NCBI RefSeq assembly: GCF_900005615.1
Contig: NZ_LN832559.1
Location: 2,426,001 to 2,490,000 of the forward strand
Direction: 5' to 3'
DNA length: 64,000 nucleotides
Source of the DNA: Paracoccus aminovorans
Lineage (GTDB): Bacteria; Pseudomonadota; Alphaproteobacteria; Rhodobacterales; Rhodobacteraceae
Shown piece by piece: positions 1 to 64,000 of the stretch. The notes beneath the pieces were generated by a model. It saw only the letters and a list, made by a program, of their open reading frames with translations, did no database searches and had not been told where the DNA came from. A program made the translations under genes and the position numbers. The first letter of the stretch is position 1. The number at the start of each line of letters is the position of its first letter.

Positions 1-79
1 GGACGCTAGCGAAATCGCCCTGAAAGCCGCCCATGGGCGTGCGGGCCGCGCCCGCAATGACGATCGGATCCTTGTCCAT
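1..79 (-). CDS. Thiolase (acetyl-CoA acyltransferase), N-terminal start only
   Basis: The first 26 codons of a minus-strand gene that runs off the left edge. They read MDKDPIVIAGAARTPMGGFQ and onward, the typical N-terminus of thiolases, with the R-T-P-(M/I/F)-G-x-F signature. A good ribosome site (aggaggg) lies 8 bases before the ATG. Thiolases condense or cleave acyl-CoA in fatty-acid or ketone-body metabolism. The gene follows the dehydrogenase fragment at 108-267 with a 28-base gap, so both probably belonged to one beta-oxidation-type operon. The exact substrate cannot be told from this fragment. Confidence 0.8.
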   Translation of the reverse strand, partial: MDKDPIVIAGAARTPMGGFQGDFASV

Positions 80-107
80 GATCTCTCCCTCCTGTTTCGG
101 GGACGCG

Positions 108-267
108 CTATTTCGGTGCCAGGCGCAGCGCGCCGTCCAGCCGGATGACCTCGCCGTTCAGCATCGGGTTCTCGACGACATGGCGCACCAGCGCCGCATA
201 TTCCTCGGGTCGGCCCAACCGCGGCGGAAAGGGCACGGTGCCGGCCAGGCTGTCCTGCACCTCCGCC
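108..267 (-). pseudogene. 3-hydroxyacyl-CoA dehydrogenase-type SDR, C-terminal remnant cut by IS21
   Basis: The last 53 codons of a short-chain dehydrogenase survive. They contain [19 protein letters not shown], then [20 protein letters not shown] and a TAG stop. This matches the C-terminus of the type-2 3-hydroxyacyl-CoA dehydrogenase (HSD10-like) family: the R-P-E-E-x-A segment and the N-G-E-x-I-R-L-D-G tail. The active-site and NAD-binding parts are gone; the reading frame enters the IS21 left end at 267. With the downstream thiolase it indicates a broken acyl-CoA degradation operon. The remnant cannot be functional unless the other half lies elsewhere. Confidence 0.8.
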
Positions 268-385
268 TGTTGAACGGCTTGCAATAAGGACCCCGCTTCT
301 GGGGTGATCGGCGTCCAAAATGGACCCCACCGACCGGGGGTTGGGTCCATTGTGCCTTCGATGATTATCGGAGGCCGAGCACGGG

Positions 386-1885
386 ATGCTGATCGTGGAG
401 ACAATCGCAAAAATCAGGCGGCTACATTTCACCGAGGGCAAGGGGATCAAGACGATCTGCCGTGACCTGAAGCTGTCGAAGAAGGTGGTGCGGAAGGTGA
501 TCCGCACCGGGATTACCGAGTTCACCTATACCCGGACGGTGCAGCCGCGCCCGAAGCTGGGTGCCTGGCTGGGGGAACTCAACCGGCTGCTGGAGGTCAA
601 CGCCGCGCGGTCCAGCCGGGAACGTCAGTCTCTGATACAGATCTACGAAGAACTGAGCGGTCTCGGTTATGAAGGTGGGTATGACGCGGTGCGCCGCTAC
701 GCCTCGAACTGGGCACGCACTCAGAGTTCAGGCGCTTCTGCCGCCTTCGTGCCCCTGAGCTTTGCGCCCGGTGAAGCCTATCAGTTCGACTGGAGCCACG
801 AGGTTGTGGTGATCGATGGGGCGACCACCACCATCAAAGTGGCCCATGTTCGCCTGTGCCACAGCCGGATGTTCTTTGTGCGGGCCTATCCGCGCGAGAC
901 GCAGGAGATGGTGTTCGATGCCCACGACAGGGCTTTCGCCTTCTTCAAGGGCACCTGCACCCGCGGGATCTACGACAACATGAAGACGGCGGTGGAGACC
1001 ATCTTCACCGGCAAGGAACGCCTCTACAATCGTCGGTTCCTGCAGATGGCCAGCCATTATCTGGTCGAACCCGTTGCCTGCACCCCTGCTGCGGGTTGGG
1101 AGAAAGGCCAGGTGGAGAGCCAGGTCGGCACTGTCCGTCAGCGGTTTTTCGCGCCCCGCGTCAGGGTCAAGAGCTACGAGGAACTGAATGCCTGGCTGCT
1201 GGACAAGTGCATCGCCTCGGCCAGAACCAGCAAGCATCCGGAGCTGACGGACAAAACCGTCTGGCAGGTCTTCCAGGAAGAGCGCCCGCACCTTGTCCCC
1301 TATGCCGGGCGCTTCGACGGATTCCATTCACTGCCTGCGGCGGTGTCAAAGACCTGTCTCGTGCGCTTCGACAACAACAAATACTCCGTCGCGGCAACGG
1401 CTGTCGGGCGGCAGGTCGAGATCAGGGCCTATGCTGAGCGGATCGAGATCCGGCAGGAGGGCCGACTGGTCGGAGACCACCCGCGTCACTTCGGCCGGGA
1501 CCGAACGGTTTACAATCCCTGGCATTATGTGCCTGTTCTGCTTCGCAAACCCGGGGCGCTGCGTAACGGCGCACCGTTCAAGGACTGGGTTCTTCCCGGA
1601 GCTCTTGAACAGATCCGCCGCAAGCTGCAGGGCTCCTCAGATGGCGACCGCCAGATGGTGAAGGTCCTCGGCGCTGTGCTGACGGAAGGGATGCCTGTGG
1701 TTCAAAAGGCATGTGCCGAAGCTCTCTCGCAAGGCGTCCATTCTGCCGATGTAATCCTCAATATTCTATCCCGCAGGCGAGATCCGGAACCACCACCGCT
1801 TCTGCTGACCTCTCCGGCCTTGCAGTTGACCCATGAGCCTGTGGCGGACTGCGCCCGTTATGATCTGCTGCGGAGGGCCTGCTGA
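386..1885 (+). CDS. istA: IS21-family transposase IstA (copy A)
   Basis: A 499-residue DDE transposase that cuts and joins the IS21 ends. An N-terminal helix-turn-helix lies around residues 15-45 ([16 protein letters not shown]). The catalytic triad is visible as D135 (FDWSHE), D197 (IYDNMK) and E244 (GQVESQVG). A basic C-terminal region with the F-D-N-N-K-Y-S-V motif follows. Length is normal for the family. The stop codon overlaps the istB start (TGATG), the usual IS21 arrangement for coupled translation. It looks intact. Confidence 0.95.
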
Positions 1886-2613
1886 TGGATCGTGCTGACA
1901 TCATGGCTGCAATGGGCGAGTTGAAGCTCTACGGGATGCGCGCCGCTTATGACGAACTCATGGCGGTGGCTGTGCGCCGCCAGCACGAACCCCGCCAGAT
2001 CGTTGGAGATCTTCTGGCCGCCGAGATCAACGAGAAGAAAGCGCGGTCGGTCAAATACCAGATCACCACCGCCAAGCTGCCCTATGCCCGGGAGATCGAG
2101 GAGTTCACCTTCGATGACACCCCAATCAACGAGACCCTGGTGCGAGATCTGGCCAGCGGGGAGTTCCTCAGCCAACAGCGCAATGTCGTGCTGGTTGGCG
2201 GCACCGGGACCGGCAAGACCCATATCTCTGTGGCCATAGCGCGCGCGGTCATCCGCAATGGTGCCCGGGGCAGGTTCTTCAATGTCGTCGATCTGGTGAA
2301 CAGGCTGGAGGCCGAGGCCCGTGCCGGACGGGCAGGCCGGCTTGCAGAACATCTGATGCGGCTCGACTTCGTCATCCTCGATGAACTCGGATACCTGCCA
2401 TTCGCGCAGTCCGGCGGCCAGCTGCTGTTCCATCTGATCAGCAAGCTCTATGAGCAGACTTCCGTCATCGTCACCACCAACCTCGCATTCGGGGAGTGGC
2501 CGACCGTCTTCGGAGACGCAAAGATGACCACCGCGCTGCTCGACCGGCTCACCCACCACTGCGACATCGTCGAGACCGGCAACGACAGCTGGCGCATCAA
2601 AACCCGAGCCTGA
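1885..2613 (+). CDS. istB: IS21-family helper ATPase IstB (copy A)
   Basis: A 242-residue AAA+ ATPase of the DnaC/IstB type that assists IstA in strand transfer and target choice. The Walker A motif is GGTGTGKT at residues 105-112 and the Walker B is LDFVILDEL near residue 160. The N-terminal helical region (residues 1-60) is the usual IstB segment. It starts inside the istA stop codon and has no gap from it. About 130 bp of non-coding IS end follow the stop. Confidence 0.95.
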
Positions 2614-2746
2614 ACACCCTCCAAAACGCAGGCCCGCGTCGGCTGCGCCAGCTGGAAAGCTACGCCGCCACGGGCCTGCTCACCCGCGCGCCAAAGGGGT
2701 CACTTTTGGACGCCGATCAGGGGGCCCGTTTGAATGCCGATTGACA

Positions 2747-3850
2747 GACAGATCCCTTGCGCGCGCCTTCGAGCTGGTCAGCCTTGCCCATTTCGGTCTG
2801 CACATAGTTGGTCACGGCCTCATACAAGGCCGCTTCGATCTGCGAGAGTTCGTAGTTGACCGTGTATGCCTTGCGCTCTGGGAAGAGCGGCGTGCCGTCG
2901 AACTTGACCAGTTCCTCCTTGACCATGCGGCGCATGAGGTCGGAGGCATCGACCTTGTGAACGCCGTCGCGGAACTTGCCGTAGAAGCGGTCGGAATCGA
3001 GCAATGAAAGGAAAAGCTGGAAGTCCTCTTCCTTGCCGTTGTGCGGCGTCGCCGTCATTAACAGCAGGTGCCGGACATGCGCGCCCAGCTTCTCGGCGAA
3101 GCGGAAACGGCCCGTCTTTTCCAGCTTGGAACCGAAATAGTGCGCGGAGAGTTTGTGCGCTTCGTCGAAGACGACCAAATCCCAGCCCGGCGCGCAAAGC
3201 TTGTCCTGAAGCTCCTCGTTGCGAGAGAGCTGATCGAGCCGGACGATAAGGCGGGGATAGTCGTCGAACGGGTTTCCGCTCGGTGAGGTCTGCTCCAGAA
3301 GCGGCGAATAGACGTGAAACTCCAGACCGAATTTCTCGTAAAGCTCGTCTCGCCATTGCTCGACAAGGCTACCGGGCGCGACGATCAGGATACGGTGTGA
3401 ATCCGCGCGCATGATGAGTTCGCGGATATAGAGGCCCGCCATGATCGTCTTGCCGGCACCGGGATCGTCCGCGAGGACGAACCGCAAAGGCTGCCGGGGC
3501 AAAAGCGATTCATAGACAGCGGTGATCTGGTGCGGCAACGGTTCCACATTTGAGCTATGGACGGCCATCATCGGGTCGAACAGGAAGGCGAGGTCGATCC
3601 GCTTGGCCTCGCAAGCAAGCTGAAACGCCGCGCCATCGCCGTCGAAGGAAAACGGGCGCTCCACCGTGGCAATCTCAACCGAAGGCTCGTCGCCCCTGTT
3701 GAGAAGCCGTTCCTTCATGCCACCGTCAGGGGTCCGATAGATAAGCTGGACGGACCCTTCGCTGAGAGGGACGACGGCAACGACCGTCACTACCTGAGAC
3801 GGCTCAATCCCAGATAGACTCTGACCAGACTTGATTTCTTCGAGCTTCAT
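2747..3850 (-). pseudogene. DEAH/SNF2-type helicase, N-terminal fragment cut by IS21
   Basis: 367 codons of a helicase that usually exceeds 1000 residues. The ATG at 3850 is chosen because the conserved N-terminus [20 protein letters not shown] begins there. Visible motifs: Walker A DDPGAGKT (128-135), Walker B DEAH (229-232), motif III TATPHNG (266-272). The second RecA domain and everything after it are missing; the frame runs into the IS21 right end. Proteins with this N-terminus are large SNF2-like helicases common in defence islands (DISARM DrmD-like and similar). That assignment is inference, since the diagnostic C-terminus and partner genes are absent. Presumed inactive. Confidence 0.8.
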
Positions 3851-3914
3851 GTGGTGGACGGCTTTCTTTTGAGTGCGCGAGCCTATGCCCTGGAGTTTGC
3901 TGAGAATAAACGGG

Positions 3915-4235
3915 TCATGACGGGAGATTTCGCTGCGGTGGCTTACCCGAATAGGGTGCGACGTTGACCGCCTCTGCCTTCTTCCGCGCCTCCGCGATGT
4001 CAAAGCTGTTTTGCATACGCATGAGGGTTTCCATCGACACGCCGAACGCCTTCTCGATGCGGATTGCCATTTCCGGCGACAGGTCGGCCCGCTCGTTGAG
4101 GAGGGCGGATAGAGCGGCGCGAGTGACGCCGAGAACATCGGCGGCAGCCGTGACCGACAGGCCGAGAGGTTCGATCACCTCGGTCTTTACGAAGCCGCCC
4201 GGATGGGCGGGAGCCTTCATTCGGATACCGTTCAT
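3915..4235 (-). CDS. higA: HigA-family antitoxin (HTH)
   Basis: A 106-residue Xre-type helix-turn-helix protein. The core [20 protein letters not shown] and the following [20 protein letters not shown], ending in ETLMRMQ, are typical of the HigA addiction-module antidote family. It should bind and neutralise the HigB partner and repress its own promoter. A second possible start lies at 4220 (MKAPAHPGG). The gene begins 18 bases after the stop of the toxin-like gene; toxin first, antitoxin second is the normal higBA order. It lies just outside the tRNA-integrated island. Confidence 0.85.
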
Positions 4236-4253
4236 TGCGCTTGCGCCCTCGTT

Positions 4254-4553
4254 TCAGCCGTTTCCTTCGTAGTCGAGGTTCGTGATCGCGTCGTCCTGTG
4301 CGTCGATCCCGAACGTGATTGCACCGACCGGCGCGGCCTGAAGCTCCCATCGTCCCCGCCCGGCACCGGACGGCGGTTGAACCATCCAGCCGGCGACGCA
4401 GCGAAGCTCCGATGCCCCGGCCATGTCCTGAAGGAACGACAGGATGCGCTGCAACCTCGAAACGTCGATGTCTCGCGGGCTGGCCGGTTCGTCCTCTGCA
4501 ATGAGAGAGCGCAAGCCCGGATGGACCACGTTCCGAATCTTCATGCCGCACAC
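4254..4553 (-). CDS. higB: HigB/RelE-type toxin
   Basis: About 96-99 residues. The pattern M-K-I-R-N-V-V-H-P-G-L-R-S-L, then LQRILSFLQDM, a central W-x-L/W-E-L strand and the C-terminal ITNLDYEGNG matches the HigB-like RelE/ParE toxin family, which cleaves ribosome-bound mRNA. The initiation codon may be the first ATG (4553) or the third-codon-downstream ATG at 4544, which better fits family N-termini. The spacing of G-x-W-E-L is somewhat degenerate compared with typical HigB (K-G-x-W-S-L), so activity is not certain. It pairs with higA downstream. Confidence 0.72.
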   Translation of the reverse strand: MCGMKIRNVVHPGLRSLIAEDEPASPRDIDVSRLQRILSFLQDMAGASELRCVAGWMVQPPSGAGRGRWELQAAPVGAITFGIDAQDDAITNLDYEGNG

Positions 4554-4637
4554 TATCTTGGAGGCTGGATAGCGTCAAGCGACACTTTACATACAGCCAA
4601 GAGCCCACTTCCCGTTGATCGCCGCCGTCAAGCAGCA

Positions 4638-4670
4638 CACAGCCCCGGCGCTTTCGCGTCCGGGGCTGTG
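4638..4670. terminator. Strong hairpin beside the tRNA fragment
   Basis: A perfect 11-bp stem CACAGCCCCGG / CCGGGGCTGTG with an 11-base loop. It lies 66 bases beyond the 3' (CCA) end of the tRNA-fMet half at 4736, on the same transcription side. It may be the original terminator of the rRNA/tRNA operon before the island went in. No T-run follows on either strand, so termination is inferred from position and stem strength. Confidence 0.5.
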
Positions 4671-4735
4671 CGTGGCTCGCCGATTTCGGTGTAAGCTGTT
4701 GCTACACTTCGATTTCGAGTGTTTTATGACAGAAG

Positions 4736-4780
4736 TGGTTGCGGGGGCAGGATTTGAACCTGCGGCCTTCAGGTTATGAG
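4736..4780 (-). repeat. attL: displaced 3' half of a tRNA-fMet gene
   Basis: 45 bp corresponding to the 3' half of initiator tRNA, from the anticodon loop (CAU, seen as atg on the plus strand) through the T arm to CCA. It matches the 3' half of the intact gene at 62091-62135 at 41 of 45 positions. The four differences all lie in the T-arm and acceptor stems; the last 15 bp (CCTTCAGGTTATGAG) are identical. Similarity stops exactly at the anticodon loop. This is the structure left when a tyrosine integrase recombines in a tRNA anticodon region. The integrase gene begins 178 bp away. Confidence 0.8.
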
Positions 4781-4922
4781 TTTGTTCACACCACTTTTCG
4801 CCCCACTATCCCGCTCTGCGAAATTGCCGCAGAATACCGCATAAATAACTGTTCCTATTGACTTATTTTACCAAAAACCCTACCTTATTTTGCGAAGGGG
4901 AACGCATCCATACGCTCCCAAA

Positions 4923-4940
4923 TGATTCCGATTTGATTCC
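4923..4940. promoter_or_regulatory. Arm-type integrase site candidate, left end
   Basis: Two copies of TGATTCC starting at 4923 and 4934, one helical turn (11 bp) apart. The 18-bp unit recurs at 62002-62019 near the right end with 17/18 identity and the same orientation. Such paired direct repeats flanking the core are typical of arm-type binding sites for integrases with an N-terminal Arm DNA-binding domain, which the neighbouring integrase has. Binding itself is inference. Confidence 0.5.
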
Positions 4941-4958
4941 GGCAGGAGGGAGCAGGAG

Positions 4959-6146
4959 ATGGCCAAGATCACCAAACGTTCCGTCGATGCTGCGGCACCG
5001 ACAGACAAGGAATTTTTCCTTTGGGACGACGAACTCAAAGGCTTCGGCCTGCGCGTCTATCCATCGGGCAGGAAGATGTACCTTGCCCAATTCCGGAGCG
5101 GCGGGCGCCTGCGCCGCGTCAACATCGGATTGCACGGAGCGGTGACGCCCGACCTCGCCCGCACCGAAGCCATGAAGCATCTCTCGCAAGTTCGCCTTGG
5201 CGCCGACCCGGCGGGCGAACGGGACCGCCGAAAGGCCTCCCCCACAATGAAGGAGTTCGGCAAACGCTTTCTCGAAGAGCACGTCGCCTCTCATTGCAAG
5301 CCATCCACCCAAGCGGAATACAAAAGGTCGGTCGAGCTTTTCATCAACCCGAAACTGGGTTCGCACCGCATCATCGACATTACCCGCGCCGATATCGTTG
5401 AGGTGCATCAGTCCATGAAGGCGACCCCCTATCAAGCCAACCGGACCCTCGGCGTACTCTCAATCATGTTCACCGTCGCCCACACGTGGGGCGTGCGCAC
5501 CGATGGAGTGAACCCCTGCTGGAAGGTCAAGCGCTACAAGGAAATCAAGCGTGAGCGCTACCTCACGCCCGACGAACTTGCCAGACTCGGCAAAGTTCTG
5601 CGTGAAAGCAATGCCGAACGCGAAGCTGCTTTCTGCATCCAGCTCCTGCTTCTCACCGGCTGCCGCCTCAGCGAAATCCAGAAACTGAAATGGGAGTATG
5701 TCGACCTTGACGCGGGCCTCTTGCGCCTCCCTGATTCCAAGAGCGGAGCGAAGCTGGTCGCGATTGGGCAGGCCGTCGTGGAGGTTTTCAAGGCGATCCC
5801 CAAGGTGAAGGACAATCCTTACGTCATCACCGGCACGATCGAAGGTCAGCATCTGACCGACATGCAAAAGCCTTGGAGACGCTTGCGCAAACGCGCCGGG
5901 CTGGACGATCTCCGCATACACGACCTGCGCCACTCCTTCGCCTCGGACGCCCTCCAGCTTGGCGAGGACCTCACGATGATCGGTCGGCTGCTTGGCCACA
6001 CCCAGGTTCAAACAACCGCCCGTTATGCCCACCTCAAGACCGATCCTATCCGAGCGGCTGCTAACAAGGTCTCCGACGCCATCGCGCTTGCCCTCTCCCT
6101 CCCTGCCCGAGAAAAGGTGGAGGAAGACCTGGATATTGCGGCCTAA
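4959..6146 (+). CDS. Tyrosine recombinase (P4-type integrase, DUF4102 Arm domain)
   Basis: A 395-residue site-specific integrase. Residues 1-90 are the DUF4102 Arm DNA-binding domain (F-x-L-W-D-x-E-L-K-G-F-G-L-R-V). The SAM-like core-binding domain covers about 95-185. The catalytic domain has R236 (TGCRLSE), K261, H321 and R324 (HDLRH), H347 (LLGHTQ) and the nucleophile Y356 (TARYAHL), so it is complete. A strong aggaggg site precedes the ATG. It should integrate and excise the island at the tRNA-fMet gene whose 3' half lies just to its left. Pointing into the island is the normal arrangement. Confidence 0.93.
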   Translation: MAKITKRSVDAAAPTDKEFFLWDDELKGFGLRVYPSGRKMYLAQFRSGGRLRRVNIGLHGAVTPDLARTEAMKHLSQVRLGADPAGERDRRKASPTMKEFGKRFLEEHVASHCKPSTQAEYKRSVELFINPKLGSHRIIDITRADIVEVHQSMKATPYQANRTLGVLSIMFTVAHTWGVRTDGVNPCWKVKRYKEIKRERYLTPDELARLGKVLRESNAEREAAFCIQLLLLTGCRLSEIQKLKWEYVDLDAGLLRLPDSKSGAKLVAIGQAVVEVFKAIPKVKDNPYVITGTIEGQHLTDMQKPWRRLRKRAGLDDLRIHDLRHSFASDALQLGEDLTMIGRLLGHTQVQTTARYAHLKTDPIRAAANKVSDAIALALSLPAREKVEEDLDIAA

Positions 6147-6254
6147 CCTGCCTGCCCTGGTCCGGCGCGGAAGCGCCTGACTGGGCCGGGATTGAAATTC
6201 GAGGCCGCCTGATATATATTCCGACCGATCGGAAGATTTAATCAGGAGGCCCAC

Positions 6255-6908
6255 ATGACCGCAGTGACGGAAATGCTGAAGGCGACCGAGGCCGCTGTGG
6301 TCTCGCGCGTGAGCCTACGTGACATCAATCGCGTCATTGATGAGCGAATCCTGCCAGATGCCTTCGTGTCGCTCGACAACGGGCGCCACGTTCTCGCTGG
6401 CGCATGCTCCTTCATCGCGTTCTACTTCGAAAGCGCCAAACGCCTCACCTCCGAAGAACGGCTTTTCGCCATCAAGACCGCAGGTCCTCGGCTGACGCGT
6501 TCCCGTGCTCTCGCCTGGGCAGCACTGCTGCGCGAAGACTGGACCGTCCGCGACGAGTTCCTGACCATTGATTTGTTGCCCTTTGTGAAGGGCACGAGCG
6601 AACGGCTGGACGACCTGGGCGCAGCACGCGAAATCGTATGCACCTCCGACGATATTCTCGGCGGCACGCCGGTCATTAGAGGCACTCGCGTTCCAGTCTA
6701 CGATGTCGCCGCGGCAGTCGCGGCCGAATATCCGATCGGGCGCATCCTTGACGCTTGGCCGAGCCTCGACGCCGAGAAAGTTCGCCTTGCGGCGATCTAC
6801 GCGGAAGCCAACCCCCTCCGGGGGCGACCGCGCGTCTCCAGCGACATCCCGGAAGGCTCGACCATCGTCACCGACCGCCGCGTACCTCGTCGTAGGAAGG
6901 CGGGATGA
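6255..6908 (+). CDS. DUF433-domain protein, probable antitoxin of a PIN-like pair
   Basis: 217 residues. The C-terminal part (about 125-190) reads ICTSDDILGGTPVIRGTRVP followed by a D-V-A-A...A-W-P-x-L-x-x-E-K-V pattern, the DUF433 winged-helix family used as antitoxin (VapB45-like). The N-terminal half is a less conserved domain. The stop overlaps the next gene (ATG at 6905), a DUF5615 PIN-like protein, the usual partner of DUF433. A clean AGGAGG site lies 7 bases before the start. It probably represses the operon and holds the nuclease inactive. This gene opens a run of four same-strand genes to 9181. Confidence 0.8.
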   Translation: MTAVTEMLKATEAAVVSRVSLRDINRVIDERILPDAFVSLDNGRHVLAGACSFIAFYFESAKRLTSEERLFAIKTAGPRLTRSRALAWAALLREDWTVRDEFLTIDLLPFVKGTSERLDDLGAAREIVCTSDDILGGTPVIRGTRVPVYDVAAAVAAEYPIGRILDAWPSLDAEKVRLAAIYAEANPLRGRPRVSSDIPEGSTIVTDRRVPRRRKAG

Positions 6909-7324
6909 AATTTTTAATCGACGAATGTCTGAGCCCAGAGCTTGCAAAGATCGCAATCGACAAAGACCACGGCGAAACCAGCCATATCGTTTGGCTGGGT
7001 CTCGCCGGACATAAAGACTGGGAGCTGACGCCGATCATCCTGGACGGCGACTGGACATTCGTCACCAAGAACTCGGTCGACTTCCGGGGGCCAAAGGACA
7101 AGCCCGGAACGAAGGGGCAGTATGCCGATGTGGCGATCCATGCCGGCCTGATCTGCCTCAACGGCCCGCCCGGCATGGATCTGGATATGCAGATCGAACT
7201 CTTCGAGCAGGCTCTGCTCGAACTCGACGCTGACCCTGATCTGGTGAACCAGGTGCTCGAAATCACGCTCGACGATGATGATTTACGCGTGCTCCGCTAC
7301 GCGCTTCCTGCCGAAGAAAGCTGA
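6905..7324 (+). CDS. DUF5615 PIN-like protein, probable toxin nuclease
   Basis: 139 residues starting MKFLIDECLSPELAKIA, the N-terminal strand with the first acidic residue (D7) of the Mut7-C/PIN-like DUF5615 fold. A second acidic cluster follows around VTKNSVDFRG. DUF5615 proteins pair with DUF433 proteins as toxin-antitoxin modules and are expected to act as RNases. Its start overlaps the stop of the DUF433 gene by four bases, which supports co-translation. Only 9 bases separate it from the next gene, so that gene is probably co-transcribed. Confidence 0.78.
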   Translation: MKFLIDECLSPELAKIAIDKDHGETSHIVWLGLAGHKDWELTPIILDGDWTFVTKNSVDFRGPKDKPGTKGQYADVAIHAGLICLNGPPGMDLDMQIELFEQALLELDADPDLVNQVLEITLDDDDLRVLRYALPAEES

Positions 7325-7333
7325 GGAGGCAGC

Positions 7334-8167
7334 ATGGCCCTGACAATGCCCACAGCTTGGCGTTATGGCTCCCCCGGTGCGATGCCCCCGGCTGCGGTAA
7401 ATGCCTTTAATTCCCTCGTTCACTCCATCGCCAGCCAATCAGAATCGTCTTGGTCGATCTTTGAGATGTTCAAGGCAAAATTTAATGGTGGCCAATCCTG
7501 GAGCTCCAGCGAAAGTTGGGCGCTCAGCGACCTCCATGGCGCAATGATGTCCGCCGGAAACAATGCCCCAGTGTTTATCAGCGCCTTCTGGGATGGATGC
7601 GCACAGATACAATCTGCGCATCCAGAAATCGGCCTTCCAGACGAAGATATCGTCAACCAGATCCTCTATGAGCATGAAGTGCCCTTCGAAGTAAGGCCCC
7701 CAGCCCTGCTGGCACGCCATCCGCAAACCCCCATCGTCGTCCAGGCGCCGCAGAAATCACTCGGTCAGCGTGCGCATGAGCTTATTCACACCTCACTCGA
7801 TCAGGCAGACCGCCTTCTTCTCGAACAGCGGCCGCGACAGGCGGTGCAGGAAATTCTGTGGCTCCTTGAAACGGTGTCGACGGCATTTCAGGGGCAGGAA
7901 AGCGGATCGGGAACGGTCGAAGGAAAATACTTCAACGAAATCATCCGCGCCTTGCGCAAAAATAATGGCGGCAGCGCGCTGGCCGAAGCGCTCGGTTGGA
8001 TGACCAAGATGCACGGGTTCCTCTCTTCGCCCGGCGGCGGCGGCGTCCGCCATGGCACACAACTCGCGGCCGACGTGTCGCCGTCGCTCAGGGAAGCGCA
8101 TCTCTACTGCAACCTGACACGAAGCTATATCAGCTATCTTCTCGCGGAGTTGGCAGAGCAATCTTGA
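7334..8167 (+). CDS. Hypothetical protein, possibly abortive-infection-like
   Basis: 277 residues; no catalytic motif that I can name. The N-terminal region is mixed alpha/beta. The C-terminal region is alpha-helical with the segment RPRQAVQEILWLLETVSTAF, then YFNEIIRAL and GFLSSPGGGGVRHG. The final R-H within a G-rich turn after a helix resembles the Abi/HEPN-type C-termini of abortive-infection proteins, but this is a weak analogy. A ribosome site (gaggagg) overlaps the stop of the preceding PIN-like toxin gene, placing it in the same operon. Position between a toxin pair and a DUF2971 gene suggests a defence role by association only. Confidence 0.5.
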   Translation: MALTMPTAWRYGSPGAMPPAAVNAFNSLVHSIASQSESSWSIFEMFKAKFNGGQSWSSSESWALSDLHGAMMSAGNNAPVFISAFWDGCAQIQSAHPEIGLPDEDIVNQILYEHEVPFEVRPPALLARHPQTPIVVQAPQKSLGQRAHELIHTSLDQADRLLLEQRPRQAVQEILWLLETVSTAFQGQESGSGTVEGKYFNEIIRALRKNNGGSALAEALGWMTKMHGFLSSPGGGGVRHGTQLAADVSPSLREAHLYCNLTRSYISYLLAELAEQS

Positions 8168-8239
8168 TCGCGCCCCTACACAACGCAGGCAAGTAAAGTT
8201 CGAAACAGGAAGCAAAATAACGAGGAACTGAGGGCGACC

Positions 8240-9181
8240 ATGGCCGAAGCGAACAAACTACCCCGACGGCTCTACAAATATCGGGGTTTCAGCCACCGCC
8301 TGCTGGATATGCTGGTCGCGGACGAGCTTTACTATTCAGACCCCGGTGACTTCAACGACCCCCTCGACTGCCGCCCAACTCTCGATGCTAACCTCCCCAA
8401 CGATCAGCTTGAACAGGTTCTAAGCCGTCTGCGCGAGCAGCGTATCCTCGCCGAGATGCAGGCTGCGGCAAAATCCCTCAAATATCGTGGCCCCAAAACC
8501 ATCGATCATATCGCGCGGCATAGCCAGAAGGATGCCGCTCGGCTGCTTGACGAAATCCGCTATCACGCAACCGATCCCAGCTACGAGATCGCTGATCCCC
8601 TGCAATCGCTGTTGCGTCAGTATCTCGAAGACGAATTGCTTCGCCGCTACGACCGTGGCATCGTTTCGTTCGGAGTCCGCGCCACATGCCCGTTGATGTG
8701 GAGCCACTATGGCGATCAGCATAACGGGATTTGTGCTGGCTACTCTGTTCCGGCCGAAGCGGAAGCCGACCTCAACAAGATCCGCTATGGAGGCAGTCGC
8801 AAGGTGATGGCCAGCGATGTGGCCATGATGGAGAACGACAGCGCCGCACGACAGCGTGTCGACGAAGCCGTCCTGCTCCGCAAGGCTGCGAGTTGGCGTT
8901 ATGAGAGGGAATGGCGTCTGATCGGCAAACGCGGCGCACAGGATTCGCCGCTGGAACTCGAAGAAGTCGTCTTCGGCATTCGCTGCAAATCCTCCGTCAA
9001 ATTTACAGTCGTTCAGGCCCTGGCAAACCGGGGCCGCCCCGTGCGCTTTTTCGAGATGCGTGAAGTACCCGGCACGTTTCACCTCCGAAAGTACGCGCTC
9101 GACACGGATGAACTTGGAGCGTCCCTGCCCCGGCGATCGCGGGCAATTTTTGAGGCTTTTGAAAATCTCGACGAAGAATAA
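8240..9181 (+). CDS. DUF2971 domain protein
   Basis: 313 residues with the DUF2971 landmarks in order: LYKYRGF near the start, ELYYSDPGDFNDPLD, then PLMWSHYGDQHNGICAGY in the middle and W-R-Y-E-R-E-W-R-L near residue 230. The biochemical activity of the family is not established, to my knowledge. Members recur in mobile and defence islands. It lies 72 bases after the preceding gene and 120 bases before the PHP-ATPase gene, on the same strand. The invariant W-S-H-Y and Y-E-x-E-W-R motifs suggest an enzyme, but no substrate can be inferred. Confidence 0.75.
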   Translation: MAEANKLPRRLYKYRGFSHRLLDMLVADELYYSDPGDFNDPLDCRPTLDANLPNDQLEQVLSRLREQRILAEMQAAAKSLKYRGPKTIDHIARHSQKDAARLLDEIRYHATDPSYEIADPLQSLLRQYLEDELLRRYDRGIVSFGVRATCPLMWSHYGDQHNGICAGYSVPAEAEADLNKIRYGGSRKVMASDVAMMENDSAARQRVDEAVLLRKAASWRYEREWRLIGKRGAQDSPLELEEVVFGIRCKSSVKFTVVQALANRGRPVRFFEMREVPGTFHLRKYALDTDELGASLPRRSRAIFEAFENLDEE

Positions 9182-9301
9182 CGTCAAGCTTGATAGAAAG
9201 AATTGTTATAAAACAACTTGTGGATGCTAAGCATCTCATGAATCACATGAATTCGGACAGAGCATAGGCCATCTATTTCTGCCGATACACGCGGAGGGGC
9301 A

Positions 9302-12274
9302 ATGATCGGCAGAGGTTCGCAGTGGCGGCGTTGGGAGCCGCATATCCATGCACCGGGGACAATCCTGAACAATCAGTTCGGTGGTGGCGATCCCTGGGAG
9401 GCCTATCTGACATCTCTGGAACGCTGCTCACCCGCAATCGGTGCCATAGCTGTTACCGACTACTATGTCACAGACACCTATGAGGAAGTGTTGCGGCGCA
9501 AGCAGGCGGGGCGCTTGCCCAACGTCCAGCTCATCTTTCCAAATGTCGAACTGCGGCTCGACATCGCCGCCAAGACCGGCTTCGTCAACATGCACCTGCT
9601 GGTCAGTCCGGAAGATCCCAATCATTTGGCCGAACTGCATCGCATTCTCCAGCGATTGCAGTTCCAGGCGCATGGGGACACCTACAACTGCACGCGCAAC
9701 GATCTGATTGCTCTTGGCAAACGCGCCGACACCGCCATCATCGACGATGGCGCGGCTCTGCGCCACGGTGCCACGCAGTTCAAGGTCAACTTCGCTCAAC
9801 TGCGCCAGGTGCTACGAGACAGCGACTGGGCCAAGACAAACATTTTGGTCGCGGTGGCCGGCGCAGCGGGAGATGGAACGTCGGGGTTGCGGCAGGCGGC
9901 CGAGGCGACGATGCGCCAGGAGATCGAGCGGTTTGCTCACATCATCTTCTCAAGCAGCCCCGCGCAACGTGAATTCTGGTTCGGCAAAAGGGGCGTCAAC
10001 GTTGAGAAACTGCGCGAGGACTATGATGGGTGTAAGCCATGTCTGCATGGCAGCGACGCACATGACCAGAAAACCGTCGGGCAGCCAGTGGAGGAGCGCT
10101 TTTCATGGATCAAGGGTGGTCTCGAGTTCGATGCCCTGCGCCAAGCCTGCATTGATCCGGAAGGACGCGCTTACGTCGGAACCGAACCGCCGCGAACCGC
10201 TATGCCCTCGCAAGTCATTTCGCACATCTCCATTGCTGATGCAGATTGGGCCGCGACTCCCGAAATCCCTCTCAACCCCGGCCTGGTAGCGATCATCGGG
10301 GCTCGTGGTTCCGGAAAAACGGCACTCGCCGATATGATAGCTGCTGGATGCGATGCCATCACGCCATCTGGATGGAGCGCCAGCGAGAATGCTAGTCCCT
10401 CCTTCCTTGTCCGCGCCCGCGAGCTGGTCGGCAACGCGACGGCCACGTTGACCTGGGGCGGTGGCGCCACCACAACGCGCGCGCTCGATGGTCGGGACGC
10501 CAACAATCATCTGTCCTTTCCGCGCGCCCGATATTTGTCGCAGCAATTCGTGGAAGAGCTCTGCTCTTCCGGCGGCTTCTCGGACGGTCTCATCGCCGAG
10601 ATCGAACGGGTGATTTTCGAATCCCACTCCGACGATCAGCGGGACGGTGCGATCGACTTCGCCGAGTTGCGCAGCCACAGGACAAGTCGCTTCCAGCAAG
10701 CCCGTGAGCGAGAAGCCGAAGCTATTGCCGAGATTTCCGATCGCATCGCCACAGAACTGGAAAAGGAAAGTTCTGTCCCGACTCTGAATGCGCAGGTGAC
10801 CCAGAAAGCCGGCCTGATCAAAAGCTACAATGAAGATCTCGCCAAACTCGTCGTCAAGGGCACCGAAGCTCAGGCACAACGGCACACACAACTCAGTCAG
10901 GCCGTGCAGGCGGTACGCGGCAAGATCCAGGGATTCGGCAATCAGCGGCGGACCTTCCTCGCCCTGCAGGATGAGGTGAAAAGCACCCGAGCTACCAAGG
11001 CGCCCGAATTGTTGCGGCAGGCCAGGGAACGCCATCAGCAGGGCCATATGAACGATCAACAGTGGGACGAATTCCTGCTGGTGTACAAAGGCGATGTCGA
11101 CAAGAGTCTGGCGGGCTACGTCACATGGGCCGATCAGCAGATTGCTGCTCTCAATGGTCCTCCCCTGCCATCGGGCATTCCCACGCCCCCCATAGCCGAC
11201 AGCGCCGATCTTTCCACGCTCACCCTCAACGTCCTTCAAGCCGAGATGACGCGGCTCGAAGCCTTGGTCAGCGCGGACAAGCTGGTCCGGGACCAGTATT
11301 CAGCGCTTTCACTCCGCATTGGGCAGGAAAACACCGCCCTTCAGAACCTGCAAGCCCGTCTCACCGATGCCCAGGGCGCCGCGACCCGCAAGAAAGACCT
11401 GCAAACCGAACGTGATGCGGCCTATGGCCGTGTGTTTGAAGCTATCATCAATGAACAGACGGCGCTCGCCAGTCTCTACGCACCGCTCATGAGCCGTCTG
11501 GCAGCCTCATCGGGAACTTTGCAAAAACTCGGCTTTTCCGTGCGCCGTATCGTTGATGTCGAAGCCTGGGGAACGATTGCGGAAGAGAAACTTCTCGACC
11601 GCAGAAAGGCCGGTCCCTTCAATGGCCGTGGATCGCTGATCCAATTGGCCAATAGTGCGCTCAAGCCGGCCTGGGAGAATGGGACGGCAGCGGACGTGCA
11701 AGCCGCAATGGCCGCGTTCATCTCAACGTACCTGCGAGACTTGATCGGACACGCGCCCATTGCTCAAGCGCAACAGGCTGAGTTTCGGGCCTGGCTCAAA
11801 GAGTTTGCCCACTGGCTGTTTGCGACTGACCATATCTCCGTACGCTATGAGATTGTCTATGACGGCATCGATATCCGTAAACTCTCGCCTGGGACGAGAG
11901 GGATTGTGCTTTTGCTTCTGTATCTCGCACTGGACGACGCAGACGACCGACCACTCATCATCGACCAGCCAGAGGAAAATCTCGATCCTAAGTCCGTCTT
12001 CGATGAACTCGTCTCGCTGTTCATCGCGGCCAAATCCAAACGGCAGGTCATCATGGTCACCCACAACGCGAACCTTGTGATCAACACCGACGCGGATCAG
12101 ATCATTGTCGCAGAGGTTGGCCCGCATCAGATCGGCGGCTTGCCGCCCATCACTTACAAGGCAGGCGGCCTGGAAAACGCAGATATCCGCAAAGCCGTGT
12201 GCGATATTCTTGAAGGCGGTGAAGAAGCATTTCGAGAGCGTGCTCGCCGACTTCGTGTCAGGCTGGAGCGATGA
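9302..12274 (+). CDS. PHP-domain plus ABC/SMC-type ATPase (TrlF-like)
   Basis: 990 residues. The N-terminus has a PHP-phosphoesterase-like metal site: WEPHIHAPGT with H14 and H16, and a second cluster CLHGSDAHD near residue 247. The ATPase has Walker A GARGSGKT near 333-340, then a long Gln/Glu-rich coiled coil (about 460-800). The closing half has an ABC-like signature LSPGTRG near 860, Walker B PLIIDQPEENLDP near 880 and the H-loop VTHNANL near 918. This order is that of the TrlF family of AAA/SMC-like ATPases joined to a PHP domain. A coupled ATPase-nuclease acting on DNA or RNA is plausible (inference). GGAGGGG lies just before the start. Confidence 0.82.
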   Translation: MIGRGSQWRRWEPHIHAPGTILNNQFGGGDPWEAYLTSLERCSPAIGAIAVTDYYVTDTYEEVLRRKQAGRLPNVQLIFPNVELRLDIAAKTGFVNMHLLVSPEDPNHLAELHRILQRLQFQAHGDTYNCTRNDLIALGKRADTAIIDDGAALRHGATQFKVNFAQLRQVLRDSDWAKTNILVAVAGAAGDGTSGLRQAAEATMRQEIERFAHIIFSSSPAQREFWFGKRGVNVEKLREDYDGCKPCLHGSDAHDQKTVGQPVEERFSWIKGGLEFDALRQACIDPEGRAYVGTEPPRTAMPSQVISHISIADADWAATPEIPLNPGLVAIIGARGSGKTALADMIAAGCDAITPSGWSASENASPSFLVRARELVGNATATLTWGGGATTTRALDGRDANNHLSFPRARYLSQQFVEELCSSGGFSDGLIAEIERVIFESHSDDQRDGAIDFAELRSHRTSRFQQAREREAEAIAEISDRIATELEKESSVPTLNAQVTQKAGLIKSYNEDLAKLVVKGTEAQAQRHTQLSQAVQAVRGKIQGFGNQRRTFLALQDEVKSTRATKAPELLRQARERHQQGHMNDQQWDEFLLVYKGDVDKSLAGYVTWADQQIAALNGPPLPSGIPTPPIADSADLSTLTLNVLQAEMTRLEALVSADKLVRDQYSALSLRIGQENTALQNLQARLTDAQGAATRKKDLQTERDAAYGRVFEAIINEQTALASLYAPLMSRLAASSGTLQKLGFSVRRIVDVEAWGTIAEEKLLDRRKAGPFNGRGSLIQLANSALKPAWENGTAADVQAAMAAFISTYLRDLIGHAPIAQAQQAEFRAWLKEFAHWLFATDHISVRYEIVYDGIDIRKLSPGTRGIVLLLLYLALDDADDRPLIIDQPEENLDPKSVFDELVSLFIAAKSKRQVIMVTHNANLVINTDADQIIVAEVGPHQIGGLPPITYKAGGLENADIRKAVCDILEGGEEAFRERARRLRVRLER

Positions 12275-12426
12275 CAATTTTGCGGGCGGCCTAATGGCCG
12301 CCCATTCCCAGAGCAGCAGGCGCACGGCTTCCTGGGGCCTGATATCGTTCTGATCGCTATCGACAAAAGCAAGCGTCCCGCACCATGACTTACATCGCTA
12401 TGATATGGAGCCAACTCTCCACGCTT

Positions 12427-12921
12427 TCAGATTGGCAAATCTTCCCAGCGGATACGGAGATAGCGGCCTGATCGTTTCGGCAACTGCTTTCGCTCAATCA
12501 TTCGGCCCGAGACCTGAAATTCCGCATTAATCTTGACCACGAGCAGCTTGTTGAAATGGCGTGACGTATCAACCATGACGACATCCTTGCTCTTGAATGG
12601 CGTAATGGTCTTGATCTCGACATGGTCATTGCCGAGCCGTCCGTCAGAACCCTGCGCATAGGTGCGGTTCAGCTTGATCCCATAGGTGATAGCCCCGAAG
12701 AGCTCACCGATATCGCCGTAGACGGAAAGATGCAGCCCCGTTTCCAGATGGTAGCTCTCGGCGAGCGAGGTCAGATCCTCAAAATAGGGTATCATCGAAC
12801 GGATGGCGTTCGGATATTTGGCACCCCATTCCTTGTGCCGCAGTTGCTCATCAATCTCTGACCAGGTTACCCATTCCCCGTCATCATAAAACGCGCGATC
12901 AGACCAGTTGATCTCTTCCAT
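12427..12921 (-). CDS. Hypothetical protein with PD-(D/E)XK-like nuclease motif
   Basis: 164 residues, convergent to the PHP-ATPase gene with 152 bases between stops. The middle reads GDIGELFGAI, then GSDGRLGNDHVEIKTITPF. The early E, the later D and the E-x-K (VEIK) fit the pattern of a PD-(D/E)XK nuclease core: helix with E, strand with D, strand with ExK. The family is not one I can name with certainty; DUF6998-type proteins look alike. The C-terminus is basic (K-Q-L-P-K-R-S-G-R-Y-L-R-I-R). A restriction-like or structure-specific nuclease is my best guess. It closes the defence-like block. Confidence 0.55.
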   Translation of the reverse strand: MEEINWSDRAFYDDGEWVTWSEIDEQLRHKEWGAKYPNAIRSMIPYFEDLTSLAESYHLETGLHLSVYGDIGELFGAITYGIKLNRTYAQGSDGRLGNDHVEIKTITPFKSKDVVMVDTSRHFNKLLVVKINAEFQVSGRMIERKQLPKRSGRYLRIRWEDLPI

Positions 12922-13060
12922 TTACATTATCCAGAAATGCTGACGTGAATATCGCCCAACAACCATCATTCAAACTACTACCTCTTTCTTAACAACCAAC
13001 GGAATACCCTTCGCCTGACACAAGGCCCGGACGGGCGGAAGCAATATTTATGGAGATGTT

Positions 13061-13090
13061 GGGGGAAAGCCTTCCCATAAGCGCTAACTT
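13061..13090 (+). repeat. 30-bp inverted repeat, left copy
   Basis: A 30-bp sequence starting GGGGGAAAGCCTTCCC and ending CGCTAACTT. It recurs in inverted orientation at 17138-17167 with 28/30 identity; the two mismatches are symmetrical inside the small GGGAA(A/G)GC(C/T)TTCCC palindrome. The pair brackets the IS4 transposase, AraC regulator, SDR and tautomerase genes (4.1 kb). It could be a pair of transposon ends or a duplicated backbone promoter region that got inverted. Confidence 0.7.
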
Positions 13091-13122
13091 TGGGGTGGAC
13101 GGCAGGAATCGGTCTGTGATTC

Positions 13123-14439
13123 ATGAGGAGGATGGACTCCGATACCCATCCCCATTTCGACATCGCGTGGCGTGAGCTGCTGTCCCGTTTGCCGGACAAT
13201 CTGGATCTTGACAAAAGCGCGCGTGAGCATGGCGCGGTAAAACGTAGAAGGGTAGTGCGGGATGGCGCGACCATGTTGCGGTTGGCGCTAGCCTATGGAC
13301 CAGGCAGGATGAGCCTACGGTCTGCTGCTGCGTGGGCGGCTGGATGCGATATCGCACATTTGTCCGATGTCGCGCTGTTGAAGCGCCTCAAAGGGGCAGA
13401 AGACTGGTTGAGCTATATCGCCGCATCCTTGCTTAACGACGATATCCGCAGCCGGAATGGCGAGCGACGGCTGCGAATAGTAGATGGCAGCGTGATCCGC
13501 TCGTCGGGCAAGGGCGGCACGGACTGGCGCCTGCACGCAACATATGATCCGGCACGAGGGAGGTTCAGCCAGCTTGAGATCAGCGATACGCATGGCGGGG
13601 AGAGCTTATCGCGCCATGAATTCGAGAAGGGCGATCTCGTGCTTGGAGACCGAGGATATGCTCGGACACCCGGACTGCTGCATGTGCGCGAAATGGGAGC
13701 GGACTTCATTATGCGGATCGGATGGTCGACGATCCGGTTGCTGACACCGAACGGCGCACGCCTGGACTGGAACGCGGTCTACGCTGGTATGCAACCCGGC
13801 GACATCGCCGAACACGAGGTATTGGTTGATCATTCCGGCCGCAAACGCGAGTTGAGTGGCGCCTCGACATTCCGCGCCCGTTTAATCATTCGGCGCAAGG
13901 ACGTGGCTTCGTCAGAACGGGCGCGCAAGGCGATATTGTTTGACCACCGAAGGAAACAGCGGGTGGCCGCACACCCCAACCCTTTGACAGTCGCTTCGGC
14001 GGATTTCCTACTATTACTGACTTCGGCTTCCGTAGAGGAAATTTCTGCGGACAATGCGATCGCGACCTATCGCCTACGGTGGCAGATCGAACTGGCGTTC
14101 AAACGGCTCAAGAGCGGACTCGGGATCGATGCGCTTCCGGCGCGTGACAGCCAACTCGCTCGCTCATGGCTCGCGGCATACCTAATTGTTGGATTGCTGA
14201 TCGACGAGGCTGTCGCCGACAGCCTCGCTTTTCCCCCCGCGTCGTCGGCGCAAACAGGCGCACACCTGTCGCTGTGGCGAATGCAGAAATTTATAAGGAA
14301 CGCGCTCTTGGTCGCGATCTTTGGAGAGCCTCGGCTCTCCCGGGTCGGTCAAAGCCTCGCAGGCGCCGCCAGAACGCTCTTCGAGCCACCCCGACGAAGG
14401 TTATCGCAGTTCAGTCAGCTGCGCGCTCTGCCCATTTGA
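13123..14439 (+). CDS. IS4-family transposase
   Basis: 438 residues with the full IS4 DDE site: D121 (RIVDGSV), D176 (VLGDRGY) and E323 within Y-R-L-R-W-Q-I-E-L-A-F-K-R-L-K, the Y-(2)-R-(3)-E-(6)-K signature. The ATG at 13123 gives a full-length N-terminus; a second ATG at 13132 is possible but would sit directly on the GAGGAGG. I could not find matching short inverted repeats immediately flanking this gene alone. Its ends may be the 30-bp repeats at 13061 and 17138 or may be degraded. The gene itself looks intact. Confidence 0.88.
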   Translation: MRRMDSDTHPHFDIAWRELLSRLPDNLDLDKSAREHGAVKRRRVVRDGATMLRLALAYGPGRMSLRSAAAWAAGCDIAHLSDVALLKRLKGAEDWLSYIAASLLNDDIRSRNGERRLRIVDGSVIRSSGKGGTDWRLHATYDPARGRFSQLEISDTHGGESLSRHEFEKGDLVLGDRGYARTPGLLHVREMGADFIMRIGWSTIRLLTPNGARLDWNAVYAGMQPGDIAEHEVLVDHSGRKRELSGASTFRARLIIRRKDVASSERARKAILFDHRRKQRVAAHPNPLTVASADFLLLLTSASVEEISADNAIATYRLRWQIELAFKRLKSGLGIDALPARDSQLARSWLAAYLIVGLLIDEAVADSLAFPPASSAQTGAHLSLWRMQKFIRNALLVAIFGEPRLSRVGQSLAGAARTLFEPPRRRLSQFSQLRALPI

Positions 14440-14614
14440 GCGGCGTGCGACAGGGCGTTGCGATAACTGACATCGATAGTCAGGGGTCAGGCAGGTTCCA
14501 AGCGGCGGACCAAGACTAGTGACCCTTTGTTGCTGCCCCAAAAACGACCGAGATACCGGAAAGCCAACCTCTTCCCGAAACTCGTCTGACCACGATTTGG
14601 GAAGATCGAATCAC

Positions 14615-15508
14615 TTACGCAGCAGTGGTCATCTGAGCTCGCGCCTGTCGAACATCTCGGGCGGGTGGGAGGCCAAACATGCGGCCATATTCACGCGTGA
14701 ACTGCGGAACGCTCTCGTATCCCACGCCGTAGGCGGCATCGCTGATCGCCTCGCCCAGTGAGAGCATTCGGCGCCGCGCCTCGATGAGCCGAAGCTGCTT
14801 TTGAAACTGTAGCGGCGACAAAGACGTGATGCTGCGGAAATGGACGTGGAAGGCGGACAGGCTCATCCCGGCCACCTCGGCCAGCGCTTCGACCTTCACC
14901 AGCTCGGCATAATGCGCGCGGAGCATGGCGACGGCGCGCGCGATCCGCTGGGCGTGGCTGTCGGTAACGCCAAGCGCCCGGATCGCGCCGCCATGCCGGC
15001 CGCTGAGCAGCCAGTAATGTAGCTCGCGCTTGAGCTGCGGTCCCAACACCGCCAGCGTTGCGGGGCGGTCGAGCAGGCGTAGCAGTCGCAAGGCCGCGTC
15101 CGCGACTTCCGTCTCGGTCGGATCGACCCTGACCGGGCGATCTGCCTCGAACGGCGCCGCGCCGATCTCGTCTACCAAGCCCGCGATAATGGCAGGATCG
15201 AGTTCGAGAACGAGGGAATAATAAGGCAAGACGCGGGTCGCCGTCGTGATCTGGCTGACGGTCGGCACGTCGGTGGTGACAAGCAGGGAATCGCCCGCGC
15301 CGAAGTCGAAGGTGGCGCTGCCCATCGTCACACGTTTGCTACCTTGCAGTACCAGCGCCACCAAAGGCTTCGACACCGCATATTGCAGCATCGTCGGCGC
15401 CGTCTCACGCAGGATCACCAGCCCTTCCACCGGTGTCGTCGCGACGCCGGCATGGTCGGCATGGGCGTCGGCAAAGCGCCGTGCATAGTCGAGGAGCGGA
15501 CCTGTCAT
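14615..15508 (-). CDS. AraC-family transcriptional regulator
   Basis: 297 residues. The N-terminal half (about 20-170) is the AraC_N cupin-like ligand domain. The C-terminal two helix-turn-helix motifs cover about 190-285, with V-E-A-L-A-E-V-A-G-M-S-L-S-A-F-H-V-H-F-R and the second-motif landmarks ISDAAYGVGYESVPQFTREY and FGLPPARD. It is divergent from the SDR gene at 15640 with a 131-bp gap. That layout is usual when such a regulator controls the adjacent oxidoreductase. It probably responds to a small organic compound; the ligand is unknown. Confidence 0.9.
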   Translation of the reverse strand: MTGPLLDYARRFADAHADHAGVATTPVEGLVILRETAPTMLQYAVSKPLVALVLQGSKRVTMGSATFDFGAGDSLLVTTDVPTVSQITTATRVLPYYSLVLELDPAIIAGLVDEIGAAPFEADRPVRVDPTETEVADAALRLLRLLDRPATLAVLGPQLKRELHYWLLSGRHGGAIRALGVTDSHAQRIARAVAMLRAHYAELVKVEALAEVAGMSLSAFHVHFRSITSLSPLQFQKQLRLIEARRRMLSLGEAISDAAYGVGYESVPQFTREYGRMFGLPPARDVRQARAQMTTAA

Positions 15509-15639
15509 GGTCGACTAAATACGGCACGCGACCGGATGCGGCAACCGATCTGGACGATCAGGCAATTTTTCCGGCCGATCGCGCAACAGCGGCGTGGCGG
15601 TGGGATGCATAAGGCTGGCAACACCAACCGGAGGCTTGC

Positions 15640-16395
15640 ATGACCACCATTTCCCTCGTTACCGGCGGCAGCCGTGGCCTCGGCCGCAATACCGCCATCA
15701 GCATTGCTCGCCATGGCGGCGACGTGATCCTCACCTATAATAGCGGCAAGGACAACGCCGATGCGGTCGTTGCCGAGATCGAGGCGCTGGGCCGCAAGGC
15801 GGTCGCGTTGCAGCTCGACACCGGCAGCGTCTCGACCTTCCCGTCCTTCATTGAGAAGCTGCGCGGGGCGCTGACCACCACCTTCGGGCGCGAGCGCGTC
15901 GACCACCTCGTCAACAACGCCGGCCACGGCGAGATGGCGGACTTCGCCGCCACCACGGAGGAGCAGTTCGACAAGCTGTTCTCGGTCCACGTCAAGGGCG
16001 TATTCTTTCTGACGCAGGCGCTGCTTCCCGTGCTGGCCGATGGCGGGCGGATCGTGAACTTCTCGTCCGGCCTGACCCGTGTGTCGTTCCCCGGCTTCTC
16101 GGCCTACTCGGCCGCCAAGGGGGCGATCGAGGTGTTGACCGTCTACATGGCAAAGGAGTTGGGCGCACGCGGCATCACCGCCAACACGGTCGCCCCCGGC
16201 GCGATCGAGACCGACTTCCTGGGCGGCGCGGTGCGGGACATTCCCGACTACAACACCGCCTTCGCCGGCATGACCGCGCTCGGCCGCGTCGGCCTGCCCG
16301 ACGATGTCGGGCCGATGGTTGCGAGCCTGCTCGGCCCCGACAACCGCTGGGTCAACGGCCAGCGCATCGAGGTGTCGGGCGGCCAGACGATCTGA
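15640..16395 (+). CDS. Short-chain dehydrogenase/reductase
   Basis: 251 residues, classical SDR. The cofactor motif TGGSRGLG is at 8-15, the structural NNAG near 90, the catalytic S near 142 (FSSG) and Y-x-x-x-K (YSAAK) near 155-159. The C-terminal R-V-G-L-P-D-D-V-G-P-M-V and R-I-E-V-S-G-G motifs are typical. The residues after the second strand (TYNSGKD) hint at NADPH preference. Substrate unknown. It shares a divergent promoter region with the AraC regulator and is followed after 54 bases by a tautomerase gene, forming a small inducible cassette. Confidence 0.92.
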   Translation: MTTISLVTGGSRGLGRNTAISIARHGGDVILTYNSGKDNADAVVAEIEALGRKAVALQLDTGSVSTFPSFIEKLRGALTTTFGRERVDHLVNNAGHGEMADFAATTEEQFDKLFSVHVKGVFFLTQALLPVLADGGRIVNFSSGLTRVSFPGFSAYSAAKGAIEVLTVYMAKELGARGITANTVAPGAIETDFLGGAVRDIPDYNTAFAGMTALGRVGLPDDVGPMVASLLGPDNRWVNGQRIEVSGGQTI

Positions 16396-16449
16396 GGCCC
16401 ACCAGCGGATGCCGCTCGGCGGCATCCGCTCCATACCGGAGGCGCTACC

Positions 16450-16878
16450 ATGCCGAAGCTCATCATCCACTCGCCTGTCGGCACCTTCAATGCGGCCGAT
16501 CGCCAGCGTGTCGCTGGCAACCTCGCAACCCTGGGCCTGGACTGCGAGGCGCTTCAGCCCTCGCCGATGGTGCGTAGCACCGTGTGGACGTACTTCGCCG
16601 ATTACGCGGCGGATGCCGTGTTCATGGGCGACGAACCCGCGCGCCTGCCCGTCGTGACACTCCAGATATATGTGCTGGCCGGTGGACTGGATGCTGCCGG
16701 CAAGCGCCGGCTCATTGATGGCGCAACCGCCATCCTTGATCGGCGGCCGGACGGCACAGCGGTCGCCCCGGTGTACGTCGTCATTCACGAGGTTGCGGAG
16801 CAAAATTGGGGCATCTTCGGAAAACAAGCCGACCTTACCGCGCTGCGGGCGAGCCCACCGGATGCGCCGGCGATCTGA
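16450..16878 (+). CDS. Tautomerase-superfamily protein
   Basis: 142 residues beginning MPKLIIHSPVG. After removal of Met, the N-terminal proline is the catalytic base of the 4-oxalocrotonate tautomerase/MIF superfamily. The second half contains PVVTLQIYVLAG and D-A-A-G-K-R-R-L-I-D-G-A-T, the helix and strand seen in this fold, ending with VYVVIHEVAEQNWGIFG, close to the family's V-x-V-x-I-x-E-V-x-x-x-x-W-G motif. It appears to be a fused or tandem-type member because it is twice the 60-residue minimum. A GGAGG site precedes it. Probably co-transcribed with the SDR gene. Confidence 0.82.
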   Translation: MPKLIIHSPVGTFNAADRQRVAGNLATLGLDCEALQPSPMVRSTVWTYFADYAADAVFMGDEPARLPVVTLQIYVLAGGLDAAGKRRLIDGATAILDRRPDGTAVAPVYVVIHEVAEQNWGIFGKQADLTALRASPPDAPAI

Positions 16879-17137
16879 CGTTCAAGCGTTCCCTCAAAAG
16901 AAGGTTGATCGAGAACGACGGCGTGAGCGTACCCACGCTGCTACCGCCCCATACGCATCAGTTTTCCAAAACCTGTTCCCGATAGCCTTTTCCCGAAACC
17001 GGCTGATGGAGATGGAGAAACGGGACTACCGAGTGCGTTCCGAGCAACCGATTTCGGGATGACAGGGCGGGCGCCGGAGCGTCTTGGCTGAGAGGCAGCT
17101 GTGACGGCGGTCTGCGCCGCCGCCGTGCCTGCGCTTT
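16879..17137. other. Intergenic stretch at the cargo/backbone junction
   Basis: Together with the repeat and leader that follow, this is a 434-bp gene-free stretch before ardC. I see no credible coding frame in 16879-17137: short open frames lack start sites and recognisable motifs. The right copy of the 30-bp inverted repeat begins at 17138. The sequence from there on resembles the leaders of the other backbone genes. Confidence 0.55.
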
Positions 17138-17167
17138 AAGTTAGCGCTTATGGGAAAGCCTTCCCCC
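17138..17167 (-). repeat. 30-bp inverted repeat, right copy
   Basis: Starts AAGTTAGCGCTTATGG and is the inverse of 13061-13090 with two mismatches. It lies 145 bp before the ardC start and marks the probable right border of the IS4/AraC/SDR cargo. Sequence similarity does not continue on either side of the 30 bp. Confidence 0.7.
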
Positions 17168-17257
17168 TGGTCGGCACTGGCGTTGCCGACGCACCCCCAT
17201 CAGCGGGGAGACCCCGCAACGCCCCCTTGAGAGTGAGAGTGCGGACGGGTTTTCCGT

Positions 17258-17297
17258 GACGGGTTGAGGGCTGGAAGAGAGGCTTCCGGCGCCCGTC
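17258..17297 (+). promoter_or_regulatory. Structured leader element, copy 1 (before ardC)
   Basis: First of three related 40-42 bp elements. The outer stem is GACGGG/CCCGTC; the inner stem GCTGG/CCGGC has one G-U pair; the loop is AAGAGAGGCTT. It ends 15 bases before the ardC ATG, just ahead of the ribosome site. Copies 2 and 3 show base changes that keep both stems paired. A smaller hairpin (CGGA...TCCG) lies directly upstream. Confidence 0.65.
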
Positions 17298-17312
17298 GCG
17301 GAGATCATCCCG

Positions 17313-18275
17313 ATGGCCAGACAGGATCGCAGCCCCGCTGACGGTGGCGCGCGCAGCAACCTTTACGACGACATCACCAACAAGATCATCGCCGAGCTGG
17401 AGCAAGGCCGGCTCCCCTGGGTCCAGCCATGGGGCGCGTCGCCGGATACCGCCCCGCTGGGCCTGCCGAAAAATGTTTCAACCGGCCGGTCATATTCAGG
17501 CATCAATATTCTCATTCTCTGGGGTGCTGTCATCCAGCACGGTTTCCCCGGTCAGGCGTGGCTGACTTTCCGACAGGCGCTTTCGCTGGGCGGCAATGTC
17601 AGGAAGGGCGAGCGCGGCACCACCGTCGTTTATGCCGACCGTTTTACCCCAGAGGACGAAAAACGCCGTGCCCGCGAGACGGGTGAGGATGCGCATGCCA
17701 TTCCGTTTCTGAAGCGGTTCACGGTCTTTAACGCCGCGCAATGCGATGGCCTGCCCGATGAGATCACGGCAGTCGCGCCGCCACCGCCGCCGGGGCTGAT
17801 CGAACCTCGGGTCGAGGCGCTGATCCGGGCCACCGGCATCGACTTCCGTATCGGTGGCAATCGCGCCTTCTATATGCCGTCGCTCGACTATGTGCAGGTG
17901 CCGCCTCCGCAAGCCTATTTCGAGCCGATCAACTGGCACAGGACGGCCCTGCACGAGCTGGGCCACGCCAGCGGCCATCATAGCCGTCTCAACCGCGATC
18001 TGACCGGCTCGTTCGGTTCGAAGAAATACGCCTTCGAGGAAATGCTTGCCGAACAGACCGCAGCTTTCAGCTGTGCCGCGCTCGGGATCGTGCCGACGGT
18101 GCGCCATGCCGATTACATCGGGTCGTGGCTGGAGGTCATGCGCGAGGATTCCCGCGCCATTGTCCGCGCAGCCTCGCAGGCCAGCAAGGCGGCGGACTGG
18201 CTGCTGTCGCATCTGCCTGCCGAAGACACCGGGGAGCCGGATGCCAGCGTAACCGACCGGAGGGCTGCGGCATGA
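17313..18275 (+). CDS. ardC: Antirestriction protein ArdC
   Basis: 320 residues. The N-terminal ssDNA-binding ArdC domain (about 15-140) shows LYDDITNKIIAELEQGRLPW, N-x-x-T-G-R-x-Y-S-G-I-N, Q-A-W-L-T-F-R-Q-A and K-G-E-R-G-T-T-V. The C-terminal zincin-type metallopeptidase domain has H214-E215-L-G-H218 within W-H-R-T-A-L-H-E-L-G-H-A, and a downstream E-E-M-L-A-E. ArdC protects incoming conjugative DNA from restriction and is standard near the leading part of such elements. It starts after a structured leader, and its stop overlaps the DUF2958 gene. Confidence 0.93.
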   Translation: MARQDRSPADGGARSNLYDDITNKIIAELEQGRLPWVQPWGASPDTAPLGLPKNVSTGRSYSGINILILWGAVIQHGFPGQAWLTFRQALSLGGNVRKGERGTTVVYADRFTPEDEKRRARETGEDAHAIPFLKRFTVFNAAQCDGLPDEITAVAPPPPPGLIEPRVEALIRATGIDFRIGGNRAFYMPSLDYVQVPPPQAYFEPINWHRTALHELGHASGHHSRLNRDLTGSFGSKKYAFEEMLAEQTAAFSCAALGIVPTVRHADYIGSWLEVMREDSRAIVRAASQASKAADWLLSHLPAEDTGEPDASVTDRRAAA

Positions 18276-18667
18276 TGCTCCTGACCGGCACACAGCGCGA
18301 CCACCTGCTGGCGAATGGTCGCCAGCGCGATCAGGATCACATCCCGGTCGTGAAGTTCTTCAACCCCCTCGGCGAGGGCGTCTGGCTCGCCACCGAACTG
18401 GGTGAGGATGGCGACATCATGTTTGGCCTGGCCGATCTCGGCTATCCAGAACTCGGGTCGTGGAGCCTTGGCGAGATGCAGTCAGTCCGGCTGCCCTTCG
18501 GCATGGGCATCGAGCGCGATCTGCTGTTCACCGGGGATTTCCCGATCTCGGTCTGGGCCGAGGCCGCCCGTGAGACCGACAGCATCCGCGCCGCAGAGCG
18601 TCTGCTCTACCGCGTCGGCGCGAGCTTTTCTCGTACATCCGCCGATACAGAAAACCGGAGTGCCTGA
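18272..18667 (+). CDS. DUF2958 protein
   Basis: 131 residues from MMLLTGTQRDHLLANGRQRD, through PVVKFFNPLGEGVWLATEL, D-G-D-I-M-F-G-L-A-D-L-G and PELGSWSLGEM, to ERDLLFTGDFPISVW. This is the DUF2958 pattern, common beside ardC and ParB-type genes on alphaproteobacterial plasmids and integrative elements. Function unknown. The ATG at 18272 overlaps the ardC stop (ATGA), so the two are translationally coupled. An upstream in-frame ATG exists inside ardC but lacks conservation. Confidence 0.85.
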   Translation: MMLLTGTQRDHLLANGRQRDQDHIPVVKFFNPLGEGVWLATELGEDGDIMFGLADLGYPELGSWSLGEMQSVRLPFGMGIERDLLFTGDFPISVWAEAARETDSIRAAERLLYRVGASFSRTSADTENRSA

Positions 18668-18735
18668 TTTCCGGGTTTCAGGTTCTGCGGCTGGCGTCGC
18701 TCTCTTCAGAGGAAGAGGGCGGCGCTTCGCTTCGT

Positions 18736-18777
18736 GACGGGCTGATAGCCGGAGAGAGAGGCTCACCGGCGTCCGTC
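18736..18777 (+). promoter_or_regulatory. Structured leader element, copy 2 (before the ParB-type gene)
   Basis: Outer stem GACGGG/TCCGTC, with a G-U pair where copies 1 and 3 have G-C. Inner stem GCCGG/CCGGC, fully paired. Loop AGAGAGAGGCTCA, nearly the same as copy 3. It ends 14 bases before the ATG at 18792, followed by the ribosome site ATGGAG. Confidence 0.65.
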
Positions 18778-18791
18778 ATGGAGTAACTGAC

Positions 18792-20930
18792 ATGGCCACT
18801 GCCGTTCAGAAGATCACCCTGTCGTCTTCGCGCGACATTCCCTTCAACAAGCTGGTGCTCAGCCAGTCCAACGTCCGGCGCGTCAAGGCCGGGATCTCGG
18901 TCGAGGAACTGGCCGAGTCCATCGCCCGTCGCGGCCTGATCCAGTCCCTGCATGTCCGCCCGGTAGTGGATGCCGAGGGCAAGGAAACCGGCATGTTCGA
19001 GGTGCCCGCCGGCGGTCGCCGCTTCCGGGCGCTGGAACTGCTGGTCAAGCAGAAGCGCCTCGCTAAGGTCGCGCCGGTCCCCTGCGTCATGTCGGAGGCC
19101 AGTGCCGATGTGCTGATCGACGAGGTATCGCTCGCCGAGAACATCGAGCGCGCACCGCTGCATCCGCTCGATCAGTTCCGCGCCTTCCAGGCCATGCGCG
19201 AAAAGGGAATGACCGAGGAAGCCATCGCCGCCGCCTTCTTCGTGGATGCCAAGGTGGTGAAGCAGCGCCTGCGTCTGGTCTCCGTCTCGCCGGCATTGCT
19301 CGACGTCTATGCCGAAGACGGCATGACGCTGGAACAGCTCATGGCCTTCAGCGTCAGTTCTGACCATGCCCGGCAGGAGCAGGTCTGGGAGGCAATCAAG
19401 GATGGCTGGCAGAAAGAACCCTACCACATCCGTCGCCTGCTGACCGAAACCACGGTCCGCGCCGCCGACAAGCGGGCAGTGTTTGTCGGAATTGCCGCCT
19501 ATGAGGAGGCTGGCGGCTGCGTCTTGCGCGATCTCTTCCAGCAGGACGATGGCGGCTGGCTGCAAGATCCGGTGTTGCTCGACCGGCTGGTGGGCGAAAA
19601 GCTGAAGGCCGAGGCCGAAGCCATCGCCGCAGAGGGCTGGAAGTGGATCGAGGTCGCCATCACCTTTCCCTACGGTCACGATCATGGCCTTCGTCAGATT
19701 GTCGGCACTACGGTCGATCTGAGCGAAGAGGAACGCGCCACCCGCGAGGCATTGCGCGACGAATATGACCGGCTTGAAGCAGAATATGGAGAGGCTGACG
19801 AACTGCCTGACGAGATCGACGCCCGCCTCGGTGAGATCGAACAGGCACTGGAAACCTTCGAGCGCCGTCCGATGACCTTCGACCCCGATCAAATCGGCAT
19901 GGCGGGTGTCTTCATCAGCATCGACGCCGACGGCGCATTGCTGGTTGAGCGCGGCTATGTTCGCGCCGAGGATGAAACGCCTGCGGAACCGGAGGCGGAG
20001 ATCGTTGACCCGGAAACCGGCGAGGTGATCCAGCGGGCAGAACCGGAGGCAAGCCGCATGCGTGCGGTTATCACGCTGGGCGGCCAGCCGGTCGAAATGG
20101 AGGAGGAAGACGAGGCCGACACCATCAAGCCGCTGCCCGATCGTCTGGTCAGCGAGCTGACCGCACACCGCACGCTGGCGCTGCGGGATGCGGTGGCGGT
20201 GAACCCGCATGTCGCCATGACCGCATTGCTGCACCGGCTGGTCATGGATTGCTTCATGCCGCATTCCAGCAAAGGATGCCTCGAAGCACAGGTTCGTGAG
20301 GTCCATCTGCCCGCACAGGCCGAAGATCTGCGTGATAGCTTGTCCGCCAAGGCCATTGCAGACCGACACGAACGCTGGGGCGATCATGTCCCGGCAGACG
20401 ATGCCGCCCTTTGGGACTGGCTGACCGATCTGGACGATGGTTCGCGCATGGATCTGCTCGCCCATTGCGTCAGCTTCGGTGTCAACGCGCTCTATGAAAA
20501 GCCCAACCCCTATAGCGGCACGGGCGTCAGTCAGCACGGGCTGGACATCCGCCTCTCGCAGGCTGACCGGCTGGCCCGTTCGACCGGCCTCGACATGGTG
20601 GCCGTGGGCTGGCGACCGACCGTTGGCAATTATCTCGGCCGCGTGACCAAGCCGCGTATCCTTGAAGCCGTGCGCGAAGGGGCCGGAGACCGGGCTGCCG
20701 ATCTGATCGGGCACCTCAAGAAAGGCGACATGGCTAAGGAAGCCGAACGCCTGCTGGCCGAGACCGGCTGGCTGCCTGAGCCGCTGCGCATGGTGGACGA
20801 AGGCATCGAAGTCGAGCCGGCATCGGGCGCTGCGGCTGAAGCCGACGATCTGCCCGATTTCCTCTCCGGCGATGGCGAGGACGATCCGGCCGACGACGAG
20901 GATGAACAGCATATGGTCGCTGCTGAATAG
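18792..20930 (+). CDS. Large ParB-domain (ParB/RepB/Spo0J) protein
   Basis: 712 residues. The N-terminal ParB nuclease-like domain (15-115) shows IPFNKLVLSQSNVRR, L-A-E-S-I-A-R-R-G-L-I-Q-S-L, the PAGGRRFRAL box and L-A-E-N-I-E-R-A-P-L-H-P-L-D-Q. A helix-turn-helix follows (about 135-170). The remaining ~500 residues include an acidic segment near 315-345, a middle domain and an Asp/Glu-rich tail. Such long ParB-like proteins are typical of Tn4371-like integrative elements, where they are thought to help maintenance or act as regulators. It does not sit next to parA, which is 15 kb away. A structured leader precedes it. Confidence 0.88.
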   Translation: MATAVQKITLSSSRDIPFNKLVLSQSNVRRVKAGISVEELAESIARRGLIQSLHVRPVVDAEGKETGMFEVPAGGRRFRALELLVKQKRLAKVAPVPCVMSEASADVLIDEVSLAENIERAPLHPLDQFRAFQAMREKGMTEEAIAAAFFVDAKVVKQRLRLVSVSPALLDVYAEDGMTLEQLMAFSVSSDHARQEQVWEAIKDGWQKEPYHIRRLLTETTVRAADKRAVFVGIAAYEEAGGCVLRDLFQQDDGGWLQDPVLLDRLVGEKLKAEAEAIAAEGWKWIEVAITFPYGHDHGLRQIVGTTVDLSEEERATREALRDEYDRLEAEYGEADELPDEIDARLGEIEQALETFERRPMTFDPDQIGMAGVFISIDADGALLVERGYVRAEDETPAEPEAEIVDPETGEVIQRAEPEASRMRAVITLGGQPVEMEEEDEADTIKPLPDRLVSELTAHRTLALRDAVAVNPHVAMTALLHRLVMDCFMPHSSKGCLEAQVREVHLPAQAEDLRDSLSAKAIADRHERWGDHVPADDAALWDWLTDLDDGSRMDLLAHCVSFGVNALYEKPNPYSGTGVSQHGLDIRLSQADRLARSTGLDMVAVGWRPTVGNYLGRVTKPRILEAVREGAGDRAADLIGHLKKGDMAKEAERLLAETGWLPEPLRMVDEGIEVEPASGAAAEADDLPDFLSGDGEDDPADDEDEQHMVAAE

Positions 20931-21028
20931 CACTCATGCGGGGCGGCTTCGGTCGCCCCGCCCTCTTTCCCCTTCCACCGCATAGCCCGGCACTCCGCCG
21001 GGCCATTTTTGTTTAAGGAGACAAAATC

Positions 21029-21367
21029 ATGCCGCACAACGCCAAGGCTCCAAACGACCAGGGCAGCCCGAAGTCGGTTCATGTCGCCATCTACGATCAT
21101 CCGCACGGCACGGATGTCCGTGTTTTTCTCGCCAGGGATCGAGCTTTGAACTGGCGTACAGACATTGCCAGGGAATGGTGGAGCAATGCCTATGACGACG
21201 ATCCCCCGCCGGACGAGGAGATCGGGGAGAAGTATTTCGACCGAATGCTGGATCGCGGCGAGGAGTTTTTCTCGATACAGCTCTGTGACGTAGAAGTCGG
21301 CGATCACGTTGCTACCGATCCGACCGTTCTCGCTCCGCGCAGCGCCAGCGGAGGTGCATCATGCTGA
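21029..21367 (+). CDS. Hypothetical element protein
   Basis: 112 residues, acidic, starting MPHNAKAPNDQGSPKSVHVA. It has the segment HGTDVRVFLARDRALNWRTD and an acidic D-D-D-P-P-P-D-E-E-I run. I recognise no family. A good AAGGAG site precedes it and its stop overlaps the start of the next gene (ATG at 21361). Likely a small accessory protein of the conjugative element. The preceding 98 bp contain a GGGGCG...CGCCCC hairpin after the ParB-type gene. Confidence 0.6.
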   Translation: MPHNAKAPNDQGSPKSVHVAIYDHPHGTDVRVFLARDRALNWRTDIAREWWSNAYDDDPPPDEEIGEKYFDRMLDRGEEFFSIQLCDVEVGDHVATDPTVLAPRSASGGASC

Positions 21368-21657
21368 CCGTCGATGAGATCTTTGCCCAAGATCGGGAAA
21401 ACCGTCCGATGGAGCGCACGCTGCCCTGGGAGGAAACCCGCGACGGCATCACTGTCGTCGTGGAACCCAAACCCCATTGGGCCGAAGACATGCGCGTGTT
21501 CCGCCTCGATGCACGCGAGCATTGCCGCTACGCAGAATGGACTGCCCATGGCGGCCGCGGGCGCTTCTATGGTCACATCGACACTTCGGGCGATGATCTG
21601 ATGATGAAGGCGCGCGCGATGATCGCCCGAGAAATTGCCGATGGGCTTTGGAGCTGA
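21361..21657 (+). CDS. Hypothetical element protein
   Basis: 98 residues, starting MLTVDEIFAQDRENRPMERT, with no recognised family. Its ATG lies within the last codons of the upstream gene, so the two are translationally coupled. The sequence is rich in charged residues and ends in MIAREIADGLWS. It has no signal or membrane segment, so a cytoplasmic accessory role is likely. Confidence 0.6.
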   Translation: MLTVDEIFAQDRENRPMERTLPWEETRDGITVVVEPKPHWAEDMRVFRLDAREHCRYAEWTAHGGRGRFYGHIDTSGDDLMMKARAMIAREIADGLWS

Positions 21658-22079
21658 GGGCTCGATCGGGGATGTCGCGCTCGGGCCGTGAGGATGGGAG
21701 GTCTACACCGGACGGGTCCAATCCGGCTGCACCATGCCATCTGCCGTCCCATTCAGGACAAGCGGCAGCCATCTCTGGCCTGAAGGGAACACGATCCTGA
21801 TGCCAGCATGGTGGCAAGGCTGGCGCGGCAGAGCATCTGCAACGGGTATCCGGCATCCTGTCAGAGGCAAAGCACCACCCCCGCTTCCATTCGCAAACCT
21901 TGGTCCGATCCGTCTCTTTGACAATCAACCCGTGAAGGGTCGGCTTACGCGAGCGTGCCGCCCTCGGGGATTCGGAAAAAGTCCGAACGCCCTCGGGTGA
22001 TTGCAGATCCGGTCAGACACTTCGGGCGCCTGTCGCGCGGGGGATGGTCCCCCGCCTCCAAAGACAGGAGCCGGAACCC
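21658..22079. other. Gene-free stretch before the 54-aa protein gene
   Basis: 422 bp. The open frames on both strands lack ribosome sites and recognisable motifs, so I call none. A TTGACA-like hexamer (tttgacaatc) occurs near 21918 and could be part of a promoter for the downstream small gene. Confidence 0.4.
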
Positions 22080-22244
22080 ATGTCCTATGCAGATGCCACC
22101 GCCTTCGCCGCCAGCCTTGCCGCCACGCTGATGGTTTCGATCGTTGTGTTCCAGGCCGGAGACGGCACCCACGCCGCTTGCCCCGCCGCCGAGTTCGACG
22201 GCGATGACGACATGGTGAAGCTGGAGTTGGACCCGTGGGAGTAA
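22080..22244 (+). CDS. Small protein, 54 aa, hydrophobic N-terminus
   Basis: Starts MSYADATAFAASLAATLMVS with a CAGGAG site 9 bases before the ATG. Residues 6-26 form a hydrophobic helix (possible membrane anchor), followed by an acidic tail ending KLELDPWE. No family recognised. A GGCGC(gaaa)GCGCC hairpin directly after the stop could terminate it. The clean start, helix and terminator make it a reasonable gene call, though it is short. Confidence 0.5.
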   Translation: MSYADATAFAASLAATLMVSIVVFQAGDGTHAACPAAEFDGDDDMVKLELDPWE

Positions 22245-22385
22245 GGCGCGAAAGCGCCTCATCCCCGACGGCCCGAGCGCGGCAGCCCGCGCTTCGGGCC
22301 TTCAGCCTTGCGATGATCCCCATCGCCGGCAGCGGAACCGGGAACAAGCCCGGTCAGAGAGGAAGAGTGCGGGCCGTTCGGCCGT

Positions 22386-22427
22386 GACGGGTTGAGGGTC
22401 GGAGAGAGAGGCTCACCGGCGCCCGTC
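22386..22427 (+). promoter_or_regulatory. Structured leader element, copy 3
   Basis: Outer stem GACGGG/CCCGTC, inner stem GTCGG/CCGGC with one T-G (U-G) pair, loop AGAGAGAGGCTCA. It ends 14 bases before the ATG at 22442, again followed by ATGGAG. An upstream hairpin GGCC(gttc)GGCC abuts it. Copies 2 and 3 agree at nearly every position outside the compensated pairs. Confidence 0.65.
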
Positions 22428-22441
22428 ATGGAGTAATCCCA

Positions 22442-22990
22442 ATGACCTTTGCCCGTTCCGAAACCTTCCGTTCCATCGGTCATATTCTGGCTGCCGATGT
22501 TCTGCCCGCGCTTTATCGGTCGCAAAAGCTGCCGCTGCGCATCTCGTGCCTCGGCGTGGCCAACTATGACGCCAGTGACGCGGCGAACAGTTTTGACCGC
22601 GTGATCCCGCTTGGGGAATGCCCGTCACCGGAAGAGGCCATCCAGGCCGCAGCCTTGCGCCTGTCGCGCGGTGATATTTGCACGGGGCCGGACAGCTTCC
22701 CGTATTTTCAGCCGCGCATCATGCTCATTCAGGACCGCGATCAGCGCCTGGTCCTCGCCGGCGAAATCCGCGCCGGCATTATCCTCTGGCAACAGCCGGT
22801 CGCATGCGATGCCGAGGCACGCAGGATCCTGACCGAGGCCAGCCGCCTGCGCGGTATGGCATTCCGGGCCTCGGACCCCGGTGATGCGAGACGGCTGCGT
22901 TACCGCGCCGCTGCACTGGAGGTCCGGCTGGTCGATCCCTTCTGGCGCGAGACCGCAGCCGATCTGCTCCGCCTGCCACAGGCCGCCTGA
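22442..22990 (+). CDS. Hypothetical element protein
   Basis: 182 residues, starting MTFARSETFRSIGHILAADV. No family recognised and no catalytic motif visible. The middle reads DSFPYFQPRIMLIQDRDQRL and the C-terminal half is helical and Arg-rich. It is preceded by the third structured leader, placing it in the same regulatory group as ardC and the ParB-type gene. Probably cytoplasmic. Confidence 0.62.
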   Translation: MTFARSETFRSIGHILAADVLPALYRSQKLPLRISCLGVANYDASDAANSFDRVIPLGECPSPEEAIQAAALRLSRGDICTGPDSFPYFQPRIMLIQDRDQRLVLAGEIRAGIILWQQPVACDAEARRILTEASRLRGMAFRASDPGDARRLRYRAAALEVRLVDPFWRETAADLLRLPQAA

Positions 22991-23055
22991 GCTTCACCCT
23001 TCCCATCCCATTCGGCTCGGTTTCACGCCGGGCCATGTCATGCCTGGAGACCGTC

Positions 23056-23472
23056 ATGGCCGACTATTTCACGCACTTTTCCTGCCTGCTCGATGTGGGC
23101 ACCCCCGAAAATGCCGCCCGCGCGCTCGAGCTCTATAACGCTCTGACTGCTGAAAATGCTTCCGAAGACCCGCCCTCGGACGGCTTCCTGCTCTCCATCC
23201 AGCCAGAACATGGTGGCACACAGCTCTGGATGCGTGATGACGTCACCGGCGATCCCGAGCATGTCATCCAGTTCGTCAAACGCTGCGCCACCGAGTTCCG
23301 CCTGACGGGCTTATGGGGCCTTCAATACGCAAACAGCTGTTCCAGGCCGAGAATCGACGGCTTCGGCGGTGGCGCGCATGTCCTCGATCTTGCCACCGGA
23401 GAAACAGTGGACTGGATCTATACCGATGGCTGGCTTTCCTCGGTGCTCGAAGGGAGAGATCCCTATGAGTGA
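23056..23472 (+). CDS. Hypothetical element protein
   Basis: 138 residues from MADYFTHFSCLLDVGTPENA. This ATG is chosen because a GGAGA lies 6 bases before it; an upstream in-frame ATG at 23035 lacks a site. The C-terminus reads GGGAHVLDLATGETVDWIYT. Similar small acidic proteins occur in the accessory part of alphaproteobacterial mobile elements, but I know no function. The stop overlaps the next gene's start region (ATG at 23465). Confidence 0.6.
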   Translation: MADYFTHFSCLLDVGTPENAARALELYNALTAENASEDPPSDGFLLSIQPEHGGTQLWMRDDVTGDPEHVIQFVKRCATEFRLTGLWGLQYANSCSRPRIDGFGGGAHVLDLATGETVDWIYTDGWLSSVLEGRDPYE

Positions 23473-24109
23473 GATCATCGAAACCATCGTCTATCGCCTC
23501 AACGAACTGTCCGATGCGGCGAAGGACAAGGCCCGCGCCTGGTATCGTGAGGGCGGCTTCGACTATGACTGGTACGATGCCGTCTATGAGGATTTCCAGC
23601 GCATCGCGGAAATCCTCGGGCTGAACCTCAAGACCCGCACCGTCCGGTTGATGGGCGGGGGCACACGGCAAGACCCCTGCATCTGGTTCCGGGGCTTTTC
23701 TTCGCAGGGGGACGGTGCGTGCTTTGAATCCCGGTATTCCTACCGCAAACATGCACCGCGCCTGATCCGGGAATACGCCCCACAGGACACCGAACTGCAC
23801 CGCATCGCCGACGCCCTTCAGGCGATCCAGCGCCGCAACTTCTATCAGCTTCGCGCCGATGCCAGCCATCGGGGCCATTATTATCACGAATACTGCATGG
23901 CGATCTCGGTCGAGCGCGACAGCCCGACCTGGCAGGACATGACCGCCGATGCCGAGGAGACGATCATCGAGGCGCTGCGCGATCTGGCCCGCTGGCTCTA
24001 CCGCCAGCTTGAGCGCGAATATGATTATCTATCCTCCGACGAGGCGGTCGATGAAACCATCGCCGCCAATGAATACACCTTCACCGAGGGCGGTCGCCGC
24101 TTCGGATGA
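23465..24109 (+). CDS. Conserved mobile-element protein (phage/plasmid type)
   Basis: 214 residues, starting MSEIIETIVYRLNELSDAAK and then DKARAWYREG-F-D-Y-D-W-Y, a pattern I associate with conserved phage and plasmid proteins, sometimes labelled antitoxin of a stability system without firm evidence. The aromatic, acidic composition and the E-Y-D-Y-L...D-E-A-V-D-E-T-I tail fit. No toxin partner is visible beside it. The start at 23465 overlaps the previous stop. A strong terminator follows. Confidence 0.62.
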   Translation: MSEIIETIVYRLNELSDAAKDKARAWYREGGFDYDWYDAVYEDFQRIAEILGLNLKTRTVRLMGGGTRQDPCIWFRGFSSQGDGACFESRYSYRKHAPRLIREYAPQDTELHRIADALQAIQRRNFYQLRADASHRGHYYHEYCMAISVERDSPTWQDMTADAEETIIEALRDLARWLYRQLEREYDYLSSDEAVDETIAANEYTFTEGGRRFG

Positions 24110-24128
24110 TCCTGAGATGACACTGACA

Positions 24129-24160
24129 AGCGCCCCGCCGTCCGGTCGGGGCGCTTTTTT
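24129..24160 (+). terminator. Rho-independent terminator
   Basis: A 9-bp perfect stem AGCGCCCCG/CGGGGCGCT with a 9-base loop, followed by TTTTTT. It ends the run of small hypothetical genes 20 bases after the stop at 24109. Confidence 0.9.
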
Positions 24161-24268
24161 CATGCTGCGGTTTGAGAGTGAGAGGCTGGCCGGAAAGGGT
24201 CAGGTCCGGGTGGTCGATAGAGAGCGCTGTCCGGGCTTGTCCCTTCCCGCTCTCCTGAGGTTCCCGAC

Positions 24269-27200
24269 ATGAACATGGTTTTCCCCGTGGCCGATCCGGT
24301 CACGCCGCTGGTGGCTGCGCCCGCGATCCTGGCTGCGGCCAATCTTTTGCTCCCCCATCTCGAACGCGGTCAGCGCGTCGATGCCGCCACCTTGCGCGGT
24401 GCGATGGAAACGGCCTTCGGCGCGTCCGACGCTACTGGCGTCTGGGACTGGAAGCTGGCCTATGAGGCTTGCGAAGTCACCACCGTTCTCTTCTTGCGCA
24501 AATACGGAAAGGCGCTTTTCCGTAAAGCCGCGTCTCCGGCTGCACGGATTTCCGTGCTGGCAAAGATCGTGGCGCTGTTGCCCACGCAGACCCGGCGTTC
24601 CGAGGAAAGCCAGACCTTCCAGCAGTTCAGCACGCCTCTGCCATTGGGCCTTGCCGCTCTGACAGCCGCTGCGATCACACCTGATGACAGGGTTCTGGAA
24701 CCATCGGCTGGCACCGGTCTTCTGGCGATCCTGGCGCAGACCATCGGCGGTTCGCTGATCCTCAACGAACTCGCCGAGACCCGCGCCGATCTGCTGGCCC
24801 AGCTCTTTCCGGCCTTCGCCGTCACCCGGTTCGACGCCGCCCAGATCGATGATCATCTCGCCCCGGATGGCGTCCCGTCCGTGGTGCTGATGAACCCGCC
24901 ATTCTCGGTCATGGCCAATGTCAGCGGGCGTGTGTCCGATGCGGCCTACCGCCATGTTGCCTCGGCGCTGGCCCGCCTTGCTCCTGGCGGTCGGCTGGTG
25001 ACGATCACCGGTGCAGGCTTTGGCCCCGAGGCTCCGGCATGGCGGGACGCTTTCACCCGCTTGCAGGCGCGTGGCCGCGTGGTGTTCACCGCCGCCGTCG
25101 ATGGTGCAGTCTATGCAAAGCACGGCACCACGATCGACACGCGGCTGACCGTGATCGACAAACTGCCCGCCGAAGATCCGGCCAGTTTCCCGGGCTCACC
25201 GGGAATTGCACCCGATGTTGCCACGCTGATCGGCTGGATCGAGGCGCATGTCCCGCAGCGTTCGCCTGTCTCATTGCCGAAGACCGTGGTGTCCGCTTCG
25301 ACCACCGCGCCGAAAACCGTGCGGGGCTATCTGGCCCGGGCGACAGCTGCGCGGCCTGCTGCTGCTCCCGCCAACGATCCCGAGGGCGTCGAACTCGCCT
25401 ATGAGACCGTGGACTGGACGCCACCGGAAGGCGCTCGCCTGTCCGATGCCATCTATGAGGAATATGCGCTGCAATCGCTGCGCATTGCTGGCGCGCAGCC
25501 GCATCCGACCAAGCTGGTGCAATCCGCCGCCATGGCCTCGGTCGCACCGCCGAAGCCCTCCTACCGGCCCATGCTGCCCGCCGACATCTACGCGCGTCTG
25601 TCGGACGCCCAGCTCGAAACGGTGATTTATGCCGGGGAAGCCCATGCCGATCATCTCGCGGGTGCCTGGACCGTGGACGAGCATTTCGACAATGTGAGCG
25701 CCGCGCCCGAAGATGCTACGGGATCGATCCGCTTTCGCCGGGGGTTCATGCTCGGTGACGGAACCGGCGCTGGCAAGGGTCGCCAGTCCGCCGCCATCAT
25801 TCTCGACAACTGGTTGCGCGGTCGGCGCAAGGCAATCTGGATCTCCAAATCCGACAAGCTGATCGAGGACGCGCAACGCGACTGGTCGGCGCTCGGCATG
25901 GAACGGCTGCTGGTCACGCCTCTGTCACGCTTCCCTCAAGGCGCAAAGATCGCGCTGTCGGAAGGCGTCCTATTTACAACCTATGCCACGCTACGCTCCG
26001 ACGACCGGGGTGAGAAGGTTTCCCGCGTCAAGCAGATCGTCGAATGGTTGGGGTCCGATTTCGATGGAGCCATTATCTTCGACGAGAGCCATTCCATGCA
26101 GAATGCCGGTGGCGGAAAAGGCGAACGCGGCGATGTCGCCGCCTCGCAGCAGGGACGTGCGGGCCTGCGGCTCCAGCACGCGCTGCCCGATGCCCGCGTG
26201 GTCTATGTCTCGGCGACCGGCGCCACCACAGTTCACAATCTCGCCTATGCGCAGCGCCTCGGCCTCTGGGGCGGCGAGGATTTTCCGTTCCAGACCCGTG
26301 CCGAGTTCGTCGAGGCGATTGAGGCCGGTGGCGTTGCGGCCATGGAAGTGCTGGCCCGCGATCTGCGGTCCCTCGGCCTCTATACCGCGCGCTCACTCTC
26401 CTATGATGGCGTCGAATATGAACTGATCGAGCATCAGCTCACGGACGAACAGCGGCACATCTACGACTCATATGCTGCCGCCTTCGCCGTGATTCACGGG
26501 AATCTGGATGCGGCGATGGAAGCCGCCAACATCACCGGCAGCCCAGACTCTGGGGGAGCGACGCTGAACCGGCAGGCCAAATCCGCCGCCCGTTCGGCCT
26601 TTGAAAGCACCAAGCAGCGCTTCTTCGGCCATCTGCTGACCTCCATGAAAACCCCGACCCTGATCCGGTCCATCGACGCCGATCTGGAAGCGGGCCATGC
26701 CGCCGTTATCCAGATCGTCTCGACCGGCGAGGCGCTGATGGAACGGCGGCTTTCCGAGATCCCCACTGAGGAATGGAACGATATTTCCGTCGATGTCACG
26801 CCCAGGGAGTATGTAGGCTCGTATTTGCAGCATTCCTTCCCGGTACAGCTCTATGAGCTGTTTACCGATGGCGAGGGCAACCTCTCTTCCCGTCCCGTCT
26901 TTCGCGATGGTCAGCCGGTAGAATGCCGCGAAGCCGTGGCGCGGCGCGACGAGATGCTGGAGCAACTCGGTTCGCTTCCGCCTGTCCCCGGTGCGCTCGA
27001 CCAGATCGTCCAGCGTTTCGGCACGGATATGGTGGCGGAAGTCACGGGCCGTTCGCGCCGGATCGTGCGCAAGGGCGGCGGGGCATCGGCACGCCTTGCG
27101 GTCGAGAACCGTGCGCCTTCCGCCAATCTTGCCGAGACTTCGGCCTTCATGGATGACGGCAAGCGCATCCTGGTCTTCTCTGATGCCGGTGGCACGGGGC

Positions 27201-28603
27201 GCAGCTATCATGCCGAACTCTCGGCGCGAAACCAGCGCTTGCGCGTGCATTATCTGCTGGAACCGGGCTGGAAGGCCGATGCCGCCATTCAGGGGCTGGG
27301 CCGCACCAACCGGACCAATCAGGCGCAGCCGCCGTTGTTCCGGCCGATTGCCACCGATGTGAAAGCGGAGAAGCGCTTCCTCTCGACCATCGCCCGCCGC
27401 CTCGACACGCTGGGCGCGATCACACGCGGCCAGCGCCAGACCGGCGGCCAGGGGCTGTTCCGTCCCGAGGATAATCTGGAATCCGCCTATGCTCGCGATG
27501 CGTTGCGCCAGCTCTATCTGCTGATTGTGCGCGGCAAGGTCGAGGGCTGCTCGCTTGAACGGTTTGAATCCGCCACCGGCCTGAAGCTGATGGACAGCAA
27601 TGGTGTGAAGGACGAACTGCCGCCGATCACCACCTTCCTCAACCGCCTGCTGGCGCTGACCATCGAGTTGCAGGGCATCCTGTTCTCGGCCTTCGAGCAG
27701 CTTCTCCAGGCGCGGATCGACGGGGCCATTGCATCCGGCACATATGACATGGGGCTGGAAACGCTGAAGGCCGAAAGCTTCATCGTCACAGACCGGCAGG
27801 TGATCCACACCCATCCGGGCACCGGGGCAGAAACCCGGCTCCTGACGCTCACCGAGCGCAAACGCAATCAGCCGGTCACGCTCGATACAGCCCTGGCAGA
27901 ACTGGATGATCCCCGTGCAAGATTGCTCATCAACGAGCGATCCGGTCGTGCCGCTGTGCAGATCCCGACCACCAGCATCATGCTGGATGATGGTGAGATC
28001 GAACGGCGCGTGCGGCTGATCCGGCCCATGGAGGCGATGAACATTCCGGTGCGGGCGATGGGCGAGACCCATTGGCTTGAGGCCGACCGTGCCGCCTTCA
28101 CCGCGGCCTGGAAGGCGGAACTGGCCGAGGTGCCGGAATTCACTGACAGTATCCTGCATATGGTGACGGGGTTGCTTCTGCCGATCTGGAAACGCCTGCC
28201 GCAGGAATCCTCCCGCGTCTATCGCCTCCAGACCGACGAGGGCGAACGCATCATCGGTCGCCGGGTCTCGCCGGCTTGGGCTGCCAATGCCTCGACCAGT
28301 GGCGTCACCAGAAGCCTGACGCCGGATGCCGCCTATGCCGCGCTGATCGAAGGTCGCACGATCCTTGATCTCGCCGAGGGGCTGCAATTGCGCCGCGTCC
28401 GGGTCATGGGCGCTAACCGGATCGAACTGACCGGCTTTACTGACGCGATGCGCGACCGGCTGCGGGCCTATGGACTCTTCAGCGAGATCATCTCGTGGAA
28501 ACTGCGCTTCTTCGTGCCTGTCGATGCGACGGGACCGGCGATCACAGGCAAACTGCTTGACCGCTTCCCAGCCCTGCGCATCGGTGAGCGGGAGGCCGCA
28601 TAA
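24269..28603 (+). CDS. Fused DNA methyltransferase / strawberry-notch-type helicase
   Basis: 1444 residues. The N-terminal class I SAM-dependent N6-adenine methyltransferase has motif I LEPSAGTG (143-150) and motif IV NPPF (209-212). The helicase-like part has a P-loop GDGTGAGKGRQ near 495, DESH near 604, and a C-terminal region with FSDAGGTGRSYHAE and QGLGRTNRTNQ (about 1008-1018), as in strawberry-notch NTP hydrolases. Such fusions are carried by large conjugative elements and some phages. They may methylate or remodel incoming DNA, perhaps to evade restriction (inference). The stop overlaps the primase gene start, so they are coupled. Confidence 0.88.
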   Translation: MNMVFPVADPVTPLVAAPAILAAANLLLPHLERGQRVDAATLRGAMETAFGASDATGVWDWKLAYEACEVTTVLFLRKYGKALFRKAASPAARISVLAKIVALLPTQTRRSEESQTFQQFSTPLPLGLAALTAAAITPDDRVLEPSAGTGLLAILAQTIGGSLILNELAETRADLLAQLFPAFAVTRFDAAQIDDHLAPDGVPSVVLMNPPFSVMANVSGRVSDAAYRHVASALARLAPGGRLVTITGAGFGPEAPAWRDAFTRLQARGRVVFTAAVDGAVYAKHGTTIDTRLTVIDKLPAEDPASFPGSPGIAPDVATLIGWIEAHVPQRSPVSLPKTVVSASTTAPKTVRGYLARATAARPAAAPANDPEGVELAYETVDWTPPEGARLSDAIYEEYALQSLRIAGAQPHPTKLVQSAAMASVAPPKPSYRPMLPADIYARLSDAQLETVIYAGEAHADHLAGAWTVDEHFDNVSAAPEDATGSIRFRRGFMLGDGTGAGKGRQSAAIILDNWLRGRRKAIWISKSDKLIEDAQRDWSALGMERLLVTPLSRFPQGAKIALSEGVLFTTYATLRSDDRGEKVSRVKQIVEWLGSDFDGAIIFDESHSMQNAGGGKGERGDVAASQQGRAGLRLQHALPDARVVYVSATGATTVHNLAYAQRLGLWGGEDFPFQTRAEFVEAIEAGGVAAMEVLARDLRSLGLYTARSLSYDGVEYELIEHQLTDEQRHIYDSYAAAFAVIHGNLDAAMEAANITGSPDSGGATLNRQAKSAARSAFESTKQRFFGHLLTSMKTPTLIRSIDADLEAGHAAVIQIVSTGEALMERRLSEIPTEEWNDISVDVTPREYVGSYLQHSFPVQLYELFTDGEGNLSSRPVFRDGQPVECREAVARRDEMLEQLGSLPPVPGALDQIVQRFGTDMVAEVTGRSRRIVRKGGGASARLAVENRAPSANLAETSAFMDDGKRILVFSDAGGTGRSYHAELSARNQRLRVHYLLEPGWKADAAIQGLGRTNRTNQAQPPLFRPIATDVKAEKRFLSTIARRLDTLGAITRGQRQTGGQGLFRPEDNLESAYARDALRQLYLLIVRGKVEGCSLERFESATGLKLMDSNGVKDELPPITTFLNRLLALTIELQGILFSAFEQLLQARIDGAIASGTYDMGLETLKAESFIVTDRQVIHTHPGTGAETRLLTLTERKRNQPVTLDTALAELDDPRARLLINERSGRAAVQIPTTSIMLDDGEIERRVRLIRPMEAMNIPVRAMGETHWLEADRAAFTAAWKAELAEVPEFTDSILHMVTGLLLPIWKRLPQESSRVYRLQTDEGERIIGRRVSPAWAANASTSGVTRSLTPDAAYAALIEGRTILDLAEGLQLRRVRVMGANRIELTGFTDAMRDRLRAYGLFSEIISWKLRFFVPVDATGPAITGKLLDRFPALRIGEREAA

Positions 28604-29640
28604 TGGCGCGTCTCAACGCTTCCGAACTGGCGCAGCGTCTCGGCCGGCAGGCCGAGGCGGTGTGCCGCCACTATCTGTCGAATGGGCGCAAACAGGGTAA
28701 TTACTGGCAGGTTGGCGATGTCCGAAACACCGCTGGCCGCTCGATGTTCGTCCGGCTGCACGACAGCGTGAAAGGCATTGCCGGTAAATGGCAGGACTCG
28801 GCCACGGGGGAATATGGCGATCTGCTGGACGTGATCCGCGACTCGCTCGGTCTGATCGACTTCGCAGACGTTGCCGAAGAAGCCCGGCGCTTCCTCAGCC
28901 TGCCGCATCCTGAACCGCAGCCACCATCCCGTCAGTCCCGAACGCCAGCACCATCGGGATCATCCGAGGCCGCACGCCGCCTCTGGCGCATGACGCAGCC
29001 GCTGATCGGCAGTACCGCAGAAGCGTATTTACGCGGACGCGGCATTGCGGATTTACGCCAAACCGCAAATCTGCGCTTCCACCCCAATTGCTACTGGCGG
29101 CCCGAGGACGATGGCCCGACGCAAGCATGGCCCGCCATGATCGCCGCCGTCACCGACCTCGATGGCAGGATCACCGGCGCACACCGCACATGGCTGGCCC
29201 CGGACGGTTCCGGCAAGGCACCTGTCGATCCGCCGAGGAAGGCAATGGGCGACCTGCTCGGACATGCAGTGCGTTTCGGTGATGCGCAGGATGTCATGGC
29301 AGCAGGGGAAGGCATCGAAACCATCCTGTCGCTGCGTCAGGCTCTGCCCACCATGCCGATGGTTTCCGCACTCTCGGCCGGACACCTCGCGGCCATGCTG
29401 TTCCCGCCGCAACTGCGCAGGCTCTATATCGTCCGCGACAACGATCCGGCAGGTGACAGCGCCCGCGATAGCCTGGTGGACCGGGCGCACAAGGCCGGGA
29501 TCGAGGCCATCACGCTCTCGCCCATGTTGGGGGACTTCAACGAAGATCTCGCAACTTACGGGCTGGATGCCGTTCGGGCAGAGATCCGGGTGCAAATCGC
29601 TCCCGAGGACGTCAGCCGCTTCATGGCTTCAAGTGCATAG
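28603..29640 (+). CDS. Toprim-domain primase-like protein
   Basis: 345 residues. The N-terminal part reads LAQRLGRQAEAVCRHYLSNG and a GKWQDSATGEYGDLLD segment, the CHC2-like/DUF7146 region of plasmid primases. The C-terminal Toprim domain has the catalytic E in VMAAGEGIETILSLRQ (near 235) and the D-x-D-like motif in LYIVRDNDPAGDSA (near 278). It may prime the complementary strand after transfer or act in element replication. The gene begins on the last base of the previous stop codon (TAATG). Confidence 0.87.
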   Translation: MARLNASELAQRLGRQAEAVCRHYLSNGRKQGNYWQVGDVRNTAGRSMFVRLHDSVKGIAGKWQDSATGEYGDLLDVIRDSLGLIDFADVAEEARRFLSLPHPEPQPPSRQSRTPAPSGSSEAARRLWRMTQPLIGSTAEAYLRGRGIADLRQTANLRFHPNCYWRPEDDGPTQAWPAMIAAVTDLDGRITGAHRTWLAPDGSGKAPVDPPRKAMGDLLGHAVRFGDAQDVMAAGEGIETILSLRQALPTMPMVSALSAGHLAAMLFPPQLRRLYIVRDNDPAGDSARDSLVDRAHKAGIEAITLSPMLGDFNEDLATYGLDAVRAEIRVQIAPEDVSRFMASSA

Positions 29641-29947
29641 CCGGTACGGGGCCGTGATCGGGCCGTTCCGATCCTGTCATGCGCATTGGCTGCATCCTGT
29701 CATCAGCAGAGGACCGCGCCTTGGCCTTCCGAGAGGGCGATCGGCCCACAAACGCTCCGGTCAGGCAATGGCGGCGCCCGACTGATTTCCGTCGGCGGGC
29801 AAGCCCGCCTTTACAGCGCGAAACAAATCAGCCGGGCTTTGCCATCAAGGCACTCGCCAGAGGCTCGCGCTGCCAGACCGGAGCGCCCGTGGGCTTTCGT
29901 CGCCATGAAGGCCGCGACGGTCGCGGTCCAACTGACGGAAGCATCCC
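29641..29947. other. Gene-free stretch
   Basis: 307 bp between the primase gene and the DUF2493 gene. Both strands carry only short open frames without ribosome sites. A GCGGGCAAGCCCGC hairpin lies near 29796. I see nothing else. Confidence 0.4.
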
Positions 29948-30874
29948 ATGTACGCGCACGACGATTTCGAACCCGATCACAGCACGTCCCCGACCGGCCA
30001 CGCCATCGAAGAACTCGAACTCTACGGCTACCGCCCCTCCGAAGACGAGGCCGATCCCCGGATCACACCCGAAGATCACGTCATCCAGGGCGCAGTCTCC
30101 GACATCTTCGACGCCCTGATTTCCACCATGGCCGACACCAGCCTCGATTTCGACCTCGACGAGATCATGTGGTCCACCGTCAACACCTTCCACCGCGCCG
30201 CCCTGCGGATCGAGACCAAACTCGACGATAACGAGCAGGCACAGAAGCGCCTTCAGCGCGAACAGGACGGCAGCGAGGTCAAATCCGTCCAGCTCGAAAC
30301 CCTGATCGGCGCAGGCCAAAGCCTGATCGAGCGCCGCGACAGCATGGAGACCTTCCGCGATACCGCCGCCGACATCTATCTGCGCACCACCGGAACGCCC
30401 TGGTCGCAACGCTCCGGCTCACGTGTCAACCATCGCCAGATAACCTCGGCCATGATCGACAGCCGCGACTTCATCGCCGCAAAACGCCGGGCCGACAACG
30501 AGGTGCTGCTGCCCGCCGGACCAAAGATCGCCTTCTCGGGCGGTGACACCACCGATCACCGGACGATCTGGGCCAAGCTCGATCAGGTCCACGCCAAGCA
30601 CCCAGACATGGTGCTGATGCACGGCGGATCGCCCAAGGGCGCGGAACGCATTGCGGCCACCTGGGCCAATAACCGCAAGGTCGCACAGGTCGCTTTCAAA
30701 CCCGACTGGGCAAAACATGCAAAGGCAGCACCCTTCAAGCGCAACGACCAGATGCTCTCCATCATGCCGATCGGGGTCATCATCTTCCCCGGCACGGGCA
30801 TTCAGGACAACCTGGCCGACAAGGCCCGCAAGATGGGCATCCCGGTCTATCGCTTCGGGGCCGGCAGCGCGTGA
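29948..30874 (+). CDS. DUF2493 SLOG-family protein (YspA-like)
   Basis: 308 residues. The N-terminal ~150 residues are acidic and helical. The C-terminal half is the DUF2493/SLOG Rossmann-like domain: KIAFSGGDTTDHRTIWAKLD, then MVLMHGGSPKGAERIAATWA and GVIIFPGTGIQDNLADKARK. SLOG domains bind nucleotides or nucleotide-derived ligands. The protein is a standing part of alphaproteobacterial plasmids and integrative elements, with unknown role. A GGAAG site precedes the ATG. Confidence 0.88.
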   Translation: MYAHDDFEPDHSTSPTGHAIEELELYGYRPSEDEADPRITPEDHVIQGAVSDIFDALISTMADTSLDFDLDEIMWSTVNTFHRAALRIETKLDDNEQAQKRLQREQDGSEVKSVQLETLIGAGQSLIERRDSMETFRDTAADIYLRTTGTPWSQRSGSRVNHRQITSAMIDSRDFIAAKRRADNEVLLPAGPKIAFSGGDTTDHRTIWAKLDQVHAKHPDMVLMHGGSPKGAERIAATWANNRKVAQVAFKPDWAKHAKAAPFKRNDQMLSIMPIGVIIFPGTGIQDNLADKARKMGIPVYRFGAGSA

Positions 30875-31025
30875 GCGCTGCCTTCCCACCTCATCATGAG
30901 CATGACGACAGCGTCCGCCGATCATTCCGTGTCGCCTGGACAGGCATATTCATGCTATATGTCGCAGTGCGCCGTGGTGGTGGTGGAAGGCGCAACCGTC
31001 CAACCTTTTGCACGGAGACACCACC

Positions 31026-31466
31026 ATGATCGTTCTCGGAATCCTCGTTTCCATCGCAGCCATCGGCACCATGTGCTGGCTGCTGTTCAATCTCGCCGTA
31101 TTCGCCTTGCCGTTCTTCATCGGCCTGAATGCAGGCACCTGGGCCTATGGCACGGGAGCTGGCTGGCTCGGCGGCATCGTGGTCGGTCTTCTCGCCGCCG
31201 GTCTGACACTGGCGGTCGGTCAGGGCCTGCTCATGCTGATCCGCCCGATCTGGGCGCGTTTGCTGATCGCTCTGGCCTTCGTCGCTCCGGCGGGTATGGC
31301 CGGATTCTATGCCACGCTCGGTATCGTAAAGCACATGATGCCGTCTGAGACATGGCAGCTCATCTTCTCGGTGATCGGGGCGATAGCGGTGGGCGTGACA
31401 GCGTTCCTGCGAGTTGCGGGCATGGCGGCAACCGGTCCAGCGGACGGGAACCTTGCACGCACCTGA
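31026..31466 (+). CDS. Small integral membrane protein
   Basis: 146 residues from MIVLGILVSIAAIGTMCWLL; an upstream ATG at 31008 is less likely, because GGAGA sits 9 bases before 31026. About four membrane segments are visible (roughly 1-35, 45-75, 80-105, 115-135). No family recognised. It might be a surface or conjugation-accessory protein. It stands alone, with about 150 bp before and 570 bp after it. Confidence 0.65.
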   Translation: MIVLGILVSIAAIGTMCWLLFNLAVFALPFFIGLNAGTWAYGTGAGWLGGIVVGLLAAGLTLAVGQGLLMLIRPIWARLLIALAFVAPAGMAGFYATLGIVKHMMPSETWQLIFSVIGAIAVGVTAFLRVAGMAATGPADGNLART

Positions 31467-32036
31467 ACCGCAATGATCCGTGGATGGCGACCAGAAGCGG
31501 ATGCGGATCATCTTCCATCTTCGTCAGGAAAATGGTGGCAGACACCGGGCAAGCATCGGAGCAGCGTGAGGCACAGACGAGGCCCATAGGAGCGCGAAAC
31601 GGTCAGCGCCAGCGTTTTTGGTCTGACCAGAACCCGGTTGGGGGCAATGCCGGTAGAACAGGCCGGGAAGAAAGATGTGCATAGCCTGAGATGGCGGGGT
31701 GACAAAAAGGCCGGTGTTACCGGTCAGGTCATCCTGATCGGACCTCAAGGTTGCCACCGTCTCCGTTCAGCCCCCGTGTCTCAACCGCTCCAAACGGCCT
31801 CTTCAATGGCCTGATCTGGCCGAAGAACAGCGCGATGCGCTTCGACCGCTTTAGCGCAACAGCGTCGTCACAACTTTCTTCCCCTGACGGCAGAGCCGCC
31901 ATTCCGCGCGGAACAAGAAAGTTTCTCCTGTGCTGTCCAGCCCCCAAAGGGGGTGCGCCAGCGTTCGTCTCCGGCCGGTCGATCGCCATAGAGGCCGCAA
32001 TGGTGCGGGCTCGGAAACGGAAAACGGAGACTTAAA
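31467..32036. other. Gene-free stretch before the DUF736 gene
   Basis: 570 bp with no reading frame that shows a start site and family motifs. It probably holds the promoter and leader of the DUF736 gene, a family usually expressed at high level. A GGTGTTACCGGTCAGGTCATCC region and a short inverted CCCCAAAGGGGG (31950-31961) are visible. Confidence 0.4.
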
Positions 32037-32363
32037 ATGGCAACCATCGGCACCTTCAAGAAGACCGGCTCGAACGAATTCACCGGCGAAATCGTCACCC
32101 TCAGCGTCCAGGCCAAGGGCGTGCGCATCGTTCCCGACCTGCGCGCCACCGGCGAGAACGCCCCCAGCCACCGGGTTCTGGTCGGCCGCGCAGAGATCGG
32201 CGCCGCCTGGTCCAAGCGCTCCAACGAGGGCCGCGACTATCTGGGCCTCAAGCTGGATGATCCGAGCTTCAACGCCCCGATCTACGCCAACCTCTTCGAT
32301 GACGAAGAAGGCGAAACCTTCTCCCTCATCTGGTCCCGCCCCAACGGTCGCCGCGGCGACTAA
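32037..32363 (+). CDS. DUF736 protein
   Basis: 108 residues, starting MATIGTFKKTGSNEFTGEIV, with V-R-I-V-P-D-L, R-V-L-V-G-R-A-E-I-G-A-A-W-S-K-R-S and YLGLKLDDPSFNAPIYANLF. This is a textbook member of DUF736, a small protein found on nearly every alphaproteobacterial conjugative plasmid or integrative element. Function unknown. A GGAG site precedes it and a perfect terminator follows. Confidence 0.93.
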   Translation: MATIGTFKKTGSNEFTGEIVTLSVQAKGVRIVPDLRATGENAPSHRVLVGRAEIGAAWSKRSNEGRDYLGLKLDDPSFNAPIYANLFDDEEGETFSLIWSRPNGRRGD

Positions 32364-32373
32364 GGCGCGGCAC

Positions 32374-32403
32374 AAAGGCCCCGACCGCAAGGTCGGGGCC
32401 TTT
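32374..32403 (+). terminator. Rho-independent terminator after the DUF736 gene
   Basis: A perfect 13-bp stem AAAGGCCCCGACC/GGTCGGGGCCTTT with a GCAA tetraloop and T-rich trailing arm. It ends transcription 10 bases after the DUF736 stop and could work in both directions. Confidence 0.9.
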
Positions 32404-32588
32404 CTCATGCCCGCGCAAAAATCGTCACGCCCACCGCCACCGCTCCAACACCGACCCGAATCACTCGCTTCGGCCTGCATTCGTCAAAATGCCTCAAACG
32501 TCGATTCTGGCTCGCCATTACAGGGAACTCCGACTATTATAGCCGTAGTTCTGGCGTGACGGTTGGTGCCGGTGGGAGGTGATCATGC

Positions 32589-32840
32589 ATGATCACCGCC
32601 CGACAAACACGGGCCGCGCGCGCATTACTGGGTTGGACACAGGAGATGCTCGCTGACAAGGCCAAGGTATCGCTGACCGCGCTAAAACGCATGGAATCCG
32701 CGACAGGCCTTCGTGTGTTTGAAAGCACGAGCGACCAAGTGCGCAGAGCCCTGGAAACAGAAGGCATCGCCTTCATCAACTCCGGGCGAAATGAGGGGGT
32801 GATGATCGTCGATGGGAATGAACAAGCTTTTCGAAAATAG
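32589..32840 (+). CDS. Small Xre-type HTH regulator
   Basis: 83 residues. The helix-turn-helix covers about 5-60: A-R-A-L-L-G-W-T-Q-E-M-L-A-D-K-A-K-V-S-L-T-A-L-K-R-M-E. The C-terminus IAFINSGRNEGVMIVDG is the usual tail of these one-domain plasmid regulators (G-I-x-F-I in place). GGGAGGTGATC lies just upstream. It opens the regulator/replication block (32.6-35.9 kb) and probably represses backbone transcription. Confidence 0.85.
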   Translation: MITARQTRAARALLGWTQEMLADKAKVSLTALKRMESATGLRVFESTSDQVRRALETEGIAFINSGRNEGVMIVDGNEQAFRK

Positions 32841-32939
32841 TACCCGTTGCCACGGCTATACTTCCTACATAGTGACGCTTAACGGTCACATCGGCCATGT
32901 ACAACCCAAACCAAAACTTCGACTCCCTTAAAGAGCACA

Positions 32940-33215
32940 GTGGCGCTCTCGATGCTCAAAATTGACTATCTCGATCAGGCTCCAGATGGCCTGTCCCTCA
33001 CCGACTACGATCGGCAGCATATCAAGCTCTATATGAGGTTGCTTGATGCGGAAACCGACGGTGCAACCTGGCAGGAAGCCGTTGAGATTCTGTTCGGGAT
33101 TTGCCCAAAGACCGAGCCTGAACGCGCACGACGCGTCCATGACAGCCATCTTGCGCGCGCGCACTGGATGACTGAACACGGCTACCGGCAGCTTAGGCGC
33201 GGCCGCCCTCACTGA
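32940..33215 (+). CDS. DUF2285-type protein, short
   Basis: About 91 residues from a GTG at 32940 (AAAGAG 6 bases upstream), or 87 from the ATG at 32952. The core LSLTDYDRQHIKLYMRLLDA, then E-T-D-G-A-T-W-Q-E-A and ARAHWMTEHGYRQL, is the DUF2285 pattern of alphaproteobacterial element regulators. It probably acts as a DNA-binding protein. Homologues are found in the same block as the longer DUF2285 gene that follows. Confidence 0.78.
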   Translation: MALSMLKIDYLDQAPDGLSLTDYDRQHIKLYMRLLDAETDGATWQEAVEILFGICPKTEPERARRVHDSHLARAHWMTEHGYRQLRRGRPH

Positions 33216-33324
33216 GGTGTTGCGCCGCGGGCTACACCCGTTGCGTCCCGAAGCCTTCCCAACAAATTGAATCCCCGGAATCAATTCAGCCTGTGCGCAT
33301 ATTCGCTACACGGGGAGGATCATC

Positions 33325-34096
33325 ATGACGCCCGATACAACAGAATGGCGATCATCGACTCCATACGACTATATGGACAATGCCGATGTAGATGCTCTCG
33401 CTTGGGAATGCTTACGCCGAAATCTGGAATACCAGCGTGACTATGCAGACAGCATAAATGCGCCCCTGATCCTGGGCAACGAAACCGAAGCGATCGGTAA
33501 TCGCTGGGGTCTTCGATTTCCCCGCCCAGCCAAGTCTGACCGCCATTCAACAACCAGTCTTCTGGACGCCGGAAACCGACACCAGCATACTGCATCTCGG
33601 ACCTGCGCCGACGCTGGCGCAAACCAGTCCGGTTGTTCTCGGGGATCTTGACGCCGAGCTTCGCCAAGCCTCGACTGAAGGTCTCCATATCTCGCTGTTC
33701 ACTGAAAGCGGCCGTCTGCATCTGATCGCACTAACCGGACTCGGACCACGTCAGCCGATCGCCGCAATCATACCCATTGACGCCCATAGTCTCGATCGCA
33801 TCCAGGCCCTCACGCGCATGTGGCGACGGCTGCATGGGCTGTCCGTGCCTCAGGATACCCGCATGACAGCTCAACAACGACGTCGCCTCAAGAACATGCT
33901 GCGCGCTGTCGATGGCCGCTTGAACGACGCAGAATATCGCGAAATCGCCGAAGTGATTTTCGGCGTTGAACGAGTCTCTGCCGATCCTTGGAAAACCTCG
34001 GCGCTCCGCGACGTCGTGCTTGATCTGGTGAAGGACGGTTTCGCGATGATCAATGGCGGCTATCGCAAGCTGCTTCGCCACCGCCGCCGTTCGTAG
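33325..34096 (+). pseudogene. Two-domain DUF6499/DUF2285 regulator with a +1 frameshift
   Basis: The start reads TEWRSSTPYDYMDNADVDAL then AWECLRRNLEYQRDYA, typical of the N-terminal domain. The frame is right up to RWGLRFP, then the correct continuation is one frame over: QPSLTAIQQPVFWTPETDTS and so on. It runs uninterrupted through the DUF2285 domain (DTRMTAQQRRRLKNMLRAVD ... DGFAMINGGYRKLLRHRRRS) to the stop at 34096. The shift maps to the CCCC run at 33520-33523; removing one C restores a 257-codon gene. It may be a real inactivating mutation, a phase-variable tract or a base-call error. GGGGAGG precedes the ATG. Confidence 0.85.
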
Positions 34097-34231
34097 CCGG
34101 CGACCCCACCAAGGGTGTGCGATTTTAGCCCCCTCAAGTTCCCACTCCCTCCTGCCGATTCTTCTTCGCCATCGTGGCCTTCGTTCGCCGCTGATCACCA
34201 GCGGCCCCCCGCGAAAGCCACGGAGGCCACC

Positions 34232-34513
34232 ATGACCACCCATATCGCGACGTTGCCGCCGCGCTTCCTGCGCACCAAGGAAGCCGCTGCCTTCCTGAGC
34301 CTGTCCGCCCGAACACTCGAAAAGCACCGTACCTATGGTACAGGGCCAGCCTATCGCAAGCTCGGAGGCCGCGTCGTCTATTCGATCGACGAGCTCGAAG
34401 CCTGGGCCGAGCGTGGGGTTGTCACCTCAACCTCCGACCCTCGCGGCAGTGTTCTCCCCGCTAAACGACAGGCCCAGCCCACAGCGGCTCTCGCCGGTCG
34501 TAACGCCCGCTGA
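34232..34513 (+). CDS. AlpA/excisionase-like HTH protein
   Basis: 93 residues. The helix-turn-helix of the MerR/HTH_17 type occupies about 10-60: FLRTKEAAAFLSLSARTLEK, then H-R-T-Y-G-T-G-P-A-Y-R-K-L-G-G-R-V-V-Y. The tail is disordered and basic. Proteins of this type regulate integrases or act as excision factors. GGAGG lies 6 bases before the ATG. It sits directly upstream of repA with 17 bases between, so it may be co-transcribed with it. Confidence 0.85.
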   Translation: MTTHIATLPPRFLRTKEAAAFLSLSARTLEKHRTYGTGPAYRKLGGRVVYSIDELEAWAERGVVTSTSDPRGSVLPAKRQAQPTAALAGRNAR

Positions 34514-34530
34514 TTGCTGCGGTCCCTCCA

Positions 34531-35691
34531 ATGACGGCGCGACATCACCCCTCTCCGGAGCGCGGACAGCTGGATCTGTTCCACGCGCTCCCCGGTGACT
34601 TCGCTCCACGCGACGCGCAGGATCTCATGGCCTATCCGTTTTTCTCCCTCTCGAAGACCCACCGCACCGCGCCTATCAACTTCGTTTCGGGCGACGTGTT
34701 GATCCGCGTCGAGGCGGTGCCCGATCATGGCATGGCCACGATATGGGACGCCGACATCCTGATCTGGGCCGCCAGCCAGATCGTCGAGGCGCGCGACAAA
34801 GGTCTGCGCACCTCCCGCCTCATGGCCACGACCCCCTATGAAATCCTGAACTTCATAGGCCGCGGCGTCTCCGTACGCGACTATCAGCGCCTCAAGGCGG
34901 CGCTGGATCGTCTTCAGTCCACCACGGTCGCCACGACGATCCGCCAACCAGCCGAGGGCCGCCGCCATCGCTTCTCATGGATCAACGAATGGCAGGAGCG
35001 CACCGATCGCTCAGGTAAGCCAGCCGGGCTCGAATTGATACTGCCGGACTGGTTCTATCGCGCCGTCCTCGACGATGCGCTCGTCCTGACCATTGACCGG
35101 ACCTATTTCGGCCTCACAGGCGGCCTCGACCGCTGGCTCTACCGCATCGTGCGCAAACATGGCGGCAAGCAGCGCAACGGCTGGCGCTTCGACTTCCGCC
35201 ACCTCTACCAGAAATCTGGCAGCCTCTCGCCCTTCAAGCGCTTCGCCTTCGAGTTGCGCGACATCGTCCGACGCCAGCCGTTGCCCGGCTACATACTGTT
35301 CCTTGAGGTCGAAATCGGCGGCAGACTCCTGCTCGCCTTCGAACCCGCGCCACCCTGTGGACAACCTGTGGATAGCGTCGTGCTATCAGGAACCCGGCCT
35401 ATCGTGCCATCGGGAACCGGAGGCTCGTGCTATCGGGAACCCAAACAGGGTATAAGCTCTAGGAATAAAAGACGAAATTGCGCCCCTAACTTAGAGTCTA
35501 ACAAAGAGTCTAACTTTGAAGAGCGCGCGCGCGATGTGGAAAACATCACCAGCGGCGGCGGTGAGGTCGAAAGACCTCGCCTTGAAAACACGACATCTGT
35601 TCCGGCTTTCCGAAAATCAGGTTCTACGGCCACCTTTTCTTCTGGCCCTCCGCAACTCTCCTTCGGCAATGAGCCGGGAGGTGCAGAATGA
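34531..35691 (+). CDS. repA: Replication initiator RepA (plasmid type)
   Basis: 386 residues with the RepA initiator landmarks [84 protein letters not shown] and [20 protein letters not shown]. This family initiates replication of plasmids and Tn4371-like integrative elements, which replicate briefly after excision. The last ~110 codons are low in conservation, and the DNA there contains DnaA-box-like and iteron-like repeats (35356-35440) plus an AT-rich patch, so the origin may lie inside the gene. The stop overlaps the parA start (ATGA). No strong ribosome site is seen. Confidence 0.9.
35356..35440 (+). repeat. Probable replication origin: DnaA boxes and three iterons
   Basis: Two DnaA-box-like 9-mers, TGTGGACAA (35356-35364) and TGTGGATAG (35367-35375), each differ by one base from the consensus complement TGTGGATAA. 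They are followed by three 16-bp direct repeats, TCGTGCTATCAGGAAC at 35378, TCGTGCCATCGGGAAC at 35402 and TCGTGCTATCGGGAAC at 35425, spaced 24 and 23 bp. A/T-rich DNA with a duplicated GAGTCTAAC follows at about 35448-35520. Origin function is inference from this arrangement. Confidence 0.6.
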
Positions 35692-35848
35692 TTGTCGCCC
35701 TCCTCAACCAGAAGGGCGGCGTCGGCAAGACGACGCTTGCCCTGCACCTGGCCGGTCAATGGGCGCGCGAGGGCAGACGCGTCATCCTGATCGATGCCGA
35801 TCCTCAAGGCTCGGCGCTCGACTGGTCGCAGCAGCGCAGCCGCGAGGG
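35688..35848 (+). pseudogene. parA: parA, N-terminal remnant cut by IS21 copy B
   Basis: 54 codons of a ParA partition ATPase survive: [16 protein letters not shown] (deviant Walker A) and [19 protein letters not shown] (Walker A' and first strand). Full-length homologues have about 210-220 residues. The frame enters the IS21 left end at 35849. The start overlaps the repA stop, with a GGGAGG site upstream. ParA stabilises excised or replicating copies. The remaining part is absent from this window, because the sequence beyond the IS is trbE. Confidence 0.9.
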
Positions 35849-35966
35849 TGTTGAACGGCTTGCAATAAGGACCCCGCTTCTGGGGTGATCGGCGTCCAAA
35901 ATGGACCCCACCGACCGGGGGTTGGGTCCATTGTGCCTTCGATGATTATCGGAGGCCGAGCACGGG

Positions 35967-37466
35967 ATGCTGATCGTGGAGACAATCGCAAAAATCAGGC
36001 GGCTACATTTCACCGAGGGCAAGGGGATCAAGACGATCTGCCGTGACCTGAAGCTGTCGAAGAAGGTGGTGCGGAAGGTGATCCGCACCGGGATTACCGA
36101 GTTCACCTATACCCGGACGGTGCAGCCGCGCCCGAAGCTGGGTGCCTGGCTGGGGGAACTCAACCGGCTGCTGGAGGTCAACGCCGCGCGGTCCAGCCGG
36201 GAACGTCAGTCTCTGATACAGATCTACGAAGAACTGAGCGGTCTCGGTTATGAAGGTGGGTATGACGCGGTGCGCCGCTACGCCTCGAACTGGGCACGCA
36301 CTCAGAGTTCAGGCGCTTCTGCCGCCTTCGTGCCCCTGAGCTTTGCGCCCGGTGAAGCCTATCAGTTCGACTGGAGCCACGAGGTTGTGGTGATCGATGG
36401 GGCGACCACCACCATCAAAGTGGCCCATGTTCGCCTGTGCCACAGCCGGATGTTCTTTGTGCGGGCCTATCCGCGCGAGACGCAGGAGATGGTGTTCGAT
36501 GCCCACGACAGGGCTTTCGCCTTCTTCAAGGGCACCTGCACCCGCGGGATCTACGACAACATGAAGACGGCGGTGGAGACCATCTTCACCGGCAAGGAAC
36601 GCCTCTACAATCGTCGGTTCCTGCAGATGGCCAGCCATTATCTGGTCGAACCCGTTGCCTGCACCCCTGCTGCGGGTTGGGAGAAAGGCCAGGTGGAGAG
36701 CCAGGTCGGCACTGTCCGTCAGCGGTTTTTCGCGCCCCGCGTCAGGGTCAAGAGCTACGAGGAACTGAATGCCTGGCTGCTGGACAAGTGCATCGCCTCG
36801 GCCAGAACCAGCAAGCATCCGGAGCTGACGGACAAAACCGTCTGGCAGGTCTTCCAGGAAGAGCGCCCGCACCTTGTCCCCTATGCCGGGCGCTTCGACG
36901 GATTCCATTCACTGCCTGCGGCGGTGTCAAAGACCTGTCTCGTGCGCTTCGACAACAACAAATACTCCGTCGCGGCAACGGCTGTCGGGCGGCAGGTCGA
37001 GATCAGGGCCTATGCTGAGCGGATCGAGATCCGGCAGGAGGGCCGACTGGTCGGAGACCACCCGCGTCACTTCGGCCGGGACCGAACGGTTTACAATCCC
37101 TGGCATTATGTGCCTGTTCTGCTTCGCAAACCCGGGGCGCTGCGTAACGGCGCACCGTTCAAGGACTGGGTTCTTCCCGGAGCTCTTGAACAGATCCGCC
37201 GCAAGCTGCAGGGCTCCTCAGATGGCGACCGCCAGATGGTGAAGGTCCTCGGCGCTGTGCTGACGGAAGGGATGCCTGTGGTTCAAAAGGCATGTGCCGA
37301 AGCTCTCTCGCAAGGCGTCCATTCTGCCGATGTAATCCTCAATATTCTATCCCGCAGGCGAGATCCGGAACCACCACCGCTTCTGCTGACCTCTCCGGCC
37401 TTGCAGTTGACCCATGAGCCTGTGGCGGACTGCGCCCGTTATGATCTGCTGCGGAGGGCCTGCTGA
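35967..37466 (+). CDS. istA: IS21-family transposase IstA (copy B)
   Basis: 499 residues, the same protein as the one encoded at 386-1885, with D135, D197 and E244 in place. Both copies appear intact, so the element is probably recent and capable of movement. The near-complete identity also makes the two copies a substrate for homologous recombination that would remove the 35.6 kb between them. Confidence 0.95.
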
Positions 37467-38194
37467 TGGATCGTGCTGACATCATGGCTGCAATGGGCGA
37501 GTTGAAGCTCTACGGGATGCGCGCCGCTTATGACGAACTCATGGCGGTGGCTGTGCGCCGCCAGCACGAACCCCGCCAGATCGTTGGAGATCTTCTGGCC
37601 GCCGAGATCAACGAGAAGAAAGCGCGGTCGGTCAAATACCAGATCACCACCGCCAAGCTGCCCTATGCCCGGGAGATCGAGGAGTTCACCTTCGATGACA
37701 CCCCAATCAACGAGACCCTGGTGCGAGATCTGGCCAGCGGGGAGTTCCTCAGCCAACAGCGCAATGTCGTGCTGGTTGGCGGCACCGGGACCGGCAAGAC
37801 CCATATCTCTGTGGCCATAGCGCGCGCGGTCATCCGCAATGGTGCCCGGGGCAGGTTCTTCAATGTCGTCGATCTGGTGAACAGGCTGGAGGCCGAGGCC
37901 CGTGCCGGACGGGCAGGCCGGCTTGCAGAACATCTGATGCGGCTCGACTTCGTCATCCTCGATGAACTCGGATACCTGCCATTCGCGCAGTCCGGCGGCC
38001 AGCTGCTGTTCCATCTGATCAGCAAGCTCTATGAGCAGACTTCCGTCATCGTCACCACCAACCTCGCATTCGGGGAGTGGCCGACCGTCTTCGGAGACGC
38101 AAAGATGACCACCGCGCTGCTCGACCGGCTCACCCACCACTGCGACATCGTCGAGACCGGCAACGACAGCTGGCGCATCAAAACCCGAGCCTGA
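37466..38194 (+). CDS. istB: IS21-family helper ATPase IstB (copy B)
   Basis: 242 residues, the same protein as at 1885-2613, with Walker A 105-112 and Walker B near 160 intact. Start overlaps the istA stop (TGATG). The IS right end follows after about 130 bp. Confidence 0.95.
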
Positions 38195-38327
38195 ACACCC
38201 TCCAAAACGCAGGCCCGCGTCGGCTGCGCCAGCTGGAAAGCTACGCCGCCACGGGCCTGCTCACCCGCGCGCCAAAGGGGTCACTTTTGGACGCCGATCA
38301 GGGGGCCCGTTTGAATGCCGATTGACA

Positions 38328-40129
38328 GGCTGGAGCCGCGTCTCGGGACGTCGCATCTACGCATCCTCACCATCGTCGGCTTCCCGACGGCAACGACGCC
38401 AGGAATCCTCGACGAGCTGAACCGGCTCGCTTTCCCCTATCGCTGGTCGACGCGCGCGATCCTGCTCGACAAGACCGACGCCACCAAGCTGCTGACGAAA
38501 ATCCGCCGCCAATGGTTCGCCAAGCGCAAGTCGATCGGCGCCATCCTCAAGGAGGTGATGACCAACGAGGCCTCCGCCCTCGTTGACACCGACGCCGCCA
38601 ACAAGGCCGCCGACGCCGATCTCGCGCTTCAGGAACTCGGCGCCGACTTTGCCGGTCAGGCTTATGTGACGGCGACCATCACCGTTTGGGATGACGATCC
38701 GCGTATCGTCGACGAGAAGCTGCGCCTGGTCGAGAAGGTGGTTCAGGGTCGCGACTTCACCGCCATGGTCGAGACCATCAATGCGGTGGACGCCTGGCTC
38801 GGCTCACTACCCGGACATGTCTACGCCAATGTTCGGCAGCCGCCGATTTCCACACTTAATCTCGCCCACATGATCCCGCTTTCGGCGGTGTGGGCGGGGC
38901 CGGAACGGGACGAGCACTTCGGGTCGCCCCCCTTGCTGTTCGGCAAGACCGAGGGAAGCACCCCGTTCCGGTTTTCCCTTCATGTCGGCGATGTCGGTCA
39001 TACCCTCGTGGTAGGCCCGACCGGCGCGGGCAAATCCGTACTGCTCGCGCTCATGGCGCTCCAGTTCCGGCGCTACGAAAACTCCCAGGTATTTGCCTTC
39101 GACTTCGGCGGCTCCATCAGGGCCGCGGCGTTGGCGATGGGAGGCGACTGGCACGATCTCGGCGGCGATCTTACCGACGGCTCCGAGGTTTCTGTCTCGC
39201 TCCAACCGCTCGCTCGCATCCATGACGTGCCCGAGCGAGCCTGGGCTGCGGACTGGCTCATCGCCATCCTGATGCGCGAAGGCGTCCTGATCACACCGGA
39301 GGTAAAAGAGCATCTCTGGTCAGCTCTGACCTCGCTCGCCTCAGCGCCGATCGAGGAACGCACCATCACCGGCCTGTGCGTCCTCCTCCAGTCCAACGAC
39401 CTGAAACAGGCGCTGCGGTCCTACTGCGTCGGGGGTCCCTATGGGCGACTGCTCGATGCGGAAAAGGAGCATCTCGGCTCCGCCTCCGTGCAGGCGTTCG
39501 AGATCGAGGGTCTCGTTGGGACCGGCTCCGCACCGGCCGTTCTCGCCTATCTCTTCCATCGGATCGGTGATCGCCTCGACGGATCGCCCACGCTGCTCAT
39601 CATCGATGAAGGCTGGCTCGCGCTCGATGACGAAGGTTTTGCCGGCCAGCTCCGCGAATGGCTGAAGACGTTGAGAAAGAAAAACGCGTCGGTCATCTTC
39701 GCCACCCAGTCGCTCAGCGATATCGACGGCTCGGTCATAGCACCCGCCATCATCGAGAGCTGCCCGACGCGGCTGCTCCTGCCTAACGAACGCGCGATCG
39801 AGCCGCAGATCACGGCGATCTATCGCCGCTTCGGTTTGAACGATCGCCAGATCGAGATCCTCGCGCGGGCAACCCCGAAGCGCGACTATTATTGCCAGTC
39901 GCGCCGCGGAAACCGTCTCTTCGACCTGGGCTTGTCCGAAGTCGGCCTCGCCCTGACGGCCGCGTCCTCCAAAACCGATCAGGCCGCTATCGCCCGCATC
40001 TTCTCCGAACACGGCCCGGACGGCTTCCTCGCCGCCTGGCTGCGTCTGCGCGGCGTCGACTGGGCTGCGGACTTGATCCCCAACCTCGCCAATCTCGTTC
40101 CCCCAGCCCCCAAGGAGACTATGTCATGA
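38328..40129 (+). pseudogene. trbE: trbE, C-terminal three quarters (N-terminus lost at the IS21 junction)
   Basis: About 599 codons of the VirB4-type ATPase TrbE, whose usual length is ~815, so roughly 210 N-terminal residues are missing. The remaining frame holds Walker A GPTGAGKS, the F-D-F-G-G-S segment, Walker B LLIIDEGWLAL and the FATQSLSDIDGS motif. TrbE powers pilus assembly and substrate transfer in the mating-pair apparatus. A readthrough start inside the IS end (MPIDRLEPR) could make a shortened protein, but without the N-terminal domain it is unlikely to work. The stop overlaps the trbJ start (ATGA). Confidence 0.9.
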
Positions 40130-40905
40130 CTATCCATCGTTCCCGCTCGCGTATCCTGTTCATGGCCGCGACCATGCTGGCGACGCCGATCGCGCTGTCA
40201 CCCATGTTCACCACTCCAGCCTATGCGCAGTTCGGGTTCGGCCGCATCGTCTATGATCCGTCGAACTATGCGCAGAACGTGCTGACCGCTGCGCGCACAC
40301 TGGAGCAGATCAACAATCAGATCACCCAGCTACAGAATGAAGCGCAGATGCTTATCAACCAGGCCCGCAATCTCGCGAGCCTGCCGCATTCCTCGCTCCA
40401 GCAACTTCAGCAGGGCTTCCAGCGCACGCAGCAGCTTCTGCAACAAGCTCAGAACATCGCCTTCGACGTCCAGAAGATCGATCAGGCGTTTCAGCAGCAA
40501 TACGGCAACGTCTCGCTATCGACGACCGATCAACAACTCGTCGCCGACGCCCGCTCGCGCTGGCAGAATACCGTCGGCGGACTGCAGGACGCCATGCGCG
40601 TGCAGGCCGGCGTGGTCGGCAACATCGACACGAACCGCGCCGAAGTGTCGACGCTGGTCGGCCAAAGCCAGGGGGCGACAGGCGCGCTCCAGGCGACACA
40701 GGCCGGCAATCAGCTCCTTGCCCTTCAGTCGCAGCAGCTCTCCGACCTTGTCGCACTGCTCGCCGCCAATGGACGAGCCGGGGCGTTAACCGAAGCAGAA
40801 CGCGCGGCCGCGGCCGAACAGGGGCGCGAACAGCGCCGCCGCTTCCTGACGCCGGGTTCCGGCTATCAGCCGGGCAACGCGCAGATGTTCAACAACGGCA
40901 ACTGA
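40126..40905 (+). CDS. trbJ: Conjugal transfer protein TrbJ (VirB5-like)
   Basis: 259 residues. A Sec signal peptide covers 1-34 with likely cleavage after AYA, before QFGFGRIVYDPSNYAQNVLT, the conserved mature start of TrbJ. The rest is a Gln-rich coiled coil (TLEQINNQITQLQNEAQML), as expected for a periplasmic VirB5-like pilus tip or assembly factor. ATG overlaps the trbE stop. The gene is full length and intact. Confidence 0.92.
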   Translation: MTIHRSRSRILFMAATMLATPIALSPMFTTPAYAQFGFGRIVYDPSNYAQNVLTAARTLEQINNQITQLQNEAQMLINQARNLASLPHSSLQQLQQGFQRTQQLLQQAQNIAFDVQKIDQAFQQQYGNVSLSTTDQQLVADARSRWQNTVGGLQDAMRVQAGVVGNIDTNRAEVSTLVGQSQGATGALQATQAGNQLLALQSQQLSDLVALLAANGRAGALTEAERAAAAEQGREQRRRFLTPGSGYQPGNAQMFNNGN

Positions 40906-40915
40906 GGGCCAAACC

Positions 40916-41203
40916 ATGGACGGCAAGATGCTGGCCCGGCTGGGCGCTGTCGTTTTCGTCGCCGTGGCGATCACCGCGACGGCGATCGAGATGACCCGGA
41001 AAGACGAAGCTACCGCAGTGGAGCCCGTCCGCCTCAACGAGCCTTCGCGCGATCCGCTTCGCGAAGCTCAGCGCCGGTGCCAGCAGCTTGGTCAGGCTGC
41101 CGCCAACGATCCCGACTGCATGCGCGTCTGGGCCGAAACCCGCGACCGTTTCCTTGGCCGCACGCCGCAACCGGCCTCGCCCGCCAGCAACGGAGAGAGA
41201 TGA
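40916..41203 (+). CDS. TrbK-alt, putative entry-exclusion protein
   Basis: 95 residues: one N-terminal membrane segment (about 8-25), then an outside domain with RDPLREAQRRCQQLGQAAAN and C-M-R-V-W-A-E-T-R-D-R-F. The pair of cysteines and the C-x-x-L-G...D-P-x-C-x-x-x-W pattern is that of the TrbK-alt family at this place in trb operons. It is expected to block uptake of a second copy by interacting with the apparatus. Ten bases separate it from trbJ. Confidence 0.8.
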   Translation: MDGKMLARLGAVVFVAVAITATAIEMTRKDEATAVEPVRLNEPSRDPLREAQRRCQQLGQAAANDPDCMRVWAETRDRFLGRTPQPASPASNGER

Positions 41204-41206
41204 ATC

Positions 41207-42562
41207 ATGGGTGGTACCGGCGTCATCGATACCTTCCTCGGGACATTCACCCGCTACATCGATTCAGGTTTTGGCCTGCTCGGCGGTGAAGTCGCTTTCA
41301 TCGCCACGACGCTGATTGTCATCGACGTGACCCTCGCCGCACTTTTCTGGTCGTGGGGAGCCGATGACGACATCATCGCCCGCCTCGTGAAAAAGACACT
41401 GTTCGTCGGCGTGTTCGCCTACATCATCGGCAATTGGAATAGCCTTGCGAACATCGTCTTCGACAGTTTCGCCGGCCTTGGCCTCAAGGGCTCGGGCACC
41501 AGCTTCACGGTCCAGGACCTCCTGCGTCCCGGTAAGGTAGCGCAGACGGGACTCGACGCAGCGCGACCGCTGCTTGAGTCCATCTCCGACCTGATGGGCT
41601 GGATCGCCTTCTTCGAAAACTTCATCCAGATCGCCTGCCTACTGTTCGCATGGGCTCTGGTGCTCCTGGCGTTCTTCATCCTGGCCGTACAGCTCTTCGT
41701 CACGCTGATCGAGTTCAAGCTGACGACGCTGGCAGGCTTTGTCCTGATCCCGTTCGGGCTGTTCGGCAAGACTGCCTTTATGGCCGAGCGCGTCCTGGGC
41801 AACGTGGTGTCATCCGGCATCAAAGTCCTCGTGCTCGCCGTCATCATCGGCATCGGCTCAACCCTGTTCTCCCAGTTCACCGCAGGCTTCGGCGGACAAA
41901 CCCCCTCGATCGACGACGCCATGGCCGTTGTGCTGGCCGCACTCTCGTTGCTTGGCCTTGGTATCTTCGGTCCCGGCATCGCCAGCGGCCTCGTATCCGG
42001 TGGCCCGCAGCTCGGCGCCGGCGCTGCTGTCGGCACTGGCCTCGCGGTGGGCGGCGCAGCTCTTGCCGCAGGCGGTGCGGCGGGGCTTGCCATGAAGGGG
42101 GGTGCCGCCGCCGTATCGGGCGGTGCAGCCGCAGTGCGTGGTGGCGCGGCCGCAGCCGGTGCAGCTTCCTCTGCCTACAGCCTTGGTTCTCTCGGCCAGA
42201 CCGGCGCATCAGGCGTCGCATCCGGTCTCGGAGGCGTCGCACGCGCCGCCGGTTCCGCTGCCGCATCCCCGCTCAAACGGGCCGCTTCAAAAGCCAGCGA
42301 AAGCGTCAAATCCAGCTTCTCCGATGGCGCCAAGGCCGGTTTCGGCGCGACTGGCGGCTCCTCGACCATGGGAACCATCGGTGGTGGTGGCGATGCCACC
42401 GCCACCAGCACGCAGCGTGACGGCGCTCCCGACTGGGCGAAGCGCATGAAACGCGGCCAGGCGCTCAGCCATGGCGTCTCTGCCGCCGGCCATGCCGTGC
42501 GCTCCGGCGACAGCCACGGCGGCGGCTCTTCCGTCAACCTTTCTGAAAGTGATCGATCATGA
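41207..42562 (+). CDS. trbL: Conjugal transfer protein TrbL (VirB6-like)
   Basis: 451 residues. The N-terminus GVIDTFLGTFTRYIDSGFGL is the conserved TrbL start. Six or so membrane segments span about 25-270. The C-terminal 180 residues are low-complexity Gly/Ala/Ser, then a charged tail. TrbL is the inner-membrane channel part of the mating apparatus. It starts 3 bases after the TrbK-alt stop and its own stop overlaps trbF (ATGA). Intact. Confidence 0.93.
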   Translation: MGGTGVIDTFLGTFTRYIDSGFGLLGGEVAFIATTLIVIDVTLAALFWSWGADDDIIARLVKKTLFVGVFAYIIGNWNSLANIVFDSFAGLGLKGSGTSFTVQDLLRPGKVAQTGLDAARPLLESISDLMGWIAFFENFIQIACLLFAWALVLLAFFILAVQLFVTLIEFKLTTLAGFVLIPFGLFGKTAFMAERVLGNVVSSGIKVLVLAVIIGIGSTLFSQFTAGFGGQTPSIDDAMAVVLAALSLLGLGIFGPGIASGLVSGGPQLGAGAAVGTGLAVGGAALAAGGAAGLAMKGGAAAVSGGAAAVRGGAAAAGAASSAYSLGSLGQTGASGVASGLGGVARAAGSAAASPLKRAASKASESVKSSFSDGAKAGFGATGGSSTMGTIGGGGDATATSTQRDGAPDWAKRMKRGQALSHGVSAAGHAVRSGDSHGGGSSVNLSESDRS

Positions 42563-43248
42563 GCCTCTTCAAACGACCCGCAACCCACTACGGCAAGACG
42601 CCGGAACCCGAAACGCCCTATCAGAAGGCCGCACAGGTCTGGGACGAACGCATCGGCTCCGCCCGCGTTCAAGCAAAGAACTGGCGCTATATGGCGTTTG
42701 GCAGCCTGATGCTCACTGCGGGATTTGCTGCCGCGCTTGTCTGGCAATCGGCGCGTGGGACCGTCGTGCCCTGGGTGGTTCAGGTCGACAATCTCGGTCA
42801 GGCGCAAACAGTCGCACCGGCCTCTGCGGACTATCGTCCCAACGATCCGCAGATCGCTTTCCATCTGGCCCGCTTCATCGAGCAGACACGCGCCATCCCG
42901 GCCGATCCAATCATCGTGCGCCAGAACTGGCTGCGCGCCTATGAATGGACCACGGATCGCGGCGCTGCGGCGCTAAACGATTATGCCCGCGCCAACGATC
43001 CTTTCACCCGCGTTGGCCGCCAGCAGATCGCCGTCGAGGTATCGAGCGTCATTCGCGCGTCGCCGGACAGTTTCCGCGTCGCCTGGACCGAGCGTCACTA
43101 TGAAAATGGCCAACTCTCCAGAACCGAGCGATGGACTGCCATCCTGACCATCGTGATCCAAACGCCGCGCGACGCCGAGCGCTTGCGCGCCAATCCGCTG
43201 GGGATCTACGTCAACGCCATCAATTGGTCGCGGGAGATGAGCCAATGA
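42559..43248 (+). CDS. trbF: Conjugal transfer protein TrbF (VirB8-like)
   Basis: 229 residues. The cytoplasmic start FKRPATHYGKTPEPETPYQK with AAQVWDERIGSARVQAKNWR is typical. A single membrane segment lies at about 45-65, then the periplasmic VirB8 domain with W-V-V-Q-V-D-N-L-G and RQQIAVEVSSVIRASPDSFR. TrbF links inner-membrane components in the mating complex. Overlaps trbL and trbG starts by four bases each, so the operon is translationally coupled. Confidence 0.93.
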   Translation: MSLFKRPATHYGKTPEPETPYQKAAQVWDERIGSARVQAKNWRYMAFGSLMLTAGFAAALVWQSARGTVVPWVVQVDNLGQAQTVAPASADYRPNDPQIAFHLARFIEQTRAIPADPIIVRQNWLRAYEWTTDRGAAALNDYARANDPFTRVGRQQIAVEVSSVIRASPDSFRVAWTERHYENGQLSRTERWTAILTIVIQTPRDAERLRANPLGIYVNAINWSREMSQ

Positions 43249-44201
43249 CCCCGGCTTTCCGTAAATCCGTTTTGGCGCTTGTCCTGCTTTCCGCAACCAT
43301 GCTGGCAGGCTGCGCGACCAATCGGCCACCCCAGATCAGCTACGACTCAGATGTGCCGCCGTTGCCGGCAGTGCCCGCCGCGGTTACCGATCAGCGACCT
43401 CGGCCGTTGCATGTGCCGCCGGCCTGGACACCGGCACGAGGTGGAGCCGCCGCCAGCACTGCCGAAGGACGTGTCCAGAACGCCAATGCCGCCGCCCGCG
43501 TAGAACCGCGACGAGAGGGCTATTACAATTCGATCCAGATCTATCCCTGGAGCGAAGGCGCCCTCTATCAGGTCTATGCGGCTCCCGGCCAGATCACCAA
43601 CATCGCACTCGAGCCAGGTGAGAGCCTGACCGGCGCTGGCCCAATCGCTGCCGGCGACACGGCACGCTGGATCATTGGAGATACGGAAAGCGGCAACGGT
43701 GTGACCCGCCGCGTCCATATCCTCGTCAAACCGTCACGCGCCGACATCACAACCAACCTCGTCGTGACGACCGACCGCCGCGTCTACATGATCGAGCTGC
43801 GTTCAGGCGAGACCCCCTATATGCCCGCCGTGGCCTGGGCCTATCCGCAACCGCCAGCCGGTCAACGTCAGGCCGGTCCGGCCACGCCGGCGATACCGAC
43901 AGGGACAGAGCGCAACTATCGCTACTCGCTGACTGGCGATGCACCGCCCTGGCGACCTGTCTCTGTCTATGACGACGGCAGGCGCGTCTATATCGAGTTC
44001 CCGCGTGGGATCGTGCAGGGCGAGATGCCGCCGCTATTCGTTATCGGCTCGGACGGCGAATCCCAGATCGTCAATAGCCGCATCCACCAACACATTCTGA
44101 TCGTCGATCGCCTGTTCGGCGCGGCCGAGTTGCGCCTCGGCGGCAGCGACCGCCAGCAGACTGTACGGATCGTCCGCACCGATGGAAGGCCCGCTTCATG
44201 A
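43245..44201 (+). CDS. trbG: Conjugal transfer protein TrbG (VirB9-like)
   Basis: 318 residues starting MTPAFRKSVLALVLLSATML. A lipobox LAGC follows at about 20-23, so it should be an outer-membrane-directed lipoprotein. The mature part has the VirB9-like segments EGALYQVYAAPGQITNIALE, PGESLTGAGPIAAGDTARW and PRGIVQGEMPPLFVI. It forms the outer-membrane collar with TrbI. The ATG is chosen at 43245 because it overlaps the trbF stop and begins the signal peptide. Confidence 0.92.
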   Translation: MTPAFRKSVLALVLLSATMLAGCATNRPPQISYDSDVPPLPAVPAAVTDQRPRPLHVPPAWTPARGGAAASTAEGRVQNANAAARVEPRREGYYNSIQIYPWSEGALYQVYAAPGQITNIALEPGESLTGAGPIAAGDTARWIIGDTESGNGVTRRVHILVKPSRADITTNLVVTTDRRVYMIELRSGETPYMPAVAWAYPQPPAGQRQAGPATPAIPTGTERNYRYSLTGDAPPWRPVSVYDDGRRVYIEFPRGIVQGEMPPLFVIGSDGESQIVNSRIHQHILIVDRLFGAAELRLGGSDRQQTVRIVRTDGRPAS

Positions 44202-45397
44202 GCAATCAAGAAACCAACCGCGAGGATGACGCGCCCCTCACCGGTGCCCCGGTCGATTCCGCAACCACGATGCGGCTGCGCGCCGAACCGCCGCGCGTAA
44301 CCCGCCTTTCGCGCAAGGTTCTCGCCAGCGTCGGCCTCGTAGCCAGCATCGGCATAGGCGGCGCGCTGCTCTATGCGCTCCAGACCCGCGATGGCGGCAC
44401 AGGAAACGAGGAACTCTATTCGACTGACAATCGGGCAACCGCTGACGGTCTTGCCGGTCTGCCACGCGATTACACCGGCCCGGTTCTCGGTCCGCCGCTG
44501 CCCGGAGACCTCGGTGGTCCGATTCTGGACGCCCAGAACCGGGGCCAACCCGTCGTTCCACCAACGATGGCGACGCCCCAGGTCGATCCTGAAGAACAAC
44601 GCAGGCTCGCCGAAGAGGAAGCTGCCCGCACGAGCCGCGTCTTCTTCCAGACCGCGCCCGGCTCAGGGGCCGGGACGGGAACGACTGGCGGCATGGCCAA
44701 TCCGAATCTCGCGGGTCTGGGGCTGGCCGGACTGCAAGGTGCCCCGACGGCCCAGGACCGGCAGAATGCCTTCCTCACTGCTCCGGTCGATCGGCGCACA
44801 GTTGCCACCGATCGCATCATGGCCCCAGCATCGCCCTATGTCCTCCAAGCCGGCGCCGTCATATCGGCGGCTCTCATCACTGGCATCCGCTCGGATCTTC
44901 CAGGGCAGATCACCGCGCAAGTCACCGAGAATATCTACGACAGCCCCACGGGCCGCTTTCTTCTGGTGCCCCAGGGAACGCGGATTATTGGCGAATACAG
45001 CAACGATGTCGGCTTCGGTCAACGCCGGGTGTTGCTCGTCTGGAACCGCCTGATCCTCCCCAATGGCCGCTCGATCATTCTGGAACGCCAGCCTGGCGCC
45101 GACACGCAGGGCTATGCCGGTCTGGAAGACGGTGTCGACTATCACTGGTGGGACCTCGCCAAAGCGGCTGGCCTCTCGACCCTTCTCGCCATCGGTACGG
45201 AGCTCGCTGTCGATGATGATGACCAGCTGATACGCGCCATTCGTGACGGCGCGCAGGACACCATCAATGACGCCGGCCAGCAGATCATCCGCCGCCAGTT
45301 GCAGGTCGCGCCCACGCTGACAATCCGGCCGGGCTTCCCCGTCCGCGTGATCGTCACCCGGGATCTCTTGCTCGAACCATATGGAGTTGCACAATGA
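44198..45397 (+). CDS. trbI: Conjugal transfer protein TrbI (VirB10-like)
   Basis: 399 residues. Cytoplasmic N-terminus, membrane segment about 47-65, a proline- and glycine-rich spacer, and a C-terminal VirB10 domain with Y-V-L-Q-A-G-A-V-I-S-A-A-L-I-T-G, L-V-P-Q-G-T-R-I-I-G-E-Y and R-L-I-L-P-N-G-R-S-I. TrbI spans both membranes and is the energy-sensing scaffold. Coupled by four-base overlaps to trbG and to the DUF2274 gene. Intact. Confidence 0.93.
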   Translation: MSNQETNREDDAPLTGAPVDSATTMRLRAEPPRVTRLSRKVLASVGLVASIGIGGALLYALQTRDGGTGNEELYSTDNRATADGLAGLPRDYTGPVLGPPLPGDLGGPILDAQNRGQPVVPPTMATPQVDPEEQRRLAEEEAARTSRVFFQTAPGSGAGTGTTGGMANPNLAGLGLAGLQGAPTAQDRQNAFLTAPVDRRTVATDRIMAPASPYVLQAGAVISAALITGIRSDLPGQITAQVTENIYDSPTGRFLLVPQGTRIIGEYSNDVGFGQRRVLLVWNRLILPNGRSIILERQPGADTQGYAGLEDGVDYHWWDLAKAAGLSTLLAIGTELAVDDDDQLIRAIRDGAQDTINDAGQQIIRRQLQVAPTLTIRPGFPVRVIVTRDLLLEPYGVAQ

Positions 45398-45615
45398 CGA
45401 AACTGAAACTCGGCCCGATCGCGGAGGATAAGCCGGTTAAGATAAGCTTGGACCTGCCCGGCGCCCTGCACCGTGAGCTCAGTGCCTATGCGGAGGCGCT
45501 TGGCCGTGAAACCGGCCAGCCCGTCATAGACCCCAAAAAGCTCATTGTTCCGATGCTTGAGCGATTTATGGCAACTGACCGAGGATTCGCCAAAGCGCGC
45601 CGAAATCGGGGCTGA
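45394..45615 (+). CDS. DUF2274 protein
   Basis: 73 residues: KLKLGPIAEDKPVKISLDLP, then GALHRELSAYAEALGRETGQ and I-V-P-M-L-E-R-F-M-A-T-D-R. DUF2274 is the usual last gene of alphaproteobacterial trb operons. Its fold resembles a ribbon-helix-helix dimer, so a DNA-binding or regulatory part is possible. Start overlaps the trbI stop. No terminator with a T-run is obvious before the convergent LysR gene. Confidence 0.85.
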   Translation: MTKLKLGPIAEDKPVKISLDLPGALHRELSAYAEALGRETGQPVIDPKKLIVPMLERFMATDRGFAKARRNRG

Positions 45616-45643
45616 CAGCGATCACAGTGTCCGTACAGTAGGC

Positions 45644-46621
45644 TCAGATAAGTCGCCTCAACCGCTCTCCAGGGTCCTTTGACGCCAGTTTCGAGGCCAG
45701 CGAGAGAAAACGTCGAAGTGACGGGTTGTCCCGCCCGGGAGCCCACACCGCGCTGAAGGGAACTGTGTCTTCGTCCGCAACCAGAGGGCGCAGTACGAGC
45801 CGAGGAACGGAGACAAAGCTCCAACCGGCCGACACAACAGTGATGCCCCTGCCGATCGCAACCATGTTCATCAATGTCTCCTGATTGCAGGGCATAATCT
45901 CAAAGGCGGGATAGGTGCTATAATCCGCCAGCCGACGAACGATGTAATCGTGGACTTCCAAACCGGGCGCGCATTTCGTCACTAGGAATTTCTGGTCGCG
46001 GAGCCACGACCATTCAATCGATTCACGCTCGGCTAGATGATGATCTGCTGAGAACGCAACATGCACTTGCTCTCGCCAGAGTTCGGCAGTTTCACAATCG
46101 GCGATTGCGCCATTCCCAGTAAAGAAAGCGATATCCAGTTGCCGTGATCGCAGTGCGGCTATGTGTTCGGCCCTTCCTCCATCCCTGACCTCTATGGCTA
46201 CCTTGGGATGTGACAAGGTGTACTGTTCAATAAGCTCCCTTAGAAAGCCGCCCGCCAACGACGTCAGAACCCCGATGCTCAGTCTTCCGTATTCTCCGCG
46301 GCCCGCTGCGCCGGCGGTTTGGGTCGCTCGCATAATTTGGTCAATCGCTGGACGGACAGCTGCGACGAATTGCACTCCGGCATCCGTCAGGCGTATCCCG
46401 GAAGAGCAACGCTCGAAGAACGAGACGCCCACCACATCCTCAATGCGTTGCACGCCGCGGCTCACTGTCGCCGGATATTGGCCCAACGCCTCCGCAGCCC
46501 GCCGAAAGCTGCCATAGTCCGCCGCCGCTACGACATACTGAAGCGCGCTCAGATCAAATGGGATCTTCGTGAACACAGGAGGAAAGAAAGGCCCCTCTGT
46601 GTCCTGGGTTTCCTCCTCCAT
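45644..46621 (-). CDS. LysR-family transcriptional regulator
   Basis: 325 residues. The winged helix-turn-helix lies at about 22-85: LQYVVAAADYGSFRRAAEAL, then S-R-G-V-Q-R-I-E-D-V-V-G-V-S-F-F-E-R. The substrate domain covers 110-310. LysR genes of this type stand convergent to the trb operon in Tn4371-like elements. An in-frame earlier ATG gives ~22 extra N-terminal residues; the true start might be internal. Target genes unknown. Confidence 0.88.
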   Translation of the reverse strand: MEEETQDTEGPFFPPVFTKIPFDLSALQYVVAAADYGSFRRAAEALGQYPATVSRGVQRIEDVVGVSFFERCSSGIRLTDAGVQFVAAVRPAIDQIMRATQTAGAAGRGEYGRLSIGVLTSLAGGFLRELIEQYTLSHPKVAIEVRDGGRAEHIAALRSRQLDIAFFTGNGAIADCETAELWREQVHVAFSADHHLAERESIEWSWLRDQKFLVTKCAPGLEVHDYIVRRLADYSTYPAFEIMPCNQETLMNMVAIGRGITVVSAGWSFVSVPRLVLRPLVADEDTVPFSAVWAPGRDNPSLRRFLSLASKLASKDPGERLRRLI

Positions 46622-46790
46622 CCAATCGACCTTCAGTCGGCCGGAGGAGGAAGCGATAACTCCCTCAAAACCAATGGCCTTGGGCAGCGGTCCCCTTTGA
46701 AAAAGACAACTACGATCTGTCCCCGAGTCGCTTGTCGGGCGAAGCCGGCGACGACCATGAACTCCTGTCGGTCCGGTCGTCGGAAACTCC

Positions 46791-47243
46791 TCATACCGGC
46801 TGCTCTACCAAGATGGAGTAAGCGGCATGCGCCGACTTCGCGCCGCGCAACATTTTCATGACTTGTTCATCGCGGGTCCGGCGGGCGACCGCGGCGAGAA
46901 TCTTCAGGTACTCATTGCTGCCTTCGGGAACCGAGAGCAGAAGAAAGACAACATCGACAGGAAGGTCGTCCACCGATTCGAAATCGATTGGCTTCTTCAG
47001 CACCATCAACGCCGCAAAGGATGTCTGAAGGCTGGGGACCGGTGCATGAGGCACGGCGACGCCATGGCCAATGCCCGTCGAACCCAGACGCTCGCGGCCC
47101 AGTAAAGCGGTATGGATTGCTTCCTCGTCCACCCCAGTGCGAGCGGCCGCATACGCGGCCAGCTTCTTAATCAGGACGGCTTTTGTCGAGATGGATAGAT
47201 CAAGGATCACGTCCTCTGGTGCGATGGCAGATGACAGGTTCAT
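46791..47243 (-). CDS. PTS EIIA-Ntr-like protein (PtsN family) at the end of the kdp operon
   Basis: 150 residues from MNLSSAIAPEDVILDLSIST. The EIIA domain shows AAARTGVDEEAIHTALLGRE and the phosphorylation site GHGVAVPHAP with H66. The ATG at 47243 is chosen because it begins the family's typical N-terminus. In E. coli, dephosphorylated EIIA-Ntr stimulates KdpD kinase activity. Here the gene lies 46 bases after kdpE on the same strand, so a dedicated regulator of the kdp system is a sensible inference. The segment before the conserved His, GIGHGVAVPH, replaces the more usual G-I-A-I-P-H. Confidence 0.83.
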   Translation of the reverse strand: MNLSSAIAPEDVILDLSISTKAVLIKKLAAYAAARTGVDEEAIHTALLGRERLGSTGIGHGVAVPHAPVPSLQTSFAALMVLKKPIDFESVDDLPVDVVFLLLSVPEGSNEYLKILAAVARRTRDEQVMKMLRGAKSAHAAYSILVEQPV

Positions 47244-47289
47244 AGGGATACTCACGTTAAGTCGCTCGCCCGTAGACGAGCGCGCGCAG

Positions 47290-47985
47290 TCACTGCTCCG
47301 GCTCACGGAGGCGGTAACCGACACCTGTTTCAGTAAGGATATATTGCGGCTGATCAGGCGTGGCCTCGATCTTCTGCCGCAACTGGCGGACATAGACCCG
47401 CAGATACTGGACATCGGTCGAGCCGCCCCACACATGCTTGAGGATGTGCTGGTGCGTGATGACCTTGCCCGCGTGCTGCACGAGAACGCGCAGGATTTCG
47501 TACTCCTTGGGTGAGAGCTTCACCTCCTTGTCTGCGACCTTGACGATCCGCTTCACCAGGTCGACCGAGAGATCGCCGACCTGGAATATTGGACGTTCGC
47601 CCTGTTGCTGAAGCTTGTGCCTCAGCGCCACCCGAATGCGCGCTGCCAGTTCGCGCATCCCGAATGGCTTGGTGAGATAATCATCGGCACCGAGCTCCAA
47701 CGCCTTGACGATGCCCGTTTCATCGGTCCGGCTGGAGAGGATGACGATCGGCAACTCGACAAGCTCGGCCCTCCACCTCTCAAGCAGGTCATGGCCGGAG
47801 ATGTCGGGCAGCCCCAGATCAAGCAGAATGAGATCGGGCTTTTCTTCAGCGAGGAGCGCTACGGCCTCCTCGCCGTTTGCCGCTTCGACCATGGCGTAGC
47901 CCTCGGCCGTCAACCCTACCCGCAGCAGCTTCCTGATCGGCGGCTCGTCATCAACGACGAGAATCTTGACTACGGACGTACTCAT
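47290..47985 (-). CDS. kdpE: Response regulator KdpE
   Basis: 231 residues. The receiver domain (1-120) has the acidic pocket D12-D13 and the phosphoacceptor D56 (LILLDLGLPD). The C-terminal OmpR-type winged helix covers 130-228, with VKLSPKEYEILRVLVQHAGK and Y-L-R-V-Y-V-R-Q-L-R-Q-K-I-E. It should activate kdpFABC at low potassium or high ionic strength. Its start overlaps the kdpD stop by four bases. Confidence 0.95.
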   Translation of the reverse strand: MSTSVVKILVVDDEPPIRKLLRVGLTAEGYAMVEAANGEEAVALLAEEKPDLILLDLGLPDISGHDLLERWRAELVELPIVILSSRTDETGIVKALELGADDYLTKPFGMRELAARIRVALRHKLQQQGERPIFQVGDLSVDLVKRIVKVADKEVKLSPKEYEILRVLVQHAGKVITHQHILKHVWGGSTDVQYLRVYVRQLRQKIEATPDQPQYILTETGVGYRLREPEQ

Positions 47986-50687
47986 ATCTTTCCTTCCAAA
48001 GTCGTGGGCTCCGGTCCGGTCGGAAACCGCAGAGTAAAAATGGCGCCGGGTCTGTCGTCCCGGTTGTTTGCGAAAATCGTCCCACCCATCGCTTCGACAA
48101 AACCCTTGCAGATCGACAGACCAAGCCCGGTCCCAGCCTGAACGTGGTCCTTCTTCCGAACGCGATAGAAGCTATCGAAAATTCTCGTCAGATCGTCGGA
48201 GGGAATGCCGGGCCCTTCGTCGATGATCTGCAACACAATTTGGGCGTCTTCCGCCCACGCCCTTATCGCGATCAGCGAGCCTGCCGGCGCATATTTGCGC
48301 GCGTTGTCGAGCAGATTGAATAGCACCTGCTCGAACAGCACCGGATCGAGACGAACCATGGGCAGATCGGGAGGCACGGCGAGGCTTAGCTTATGGAAAG
48401 CCAGTATCTTTTCGGCTCGACGGAGCGCGCTCCCGACGCTATCCCCGATGAACAGCGGCGTCAGCGATACCGCCGCAGCGCCGGATTCCAGCCGGGTCAT
48501 GTCGAGAAGGTTCGCGATGAACCTGTTCAGCCGTTCGGCCTCTTCGACAATCGTCGTCAGCAGCTCAACTCGGCCGGAGTCCGTCAGAGAGGTCGAATAG
48601 TCTCTCAGTGCTCCTGCCGACCCGAGGATCGACGCCAAAGGCGTCTTGAGATCATGCGACAGCGACGTCAAAAGCGCAGAGCGCAGCTTGTCCGCCTCGG
48701 CGGCCAGACGCGCATTGTCGACATCGGCGACCAGTTGGATCCGCTCGATCGCCAGAGCGGCCTGATCCGCTAGGGAGTCGAAAAGCCGCTGTTCTGCGGG
48801 CGTCAGAACCGGCCCTTGCTTGTCATTGTCCAGACCGATGACGCCGACCCGTGTTCTGCCGGTCTTTAGGGGGAGATAGAGGCGCTTTGCGCCCGGCAGC
48901 GTATCCGCGCCACGCCCTGCCGGCTTGTCATGCTCCCAGGCCCACTGAGCCGCCGCAATGTCCGCATCGTCGAGCGTGTCATCGGGCGGGAAACCCGCCT
49001 GGACCGCGATGCGCCCATTCTCCGGCAACAGAGCTACGACCCTGACCTGAAGCATGGAAGCGATCTGGTAGACCGTCGCCCAGAGAACGTCGCCCAACGT
49101 GCCCGCGCCGGCGAGCTTCTTGCTGAAGAGATAAAGGCCCTCGGTCGTTTTGGCCCTTTGGCGCGCCGTCACGGCTTGCCGTTGCACCCGGCCCGCCAGA
49201 TTGCTGGCAATCACCGCGACGCAGAGAAAGAACGCAAAGGCCACGACGCTTTCGGGGTCGCCGATATCCAGCGTGTAGCGCGGTTCGAGGAAGAAGAAGT
49301 TGAAGACGAACGCGCTGGCCACGGAGGCAAACAACGCCGGCCAGAGCCCGCCGCCCATCGCCGAGGCCAGCACCGCCATCAGGAAAACGAGGGCGATGTT
49401 GCGGACATCCAGAAAGCGCGACAGCGCCGTTCCGATGCCCAGCGCCACGGCGACGTAAAGGGAACTCCAGAGATAGTTGCCGAAGTCCAGCCGTCGCTTG
49501 GGCCGCGCGCTGTGCGTCGCTGTAGGTCGCGTTCCCTCGCCGTTGCCCGGCGAGATAACGTGCACGCTCACATCCGTCTTGGCCCGGATCAGGTCATGCG
49601 AAACAGAGCCTGCGAAAATCTCCCGCCATCTGGGCGAGGTCGGCATGCCGACGATGACATGCGTATAGTTGTTGGTCGATGCGTAGGTCAGAATTTCTTG
49701 CGCAACGTTCTCGCCGGGCAGGGTAACGGCCTCGGCGCCGAGTTGCTCGGCAAGACGCAGTGCGCTGGCGATCTTGTCCTTATTCTGCTCGGAGAGCCGG
49801 GCATCCTTGCTCGTCTCGACGTGAACCGCGGCCCATGGCGCACGAAGCCGGTCCGCCTGGCGGCGGCCATAGCGCACGAGCGCCATCGCTCCGGGCCGTT
49901 CGTTGATGCACACCAATACGCGCTCACCGGCCGACCACGGCCCGGCGATCGCATGCGCCTGCATATGGGTGACCAACTGGTCATCGACCCGCTGCGCCGT
50001 GCGCCGCAGCGCCAACTCACGAAGGGCCGTCAGATTGCTTGGCGAGAAATAGTTCTGCGTCGCGCGCTTCGCTGTCTTGGGCAGATAGACCTTGCCCTCG
50101 TTCAACCGCTTGATCAGGTCACCCGGCGTGATGTCGATGATCTCGATGTCGTCAGCGCGGTCGATGATCGAGTCCGGAACGGTCTCCCGCACCCGGATTC
50201 GTGTGATCTGCGCCACCACGTCGTTGAGGCTTTCAACATGCTGGATGTTAAGCGTGCTGTAGACGTCTATGCCGTTGGCCAGCAGTTCCTCGACATCGAG
50301 ATAGCGCTTGGGATGGCGACTGCCAGGAGCGTTGGTGTGGGCGAGCTCGTCCACCAGGACCAGCGCCGGCTTGCGCGCGAGGATCGCGTCGATGTCCATT
50401 TCATCGAGCACATGCCCTCGATAGGGCACAGCGCGACGCGGAACGATCTCGAACCCGTCGACCAGAGCCTCGGTCTCGGCCCGCCCGTGGGTCTCGACCA
50501 CCCCTATGACCACGTCGACGCCATCGGCCCGCTGAGCCCGGCCCGACATGAGCATCTCATACGTTTTGCCCACACCCGGCGCCGCCCCAAGAAAGATCTT
50601 GAGGTGGCCCCGCGTCTCCCGCTGCGCATTTTCCAGCAATGCATCAGGCGATGGCCGGCTCTGCTCTCGTATTGGGTCGTCAGACAC
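47982..50687 (-). CDS. kdpD: Sensor histidine kinase KdpD
   Basis: 901 residues with the whole KdpD plan. The N-terminal KdpD domain has Walker A GAAPGVGKT (34-42) and LVDELAHTNAPGSRHPKRY. A USP-like domain follows (about 245-370), then four DUF4118 membrane helices (about 400-500), a GAF domain, HisKA with the phospho-His in LSHDLKTPLASI (near 675), and the ATPase boxes NLLDNARKYAP, DEGPGIP and GTGLGLSI. It senses potassium limitation and phosphorylates KdpE. A 58-bp gap with a perfect hairpin separates it from kdpC. Confidence 0.96.
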   Translation of the reverse strand: MSDDPIREQSRPSPDALLENAQRETRGHLKIFLGAAPGVGKTYEMLMSGRAQRADGVDVVIGVVETHGRAETEALVDGFEIVPRRAVPYRGHVLDEMDIDAILARKPALVLVDELAHTNAPGSRHPKRYLDVEELLANGIDVYSTLNIQHVESLNDVVAQITRIRVRETVPDSIIDRADDIEIIDITPGDLIKRLNEGKVYLPKTAKRATQNYFSPSNLTALRELALRRTAQRVDDQLVTHMQAHAIAGPWSAGERVLVCINERPGAMALVRYGRRQADRLRAPWAAVHVETSKDARLSEQNKDKIASALRLAEQLGAEAVTLPGENVAQEILTYASTNNYTHVIVGMPTSPRWREIFAGSVSHDLIRAKTDVSVHVISPGNGEGTRPTATHSARPKRRLDFGNYLWSSLYVAVALGIGTALSRFLDVRNIALVFLMAVLASAMGGGLWPALFASVASAFVFNFFFLEPRYTLDIGDPESVVAFAFFLCVAVIASNLAGRVQRQAVTARQRAKTTEGLYLFSKKLAGAGTLGDVLWATVYQIASMLQVRVVALLPENGRIAVQAGFPPDDTLDDADIAAAQWAWEHDKPAGRGADTLPGAKRLYLPLKTGRTRVGVIGLDNDKQGPVLTPAEQRLFDSLADQAALAIERIQLVADVDNARLAAEADKLRSALLTSLSHDLKTPLASILGSAGALRDYSTSLTDSGRVELLTTIVEEAERLNRFIANLLDMTRLESGAAAVSLTPLFIGDSVGSALRRAEKILAFHKLSLAVPPDLPMVRLDPVLFEQVLFNLLDNARKYAPAGSLIAIRAWAEDAQIVLQIIDEGPGIPSDDLTRIFDSFYRVRKKDHVQAGTGLGLSICKGFVEAMGGTIFANNRDDRPGAIFTLRFPTGPEPTTLEGKI

Positions 50688-50708
50688 TTAATTGACTCCG
50701 GATCGACG

Positions 50709-50737
50709 GTCAGGACGGCTATTATAGCCGTCCTGAC
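50709..50737 (-). promoter_or_regulatory. Perfect hairpin between kdpC and kdpD
   Basis: A 12-bp perfect stem GTCAGGACGGCT/AGCCGTCCTGAC with loop ATTAT, in the 58-bp gap between the kdpC stop and the kdpD start. No T-run follows on the minus strand, so it is more likely an mRNA stability or processing element, or a partial terminator, separating the transporter genes from the sensor genes. Confidence 0.55.
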
Positions 50738-50745
50738 GACTTCAT

Positions 50746-51396
<651 letters not shown>

Positions 51397-53466
51397 TCAG
51401 GCGAGACCGATGGCGGTGATCGCCATGTCGATGAGTTTGATGCCGGCGAAGGGGACGAGAATGCCGCCCAGGCCGTAGATCAGGAGGTTACGGGACAACA
51501 GCGAGCCCGCTCCGATGGCGCGATACTTGACGCCTTTCAGCGACAGCGGGATCAGCGCCACGATGATGAGGGCGTTGAAGATGATCGCCGACAGGATCGC
51601 GCTCTGGGGCGAAGCGAGGCCCATGATGTTGAGCGCACCAAGCTGCGGATAGAAGACGAGGAACATCGCCGGGATGATCGCGAAATACTTCGCGATATCG
51701 TTGGCGATCGAGAACGTCGTCAGCGCGCCGCGCGTCATCAGCAACTGTTTGCCGATCTCCACGATCTCGATGAGCTTGGTCGGATCGCTGTCGAGATCCA
51801 CCATGTTGCCGGCCTCGCGGGCAGCGACCGTGCCGGTGTTCATGGCCACACCGACGTCGGCCTGGGCGAGCGCCGGGGCGTCATTGGTGCCGTCGCCGCA
51901 CATGGCGACGAGCTTGCCCTTGGCCTGTTCCTCGCGGATCAGCGCCAGCTTGTTCTCGGGCGTCGCCTGAGCCAGGAAGTCGTCGACGCCCGCTTCGGCG
52001 GCGATAGCCGCCGCGGTCATCGGATTGTCGCCGGTGATCATCACCGTGCGAATGCCCATGCGCCGCAGCTCGGCGAACCTTTCCTTGATGCCGCCCTTGA
52101 CGATGTCCTTGAGGTAGATGACGCCGAGCAGGCGGCCGTCCTTCACCACGGCCAGCGGCGTGCCGCCCGCCTTGGCGATCTGGTCGGCGATGCCCTGAAG
52201 CTCACGGACGCTTTCGGCGGACGCGCGCGGGCTGCCGGTCGCGACCGTGGCGAGCTCCACATGTTTCAGAACCGCATCGACCGCGCCCTTGCGGATGGTC
52301 GAACCGTCCAGGTCGACGCCGCTCATCCGGGTCTGCGCCGTGAAGGGAACAAACGTGGCGTTGAGGCTGGCCATGTCGCGAGCACGGATGCCGTATTTTT
52401 CCTTGGCGAGCACGACAATCGAGCGGCCTTCCGGCGTCTCGTCAGCCAGCGAGGCAAGTTGCGCCGCGTCGGCCAGCTCCTTCTCGGTGACGCCGCGGAT
52501 CGGCCGGAACTCGCTCGCCTGGCGATTGCCGAGCGTGATGGTGCCGGTCTTGTCAAGCAGCAGCGTGTCGACGTCGCCGGCAGCTTCCACGGCCCGGCCG
52601 GACATGGCCAGAACATTGAAGCGCACCAGCCGATCCATGCCTGCGATGCCGATGGCCGACAGCAGCGCACCAATGGTTGTGGGGATGAGGGTGACGAACA
52701 GGGCGACCAGCACGATCACCGGAACCACACCGCCGGAATAGGCAGCGAAGCTCGGAATGGTCACGACCGCAAGCACGAAGATCAACGTCATGCCCGCGAG
52801 CAAGATATTGAGCGCGATTTCGTTTGGCGTCTTCTGGCGCTCGGCGCCTTCGACGAGAGCGATCATCTTGTCGATGAAGGTCGAGCCTGCCGCAGCCGTG
52901 ATCCGCACTTTGATCCAGTCGGAGAGCACCTGCGTGCCGCCGGTGACGGCAGAGCGATCGCCGCCTGACTCGCGGATCACCGGAGCCGATTCGCCAGTGA
53001 TGGCGGCTTCATTCACCGAGGCAACACCCTCGATCACTTCGCCATCAGAGGGGATGATGTCGCCGGGCTCCACCAGAACAACGTCACCGACCTTCAGCGT
53101 GGCGCCAGGCACCATTTTGTAGTCGGAACCGCCGTTCGAGAGCAGCTTGGCCTGGGTCTCGCTGCGCGTGCGCCGAAGCGATTCAGCCTGCGCCTTGCCG
53201 CGCCCTTCGGCGACGGCTTCGGCGAAGTTGGCGAAGAGCACCGTGAACCAGAGCCACAGCACGATCTGCAGCGAGAAGCCGACATTTTCGGCCCCGGTCG
53301 CCATGTCTTTTAACAGCAGTACCGTCGTCAGGACGGAGACGACCGCGACGACGAACATAACGGGGTTCTTGGCGAGGCTCTTCGGATTCAGTTTCCGGAA
53401 GGCATCGCCAATGGCCGGTACAAGTATGCGAGCGTCCAGCATGCTCGCGGATTTGGACTGGTTCAT
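51397..53466 (-). CDS. kdpB: Potassium-transporting P-type ATPase subunit KdpB
   Basis: 689 residues from [20 protein letters not shown]; this start has a CTGGAG site, while an upstream in-frame ATG (53511) overlaps the preceding small gene. The phosphorylated Asp is D305 ([12 protein letters not shown]), the actuator motif is TGES (157-160) and the hinge [10 protein letters not shown] lies near residue 500. KdpB hydrolyses ATP to drive K+ import through KdpA. The TGES serine, whose phosphorylation inhibits the E. coli pump, is present. Full length and intact. Confidence 0.96.
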
Positions 53467-53507
53467 AAGAAACTCCAGCGAGTTTGTTCTTGGGGCCAAC
53501 CATCCGG

Positions 53508-53684
53508 TCACGCCGCCGCGAGCAATTCAGTGATAAGTTTGGCGAGGAGCACCACGCCCCCCAAAGCCAGTGTCATGCCGAGAATGATCGTCGATGCCCT
53601 GGGCGGTCTGGCCGCCCCTCGCTCCTGAAACCAGGAGCGAGGGTTCACGACAAATCGGATCGATCTCAGCAATTTGGCCGTCAT
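53508..53684 (-). CDS. 58-aa single-helix protein between kdpA and kdpB
   Basis: Reads [20 protein letters not shown], then a basic stretch and a hydrophobic helix ([20 protein letters not shown]), ending ITELLAAA. It starts 8 bases after the kdpA stop and ends 41 bases before the kdpB start, all on the minus strand, filling the usual tight kdpA-kdpB gap. One membrane helix with a positively charged N-terminus is predicted. It is not KdpF, which is present separately. Possibly an accessory subunit of the Kdp pump. Confidence 0.6.
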
Positions 53685-53692
53685 CGAGATCC

Positions 53693-55390
53693 TCAGAACG
53701 TCTGGCCCGCCAACATGGCGAAGTGCTCGACGATCGGACCCAGCGCCAGGACCGGGAAGAACGTCAGGCCGCCGACGATCAACGTCACGCCGACGACAAG
53801 GCCGATGAAAAGCGGTCCCGTCGTTGGCAGCGTTCCCGTCGATGCCGGCACACTCTTCTTGGCTGCGAGGGAGCCCGCGATCGCCAGCACCGGCACGATG
53901 AGCAGGAAGCGCCCCATCAGCATCGCAAGTCCGATGGTGATGTTAAAGAAGGGCGTGTTCGCGTTGAGACCGGCAAAGGCGCTGCCGTTATTGTTGGCGC
54001 CGGAGGTGTAGGCATACAGCACCTCGCTCAATCCGTGCGGGCCGGCGTCCTGGATGCTGGACAAGCCAACAGGAAGAACGACGGCGATCGCAGTCAGAGC
54101 CAGAATGGCGAGCGACGGTCCAAGCATCGCGAGGATGCTCATCTTCACTTCCTTCGCCTCGATCTTCTTGCCGATATATTCCGGCGTGCGACCGACCATC
54201 AGACCGGCGATGAAGACGGCCAGGATCGCGAAAACCAAGGTGCCGTAGACACCGGCGCCGATGCCACCGAGTGGTGGGATCTGCATGTTGAACAAGGGCA
54301 CCAGGCCCCCAAGCGGCATCAGGCTGTCATGCATGGTGTTGACGGCACCCGTCGAGGCCGACGTCGTTACCACAGCGAAGAGCGAGGACAGCGCGATACC
54401 GAACCGCGTCTCTTTGCCTTCCATGTTGCCGCCCTCGAGGCCGAGCGCATGGAGCAGCGGGTTGCCTGCCGATTCCGCCCAATAGATGACGCCGATGCCG
54501 GCGACGACGATGGTGAGGACCGCGGCAAGCAGCGCCCAACCCTGCTTCTGGTTACCAATCATGCGGCCGAACACATTCAGCATCGCGAAGGAGATCGAGT
54601 AGATCGCCAGGATGTGAATCAGATTTGTCAGCGCCGTCGGGTTCTCGAACGGGTGAGAGGAGTTGGCATTAAAGAAGCCGCCGCCATTCGTTCCCAAATG
54701 CTTGATGATCATCTGCGAGGCGACAGGGCCTTGCGCGATAGTCTGCTGCGCGCCTTCAACCGTCGTAGCGACGGTGTAGGGATTGAGGTTCTGCGGAACG
54801 CCTTGCCACACCAGCACCAGGCTGCCCAAGATGCAGATCGGCATCAGGATGTAGAGCGTCGCCCGCGTCAGGTCGACCCAGAAATTGCCCACGGTTTTGG
54901 CAGAGGCGCGCGAAAAGCCTCGAATGATCGCCATCGCTCCAGCCACACCGACCGCGGCCGAAACGAAGTTCTGCACCGTAATGCCGGCCATCTGCGTCAG
55001 GTAGCTCATGGTGGTTTCGCCGCCGTAGCCCTGCCAGTTGGTGTTGGTCATGAAGCTGACCGCCGTATTGAACGACGAATCCGCGCTTACAGCACCCATT
55101 CCGGCGGGATTGAACGGCAATCCGCCCTGGATGCGCTGAAGCAGATAGAGCAGTGCGAAGCCCGCGAGATTGAAAAGCAACATGGCGACCATGTAAGTCG
55201 TCCAATGCTGCTCCTCCTTCTCGCTCGTTCCTGCCATGCGATAGAGGCCGCGTTCCACGGGTCCGAGAACCGGAGAAAGGAAGCTCCTTTCGCCGTTCAT
55301 GACGCGCGTGATGTAGCCGCCGAGCGGCTTCACCAGCGCGATTGCGATCCCGAGAAAGACCAGGATCTGTATCCATCCATTTATTGTCAT
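53693..55390 (-). CDS. kdpA: Potassium-transporting ATPase subunit KdpA
   Basis: 565 residues, about ten membrane segments. Conserved pieces are visible: P-L-G-G-Y-I near the start, [20 protein letters not shown], the [19 protein letters not shown] pore segment, [12 protein letters not shown] and [10 protein letters not shown]. It forms the K+ channel-like part of the Kdp complex, related to the SKT superfamily. Starts 30 bases after kdpF. Intact. Confidence 0.96.
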
Positions 55391-55420
55391 CGGTGGTTTC
55401 TTTCCGAGCTGCTATCTTGA

Positions 55421-55510
55421 TCAGAACCGCTCGGGACGAGCGAGGGCATAGAGCAGATAACCAGTCACAAGGACCGCAACGGCTGCTCCGAGAAAATATT
55501 CCAAGATCAT
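55421..55510 (-). CDS. kdpF: KdpF, 29-aa stabilising subunit
   Basis: Reads MILEYFLGAAVAVLVTGYLL then YALARPERF and stop, which is the standard KdpF sequence: one membrane helix ending in A-L-x-R-P-E-R/K-F. It stabilises the KdpABC complex. It lies directly upstream of kdpA on the same strand, in its normal place. Confidence 0.9.
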   Translation of the reverse strand: MILEYFLGAAVAVLVTGYLLYALARPERF

Positions 55511-55526
55511 GATTGATGTCTCCCGG

Positions 55527-55607
55527 TCAGAGCTTTTCGCAAACTCTGATGTATCCAAACATCAGTGCGAAAAATCCAAAACCTATTGCCAGCACAATAA
55601 CGTCCAT
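55527..55607 (-). CDS. 26-aa membrane peptide upstream of kdpF
   Basis: Reads MDVIVLAIGFGFFALMFGYI then RVCEKL and stop. A GGAGG lies 8 bases before the ATG. One hydrophobic helix followed by Y-x-x-x-C-x-x-L. Short peptides with this F-F-A-L-x-x-x-Y-x-x-x-C pattern occur before kdpF in many bacteria as far as I recall, but are seldom annotated. It opens the kdp operon here. Confidence 0.65.
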   Translation of the reverse strand: MDVIVLAIGFGFFALMFGYIRVCEKL

Positions 55608-55860
55608 TGCTTTCGCCTCCGGCGCCGCAGTTGATACGAATGGCCAGCCAAGACGGAAAAGCCTGGCAAGCCACAGCGATAATTCTTCCGGCGCGCCCTT
55701 GCGTACACACGGGTGCCGGAGGAGGAATTTGGCGGAAATATGGACGCGAACCGCATATAGGTTCGAGAGAGGACGGGGCCTCAAAAAATAGGAATCTAAT
55801 AGTTTTTTGGACCTCGCTCATAAAAATTCCATAGGAATTTTCGCTTGAAGCCCGCTGGCA
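55608..55860 (-). promoter_or_regulatory. kdp promoter region
   Basis: About 250 bp upstream of the kdp operon without a credible gene. It is A/T-richer than its surroundings and holds a perfect palindrome, AAAATTCC-ATA-GGAATTTT, at 55823-55841. The palindrome is a candidate operator. KdpE acts here by expectation from the family, but which bases it binds cannot be read from the sequence. Confidence 0.45.
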
Positions 55861-55867
55861 AGTAAAA

Positions 55868-55897
55868 AGCCCGCCGACTCGGTAGAGTCGGCGGGCT
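55868..55897 (-). terminator. Rho-independent terminator
   Basis: A 13-bp perfect stem AGCCCGCCGACTC/GAGTCGGCGGGCT with a GGTA loop, A-tract on one side and TTT on the other, so it can act on both strands. On the minus strand it ends the 82-aa gene at 55993-56241 and insulates the kdp promoter. Confidence 0.88.
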
Positions 55898-55992
55898 TTG
55901 ATTATCTCAAGCCGAAGGTTTTCTTCCCCATTTCCAACGTCGCGAGAAGGTCATGAGTGCAAAGGTGGGGCTTCCGGATCGACGGCAACCAG

Positions 55993-56241
55993 CTAGGCAG
56001 CTTCCCGATGTCCAAACAGCGGGTCCAGGCTCAGGCGCTGGCTTTCGCCCATGCAGATCACGGCGCCCGGCGCGTTGTTGGTTTCCTGACGGGCAAAGTG
56101 AATCGCCGCATCCTTACTCACGAAGCAGCCGCCGACGAGGTTACGCTCATCGCGGACAGTCCAGCATCCTCGGTTGTCCTGGCCGACAAAGAAATGGTTC
56201 AGAGGTTGAGGAGGCTCTTTCGGCTGAATGGCGCTTGCCAT
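55993..56241 (-). CDS. Hypothetical protein, 82 aa
   Basis: Starts MASAIQPKEPPQPLNHFFVG and has Q-D-N-R-G-C-W-T-V-R-D, then GGCFVSKDAAIHFARQETN and an A-V-I-C-M-G tail. No family I can name; it resembles small DUF2188-like proteins with a W-x-V-x-x-E and A-x-x-x-A pattern, weakly. A strong terminator follows. Cytoplasmic by composition. Confidence 0.6.
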   Translation of the reverse strand: MASAIQPKEPPQPLNHFFVGQDNRGCWTVRDERNLVGGCFVSKDAAIHFARQETNNAPGAVICMGESQRLSLDPLFGHREAA

Positions 56242-56295
56242 GGTGGATGATCCTGATTGTTCGTTGAAGACTGAGCTGTGGACGTCGATGGCGCG

Positions 56296-56499
56296 CTAGC
56301 CGGCCAACGAGGTGAGTGTGGCGACGGCCGCGATCACCAGGGCCATCACGACTCCGAGCCGCAGGAACATTCCAACGTCGGCCATCGGCTCATCCGAGGG
56401 CGTGGCAACCTTGACCTCGCCATCCGTCCGCCCGACTTTGGCCTTGTTCTGTTGTTGCATCGCATAGAAATAGTAACCACGAGGGTACATCGTAGACAT
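56296..56499 (-). CDS. Small membrane protein, 67 aa
   Basis: Starts MSTMYPRGYYFYAMQQQNKA. A soluble, charged N-terminal 42 residues are followed by one membrane helix, MFLRLGVVMALVIAAVATLT. A GAAAGGA site precedes it. No known family. The 13-bp ATAGTATTTTCAT that recurs before the porin gene lies 116 bp upstream. Confidence 0.6.
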   Translation of the reverse strand: MSTMYPRGYYFYAMQQQNKAKVGRTDGEVKVATPSDEPMADVGMFLRLGVVMALVIAAVATLTSLAG

Positions 56500-56672
56500 C
56501 CTTTCTCGATATCGGCAGAATCTTCTACTCGTCGAGTAAGATGATGCTTTTTGCCGATACGTAGAATTTAAGGATGTCTGGATTTGTTCTCCATTTCACG
56601 GGCAGCCGGATTTCATAGTATTTTCATTGGAGAACACAGCAGCATCATGCTGTTTTTATAAGGGCGACCCGG

Positions 56673-57620
56673 TCAGGCCGAGAGGGGGATGAGAGACCGC
56701 TCGGCGACCAAAAACGTATCGATCGCCAATGTGTCGATCTCCGCCACGGCAGCGCGTATTCTTGCTGCGGTGCCTTCAGTGACCTCGCCCAGCGGAAGGC
56801 GGACGGACGGCGAGTATCCGCGCGCGCAGTGCAACGCGAACTTGATCGGGCATGGATTGCTTTCAAGTTCCAGCGCCTCGATCAGGGGGAAAAGATGGGC
56901 GTTGACGCGCCGAGCTTCCAGATATGCACTCTGCCGCACCGCGCCGATCATGGCCGCGGTCAGCATCGGAGCGATGTTCGAAACGACCGAAATCGCGCCA
57001 TCGCCGCCAGTCGTCATGAAAGCCAGCATGGATCGGTCATGTCCGGAAAGCTGGGTGAAACGATCGCCAAAGCGGAGGGCCATCGTGCTTACGCGCGTCG
57101 GATCTCCGCTCGCGTCCTTGATGCCGACAAGCGCGGGCAGGTGCGCAAGGCGGTCCAGCATTTCGATCCTGATATCGACGGCCGTCCGCGAAGGCACATT
57201 GTAGATGATGATCGGCAATTCCGCAGCTTGCGCGACACTTTCGAAATGTCGGAACAGGCCCTCCTGGCTCGGACGACTATAATAAGGCGTGACGACCAGA
57301 GCTCCATCCGCGCCAAGCCGAGCCGCCTCGCGAGTTAGTTCGACGGTGCGCCGGGTGTCGTTTGTCCCCGAGCCGGCGATCACCGGCACACGGCCATTAG
57401 AAACCTCGACGCACAACCGGATCACCGCCGCCCATTCCGGATGAGACAGGGTCGGCGCCTCGCCCGTGGTGCCGCAGGCGACCAGCCCCTGCACGCCCTG
57501 GTCGATCTGCCAGTTGGCGAGCTCAGCCAAGGCGTCGAAATCGATACCCTCACCCCTAAACGGAGTGACAAGTGCGGTCATCAGCCCGCCAAATAAAGGA
57601 GGGTCGCCACTGGGCTTCAT
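56673..57620 (-). CDS. dapA: 4-hydroxy-tetrahydrodipicolinate synthase family protein (DapA-like)
   Basis: 315 residues, a TIM-barrel class I aldolase of the DapA/NAL family. The Schiff-base lysine is K168 (GIKDASGD). The active-site T51-T52 (CGTTGEA), Y114 (TPYY), Y140 and R145 (YNVPSRT) are all present, as in true DapA, which condenses pyruvate and aspartate semialdehyde for lysine and cell-wall synthesis. Because the gene is island-borne, it could serve a different aldol substrate or be a second copy. The start overlaps the stop of the 154-aa gene (ATGA). Confidence 0.88.
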   Translation of the reverse strand: MKPSGDPPLFGGLMTALVTPFRGEGIDFDALAELANWQIDQGVQGLVACGTTGEAPTLSHPEWAAVIRLCVEVSNGRVPVIAGSGTNDTRRTVELTREAARLGADGALVVTPYYSRPSQEGLFRHFESVAQAAELPIIIYNVPSRTAVDIRIEMLDRLAHLPALVGIKDASGDPTRVSTMALRFGDRFTQLSGHDRSMLAFMTTGGDGAISVVSNIAPMLTAAMIGAVRQSAYLEARRVNAHLFPLIEALELESNPCPIKFALHCARGYSPSVRLPLGEVTEGTAARIRAAVAEIDTLAIDTFLVAERSLIPLSA

Positions 57621-58081
57621 TCTGCTGTTTCTCCATCTTTCGAAGCATTTTTTGGCCGCGCCCGGCGCCGATCGAGGGAGCCGAGCAACGCGATCATCAG
57701 GGCTGCCGCCAGATCGTCATGTCGGCCCACGCACCTGCGTAAATTGCCGCGTTCGTTCCACGCCATGCGACACCGCCAACGATCTCCCGAACGGCCCATC
57801 GACCACGGGTGGCGTTTCGGCTGCAAATGCGCTGCCAGTTCGATCACCGCTTCAAGCAAGGCATTCGCTTCGAGCAGATCACGGAGCCGGCGGTGCCGTC
57901 GAAACTGCGGCTGGTCTTCGCGCTCCTCGATAATCCTCACAGCCAGCCAGATGTGGTGCTCCTTGAGGACTCGCGCCATCTCCAATTGAATTCTTAGGCT
58001 TGGCAGCGCGGCCAGAGGGCTTTCACCGATAGTGAGCCTTCGGTCGTCGGGCTGGAAAGCCGGCGCAGCAGGGCGTGTCAT
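57617..58081 (-). CDS. Hypothetical protein, 154 aa
   Basis: Starts MTRPAAPAFQPDDRRLTIGE; Arg-rich and helical, with LLEANALLEAVIELAAHLQP and a W-R-C-R-M-A-W-N-E-R-G-N-L segment. No family recognised. It overlaps the preceding 57-aa gene and the following dapA by four bases each, which supports real translation in an operon. Function unknown. Confidence 0.55.
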   Translation of the reverse strand: MTRPAAPAFQPDDRRLTIGESPLAALPSLRIQLEMARVLKEHHIWLAVRIIEEREDQPQFRRHRRLRDLLEANALLEAVIELAAHLQPKRHPWSMGRSGDRWRCRMAWNERGNLRRCVGRHDDLAAALMIALLGSLDRRRARPKNASKDGETAE

Positions 58082-58251
58082 GCCGCTCTCAGAAAAACTA
58101 TGGCGACGACCTGCACAGCGGCACAGCTCGCCGCAAACATCAGGAGCAGGTATTCCGATCTACGGCGTCGCTCGCGTTTGCTGAACTTCGGTTTCGACCG
58201 CGGCAACCTGGGGCGAGCAGGACGGCCTGCAAATCTGCATTCAGCCGCCAT
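58078..58251 (-). CDS. Small membrane protein, 57 aa
   Basis: Starts MAAECRFAGRPARPRLPRSK, strongly basic up to RRRRSEY, then one membrane helix (LLLMFAASCAAVQVVAIVFL). The positive-inside rule puts the N-terminus in the cytoplasm. Its start lies inside the end of the 39-aa gene and its stop overlaps the 154-aa gene (ATGA). No family recognised. Confidence 0.5.
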   Translation of the reverse strand: MAAECRFAGRPARPRLPRSKPKFSKRERRRRSEYLLLMFAASCAAVQVVAIVFLRAA

Positions 58252-58360
58252 TGCTGAGCACGAGATAGACGCTGGGGCCTGCGGCAGCAAGAACAGCGCA
58301 ACCGGCGATCACCACCAGAACGATGATTTCCGCGCTGCCGCGGATGAGGTGTCGAGACAT
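58241..58360 (-). CDS. Small membrane protein, 39 aa
   Basis: Reads MSRHLIRGSAEIIVLVVIAG, then CAVLAAAGPSVYLVLSNGG and stop. One hydrophobic helix. It overlaps the next gene by 11 bases in another frame and is 42 bases after the 97-aa gene, so it fits a chain of small coupled membrane genes. Too short for family assignment. Confidence 0.5.
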   Translation of the reverse strand: MSRHLIRGSAEIIVLVVIAGCAVLAAAGPSVYLVLSNGG

Positions 58361-58402
58361 TATGCGCTTGCTTCGTACAGCCTGGCTCAATTTTCGCCCT
58401 CA

Positions 58403-58696
58403 CTACCCAATCTGACGCGGCTCGCGCCGCCGACTGAGGTTCCGCATCTCCAGGCAGAAGCGACCGTCTGTCAGTTGAAGATAGAGGCGGTAGCAGCCGT
58501 AGCTCTCGCCTATCAGCCTTGCCGCACCGACCGCATCATTGCGCGTTGGATGGCACCATTCGGAGTCTTCACCTTCAAGATGCACAGTCCAGCGATCATC
58601 GTAGTTCCGATAAACCCAGAGCGCGGGCAGGACCGGATACAAGGTCGCTGCGGCTTGAGGTGCCTCCGATTTCGAGTTGATCAATACCAAAGCCAT
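58403..58696 (-). CDS. Hypothetical protein, 97 aa
   Basis: Starts MALVLINSKSEAPQAAATLY. It has alternating strands: A-L-W-V-Y-R-N-Y-D-D-R-W-T-V-H-L-E-G and G-C-Y-R-L-Y-L-Q-L-T-D-G-R-F. No named family; the W-x-V pattern is like that of the 82-aa protein at 55993, and both may be small stress-type proteins. First gene of the minus-strand run that ends with dapA. Confidence 0.55.
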   Translation of the reverse strand: MALVLINSKSEAPQAAATLYPVLPALWVYRNYDDRWTVHLEGEDSEWCHPTRNDAVGAARLIGESYGCYRLYLQLTDGRFCLEMRNLSRRREPRQIG

Positions 58697-58759
58697 ATTT
58701 CACCTAGACAAGCAAAGAGTCTGCGGAGCCAATGGCTCCGCGTTTGATCTCGATCCGCC

Positions 58760-60031
58760 TTAGAAAAGCACGCCAGCCTCGAACATCCCGCGAACCTGGT
58801 CGCGCTTGTCGAAGTTGGACCCAAAGCCGTAGCCTTCGGTGACCCGATCGATGCGGGTGTACGAAAGCTCGGTACGCGCGAAGAAGATCCCGCGCTGGTA
58901 GGTCGGCGTCACCGTCAGCGACCACGCCCTGCTTTTCGGCCCATAGAGCAGATTGGTGGGGGCGCAGTCTGCGGCGACGCCGCAATCGCCTCCGCTTGAA
59001 ACGATGTACTCGGCGCGTCCAGCGATCGAGAAATTCTCATTAATGGCATATCGAGCCAGCAGCGCTCCGCCGAATGTTTCGGCCGAGCGATCGGTCCCGA
59101 TGTCCCTGTTCGAGCGGACCGTTGTGTATTGCAGGTAGGGCTGCAGCCTCAGCGGGCCGTCGACATAAGTGTAGATCACATTGAAGATGCTGCTGTTGTT
59201 CTGCGCCAGTGGCGTCGCGGCGCCGGTGTTGCCGGACTCTGCAAAATTGCCTGCTGCGACCAGCGTGATCGTGCTCGATGGCGTCGCCGCATAAGACAAC
59301 AGACCGGATACCCAGTTGTAATCCCCTGAGTAGAAACCATCATTGACCGACACCGAGGCGTTGAGCGGTCCATTGCTATAGTTCACCTGCACACCGCGGC
59401 TGATCGCCGGCTCCTGGTTCCAGAGCAGGCCGCGCGCGATATTCATATTCTGGAAGGTGAAGGTCGATTCTGCGCCGATCAACGTCGGCAGCAAACCCGC
59501 CTGCACTGAGAAATTCGGCGACAGCTCGAGCTTGCCATAAGCAACCGGCACCGGCCCGTACAACTGATCGGTGACGTCGGTTGCGCGGGTGTAGGCCGAG
59601 CCCAAAGAAGGCAGCGAGTAGACACCCCCCTGGACGAAGAACGTCAAAGGCGCCCCGGTTGTCTGCACCTGAATCTGGGCATTGCCGATATCGACGAGGG
59701 GATCTGTCGTTCGGGGGTCGACACCGGGAATGCCGTTCGTCTGCGCATTGCCGATGCCTGTGAGCTGGCCGGTGATATGAAGCCGGCCAAACACGCCCGC
59801 ATCCGTACTCACCGGATCGGGGTTCGGGCGCAGAGGACCACCAAAGCTCGGCGCGCTCATGGGTTCCGCCGCTGCCTGGCCAAGACCCATCATCGAACCG
59901 GCCATGATCGCGACCGCGCCGACCGCGCCCCGGCAAAGCGTCCGCCGACGCCCAGACCCCGGTCTTGTTGGAAGACCGGCCTCGGCTGTGGCCGTTGCGG
60001 CGGGTGCGAGGGACGGTTTAAGCGGCTTCAT
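58760..60031 (-). CDS. Outer-membrane porin (beta-barrel, BBP2-like)
   Basis: 423 residues. An extended N-region is followed by a signal sequence with likely cleavage near QAAA (about residue 55). The mature part shows repeated amphipathic strands, aromatic girdles (FFVQGGVYSLPSLGSAYTRA, YNWVSGLLSYAA) and a terminal F. The pattern fits the BBP2/OmpL-like porin family with 'LLWNQEPAISRGVQVNYS'. It should admit small solutes. It is divergent from the hydratase gene at 60226, so they may share regulation. Substrate unknown. Confidence 0.82.
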   Translation of the reverse strand: MKPLKPSLAPAATATAEAGLPTRPGSGRRRTLCRGAVGAVAIMAGSMMGLGQAAAEPMSAPSFGGPLRPNPDPVSTDAGVFGRLHITGQLTGIGNAQTNGIPGVDPRTTDPLVDIGNAQIQVQTTGAPLTFFVQGGVYSLPSLGSAYTRATDVTDQLYGPVPVAYGKLELSPNFSVQAGLLPTLIGAESTFTFQNMNIARGLLWNQEPAISRGVQVNYSNGPLNASVSVNDGFYSGDYNWVSGLLSYAATPSSTITLVAAGNFAESGNTGAATPLAQNNSSIFNVIYTYVDGPLRLQPYLQYTTVRSNRDIGTDRSAETFGGALLARYAINENFSIAGRAEYIVSSGGDCGVAADCAPTNLLYGPKSRAWSLTVTPTYQRGIFFARTELSYTRIDRVTEGYGFGSNFDKRDQVRGMFEAGVLF

Positions 60032-60225
60032 ACCTTCAGATCCTTCCGGTTTGGTGGGACCATCAAGATAAATAGAGCCGCATATTATTTCGACGGGAGC
60101 TCAGCCGCGCTGCGATAGTATTTTCATAAGAAAAAGCCCTTACAAAAATATACGTAGTCATATAGTCGGATTTTTATTTGACTGAGCACGACTTTGCGCC
60201 CTCTCTCGCGCGGGAGTGTGCTTCT
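60032..60225. promoter_or_regulatory. Divergent promoter region, porin and hydratase genes
   Basis: 194 bp between the divergent starts (porin at 60031, hydratase at 60226). It is A/T-rich around 60130-60180 and includes ATAGTATTTTCAT (60115-60127), which also lies before the 67-aa gene (56615-56627). Confidence 0.45.
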
Positions 60226-61002
60226 ATGATTAACCAAAATCTCGACTATCTCGCTAGCTTGCTTTGCCAAAACCGTCGGCAGGGAATTACCTCAGATATC
60301 CCGTTCGATCTGCTTCGAAGCGAGGATGACGCCTGGGCGGTGCAGTCAGCAGCAATCTCGGCCTTCGCCAATGACGCGGTAGGCTACGCCCTGATAGGCA
60401 CTTGCCCCGCCATCCGCGGCACGCTTGGCCTTGCCAGTCCCATCTACTGCCCGATCCCTGTGGGAACCGTTCTTCAGGACTCCCACGGGCCGTTCCGGCT
60501 TCCCCAAGGCTTCATCGGAGCACAATGCGAAATCGTCTTTACGATAGGAGGTCCCCTGGGGGCGGACCATTGGCCCATCACTCGCGATCAATTTTGCAAG
60601 GCGATCCTGAGCTACCAACCGGCTATCGGTCTTGTCGGGCGACGTGGTCACCTGACTTCGCAACCGCACCTGGCCGCCATCGCTGACTATGCGTTCCATG
60701 TTTCGACGATCGTCGACAAATATCATGAGCCAACAAGCCTGGAGGCCATCTACAGGATCGACATGCGAGCGTCGATCAATAACGTTCCGGTGTTTCAGTC
60801 GGCATCGGGAGAGGGGCTGGTTGATCCGATCAACTCTGCGCTCTGGCTCGTGAATGACCTGATCGCCAGAGGCAATTATCTCAGCGCCGGCGATATCGTA
60901 GCAGCCGGATCGATCATCCCGATGCTGCTGCAAATCCTTCCTGGTCAGGAACTGAAGGTCGAGTTGTCAGGCGTTGGCGGCGCAGCCGCACGCTTTCTTT
61001 GA
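60226..61002 (+). CDS. 2-keto-4-pentenoate hydratase-family protein
   Basis: 258 residues from MINQNLDYLASLLCQNRRQG (GGGAG 9 bases upstream; an upstream TTG at 60178 is possible). It shows D-D-A-W-A-V-Q, R-G-T-L-G-L-A-S-P-I, Q-G-F-I-G-A-Q-C-E-I-V-F, P-A-I-G-L-V-G-R-R-G and GNYLSAGDIVAAGSIIPMLL. These positions match the MhpD/HpcG hydratase family, which hydrates 2-oxo-pentenoate in meta-cleavage pathways, and decarboxylases of the same fold. No meta-cleavage neighbours are present, so the substrate is open. Confidence 0.72.
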   Translation: MINQNLDYLASLLCQNRRQGITSDIPFDLLRSEDDAWAVQSAAISAFANDAVGYALIGTCPAIRGTLGLASPIYCPIPVGTVLQDSHGPFRLPQGFIGAQCEIVFTIGGPLGADHWPITRDQFCKAILSYQPAIGLVGRRGHLTSQPHLAAIADYAFHVSTIVDKYHEPTSLEAIYRIDMRASINNVPVFQSASGEGLVDPINSALWLVNDLIARGNYLSAGDIVAAGSIIPMLLQILPGQELKVELSGVGGAAARFL

Positions 61003-61020
61003 ACCAATAGATCTGGCCGA

Positions 61021-61293
61021 TCAAACGGCCAGTTGATGACCGCTGAAAATGTAGAGACCCAACGCCGTCGCTGCCAACCATAGAGCCTCATCCCAATAGG
61101 TGAAGCTGGTCTTGCCGAATCGTTCGCCGCGATGAACCGCGTAAGCGACGGCCATTACGCAGTATATGCCGGTCCACAGCGCGAAAGTGGCGAGGAAGTT
61201 CTCGCTCTTGAGAATGTAGGCGATTGCCGCAGCGACGACCAGCTTGATGCCATAGCGCCCAATGTGCTCTCGCGACTGCTCGTCTAACCGCAT
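61021..61293 (-). CDS. Small membrane protein, 90 aa
   Basis: Starts MRLDEQSREHIGRYGIKLVV. Two to three membrane segments (about 15-30, 35-55, 70-85). No family recognised. Its gene is convergent to the hydratase gene and lies just after the 53-aa gene with 19 bases between, so they form a two-gene unit. Confidence 0.6.
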   Translation of the reverse strand: MRLDEQSREHIGRYGIKLVVAAAIAYILKSENFLATFALWTGIYCVMAVAYAVHRGERFGKTSFTYWDEALWLAATALGLYIFSGHQLAV

Positions 61294-61312
61294 AACACGC
61301 CTGAATCGTTCT

Positions 61313-61474
61313 TTAGATCAGGCCGAAGATGAGAGACAGCCGATAGCTGACATACCCAACGCCGATCGCGGTAATCGCCAGGACAAGCAGCAAGCCAAGC
61401 CCACCATTCCCTGGCTCTTTCTGAGGGCGCGCCGCCTCGTTCTGTTTGTTCCGGACTCGATTATTCCCAGCCAT
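61313..61474 (-). CDS. Small membrane protein, 53 aa
   Basis: Starts MAGNNRVRNKQNEAARPQKE, then one hydrophobic helix (GGLGLLLVLAITAIGVGYVS) and a short tail YRLSLIFGLI. It is upstream of the 90-aa membrane gene on the same strand. No family recognised; the charged N-terminus plus one helix is a common small-protein layout. Confidence 0.5.
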   Translation of the reverse strand: MAGNNRVRNKQNEAARPQKEPGNGGLGLLLVLAITAIGVGYVSYRLSLIFGLI

Positions 61475-61702
61475 TTCTGATGAGCGCTCCCTCGGCGCTC
61501 CAACGCGCAGCCACTTCTAGAATGCCGCTGCATAGGAATTCGAGAGGGACAGTCGGCAAGCTGCATAAGAGGATTTTATTTGGGCTTCCCGCGCGTTGCT
61601 AGCTAGATCAACTGCATCACAGGGTCACAATCGGAAACGTTAACCCTCGTTCCACTCGATCTTAGGAACAGCGGCTGTAGTGTTCATGGTTCTGATATGA
61701 AA

Positions 61703-61751
61703 TGGCGCGCCCGAGACGATTCGAACGTGTGGCCTCCACCTTCGGAGGGCG
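61703..61751 (-). other. 3' half of a tRNA-Arg(CCG) gene
   Basis: The minus strand reads CCTCCGAAGG around the anticodon CCG, then a T-arm with TTCGAAT and CGGGCGC-G-CCA at the end. Acceptor strand, T loop and anticodon loop match tRNA-Arg(CCG); the T stem has one mismatch. The 5' half is missing: the bases before the anticodon loop do not pair with the anticodon stem (GGTGG). It is probably a leftover attachment half from another integration. Confidence 0.6.
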
Positions 61752-62001
61752 CACGTCGTTTACTGGCGGAAGCAGAGGAACTGGAGAGTCGTGTCCGGTT
61801 TGGGGTGGAGAAGATTTCCGGACCAATACGGCTAAGCGCACCAATGGATCTTGGCCAATCGCGAATCGTCCCTATAGTTGACCGCTTTCTGACCTTGTGA
61901 TTGGCGAGGAAGGTCGAGCCAGCGAGTTGTGAGCAGCAAAGAAGGTCGGCGCAAGTTGCCGCCGATTCCATCCTATTCCAGACCAAAAATACCCGCCCTA
62001 T

Positions 62002-62019
62002 TGATTCCGATATGATTCC
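62002..62019. promoter_or_regulatory. Arm-type integrase site candidate, right end
   Basis: TGATTCC at 62002 and 62013, again 11 bp apart, giving an 18-bp unit equal to 4923-4940 at 17 of 18 bases. It lies about 100 bp inside the tRNA-fMet core. Two looser copies (GATTCCA at 61964, TATTCCA at 61974) precede it. Confidence 0.5.
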
Positions 62020-62051
62020 TACGCCAAATTTCGGCTCTTTTTAGAGACAGT

Positions 62052-62084
62052 AAAAAGCCCGTTAAGTCGTTGACTTAACGGGCT
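62052..62084 (-). terminator. Terminator of the rRNA-tRNA operon
   Basis: A 13-bp perfect stem AGCCCGTTAAGTC/GACTTAACGGGCT with a three-base loop. On the minus strand it is followed by a T-run (TTTTTAC). It lies 7 bases after the CCA end of tRNA-fMet. If the island model is right, it was brought by the island. Confidence 0.88.
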
Positions 62085-62090
62085 AAAATT

Positions 62091-62167
<77 letters not shown>

Positions 62168-62228
62168 CCGATTGCATCGCTTTTGCGTTGCTTTTGGTCG
62201 TCTTGAGAGATGTCTCGCTTCTTTTCAG

Positions 62229-62343
62229 GTCTGGCGGTGACCTACTCTCCCACGTCTTGAGACGCAGTACCATTGGCGCGACGGCACTTAACGGCCGAGT
62301 TCGGGATGGGATCGGGTGTTTTGCTCGTGCTTTGGCCACCAGA
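62229..62343 (-). rRNA. 5S rRNA
   Basis: About 115 nt on the minus strand, with the conserved CCCGATCCCATCCCGAACTC segment and the closing ends GGTCTGGTGGCC / GGTCACCGCCAGACC. It lies between 23S and tRNA-fMet, the normal order. Ends are accurate to a few bases. Confidence 0.93.
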
Positions 62344-62463
62344 CCGGAAAAGGAGCGAGATCGGCGTTATCCCGAAGGATGATTTTGTCCAAGGATGCTT
62401 TTGGAGGAAGGCGATACGCCTTGCTTGCCTGGGCAAACAAAGGTCTGTCTTCTTCCGGATCAA

Positions 62464-64000
<1,537 letters not shown>

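Follow-up and report, generated by a model that had tools for sequence, protein, structure and literature searches.

Why do several unrelated genes on one stretch of Paracoccus aminovorans DNA carry the same structured leader directly ahead of their start codons? The window analyzed here (the whole stretch of 64,000 nucleotides) contains three such leaders, called type 1, before ardC, a parB-like gene and the gene of a 182-aa protein (Table 1).

Leaders in the window

A sequence-only reading of this DNA had placed three elements at 17258-17297, 18736-18777 and 22386-22427, with an outer pair changing from G-C to G-U in copy 2 and an inner stem GCTGG, GCCGG or GTCGG facing a constant CCGGC. These coordinates and changes are correct, and the spacing to the ATG codons (17313, 18792, 22442) is 15, 14 and 14 bases for copies 1, 2 and 3. 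The two nested stems it described are present, but both are longer than it gave. The inner stem (P2) has 8 bp in copy 1; in copies 2 and 3 a single A-A mismatch splits it into 5 + 3 bp. The outer stem (P1) extends into the Shine-Dalgarno (SD) sequence GGAG, taking in the whole SD in copies 1 and 2 and GG alone in copy 3; in copy 2, the strand that ends in the SD is paired at all of its 12 positions. The loop is conserved as claimed, mostly as AGAGG, but its outline had to be corrected to AGAGG closed by a G-C pair, the form present in the window copies. Folding z-scores of copies 1-3 are -5.8, -4.4 and -4.8, and the predicted stem energies range from -28.6 to -33.5 kcal/mol, for stems of about 12 + 8 bp. 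Copies 2 and 3 are the sole matches of a two-gap pattern search (0.00 expected from shuffles); copy 1 falls outside this pattern, the top of its inner stem being two bases shorter.

The three copies are thus real but do not make up the full count, as a related fourth leader (type 2), before a helicase gene, had been overlooked. A second small hairpin said to precede each copy did not hold up: in 107 segments its stability is that of shuffled sequence (mean difference +0.07 kcal/mol), with 4% of them within the most stable 5% of shuffles. In an arm-swap test on 92 thinned leaders among the matches listed, 15 of 200 swaps match the real pairs, i.e. pairing with the anti-SD strand barely beats that of swapped partners.

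Table 1. Leaders, their parts and the genes that follow them (positions in the window)
Feature	Position	Strand	Remark
Type-1 leader of ardC (copy 1)	17230..17303	+	AGAG box, anti-SD strand, P1/P2 hairpin, SD
Copy 1 AGAGNNAGAG box (AGAGTGAGAG)	17230..17239	+	
Copy 1 P1 5' strand (TTCCGTGACGGG)	17252..17263	+	first four bases opposite SD
Copy 1 P2 strands	17270-17277 and 17283-17290	+	
Copy 1 P2 loop AGAGG	17278..17282	+	
Copy 1 P1 3' strand	17292..17303	+	terminates in SD GGAG (17300-17303)
ardC (ArdcN + MPTase-PolyVal)	17313..18275	+	
DUF2958 gene	18272..18667	+	overlaps ardC end; no R1 match ahead of gene
Type-1 leader of parB-like gene (copy 2)	18708..18783	+	SD 18780-18783
ParB-like protein, 712 aa	18792..20930	+	ParB_N; about 500 C-terminal residues without Pfam family
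Type-1 leader of 182-aa gene (copy 3)	22358..22433	+	SD 22430-22433
182-aa protein	22442..22990	+	no Pfam, NCBIfam or PDB sequence match
Type-2 leader	24174..24260	+	before Strawberry-notch helicase gene
Type-2 GAGAGTGAGAG	24174-24184	+	
Type-2 loop segment GAGAGCG	24220-24226	+	
Type-2 CGCTCTC	24248-24254	+	
Type-2 SD GAGG	24257-24260	+	
Strawberry-notch-type helicase, 1444 aa	24269..28603	+	preceded by type-2 leader

Distribution of the leader family

Judged by sequence, type-1 leaders are a large family in alphaproteobacterial mobile elements. The census, together with the wobble, loop, box, anti-SD, SD-pairing, SD-accessibility and mini-ORF/arm-swap counts, is based on alignments A2 (the best 150 of 159 matches) and A3 (the best 150 of 173). 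Chance matches (L010, L033, L104 and L117), judged by eye, were excluded. Weak or incomplete rows were also left out, seven in the family census and eight in the wobble, loop, box, anti-SD and SD-pairing counts. The wider model search covered L003-L102, while L103-L122 appear only in one listing and in A1 and A4, the seed alignments; relatives of the type-2 leader were sought in 100 sources. Copies of a leader identical in sequence and flank entered the counts a single time, some genome_contigs and whole-genome loci being the same contigs.

Among the matches listed, 239 of the 244 ORFs (40 aa or longer) that follow a leader fall in four families (ParB-like 113, ArdC 62, DUF932-like 44, 182-aa 20). 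Where an ORF was called (253 leaders), the ATG lies 7-9 nt past the end of the model match, mostly with GGAG, in 247. Among the 100 sources, relatives of the type-2 leader precede antirestriction and DUF6878 genes. The four-family census and these related leaders before helicase, antirestriction and DUF6878 genes support the earlier proposal of a regulon. The leaders had no match in Rfam 15 (the window at the gathering threshold; 17000-23000 at E up to 5), in agreement with the statement that no named class fits. No description of the family was found in the open-licence literature, and terms such as ArdC, ParB, leader or untranslated are absent from the main text of two papers on Mesorhizobium elements; the host elements apparently include relatives of rhizobial symbiosis islands. 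Copy 3 had no match in the 'phages' set. The viral_contigs set gave 8 matches on 7 contigs, of which 4 are real leaders as judged by eye: two stand ahead of a parB or ardC start, the other two ahead of different ORFs.

Shine-Dalgarno sequence in the outer stem

In the consensus, the 5' strand YUYCGUGACGGG pairs with CCCGUC-(G/A)(C/U)-GGAG, so that the SD lies, partly or wholly, in the base of P1. In most copies among the matches listed, the YUYCGU strand upstream forms pairs with the SD, in part or in full, and this anti-SD strand is conserved within an otherwise G-rich stretch. Counted outward from P1 in the 249 distinct leaders among these matches, at least four pairs (GG of the SD) are present in 214 and at least six (GGAG) in 134, while 35 have fewer than four bulge-free pairs; the value of 134 exceeds all 300 arm swaps, but by a small excess (swap mean 124). 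The SD differs from GGAG in 14 of the leaders listed, of which 5 retain at least six pairs and 9 have 0-3. The median unpaired probability of the SD, again among the matches listed and for leaders ending in GAG (others excluded), is 0.041 in 243 leaders; for 135 control ORFs it is 0.292 (p = 1.7e-14). For ParB homologues picked by protein (23 loci, L221-L243), the upstream 12-mer that best matches the SD-ending strand forms 10-12 of the 12 possible pairs at 21 loci and 8 at the other two; compensatory changes are included, and at L240 the anti-SD strand follows an altered SD. Five distant ParB homologues score 5-8 for the same pairing.

According to these predictions, the SD is base-paired in type-1 leaders and not in type-2, where it is not buried (mean unpaired 0.58, n=34). 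It is this anatomy, the SD in a stem and a fixed spacing to the ATG, that argues for control of translation as proposed earlier. Since the folded RNA hides the ribosome landing site, it probably controls the timing of translation.

Conserved box and loop

A AGAGNNAGAG box, overlooked by the earlier reading, is conserved upstream of the hairpin. Its four occurrences in the window are exactly the four leaders, where 1.69 would be expected by chance anywhere. Among the matches listed, conservation of the leader begins abruptly at this AGAG box, and no conserved promoter was found at a fixed distance upstream of it. These observations bear on a passive fold-back lock acting without a trans factor, in which read-through transcripts stay untranslated, as with the transposase gene of Tn10, and translation proceeds from transcripts starting inside the leader. 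The predicted burial of the SD in type-1 leaders fits such a lock; we nevertheless consider it doubtful, for it leaves the conserved box and loop unexplained, the related type-2 leader does not bury its SD, and promoter-like conservation upstream is lacking among the matches listed.

Alternatively the loop could be the site of a translational repressor or activator or of a small RNA, SD burial being incidental. Box and loop are indeed conserved while the stem sequence, in P2, varies freely among leaders, and loop position 3 tends to change jointly within one element: among the matches listed, both copies are non-A in 6 of 92 same-element pairs against 1.5 expected (p = 0.0008), the A/non-A state being discordant in 12 of the 92. 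Position 5 has no such joint change within elements (both non-G in 1 of 92, one non-G in 22 of 92, same matches), and recombination or descent could also be the source of shared loop changes. This reading we hold unlikely, given that the anti-SD strand is itself conserved within G-rich surroundings and follows an altered SD in 5 of the 14 leaders mentioned and at L240, although 9 of the 14 do not do so without a bulge. A site of mRNA processing or stability, such as a target of RNase III or RNase E or a hairpin that protects the 5' end, would agree with the long stems; it is a very unlikely explanation, which accounts neither for the precise position against the SD nor for the conserved loop.

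Two other candidates were examined and rejected. A mini-ORF GTG-ACG-GGN-TGA within the leader has its TGA in about 40% of 300 rows among the matches listed. For an antisense RNA carrying CTCTNNCTCT, the window has just four matches, each of them one of the leaders read on the reverse strand.

Covariation and folding strand

That the leader is an RNA element, as first proposed, is supported by covariation in both stems and by G-U cells outnumbering A-C cells on the sense strand. In alignment A1 (53 rows, aligned purely on sequence; the search pattern fixed P1 and left P2 free), 94.3% of cells are paired versus 88.8% in shuffles, none of the 500 shuffles being as high, and pairing falls to 31-47% when partners are slid by 1-3 columns. 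RNAalifold on A1 adds to P1 two pairs beyond the search pattern, with G-C, G-U and A-U forms. Pairs with two-sided changes are not in excess in A1 (5 versus 4.3 in shuffles, 225 of 500 reaching 5); in A2, which holds the best 150 of 159 matches and is fitted to the model, they are seen at 13 of the 14 pairs (P1: 5 of 6). A search for homologues keeping the sequence and breaking both stems did not overturn the claim.

Over 16 pairs in 236 distinct cores among the matches listed, we counted 487 G-U cells against 63 A-C, which indicates that the mRNA-sense strand folds. A double-stranded DNA operator, such as a parS-like site for the neighboring ParB-like protein, is at odds with this bias. ParB matches do co-occur in 32 of the 34 leader genomes, two being without one; but stem length varies while the distance to SD and ATG is fixed, and instead of a strand-neutral conserved inverted repeat we found the wobble bias and a free P2 sequence, so that we regard an operator as highly improbable. 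The gene set, with ardC and antirestriction, is reminiscent of establishment genes known from other elements. A single-stranded DNA promoter of Frpo/ssi type is nevertheless hardly credible, as it is the coding strand that preserves its pairs whereas the incoming strand must be the template, and the hairpin terminates in an SD 7-9 nt upstream of the ATG.

Proposed mechanism and relation to known systems

Taken by sequence, the type-1 layout is a box, P1, an asymmetric internal loop, a P2 of 8-9 bp and a loop that is mostly AGAGG. We consider it probable that this leader is a cis-acting translational lock common to an establishment/anti-restriction regulon. With the hairpin intact, the SD would be closed to 30S subunits and translation low; a putative reader of the AGAG box, the loop or both, protein or RNA and from element or host, would stabilize or open the hairpin. 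A search for a trans-acting factor found none. The co-controlled set would comprise ardC or a DUF932-like gene, parB and the 182-aa gene, joined through the related type-2 leader by helicase, antirestriction and DUF6878 genes. Such a set suggests a programme by which the element establishes itself in a recipient following conjugation, and our guess is that the lock opens at a time set after transfer. More tentatively, the leader possibly supplies the cis-acting part of a zygotic-induction switch at the RNA level, whose element-encoded factor recognizes the AGAG box and an AGNGG-type loop: in a resident cell the factor would keep anti-restriction and establishment genes untranslated, and in a fresh recipient, where it is absent (or an opener present), all would be released together. 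If true, this would be a post-transcriptional counterpart of the p576 DNA repressor switch and of single-stranded DNA promoters. To our knowledge, the timing of such genes in alphaproteobacterial integrative and conjugative elements has been little studied.

A hairpin concealing the SD of a mobile-element gene occurs in the fold-back inhibition of Tn10 transposase and in the FinP-controlled traJ leader of F. Each of these serves a single gene, whereas the present leaders serve several, and we know of no common AGAG box or loop in those systems. In autogenous ribosomal-protein leaders, too, a small RNA structure by the SD controls translation; here, however, the downstream families include no ribosomal-protein gene, and one leader precedes several unrelated genes. 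RNA thermometers (ROSE, fourU) pair the SD with a pyrimidine-rich strand. The leaders differ from them in having no Rfam match and no heat-shock families downstream, and the predicted stem energies in the window speak against a thermometer.

A further likeness is to the establishment gene regulatory sequences EGeRS1 and EGeRS2 of pLS20/p576-type Bacillus plasmids (PMC8708921): a conserved sequence recurs immediately ahead of the ribosome binding sites of ardC and of further establishment operons on a single conjugative element, the genes behind our leaders being called establishment genes from their families. EGeRS1 is a Bacillus sequence of 420-750 bp whose mechanism is unknown, and EGeRS2 contains a promoter under a DNA repressor; the leaders, compared by description, are of about 75 nt, covary at the RNA level, hold the SD in a stem and belong to Alphaproteobacteria. 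Frpo/ssi sequences also form hairpins before early anti-defence genes of leading regions, but these are folds of the transferred DNA strand that carry -35/-10 boxes (PMC11541004), while in our leaders the coding strand folds and the stem holds the SD, not a promoter.

So compact an RNA motif is a sequence handle defining the regulon in any genome. It marks the 182-aa family, DUF6878 and DUF932-like proteins as ones that likely act together with ArdC and the antirestriction protein. The 182-aa protein had no sequence match in Pfam, NCBIfam or PDB. Its fold model is of low confidence (mean pLDDT 67.9), and Foldseek gave no match to it at E <= 0.001; PF19908 is the precomputed Pfam label on 1 of its 120 listed homologues.

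Conserved fold and folding strand of the type-1 leaders

The sequence-only reading had described three structured elements (17258-17297, 18736-18777 and 22386-22427), and all three positions were confirmed in the sequence. They belong to leaders composed of an AGAG box, an outer stem (P1), an inner stem (P2), a loop and a Shine-Dalgarno (SD), referred to here as type 1 (copies 1 to 3). Copies 2 and 3 were matched by a two-gap pattern for which no chance matches are expected; copy 1, in which the top of P2 is 2 bases shorter, falls outside this pattern. Compared with dinucleotide shuffles, the three copies have folding energies that are lower by 4.4 to 5.8 standard deviations. A search of Rfam 15 gave no match on the three elements, in agreement with the reading's remark that no named class fits.

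Leaders in the window and in a second element of the window's own genome (G000)
Leader	Downstream gene	Location	Remark
Type 1, copy 1	ardC	window 17230-17303
Type 1, copy 2	parB-like	window 18708-18783
Type 1, copy 3	182-aa gene	window 22358-22433
Type 2	Strawberry-notch helicase	window 24174-24260
Type 1	ardC	G000:C1 40181	second element
Type 1	parB	G000:C1 38708	second element
Type 1	182-aa gene	G000:C1 33133	second element
Type 2	DUF6878 gene	G000:C1 34545	second element
Type 2	antirestriction gene	G000:C1 about 30633	second element; weak, 25.9 bits
Type 2	helicase	G000:C1 30051	second element

In a 53-row alignment made by sequence alone, 94.3% of the cells are paired, above all 500 shuffles, and pairing falls to 31-47% when partners are slid by 1-3 columns. 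P1 belonged to the search pattern, so only P2 and two outer pairs added by RNAalifold are independent in this alignment, which holds five pairs with two-sided changes, no excess over shuffles. With model-found leaders included (fitted alignment), 5 of the 6 P1 pairs gain two-sided changes.

The statistics on downstream genes, structure, loop and SD rest on leader matches that are the best 150 of 159 and the best 150 of 173 ("best matches"). Among these, 236 distinct cores with 16 pairs each gave 3138 Watson-Crick, 487 G-U, 63 A-C, 71 other and 17 gapped cells, counted as sequences and not as evolutionary events; 44 of the 63 A-C cells fall on two P2 positions. A C-to-T change in a G-C pair yields G-U and a G-to-A change yields A-C. 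A strand-neutral DNA site would give both alike and was rejected on these counts; the folding strand is therefore, judged from the substitution pattern, that of coding sense, i.e. the mRNA. The RNA element proposed from the sequence alone is thus supported, by this asymmetry and by the pairing above shuffles.

Downstream genes and distribution

A called ORF follows 253 of the 261 distinct leaders (best matches), always with an ATG start, located 7-9 nt past the end of the model match in 247 of the 253; the match ends in GGAG in most. The other eight lack a 40-aa frame; one of these eight lies where its stretch ends. Four families hold 239 of the 244 downstream ORFs of at least 40 aa (best matches): ParB-like (113), ArdC (62), a family of about 397 aa (44) and the 182-aa family (20). 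The one member of the 397-aa family that was searched remains below the Pfam cut-off for DUF932 (19.4 vs 23 bits); four plasmid rows carry a DUF932 label under the match. The remaining five ORFs are singletons. One is an AlpA-type gene (leader at L220:2610-2692), possibly an excision factor. Most often ardC or the DUF932-like gene comes first, followed on the same strand by parB and then by the 182-aa gene; deviating orders are rare, and one contig of the order-level survey has leaders on both strands.

Scanning genome_contigs gave at least 120 stretches matching the leader, four of which are chance matches by eye (Chloroflexi, Clostridia, Natronincola, Oscillospiraceae). Record titles place the other 116 in Alphaproteobacteria, to which we take the genera named to belong, save four "Proteobacteria" MAGs, one "uncultured bacterium" (L005) and one Gammaproteobacteria MAG. 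The contig of this last MAG (L086) carries two leaders, reflecting either misbinning or true spread beyond Alphaproteobacteria. In the plasmid collection, 76 records matched. The covariance model R1, built on 53 leaders, finds 6 copies in the window's own genome, spread over two separate elements. Under stricter filters, with which weak matches are lost, R1 leaders were present in 77/292 genomes of the order, 20/289 of the class and 34/398 of the phylum, all 34 from the same class or closer.

Of the 398 phylum genomes, 52 (42 of them from the class) encode the ParB-like protein at E <= 1e-30, among them 32 of the 34 leader genomes; two of these 32 (G540, G552) have as their match a distant homologue located far from the leaders. 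In the two remaining leader genomes the protein was not matched: G641 has behind a leader an ORF that starts like ParB, by eye a broken copy, and G649 has one weak leader. R1 matched neither in ten class members whose ParB homologues are distant (34-47% identity) nor in any of the ten ParB-bearing genomes outside the class. Ten upstream stretches from eight of these ten outside genomes were inspected by eye, and the 8 readable ones, where start codons are uncertain, showed no such hairpin.

Loop, AGAG box and upstream boundary

The loop is AGAGG closed by G-C in 149 of 207 distinct cores (best matches). Most variants fit AGNGK, exceptions including AGAGC, AAAGG and four-base loops; a few are closed by A-U. 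Within one element, both loops are non-A at position 3 in 6 of 92 pairs (1.5 expected) and differ there in 12 pairs (best matches); position 5 shows no tendency to joint change in the 92 pairs. Conservation starts abruptly at the AGAG box AGAGNNAGAG, 28 nt upstream of GACGGG: in 197 thinned leaders (best matches), ten-base bins upstream hold 0.01-0.05 bits per position, the last bin before the box 0.09 (0.20 in ArdC leaders alone) and the box bin 0.65. With conservation this low, the profile gives no sign of a strong promoter at a constant distance upstream of the box, which argues for the leader being a post-transcriptional unit. Within the window, the box occurs in the four leaders only.

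Three weak R1 matches (L144:1944-2027, L215:3710-3793, L217:4651-4733) have the same P1 and, by eye, a P2 cap with an ACGG-type loop; they precede ORFs beginning MHDRDY or MDDRDY and are perhaps a leader of different specificity. Directly upstream of the ardC leader, at 17152-17228, lies a structured stretch (GGGAAAGCCTTCCCC ... CCCCATCAGCGGGG ... CCCCGCAACGCCCC) that recurs in 12 stretches ahead of ardC or DUF932-like leaders elsewhere; in the three measured, it is located 75-77 nt upstream of the AGAG box. A similar stretch in L044 has no AGAG box behind it.

Predicted burial of the Shine-Dalgarno

A pyrimidine-rich strand lies 5' of GACGGG, in surroundings that are 55% G: among 248 best matches, C is found at -3 in 216, C or T at -4 in 242, T at -5 in 160, and C or T at -6 in 205. 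Opposite the SD, it forms at least 4 bulge-free outward pairs from P1, reaching GG, in 214 of 249 distinct leaders (best matches), and at least 6, covering GGAG, in 134 (mean 124, maximum 132 in 300 arm swaps). In the window, GGAG is wholly paired in copies 1 and 2, and only GG in copy 3. Fourteen leaders have other SD letters at that place, with at least 6 pairs in five and 0-3 in nine, several of which could apparently pair if a single base bulged out. In three of the five (L203:15787, L218:3336, L219) the 2-nt spacer is missing and a UCUUU strand is shifted; another (L028) has one extra G and one extra C. In L240 the SD is GAAAG and the upstream strand UUUUC. The predicted unpaired probability of the SD has a median of 0.041 (mean 0.159) in 243 leaders (best matches) and of 0.292 (0.340) in 135 control ORFs of the same loci, picked by GGAG and ATG and thus ORFs rather than verified genes (p = 1.7e-14).

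A test without selection by the leader used 30 loci chosen via the ParB protein. Upstream 12-mers were compared with the strand that ends in the SD: for 21 of the 23 loci L221-L243 the best one pairs at 10-12 of 12 positions, and for L228 and L229 at 8. Five distant ParB homologues (L246-L250) score 5-8, with hairpins unrelated by eye; for L244 the start and for L245 the score was not obtained. Stable hairpins of quite another kind occur near the start codons of more distant ParB-like genes (L246-L250, L251, L255, L273-L275).

A longer leader of helicase genes

The Strawberry-notch helicase gene of the window is preceded by a longer relative (type 2), which retains the box, a P1 resembling GACGGG and a loop GAGAGAG, and carries an additional CGCTCTC right before the SD. 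In 18 aligned type-2 leaders, loop GAGAGCG and CGCTCTC are complementary in all but 1 of 126 cells, weak evidence for pairing because the collecting pattern already required most of those letters. The AGAG box would compete for this CTCTC; the arrangement may be a pseudoknot or a switch. Type-2 pairs covary (fitted alignment; G-U 80, A-C 19), and SD burial is absent in the prediction (0.58 unpaired, n=34).

Searching 100 sources with the type-2 model R2 yielded 43 matches, of which the last six score 26-32 bits; R2 also matched in 22/101 related genomes. By ORF start, judged by eye, the 43 precede helicase-like (30), DUF6878-like (5) and antirestriction (4) genes, with 4 unassigned; Pfam confirmed DUF6878 in one of the five and PF03230 in all four antirestriction genes. 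The second element of the window's genome carries six leaders, three of each type.

Possible mode of action

The analysis establishes a conserved RNA fold, a fixed spacing and a leader common to anti-restriction, ParB-like and helicase genes, and structure prediction places the SD within the stem. Such a fold would lower translation until something opens the stem. The loop and box are conserved, and loop position 3 tends to vary jointly within an element; both observations suggest a putative trans-acting reader. According to excerpts of the sources, ardC expression of plasmid R388 is required in recipients and not in donors (PMC7213743), and a burst of expression following transfer is presumed for the establishment genes of other elements (PMC8708921); by analogy, a natural guess is that leader-controlled genes would be timed to the period after conjugation. 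No description of this leader was found in the surveyed part of the open-licence PMC results; the nearest concept found, as excerpted, is EGeRS1 of pLS20.

Backbone of the leader-bearing element

The backbone of the annotated plasmid pMC4 comprises ardC (zincin-like), DUF2958, ParB, hypothetical genes, Strawberry-notch, Toprim, DUF2493, DUF736, DUF2285/DUF6499, RepA, ParA and a DUF3363 gene, the last presumably a relaxase. FseA of ICEMlSymR7A has domains DUF2285 and DUF6499 (excerpt of PMC10359603), and trb genes were found in the window; we infer that the leader-bearing element is akin to ICEMlSymR7A. ORF pairs of the same size (499 and 242 aa) at 386-2613 and 35967-38194 appear to be duplicates of a single IS21-type insertion sequence, with transposase domains detected for the first pair. 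The window's element may be defective, because in the TrbE-like ORF behind the second copy the match covers just the later portion of one TrbE domain.
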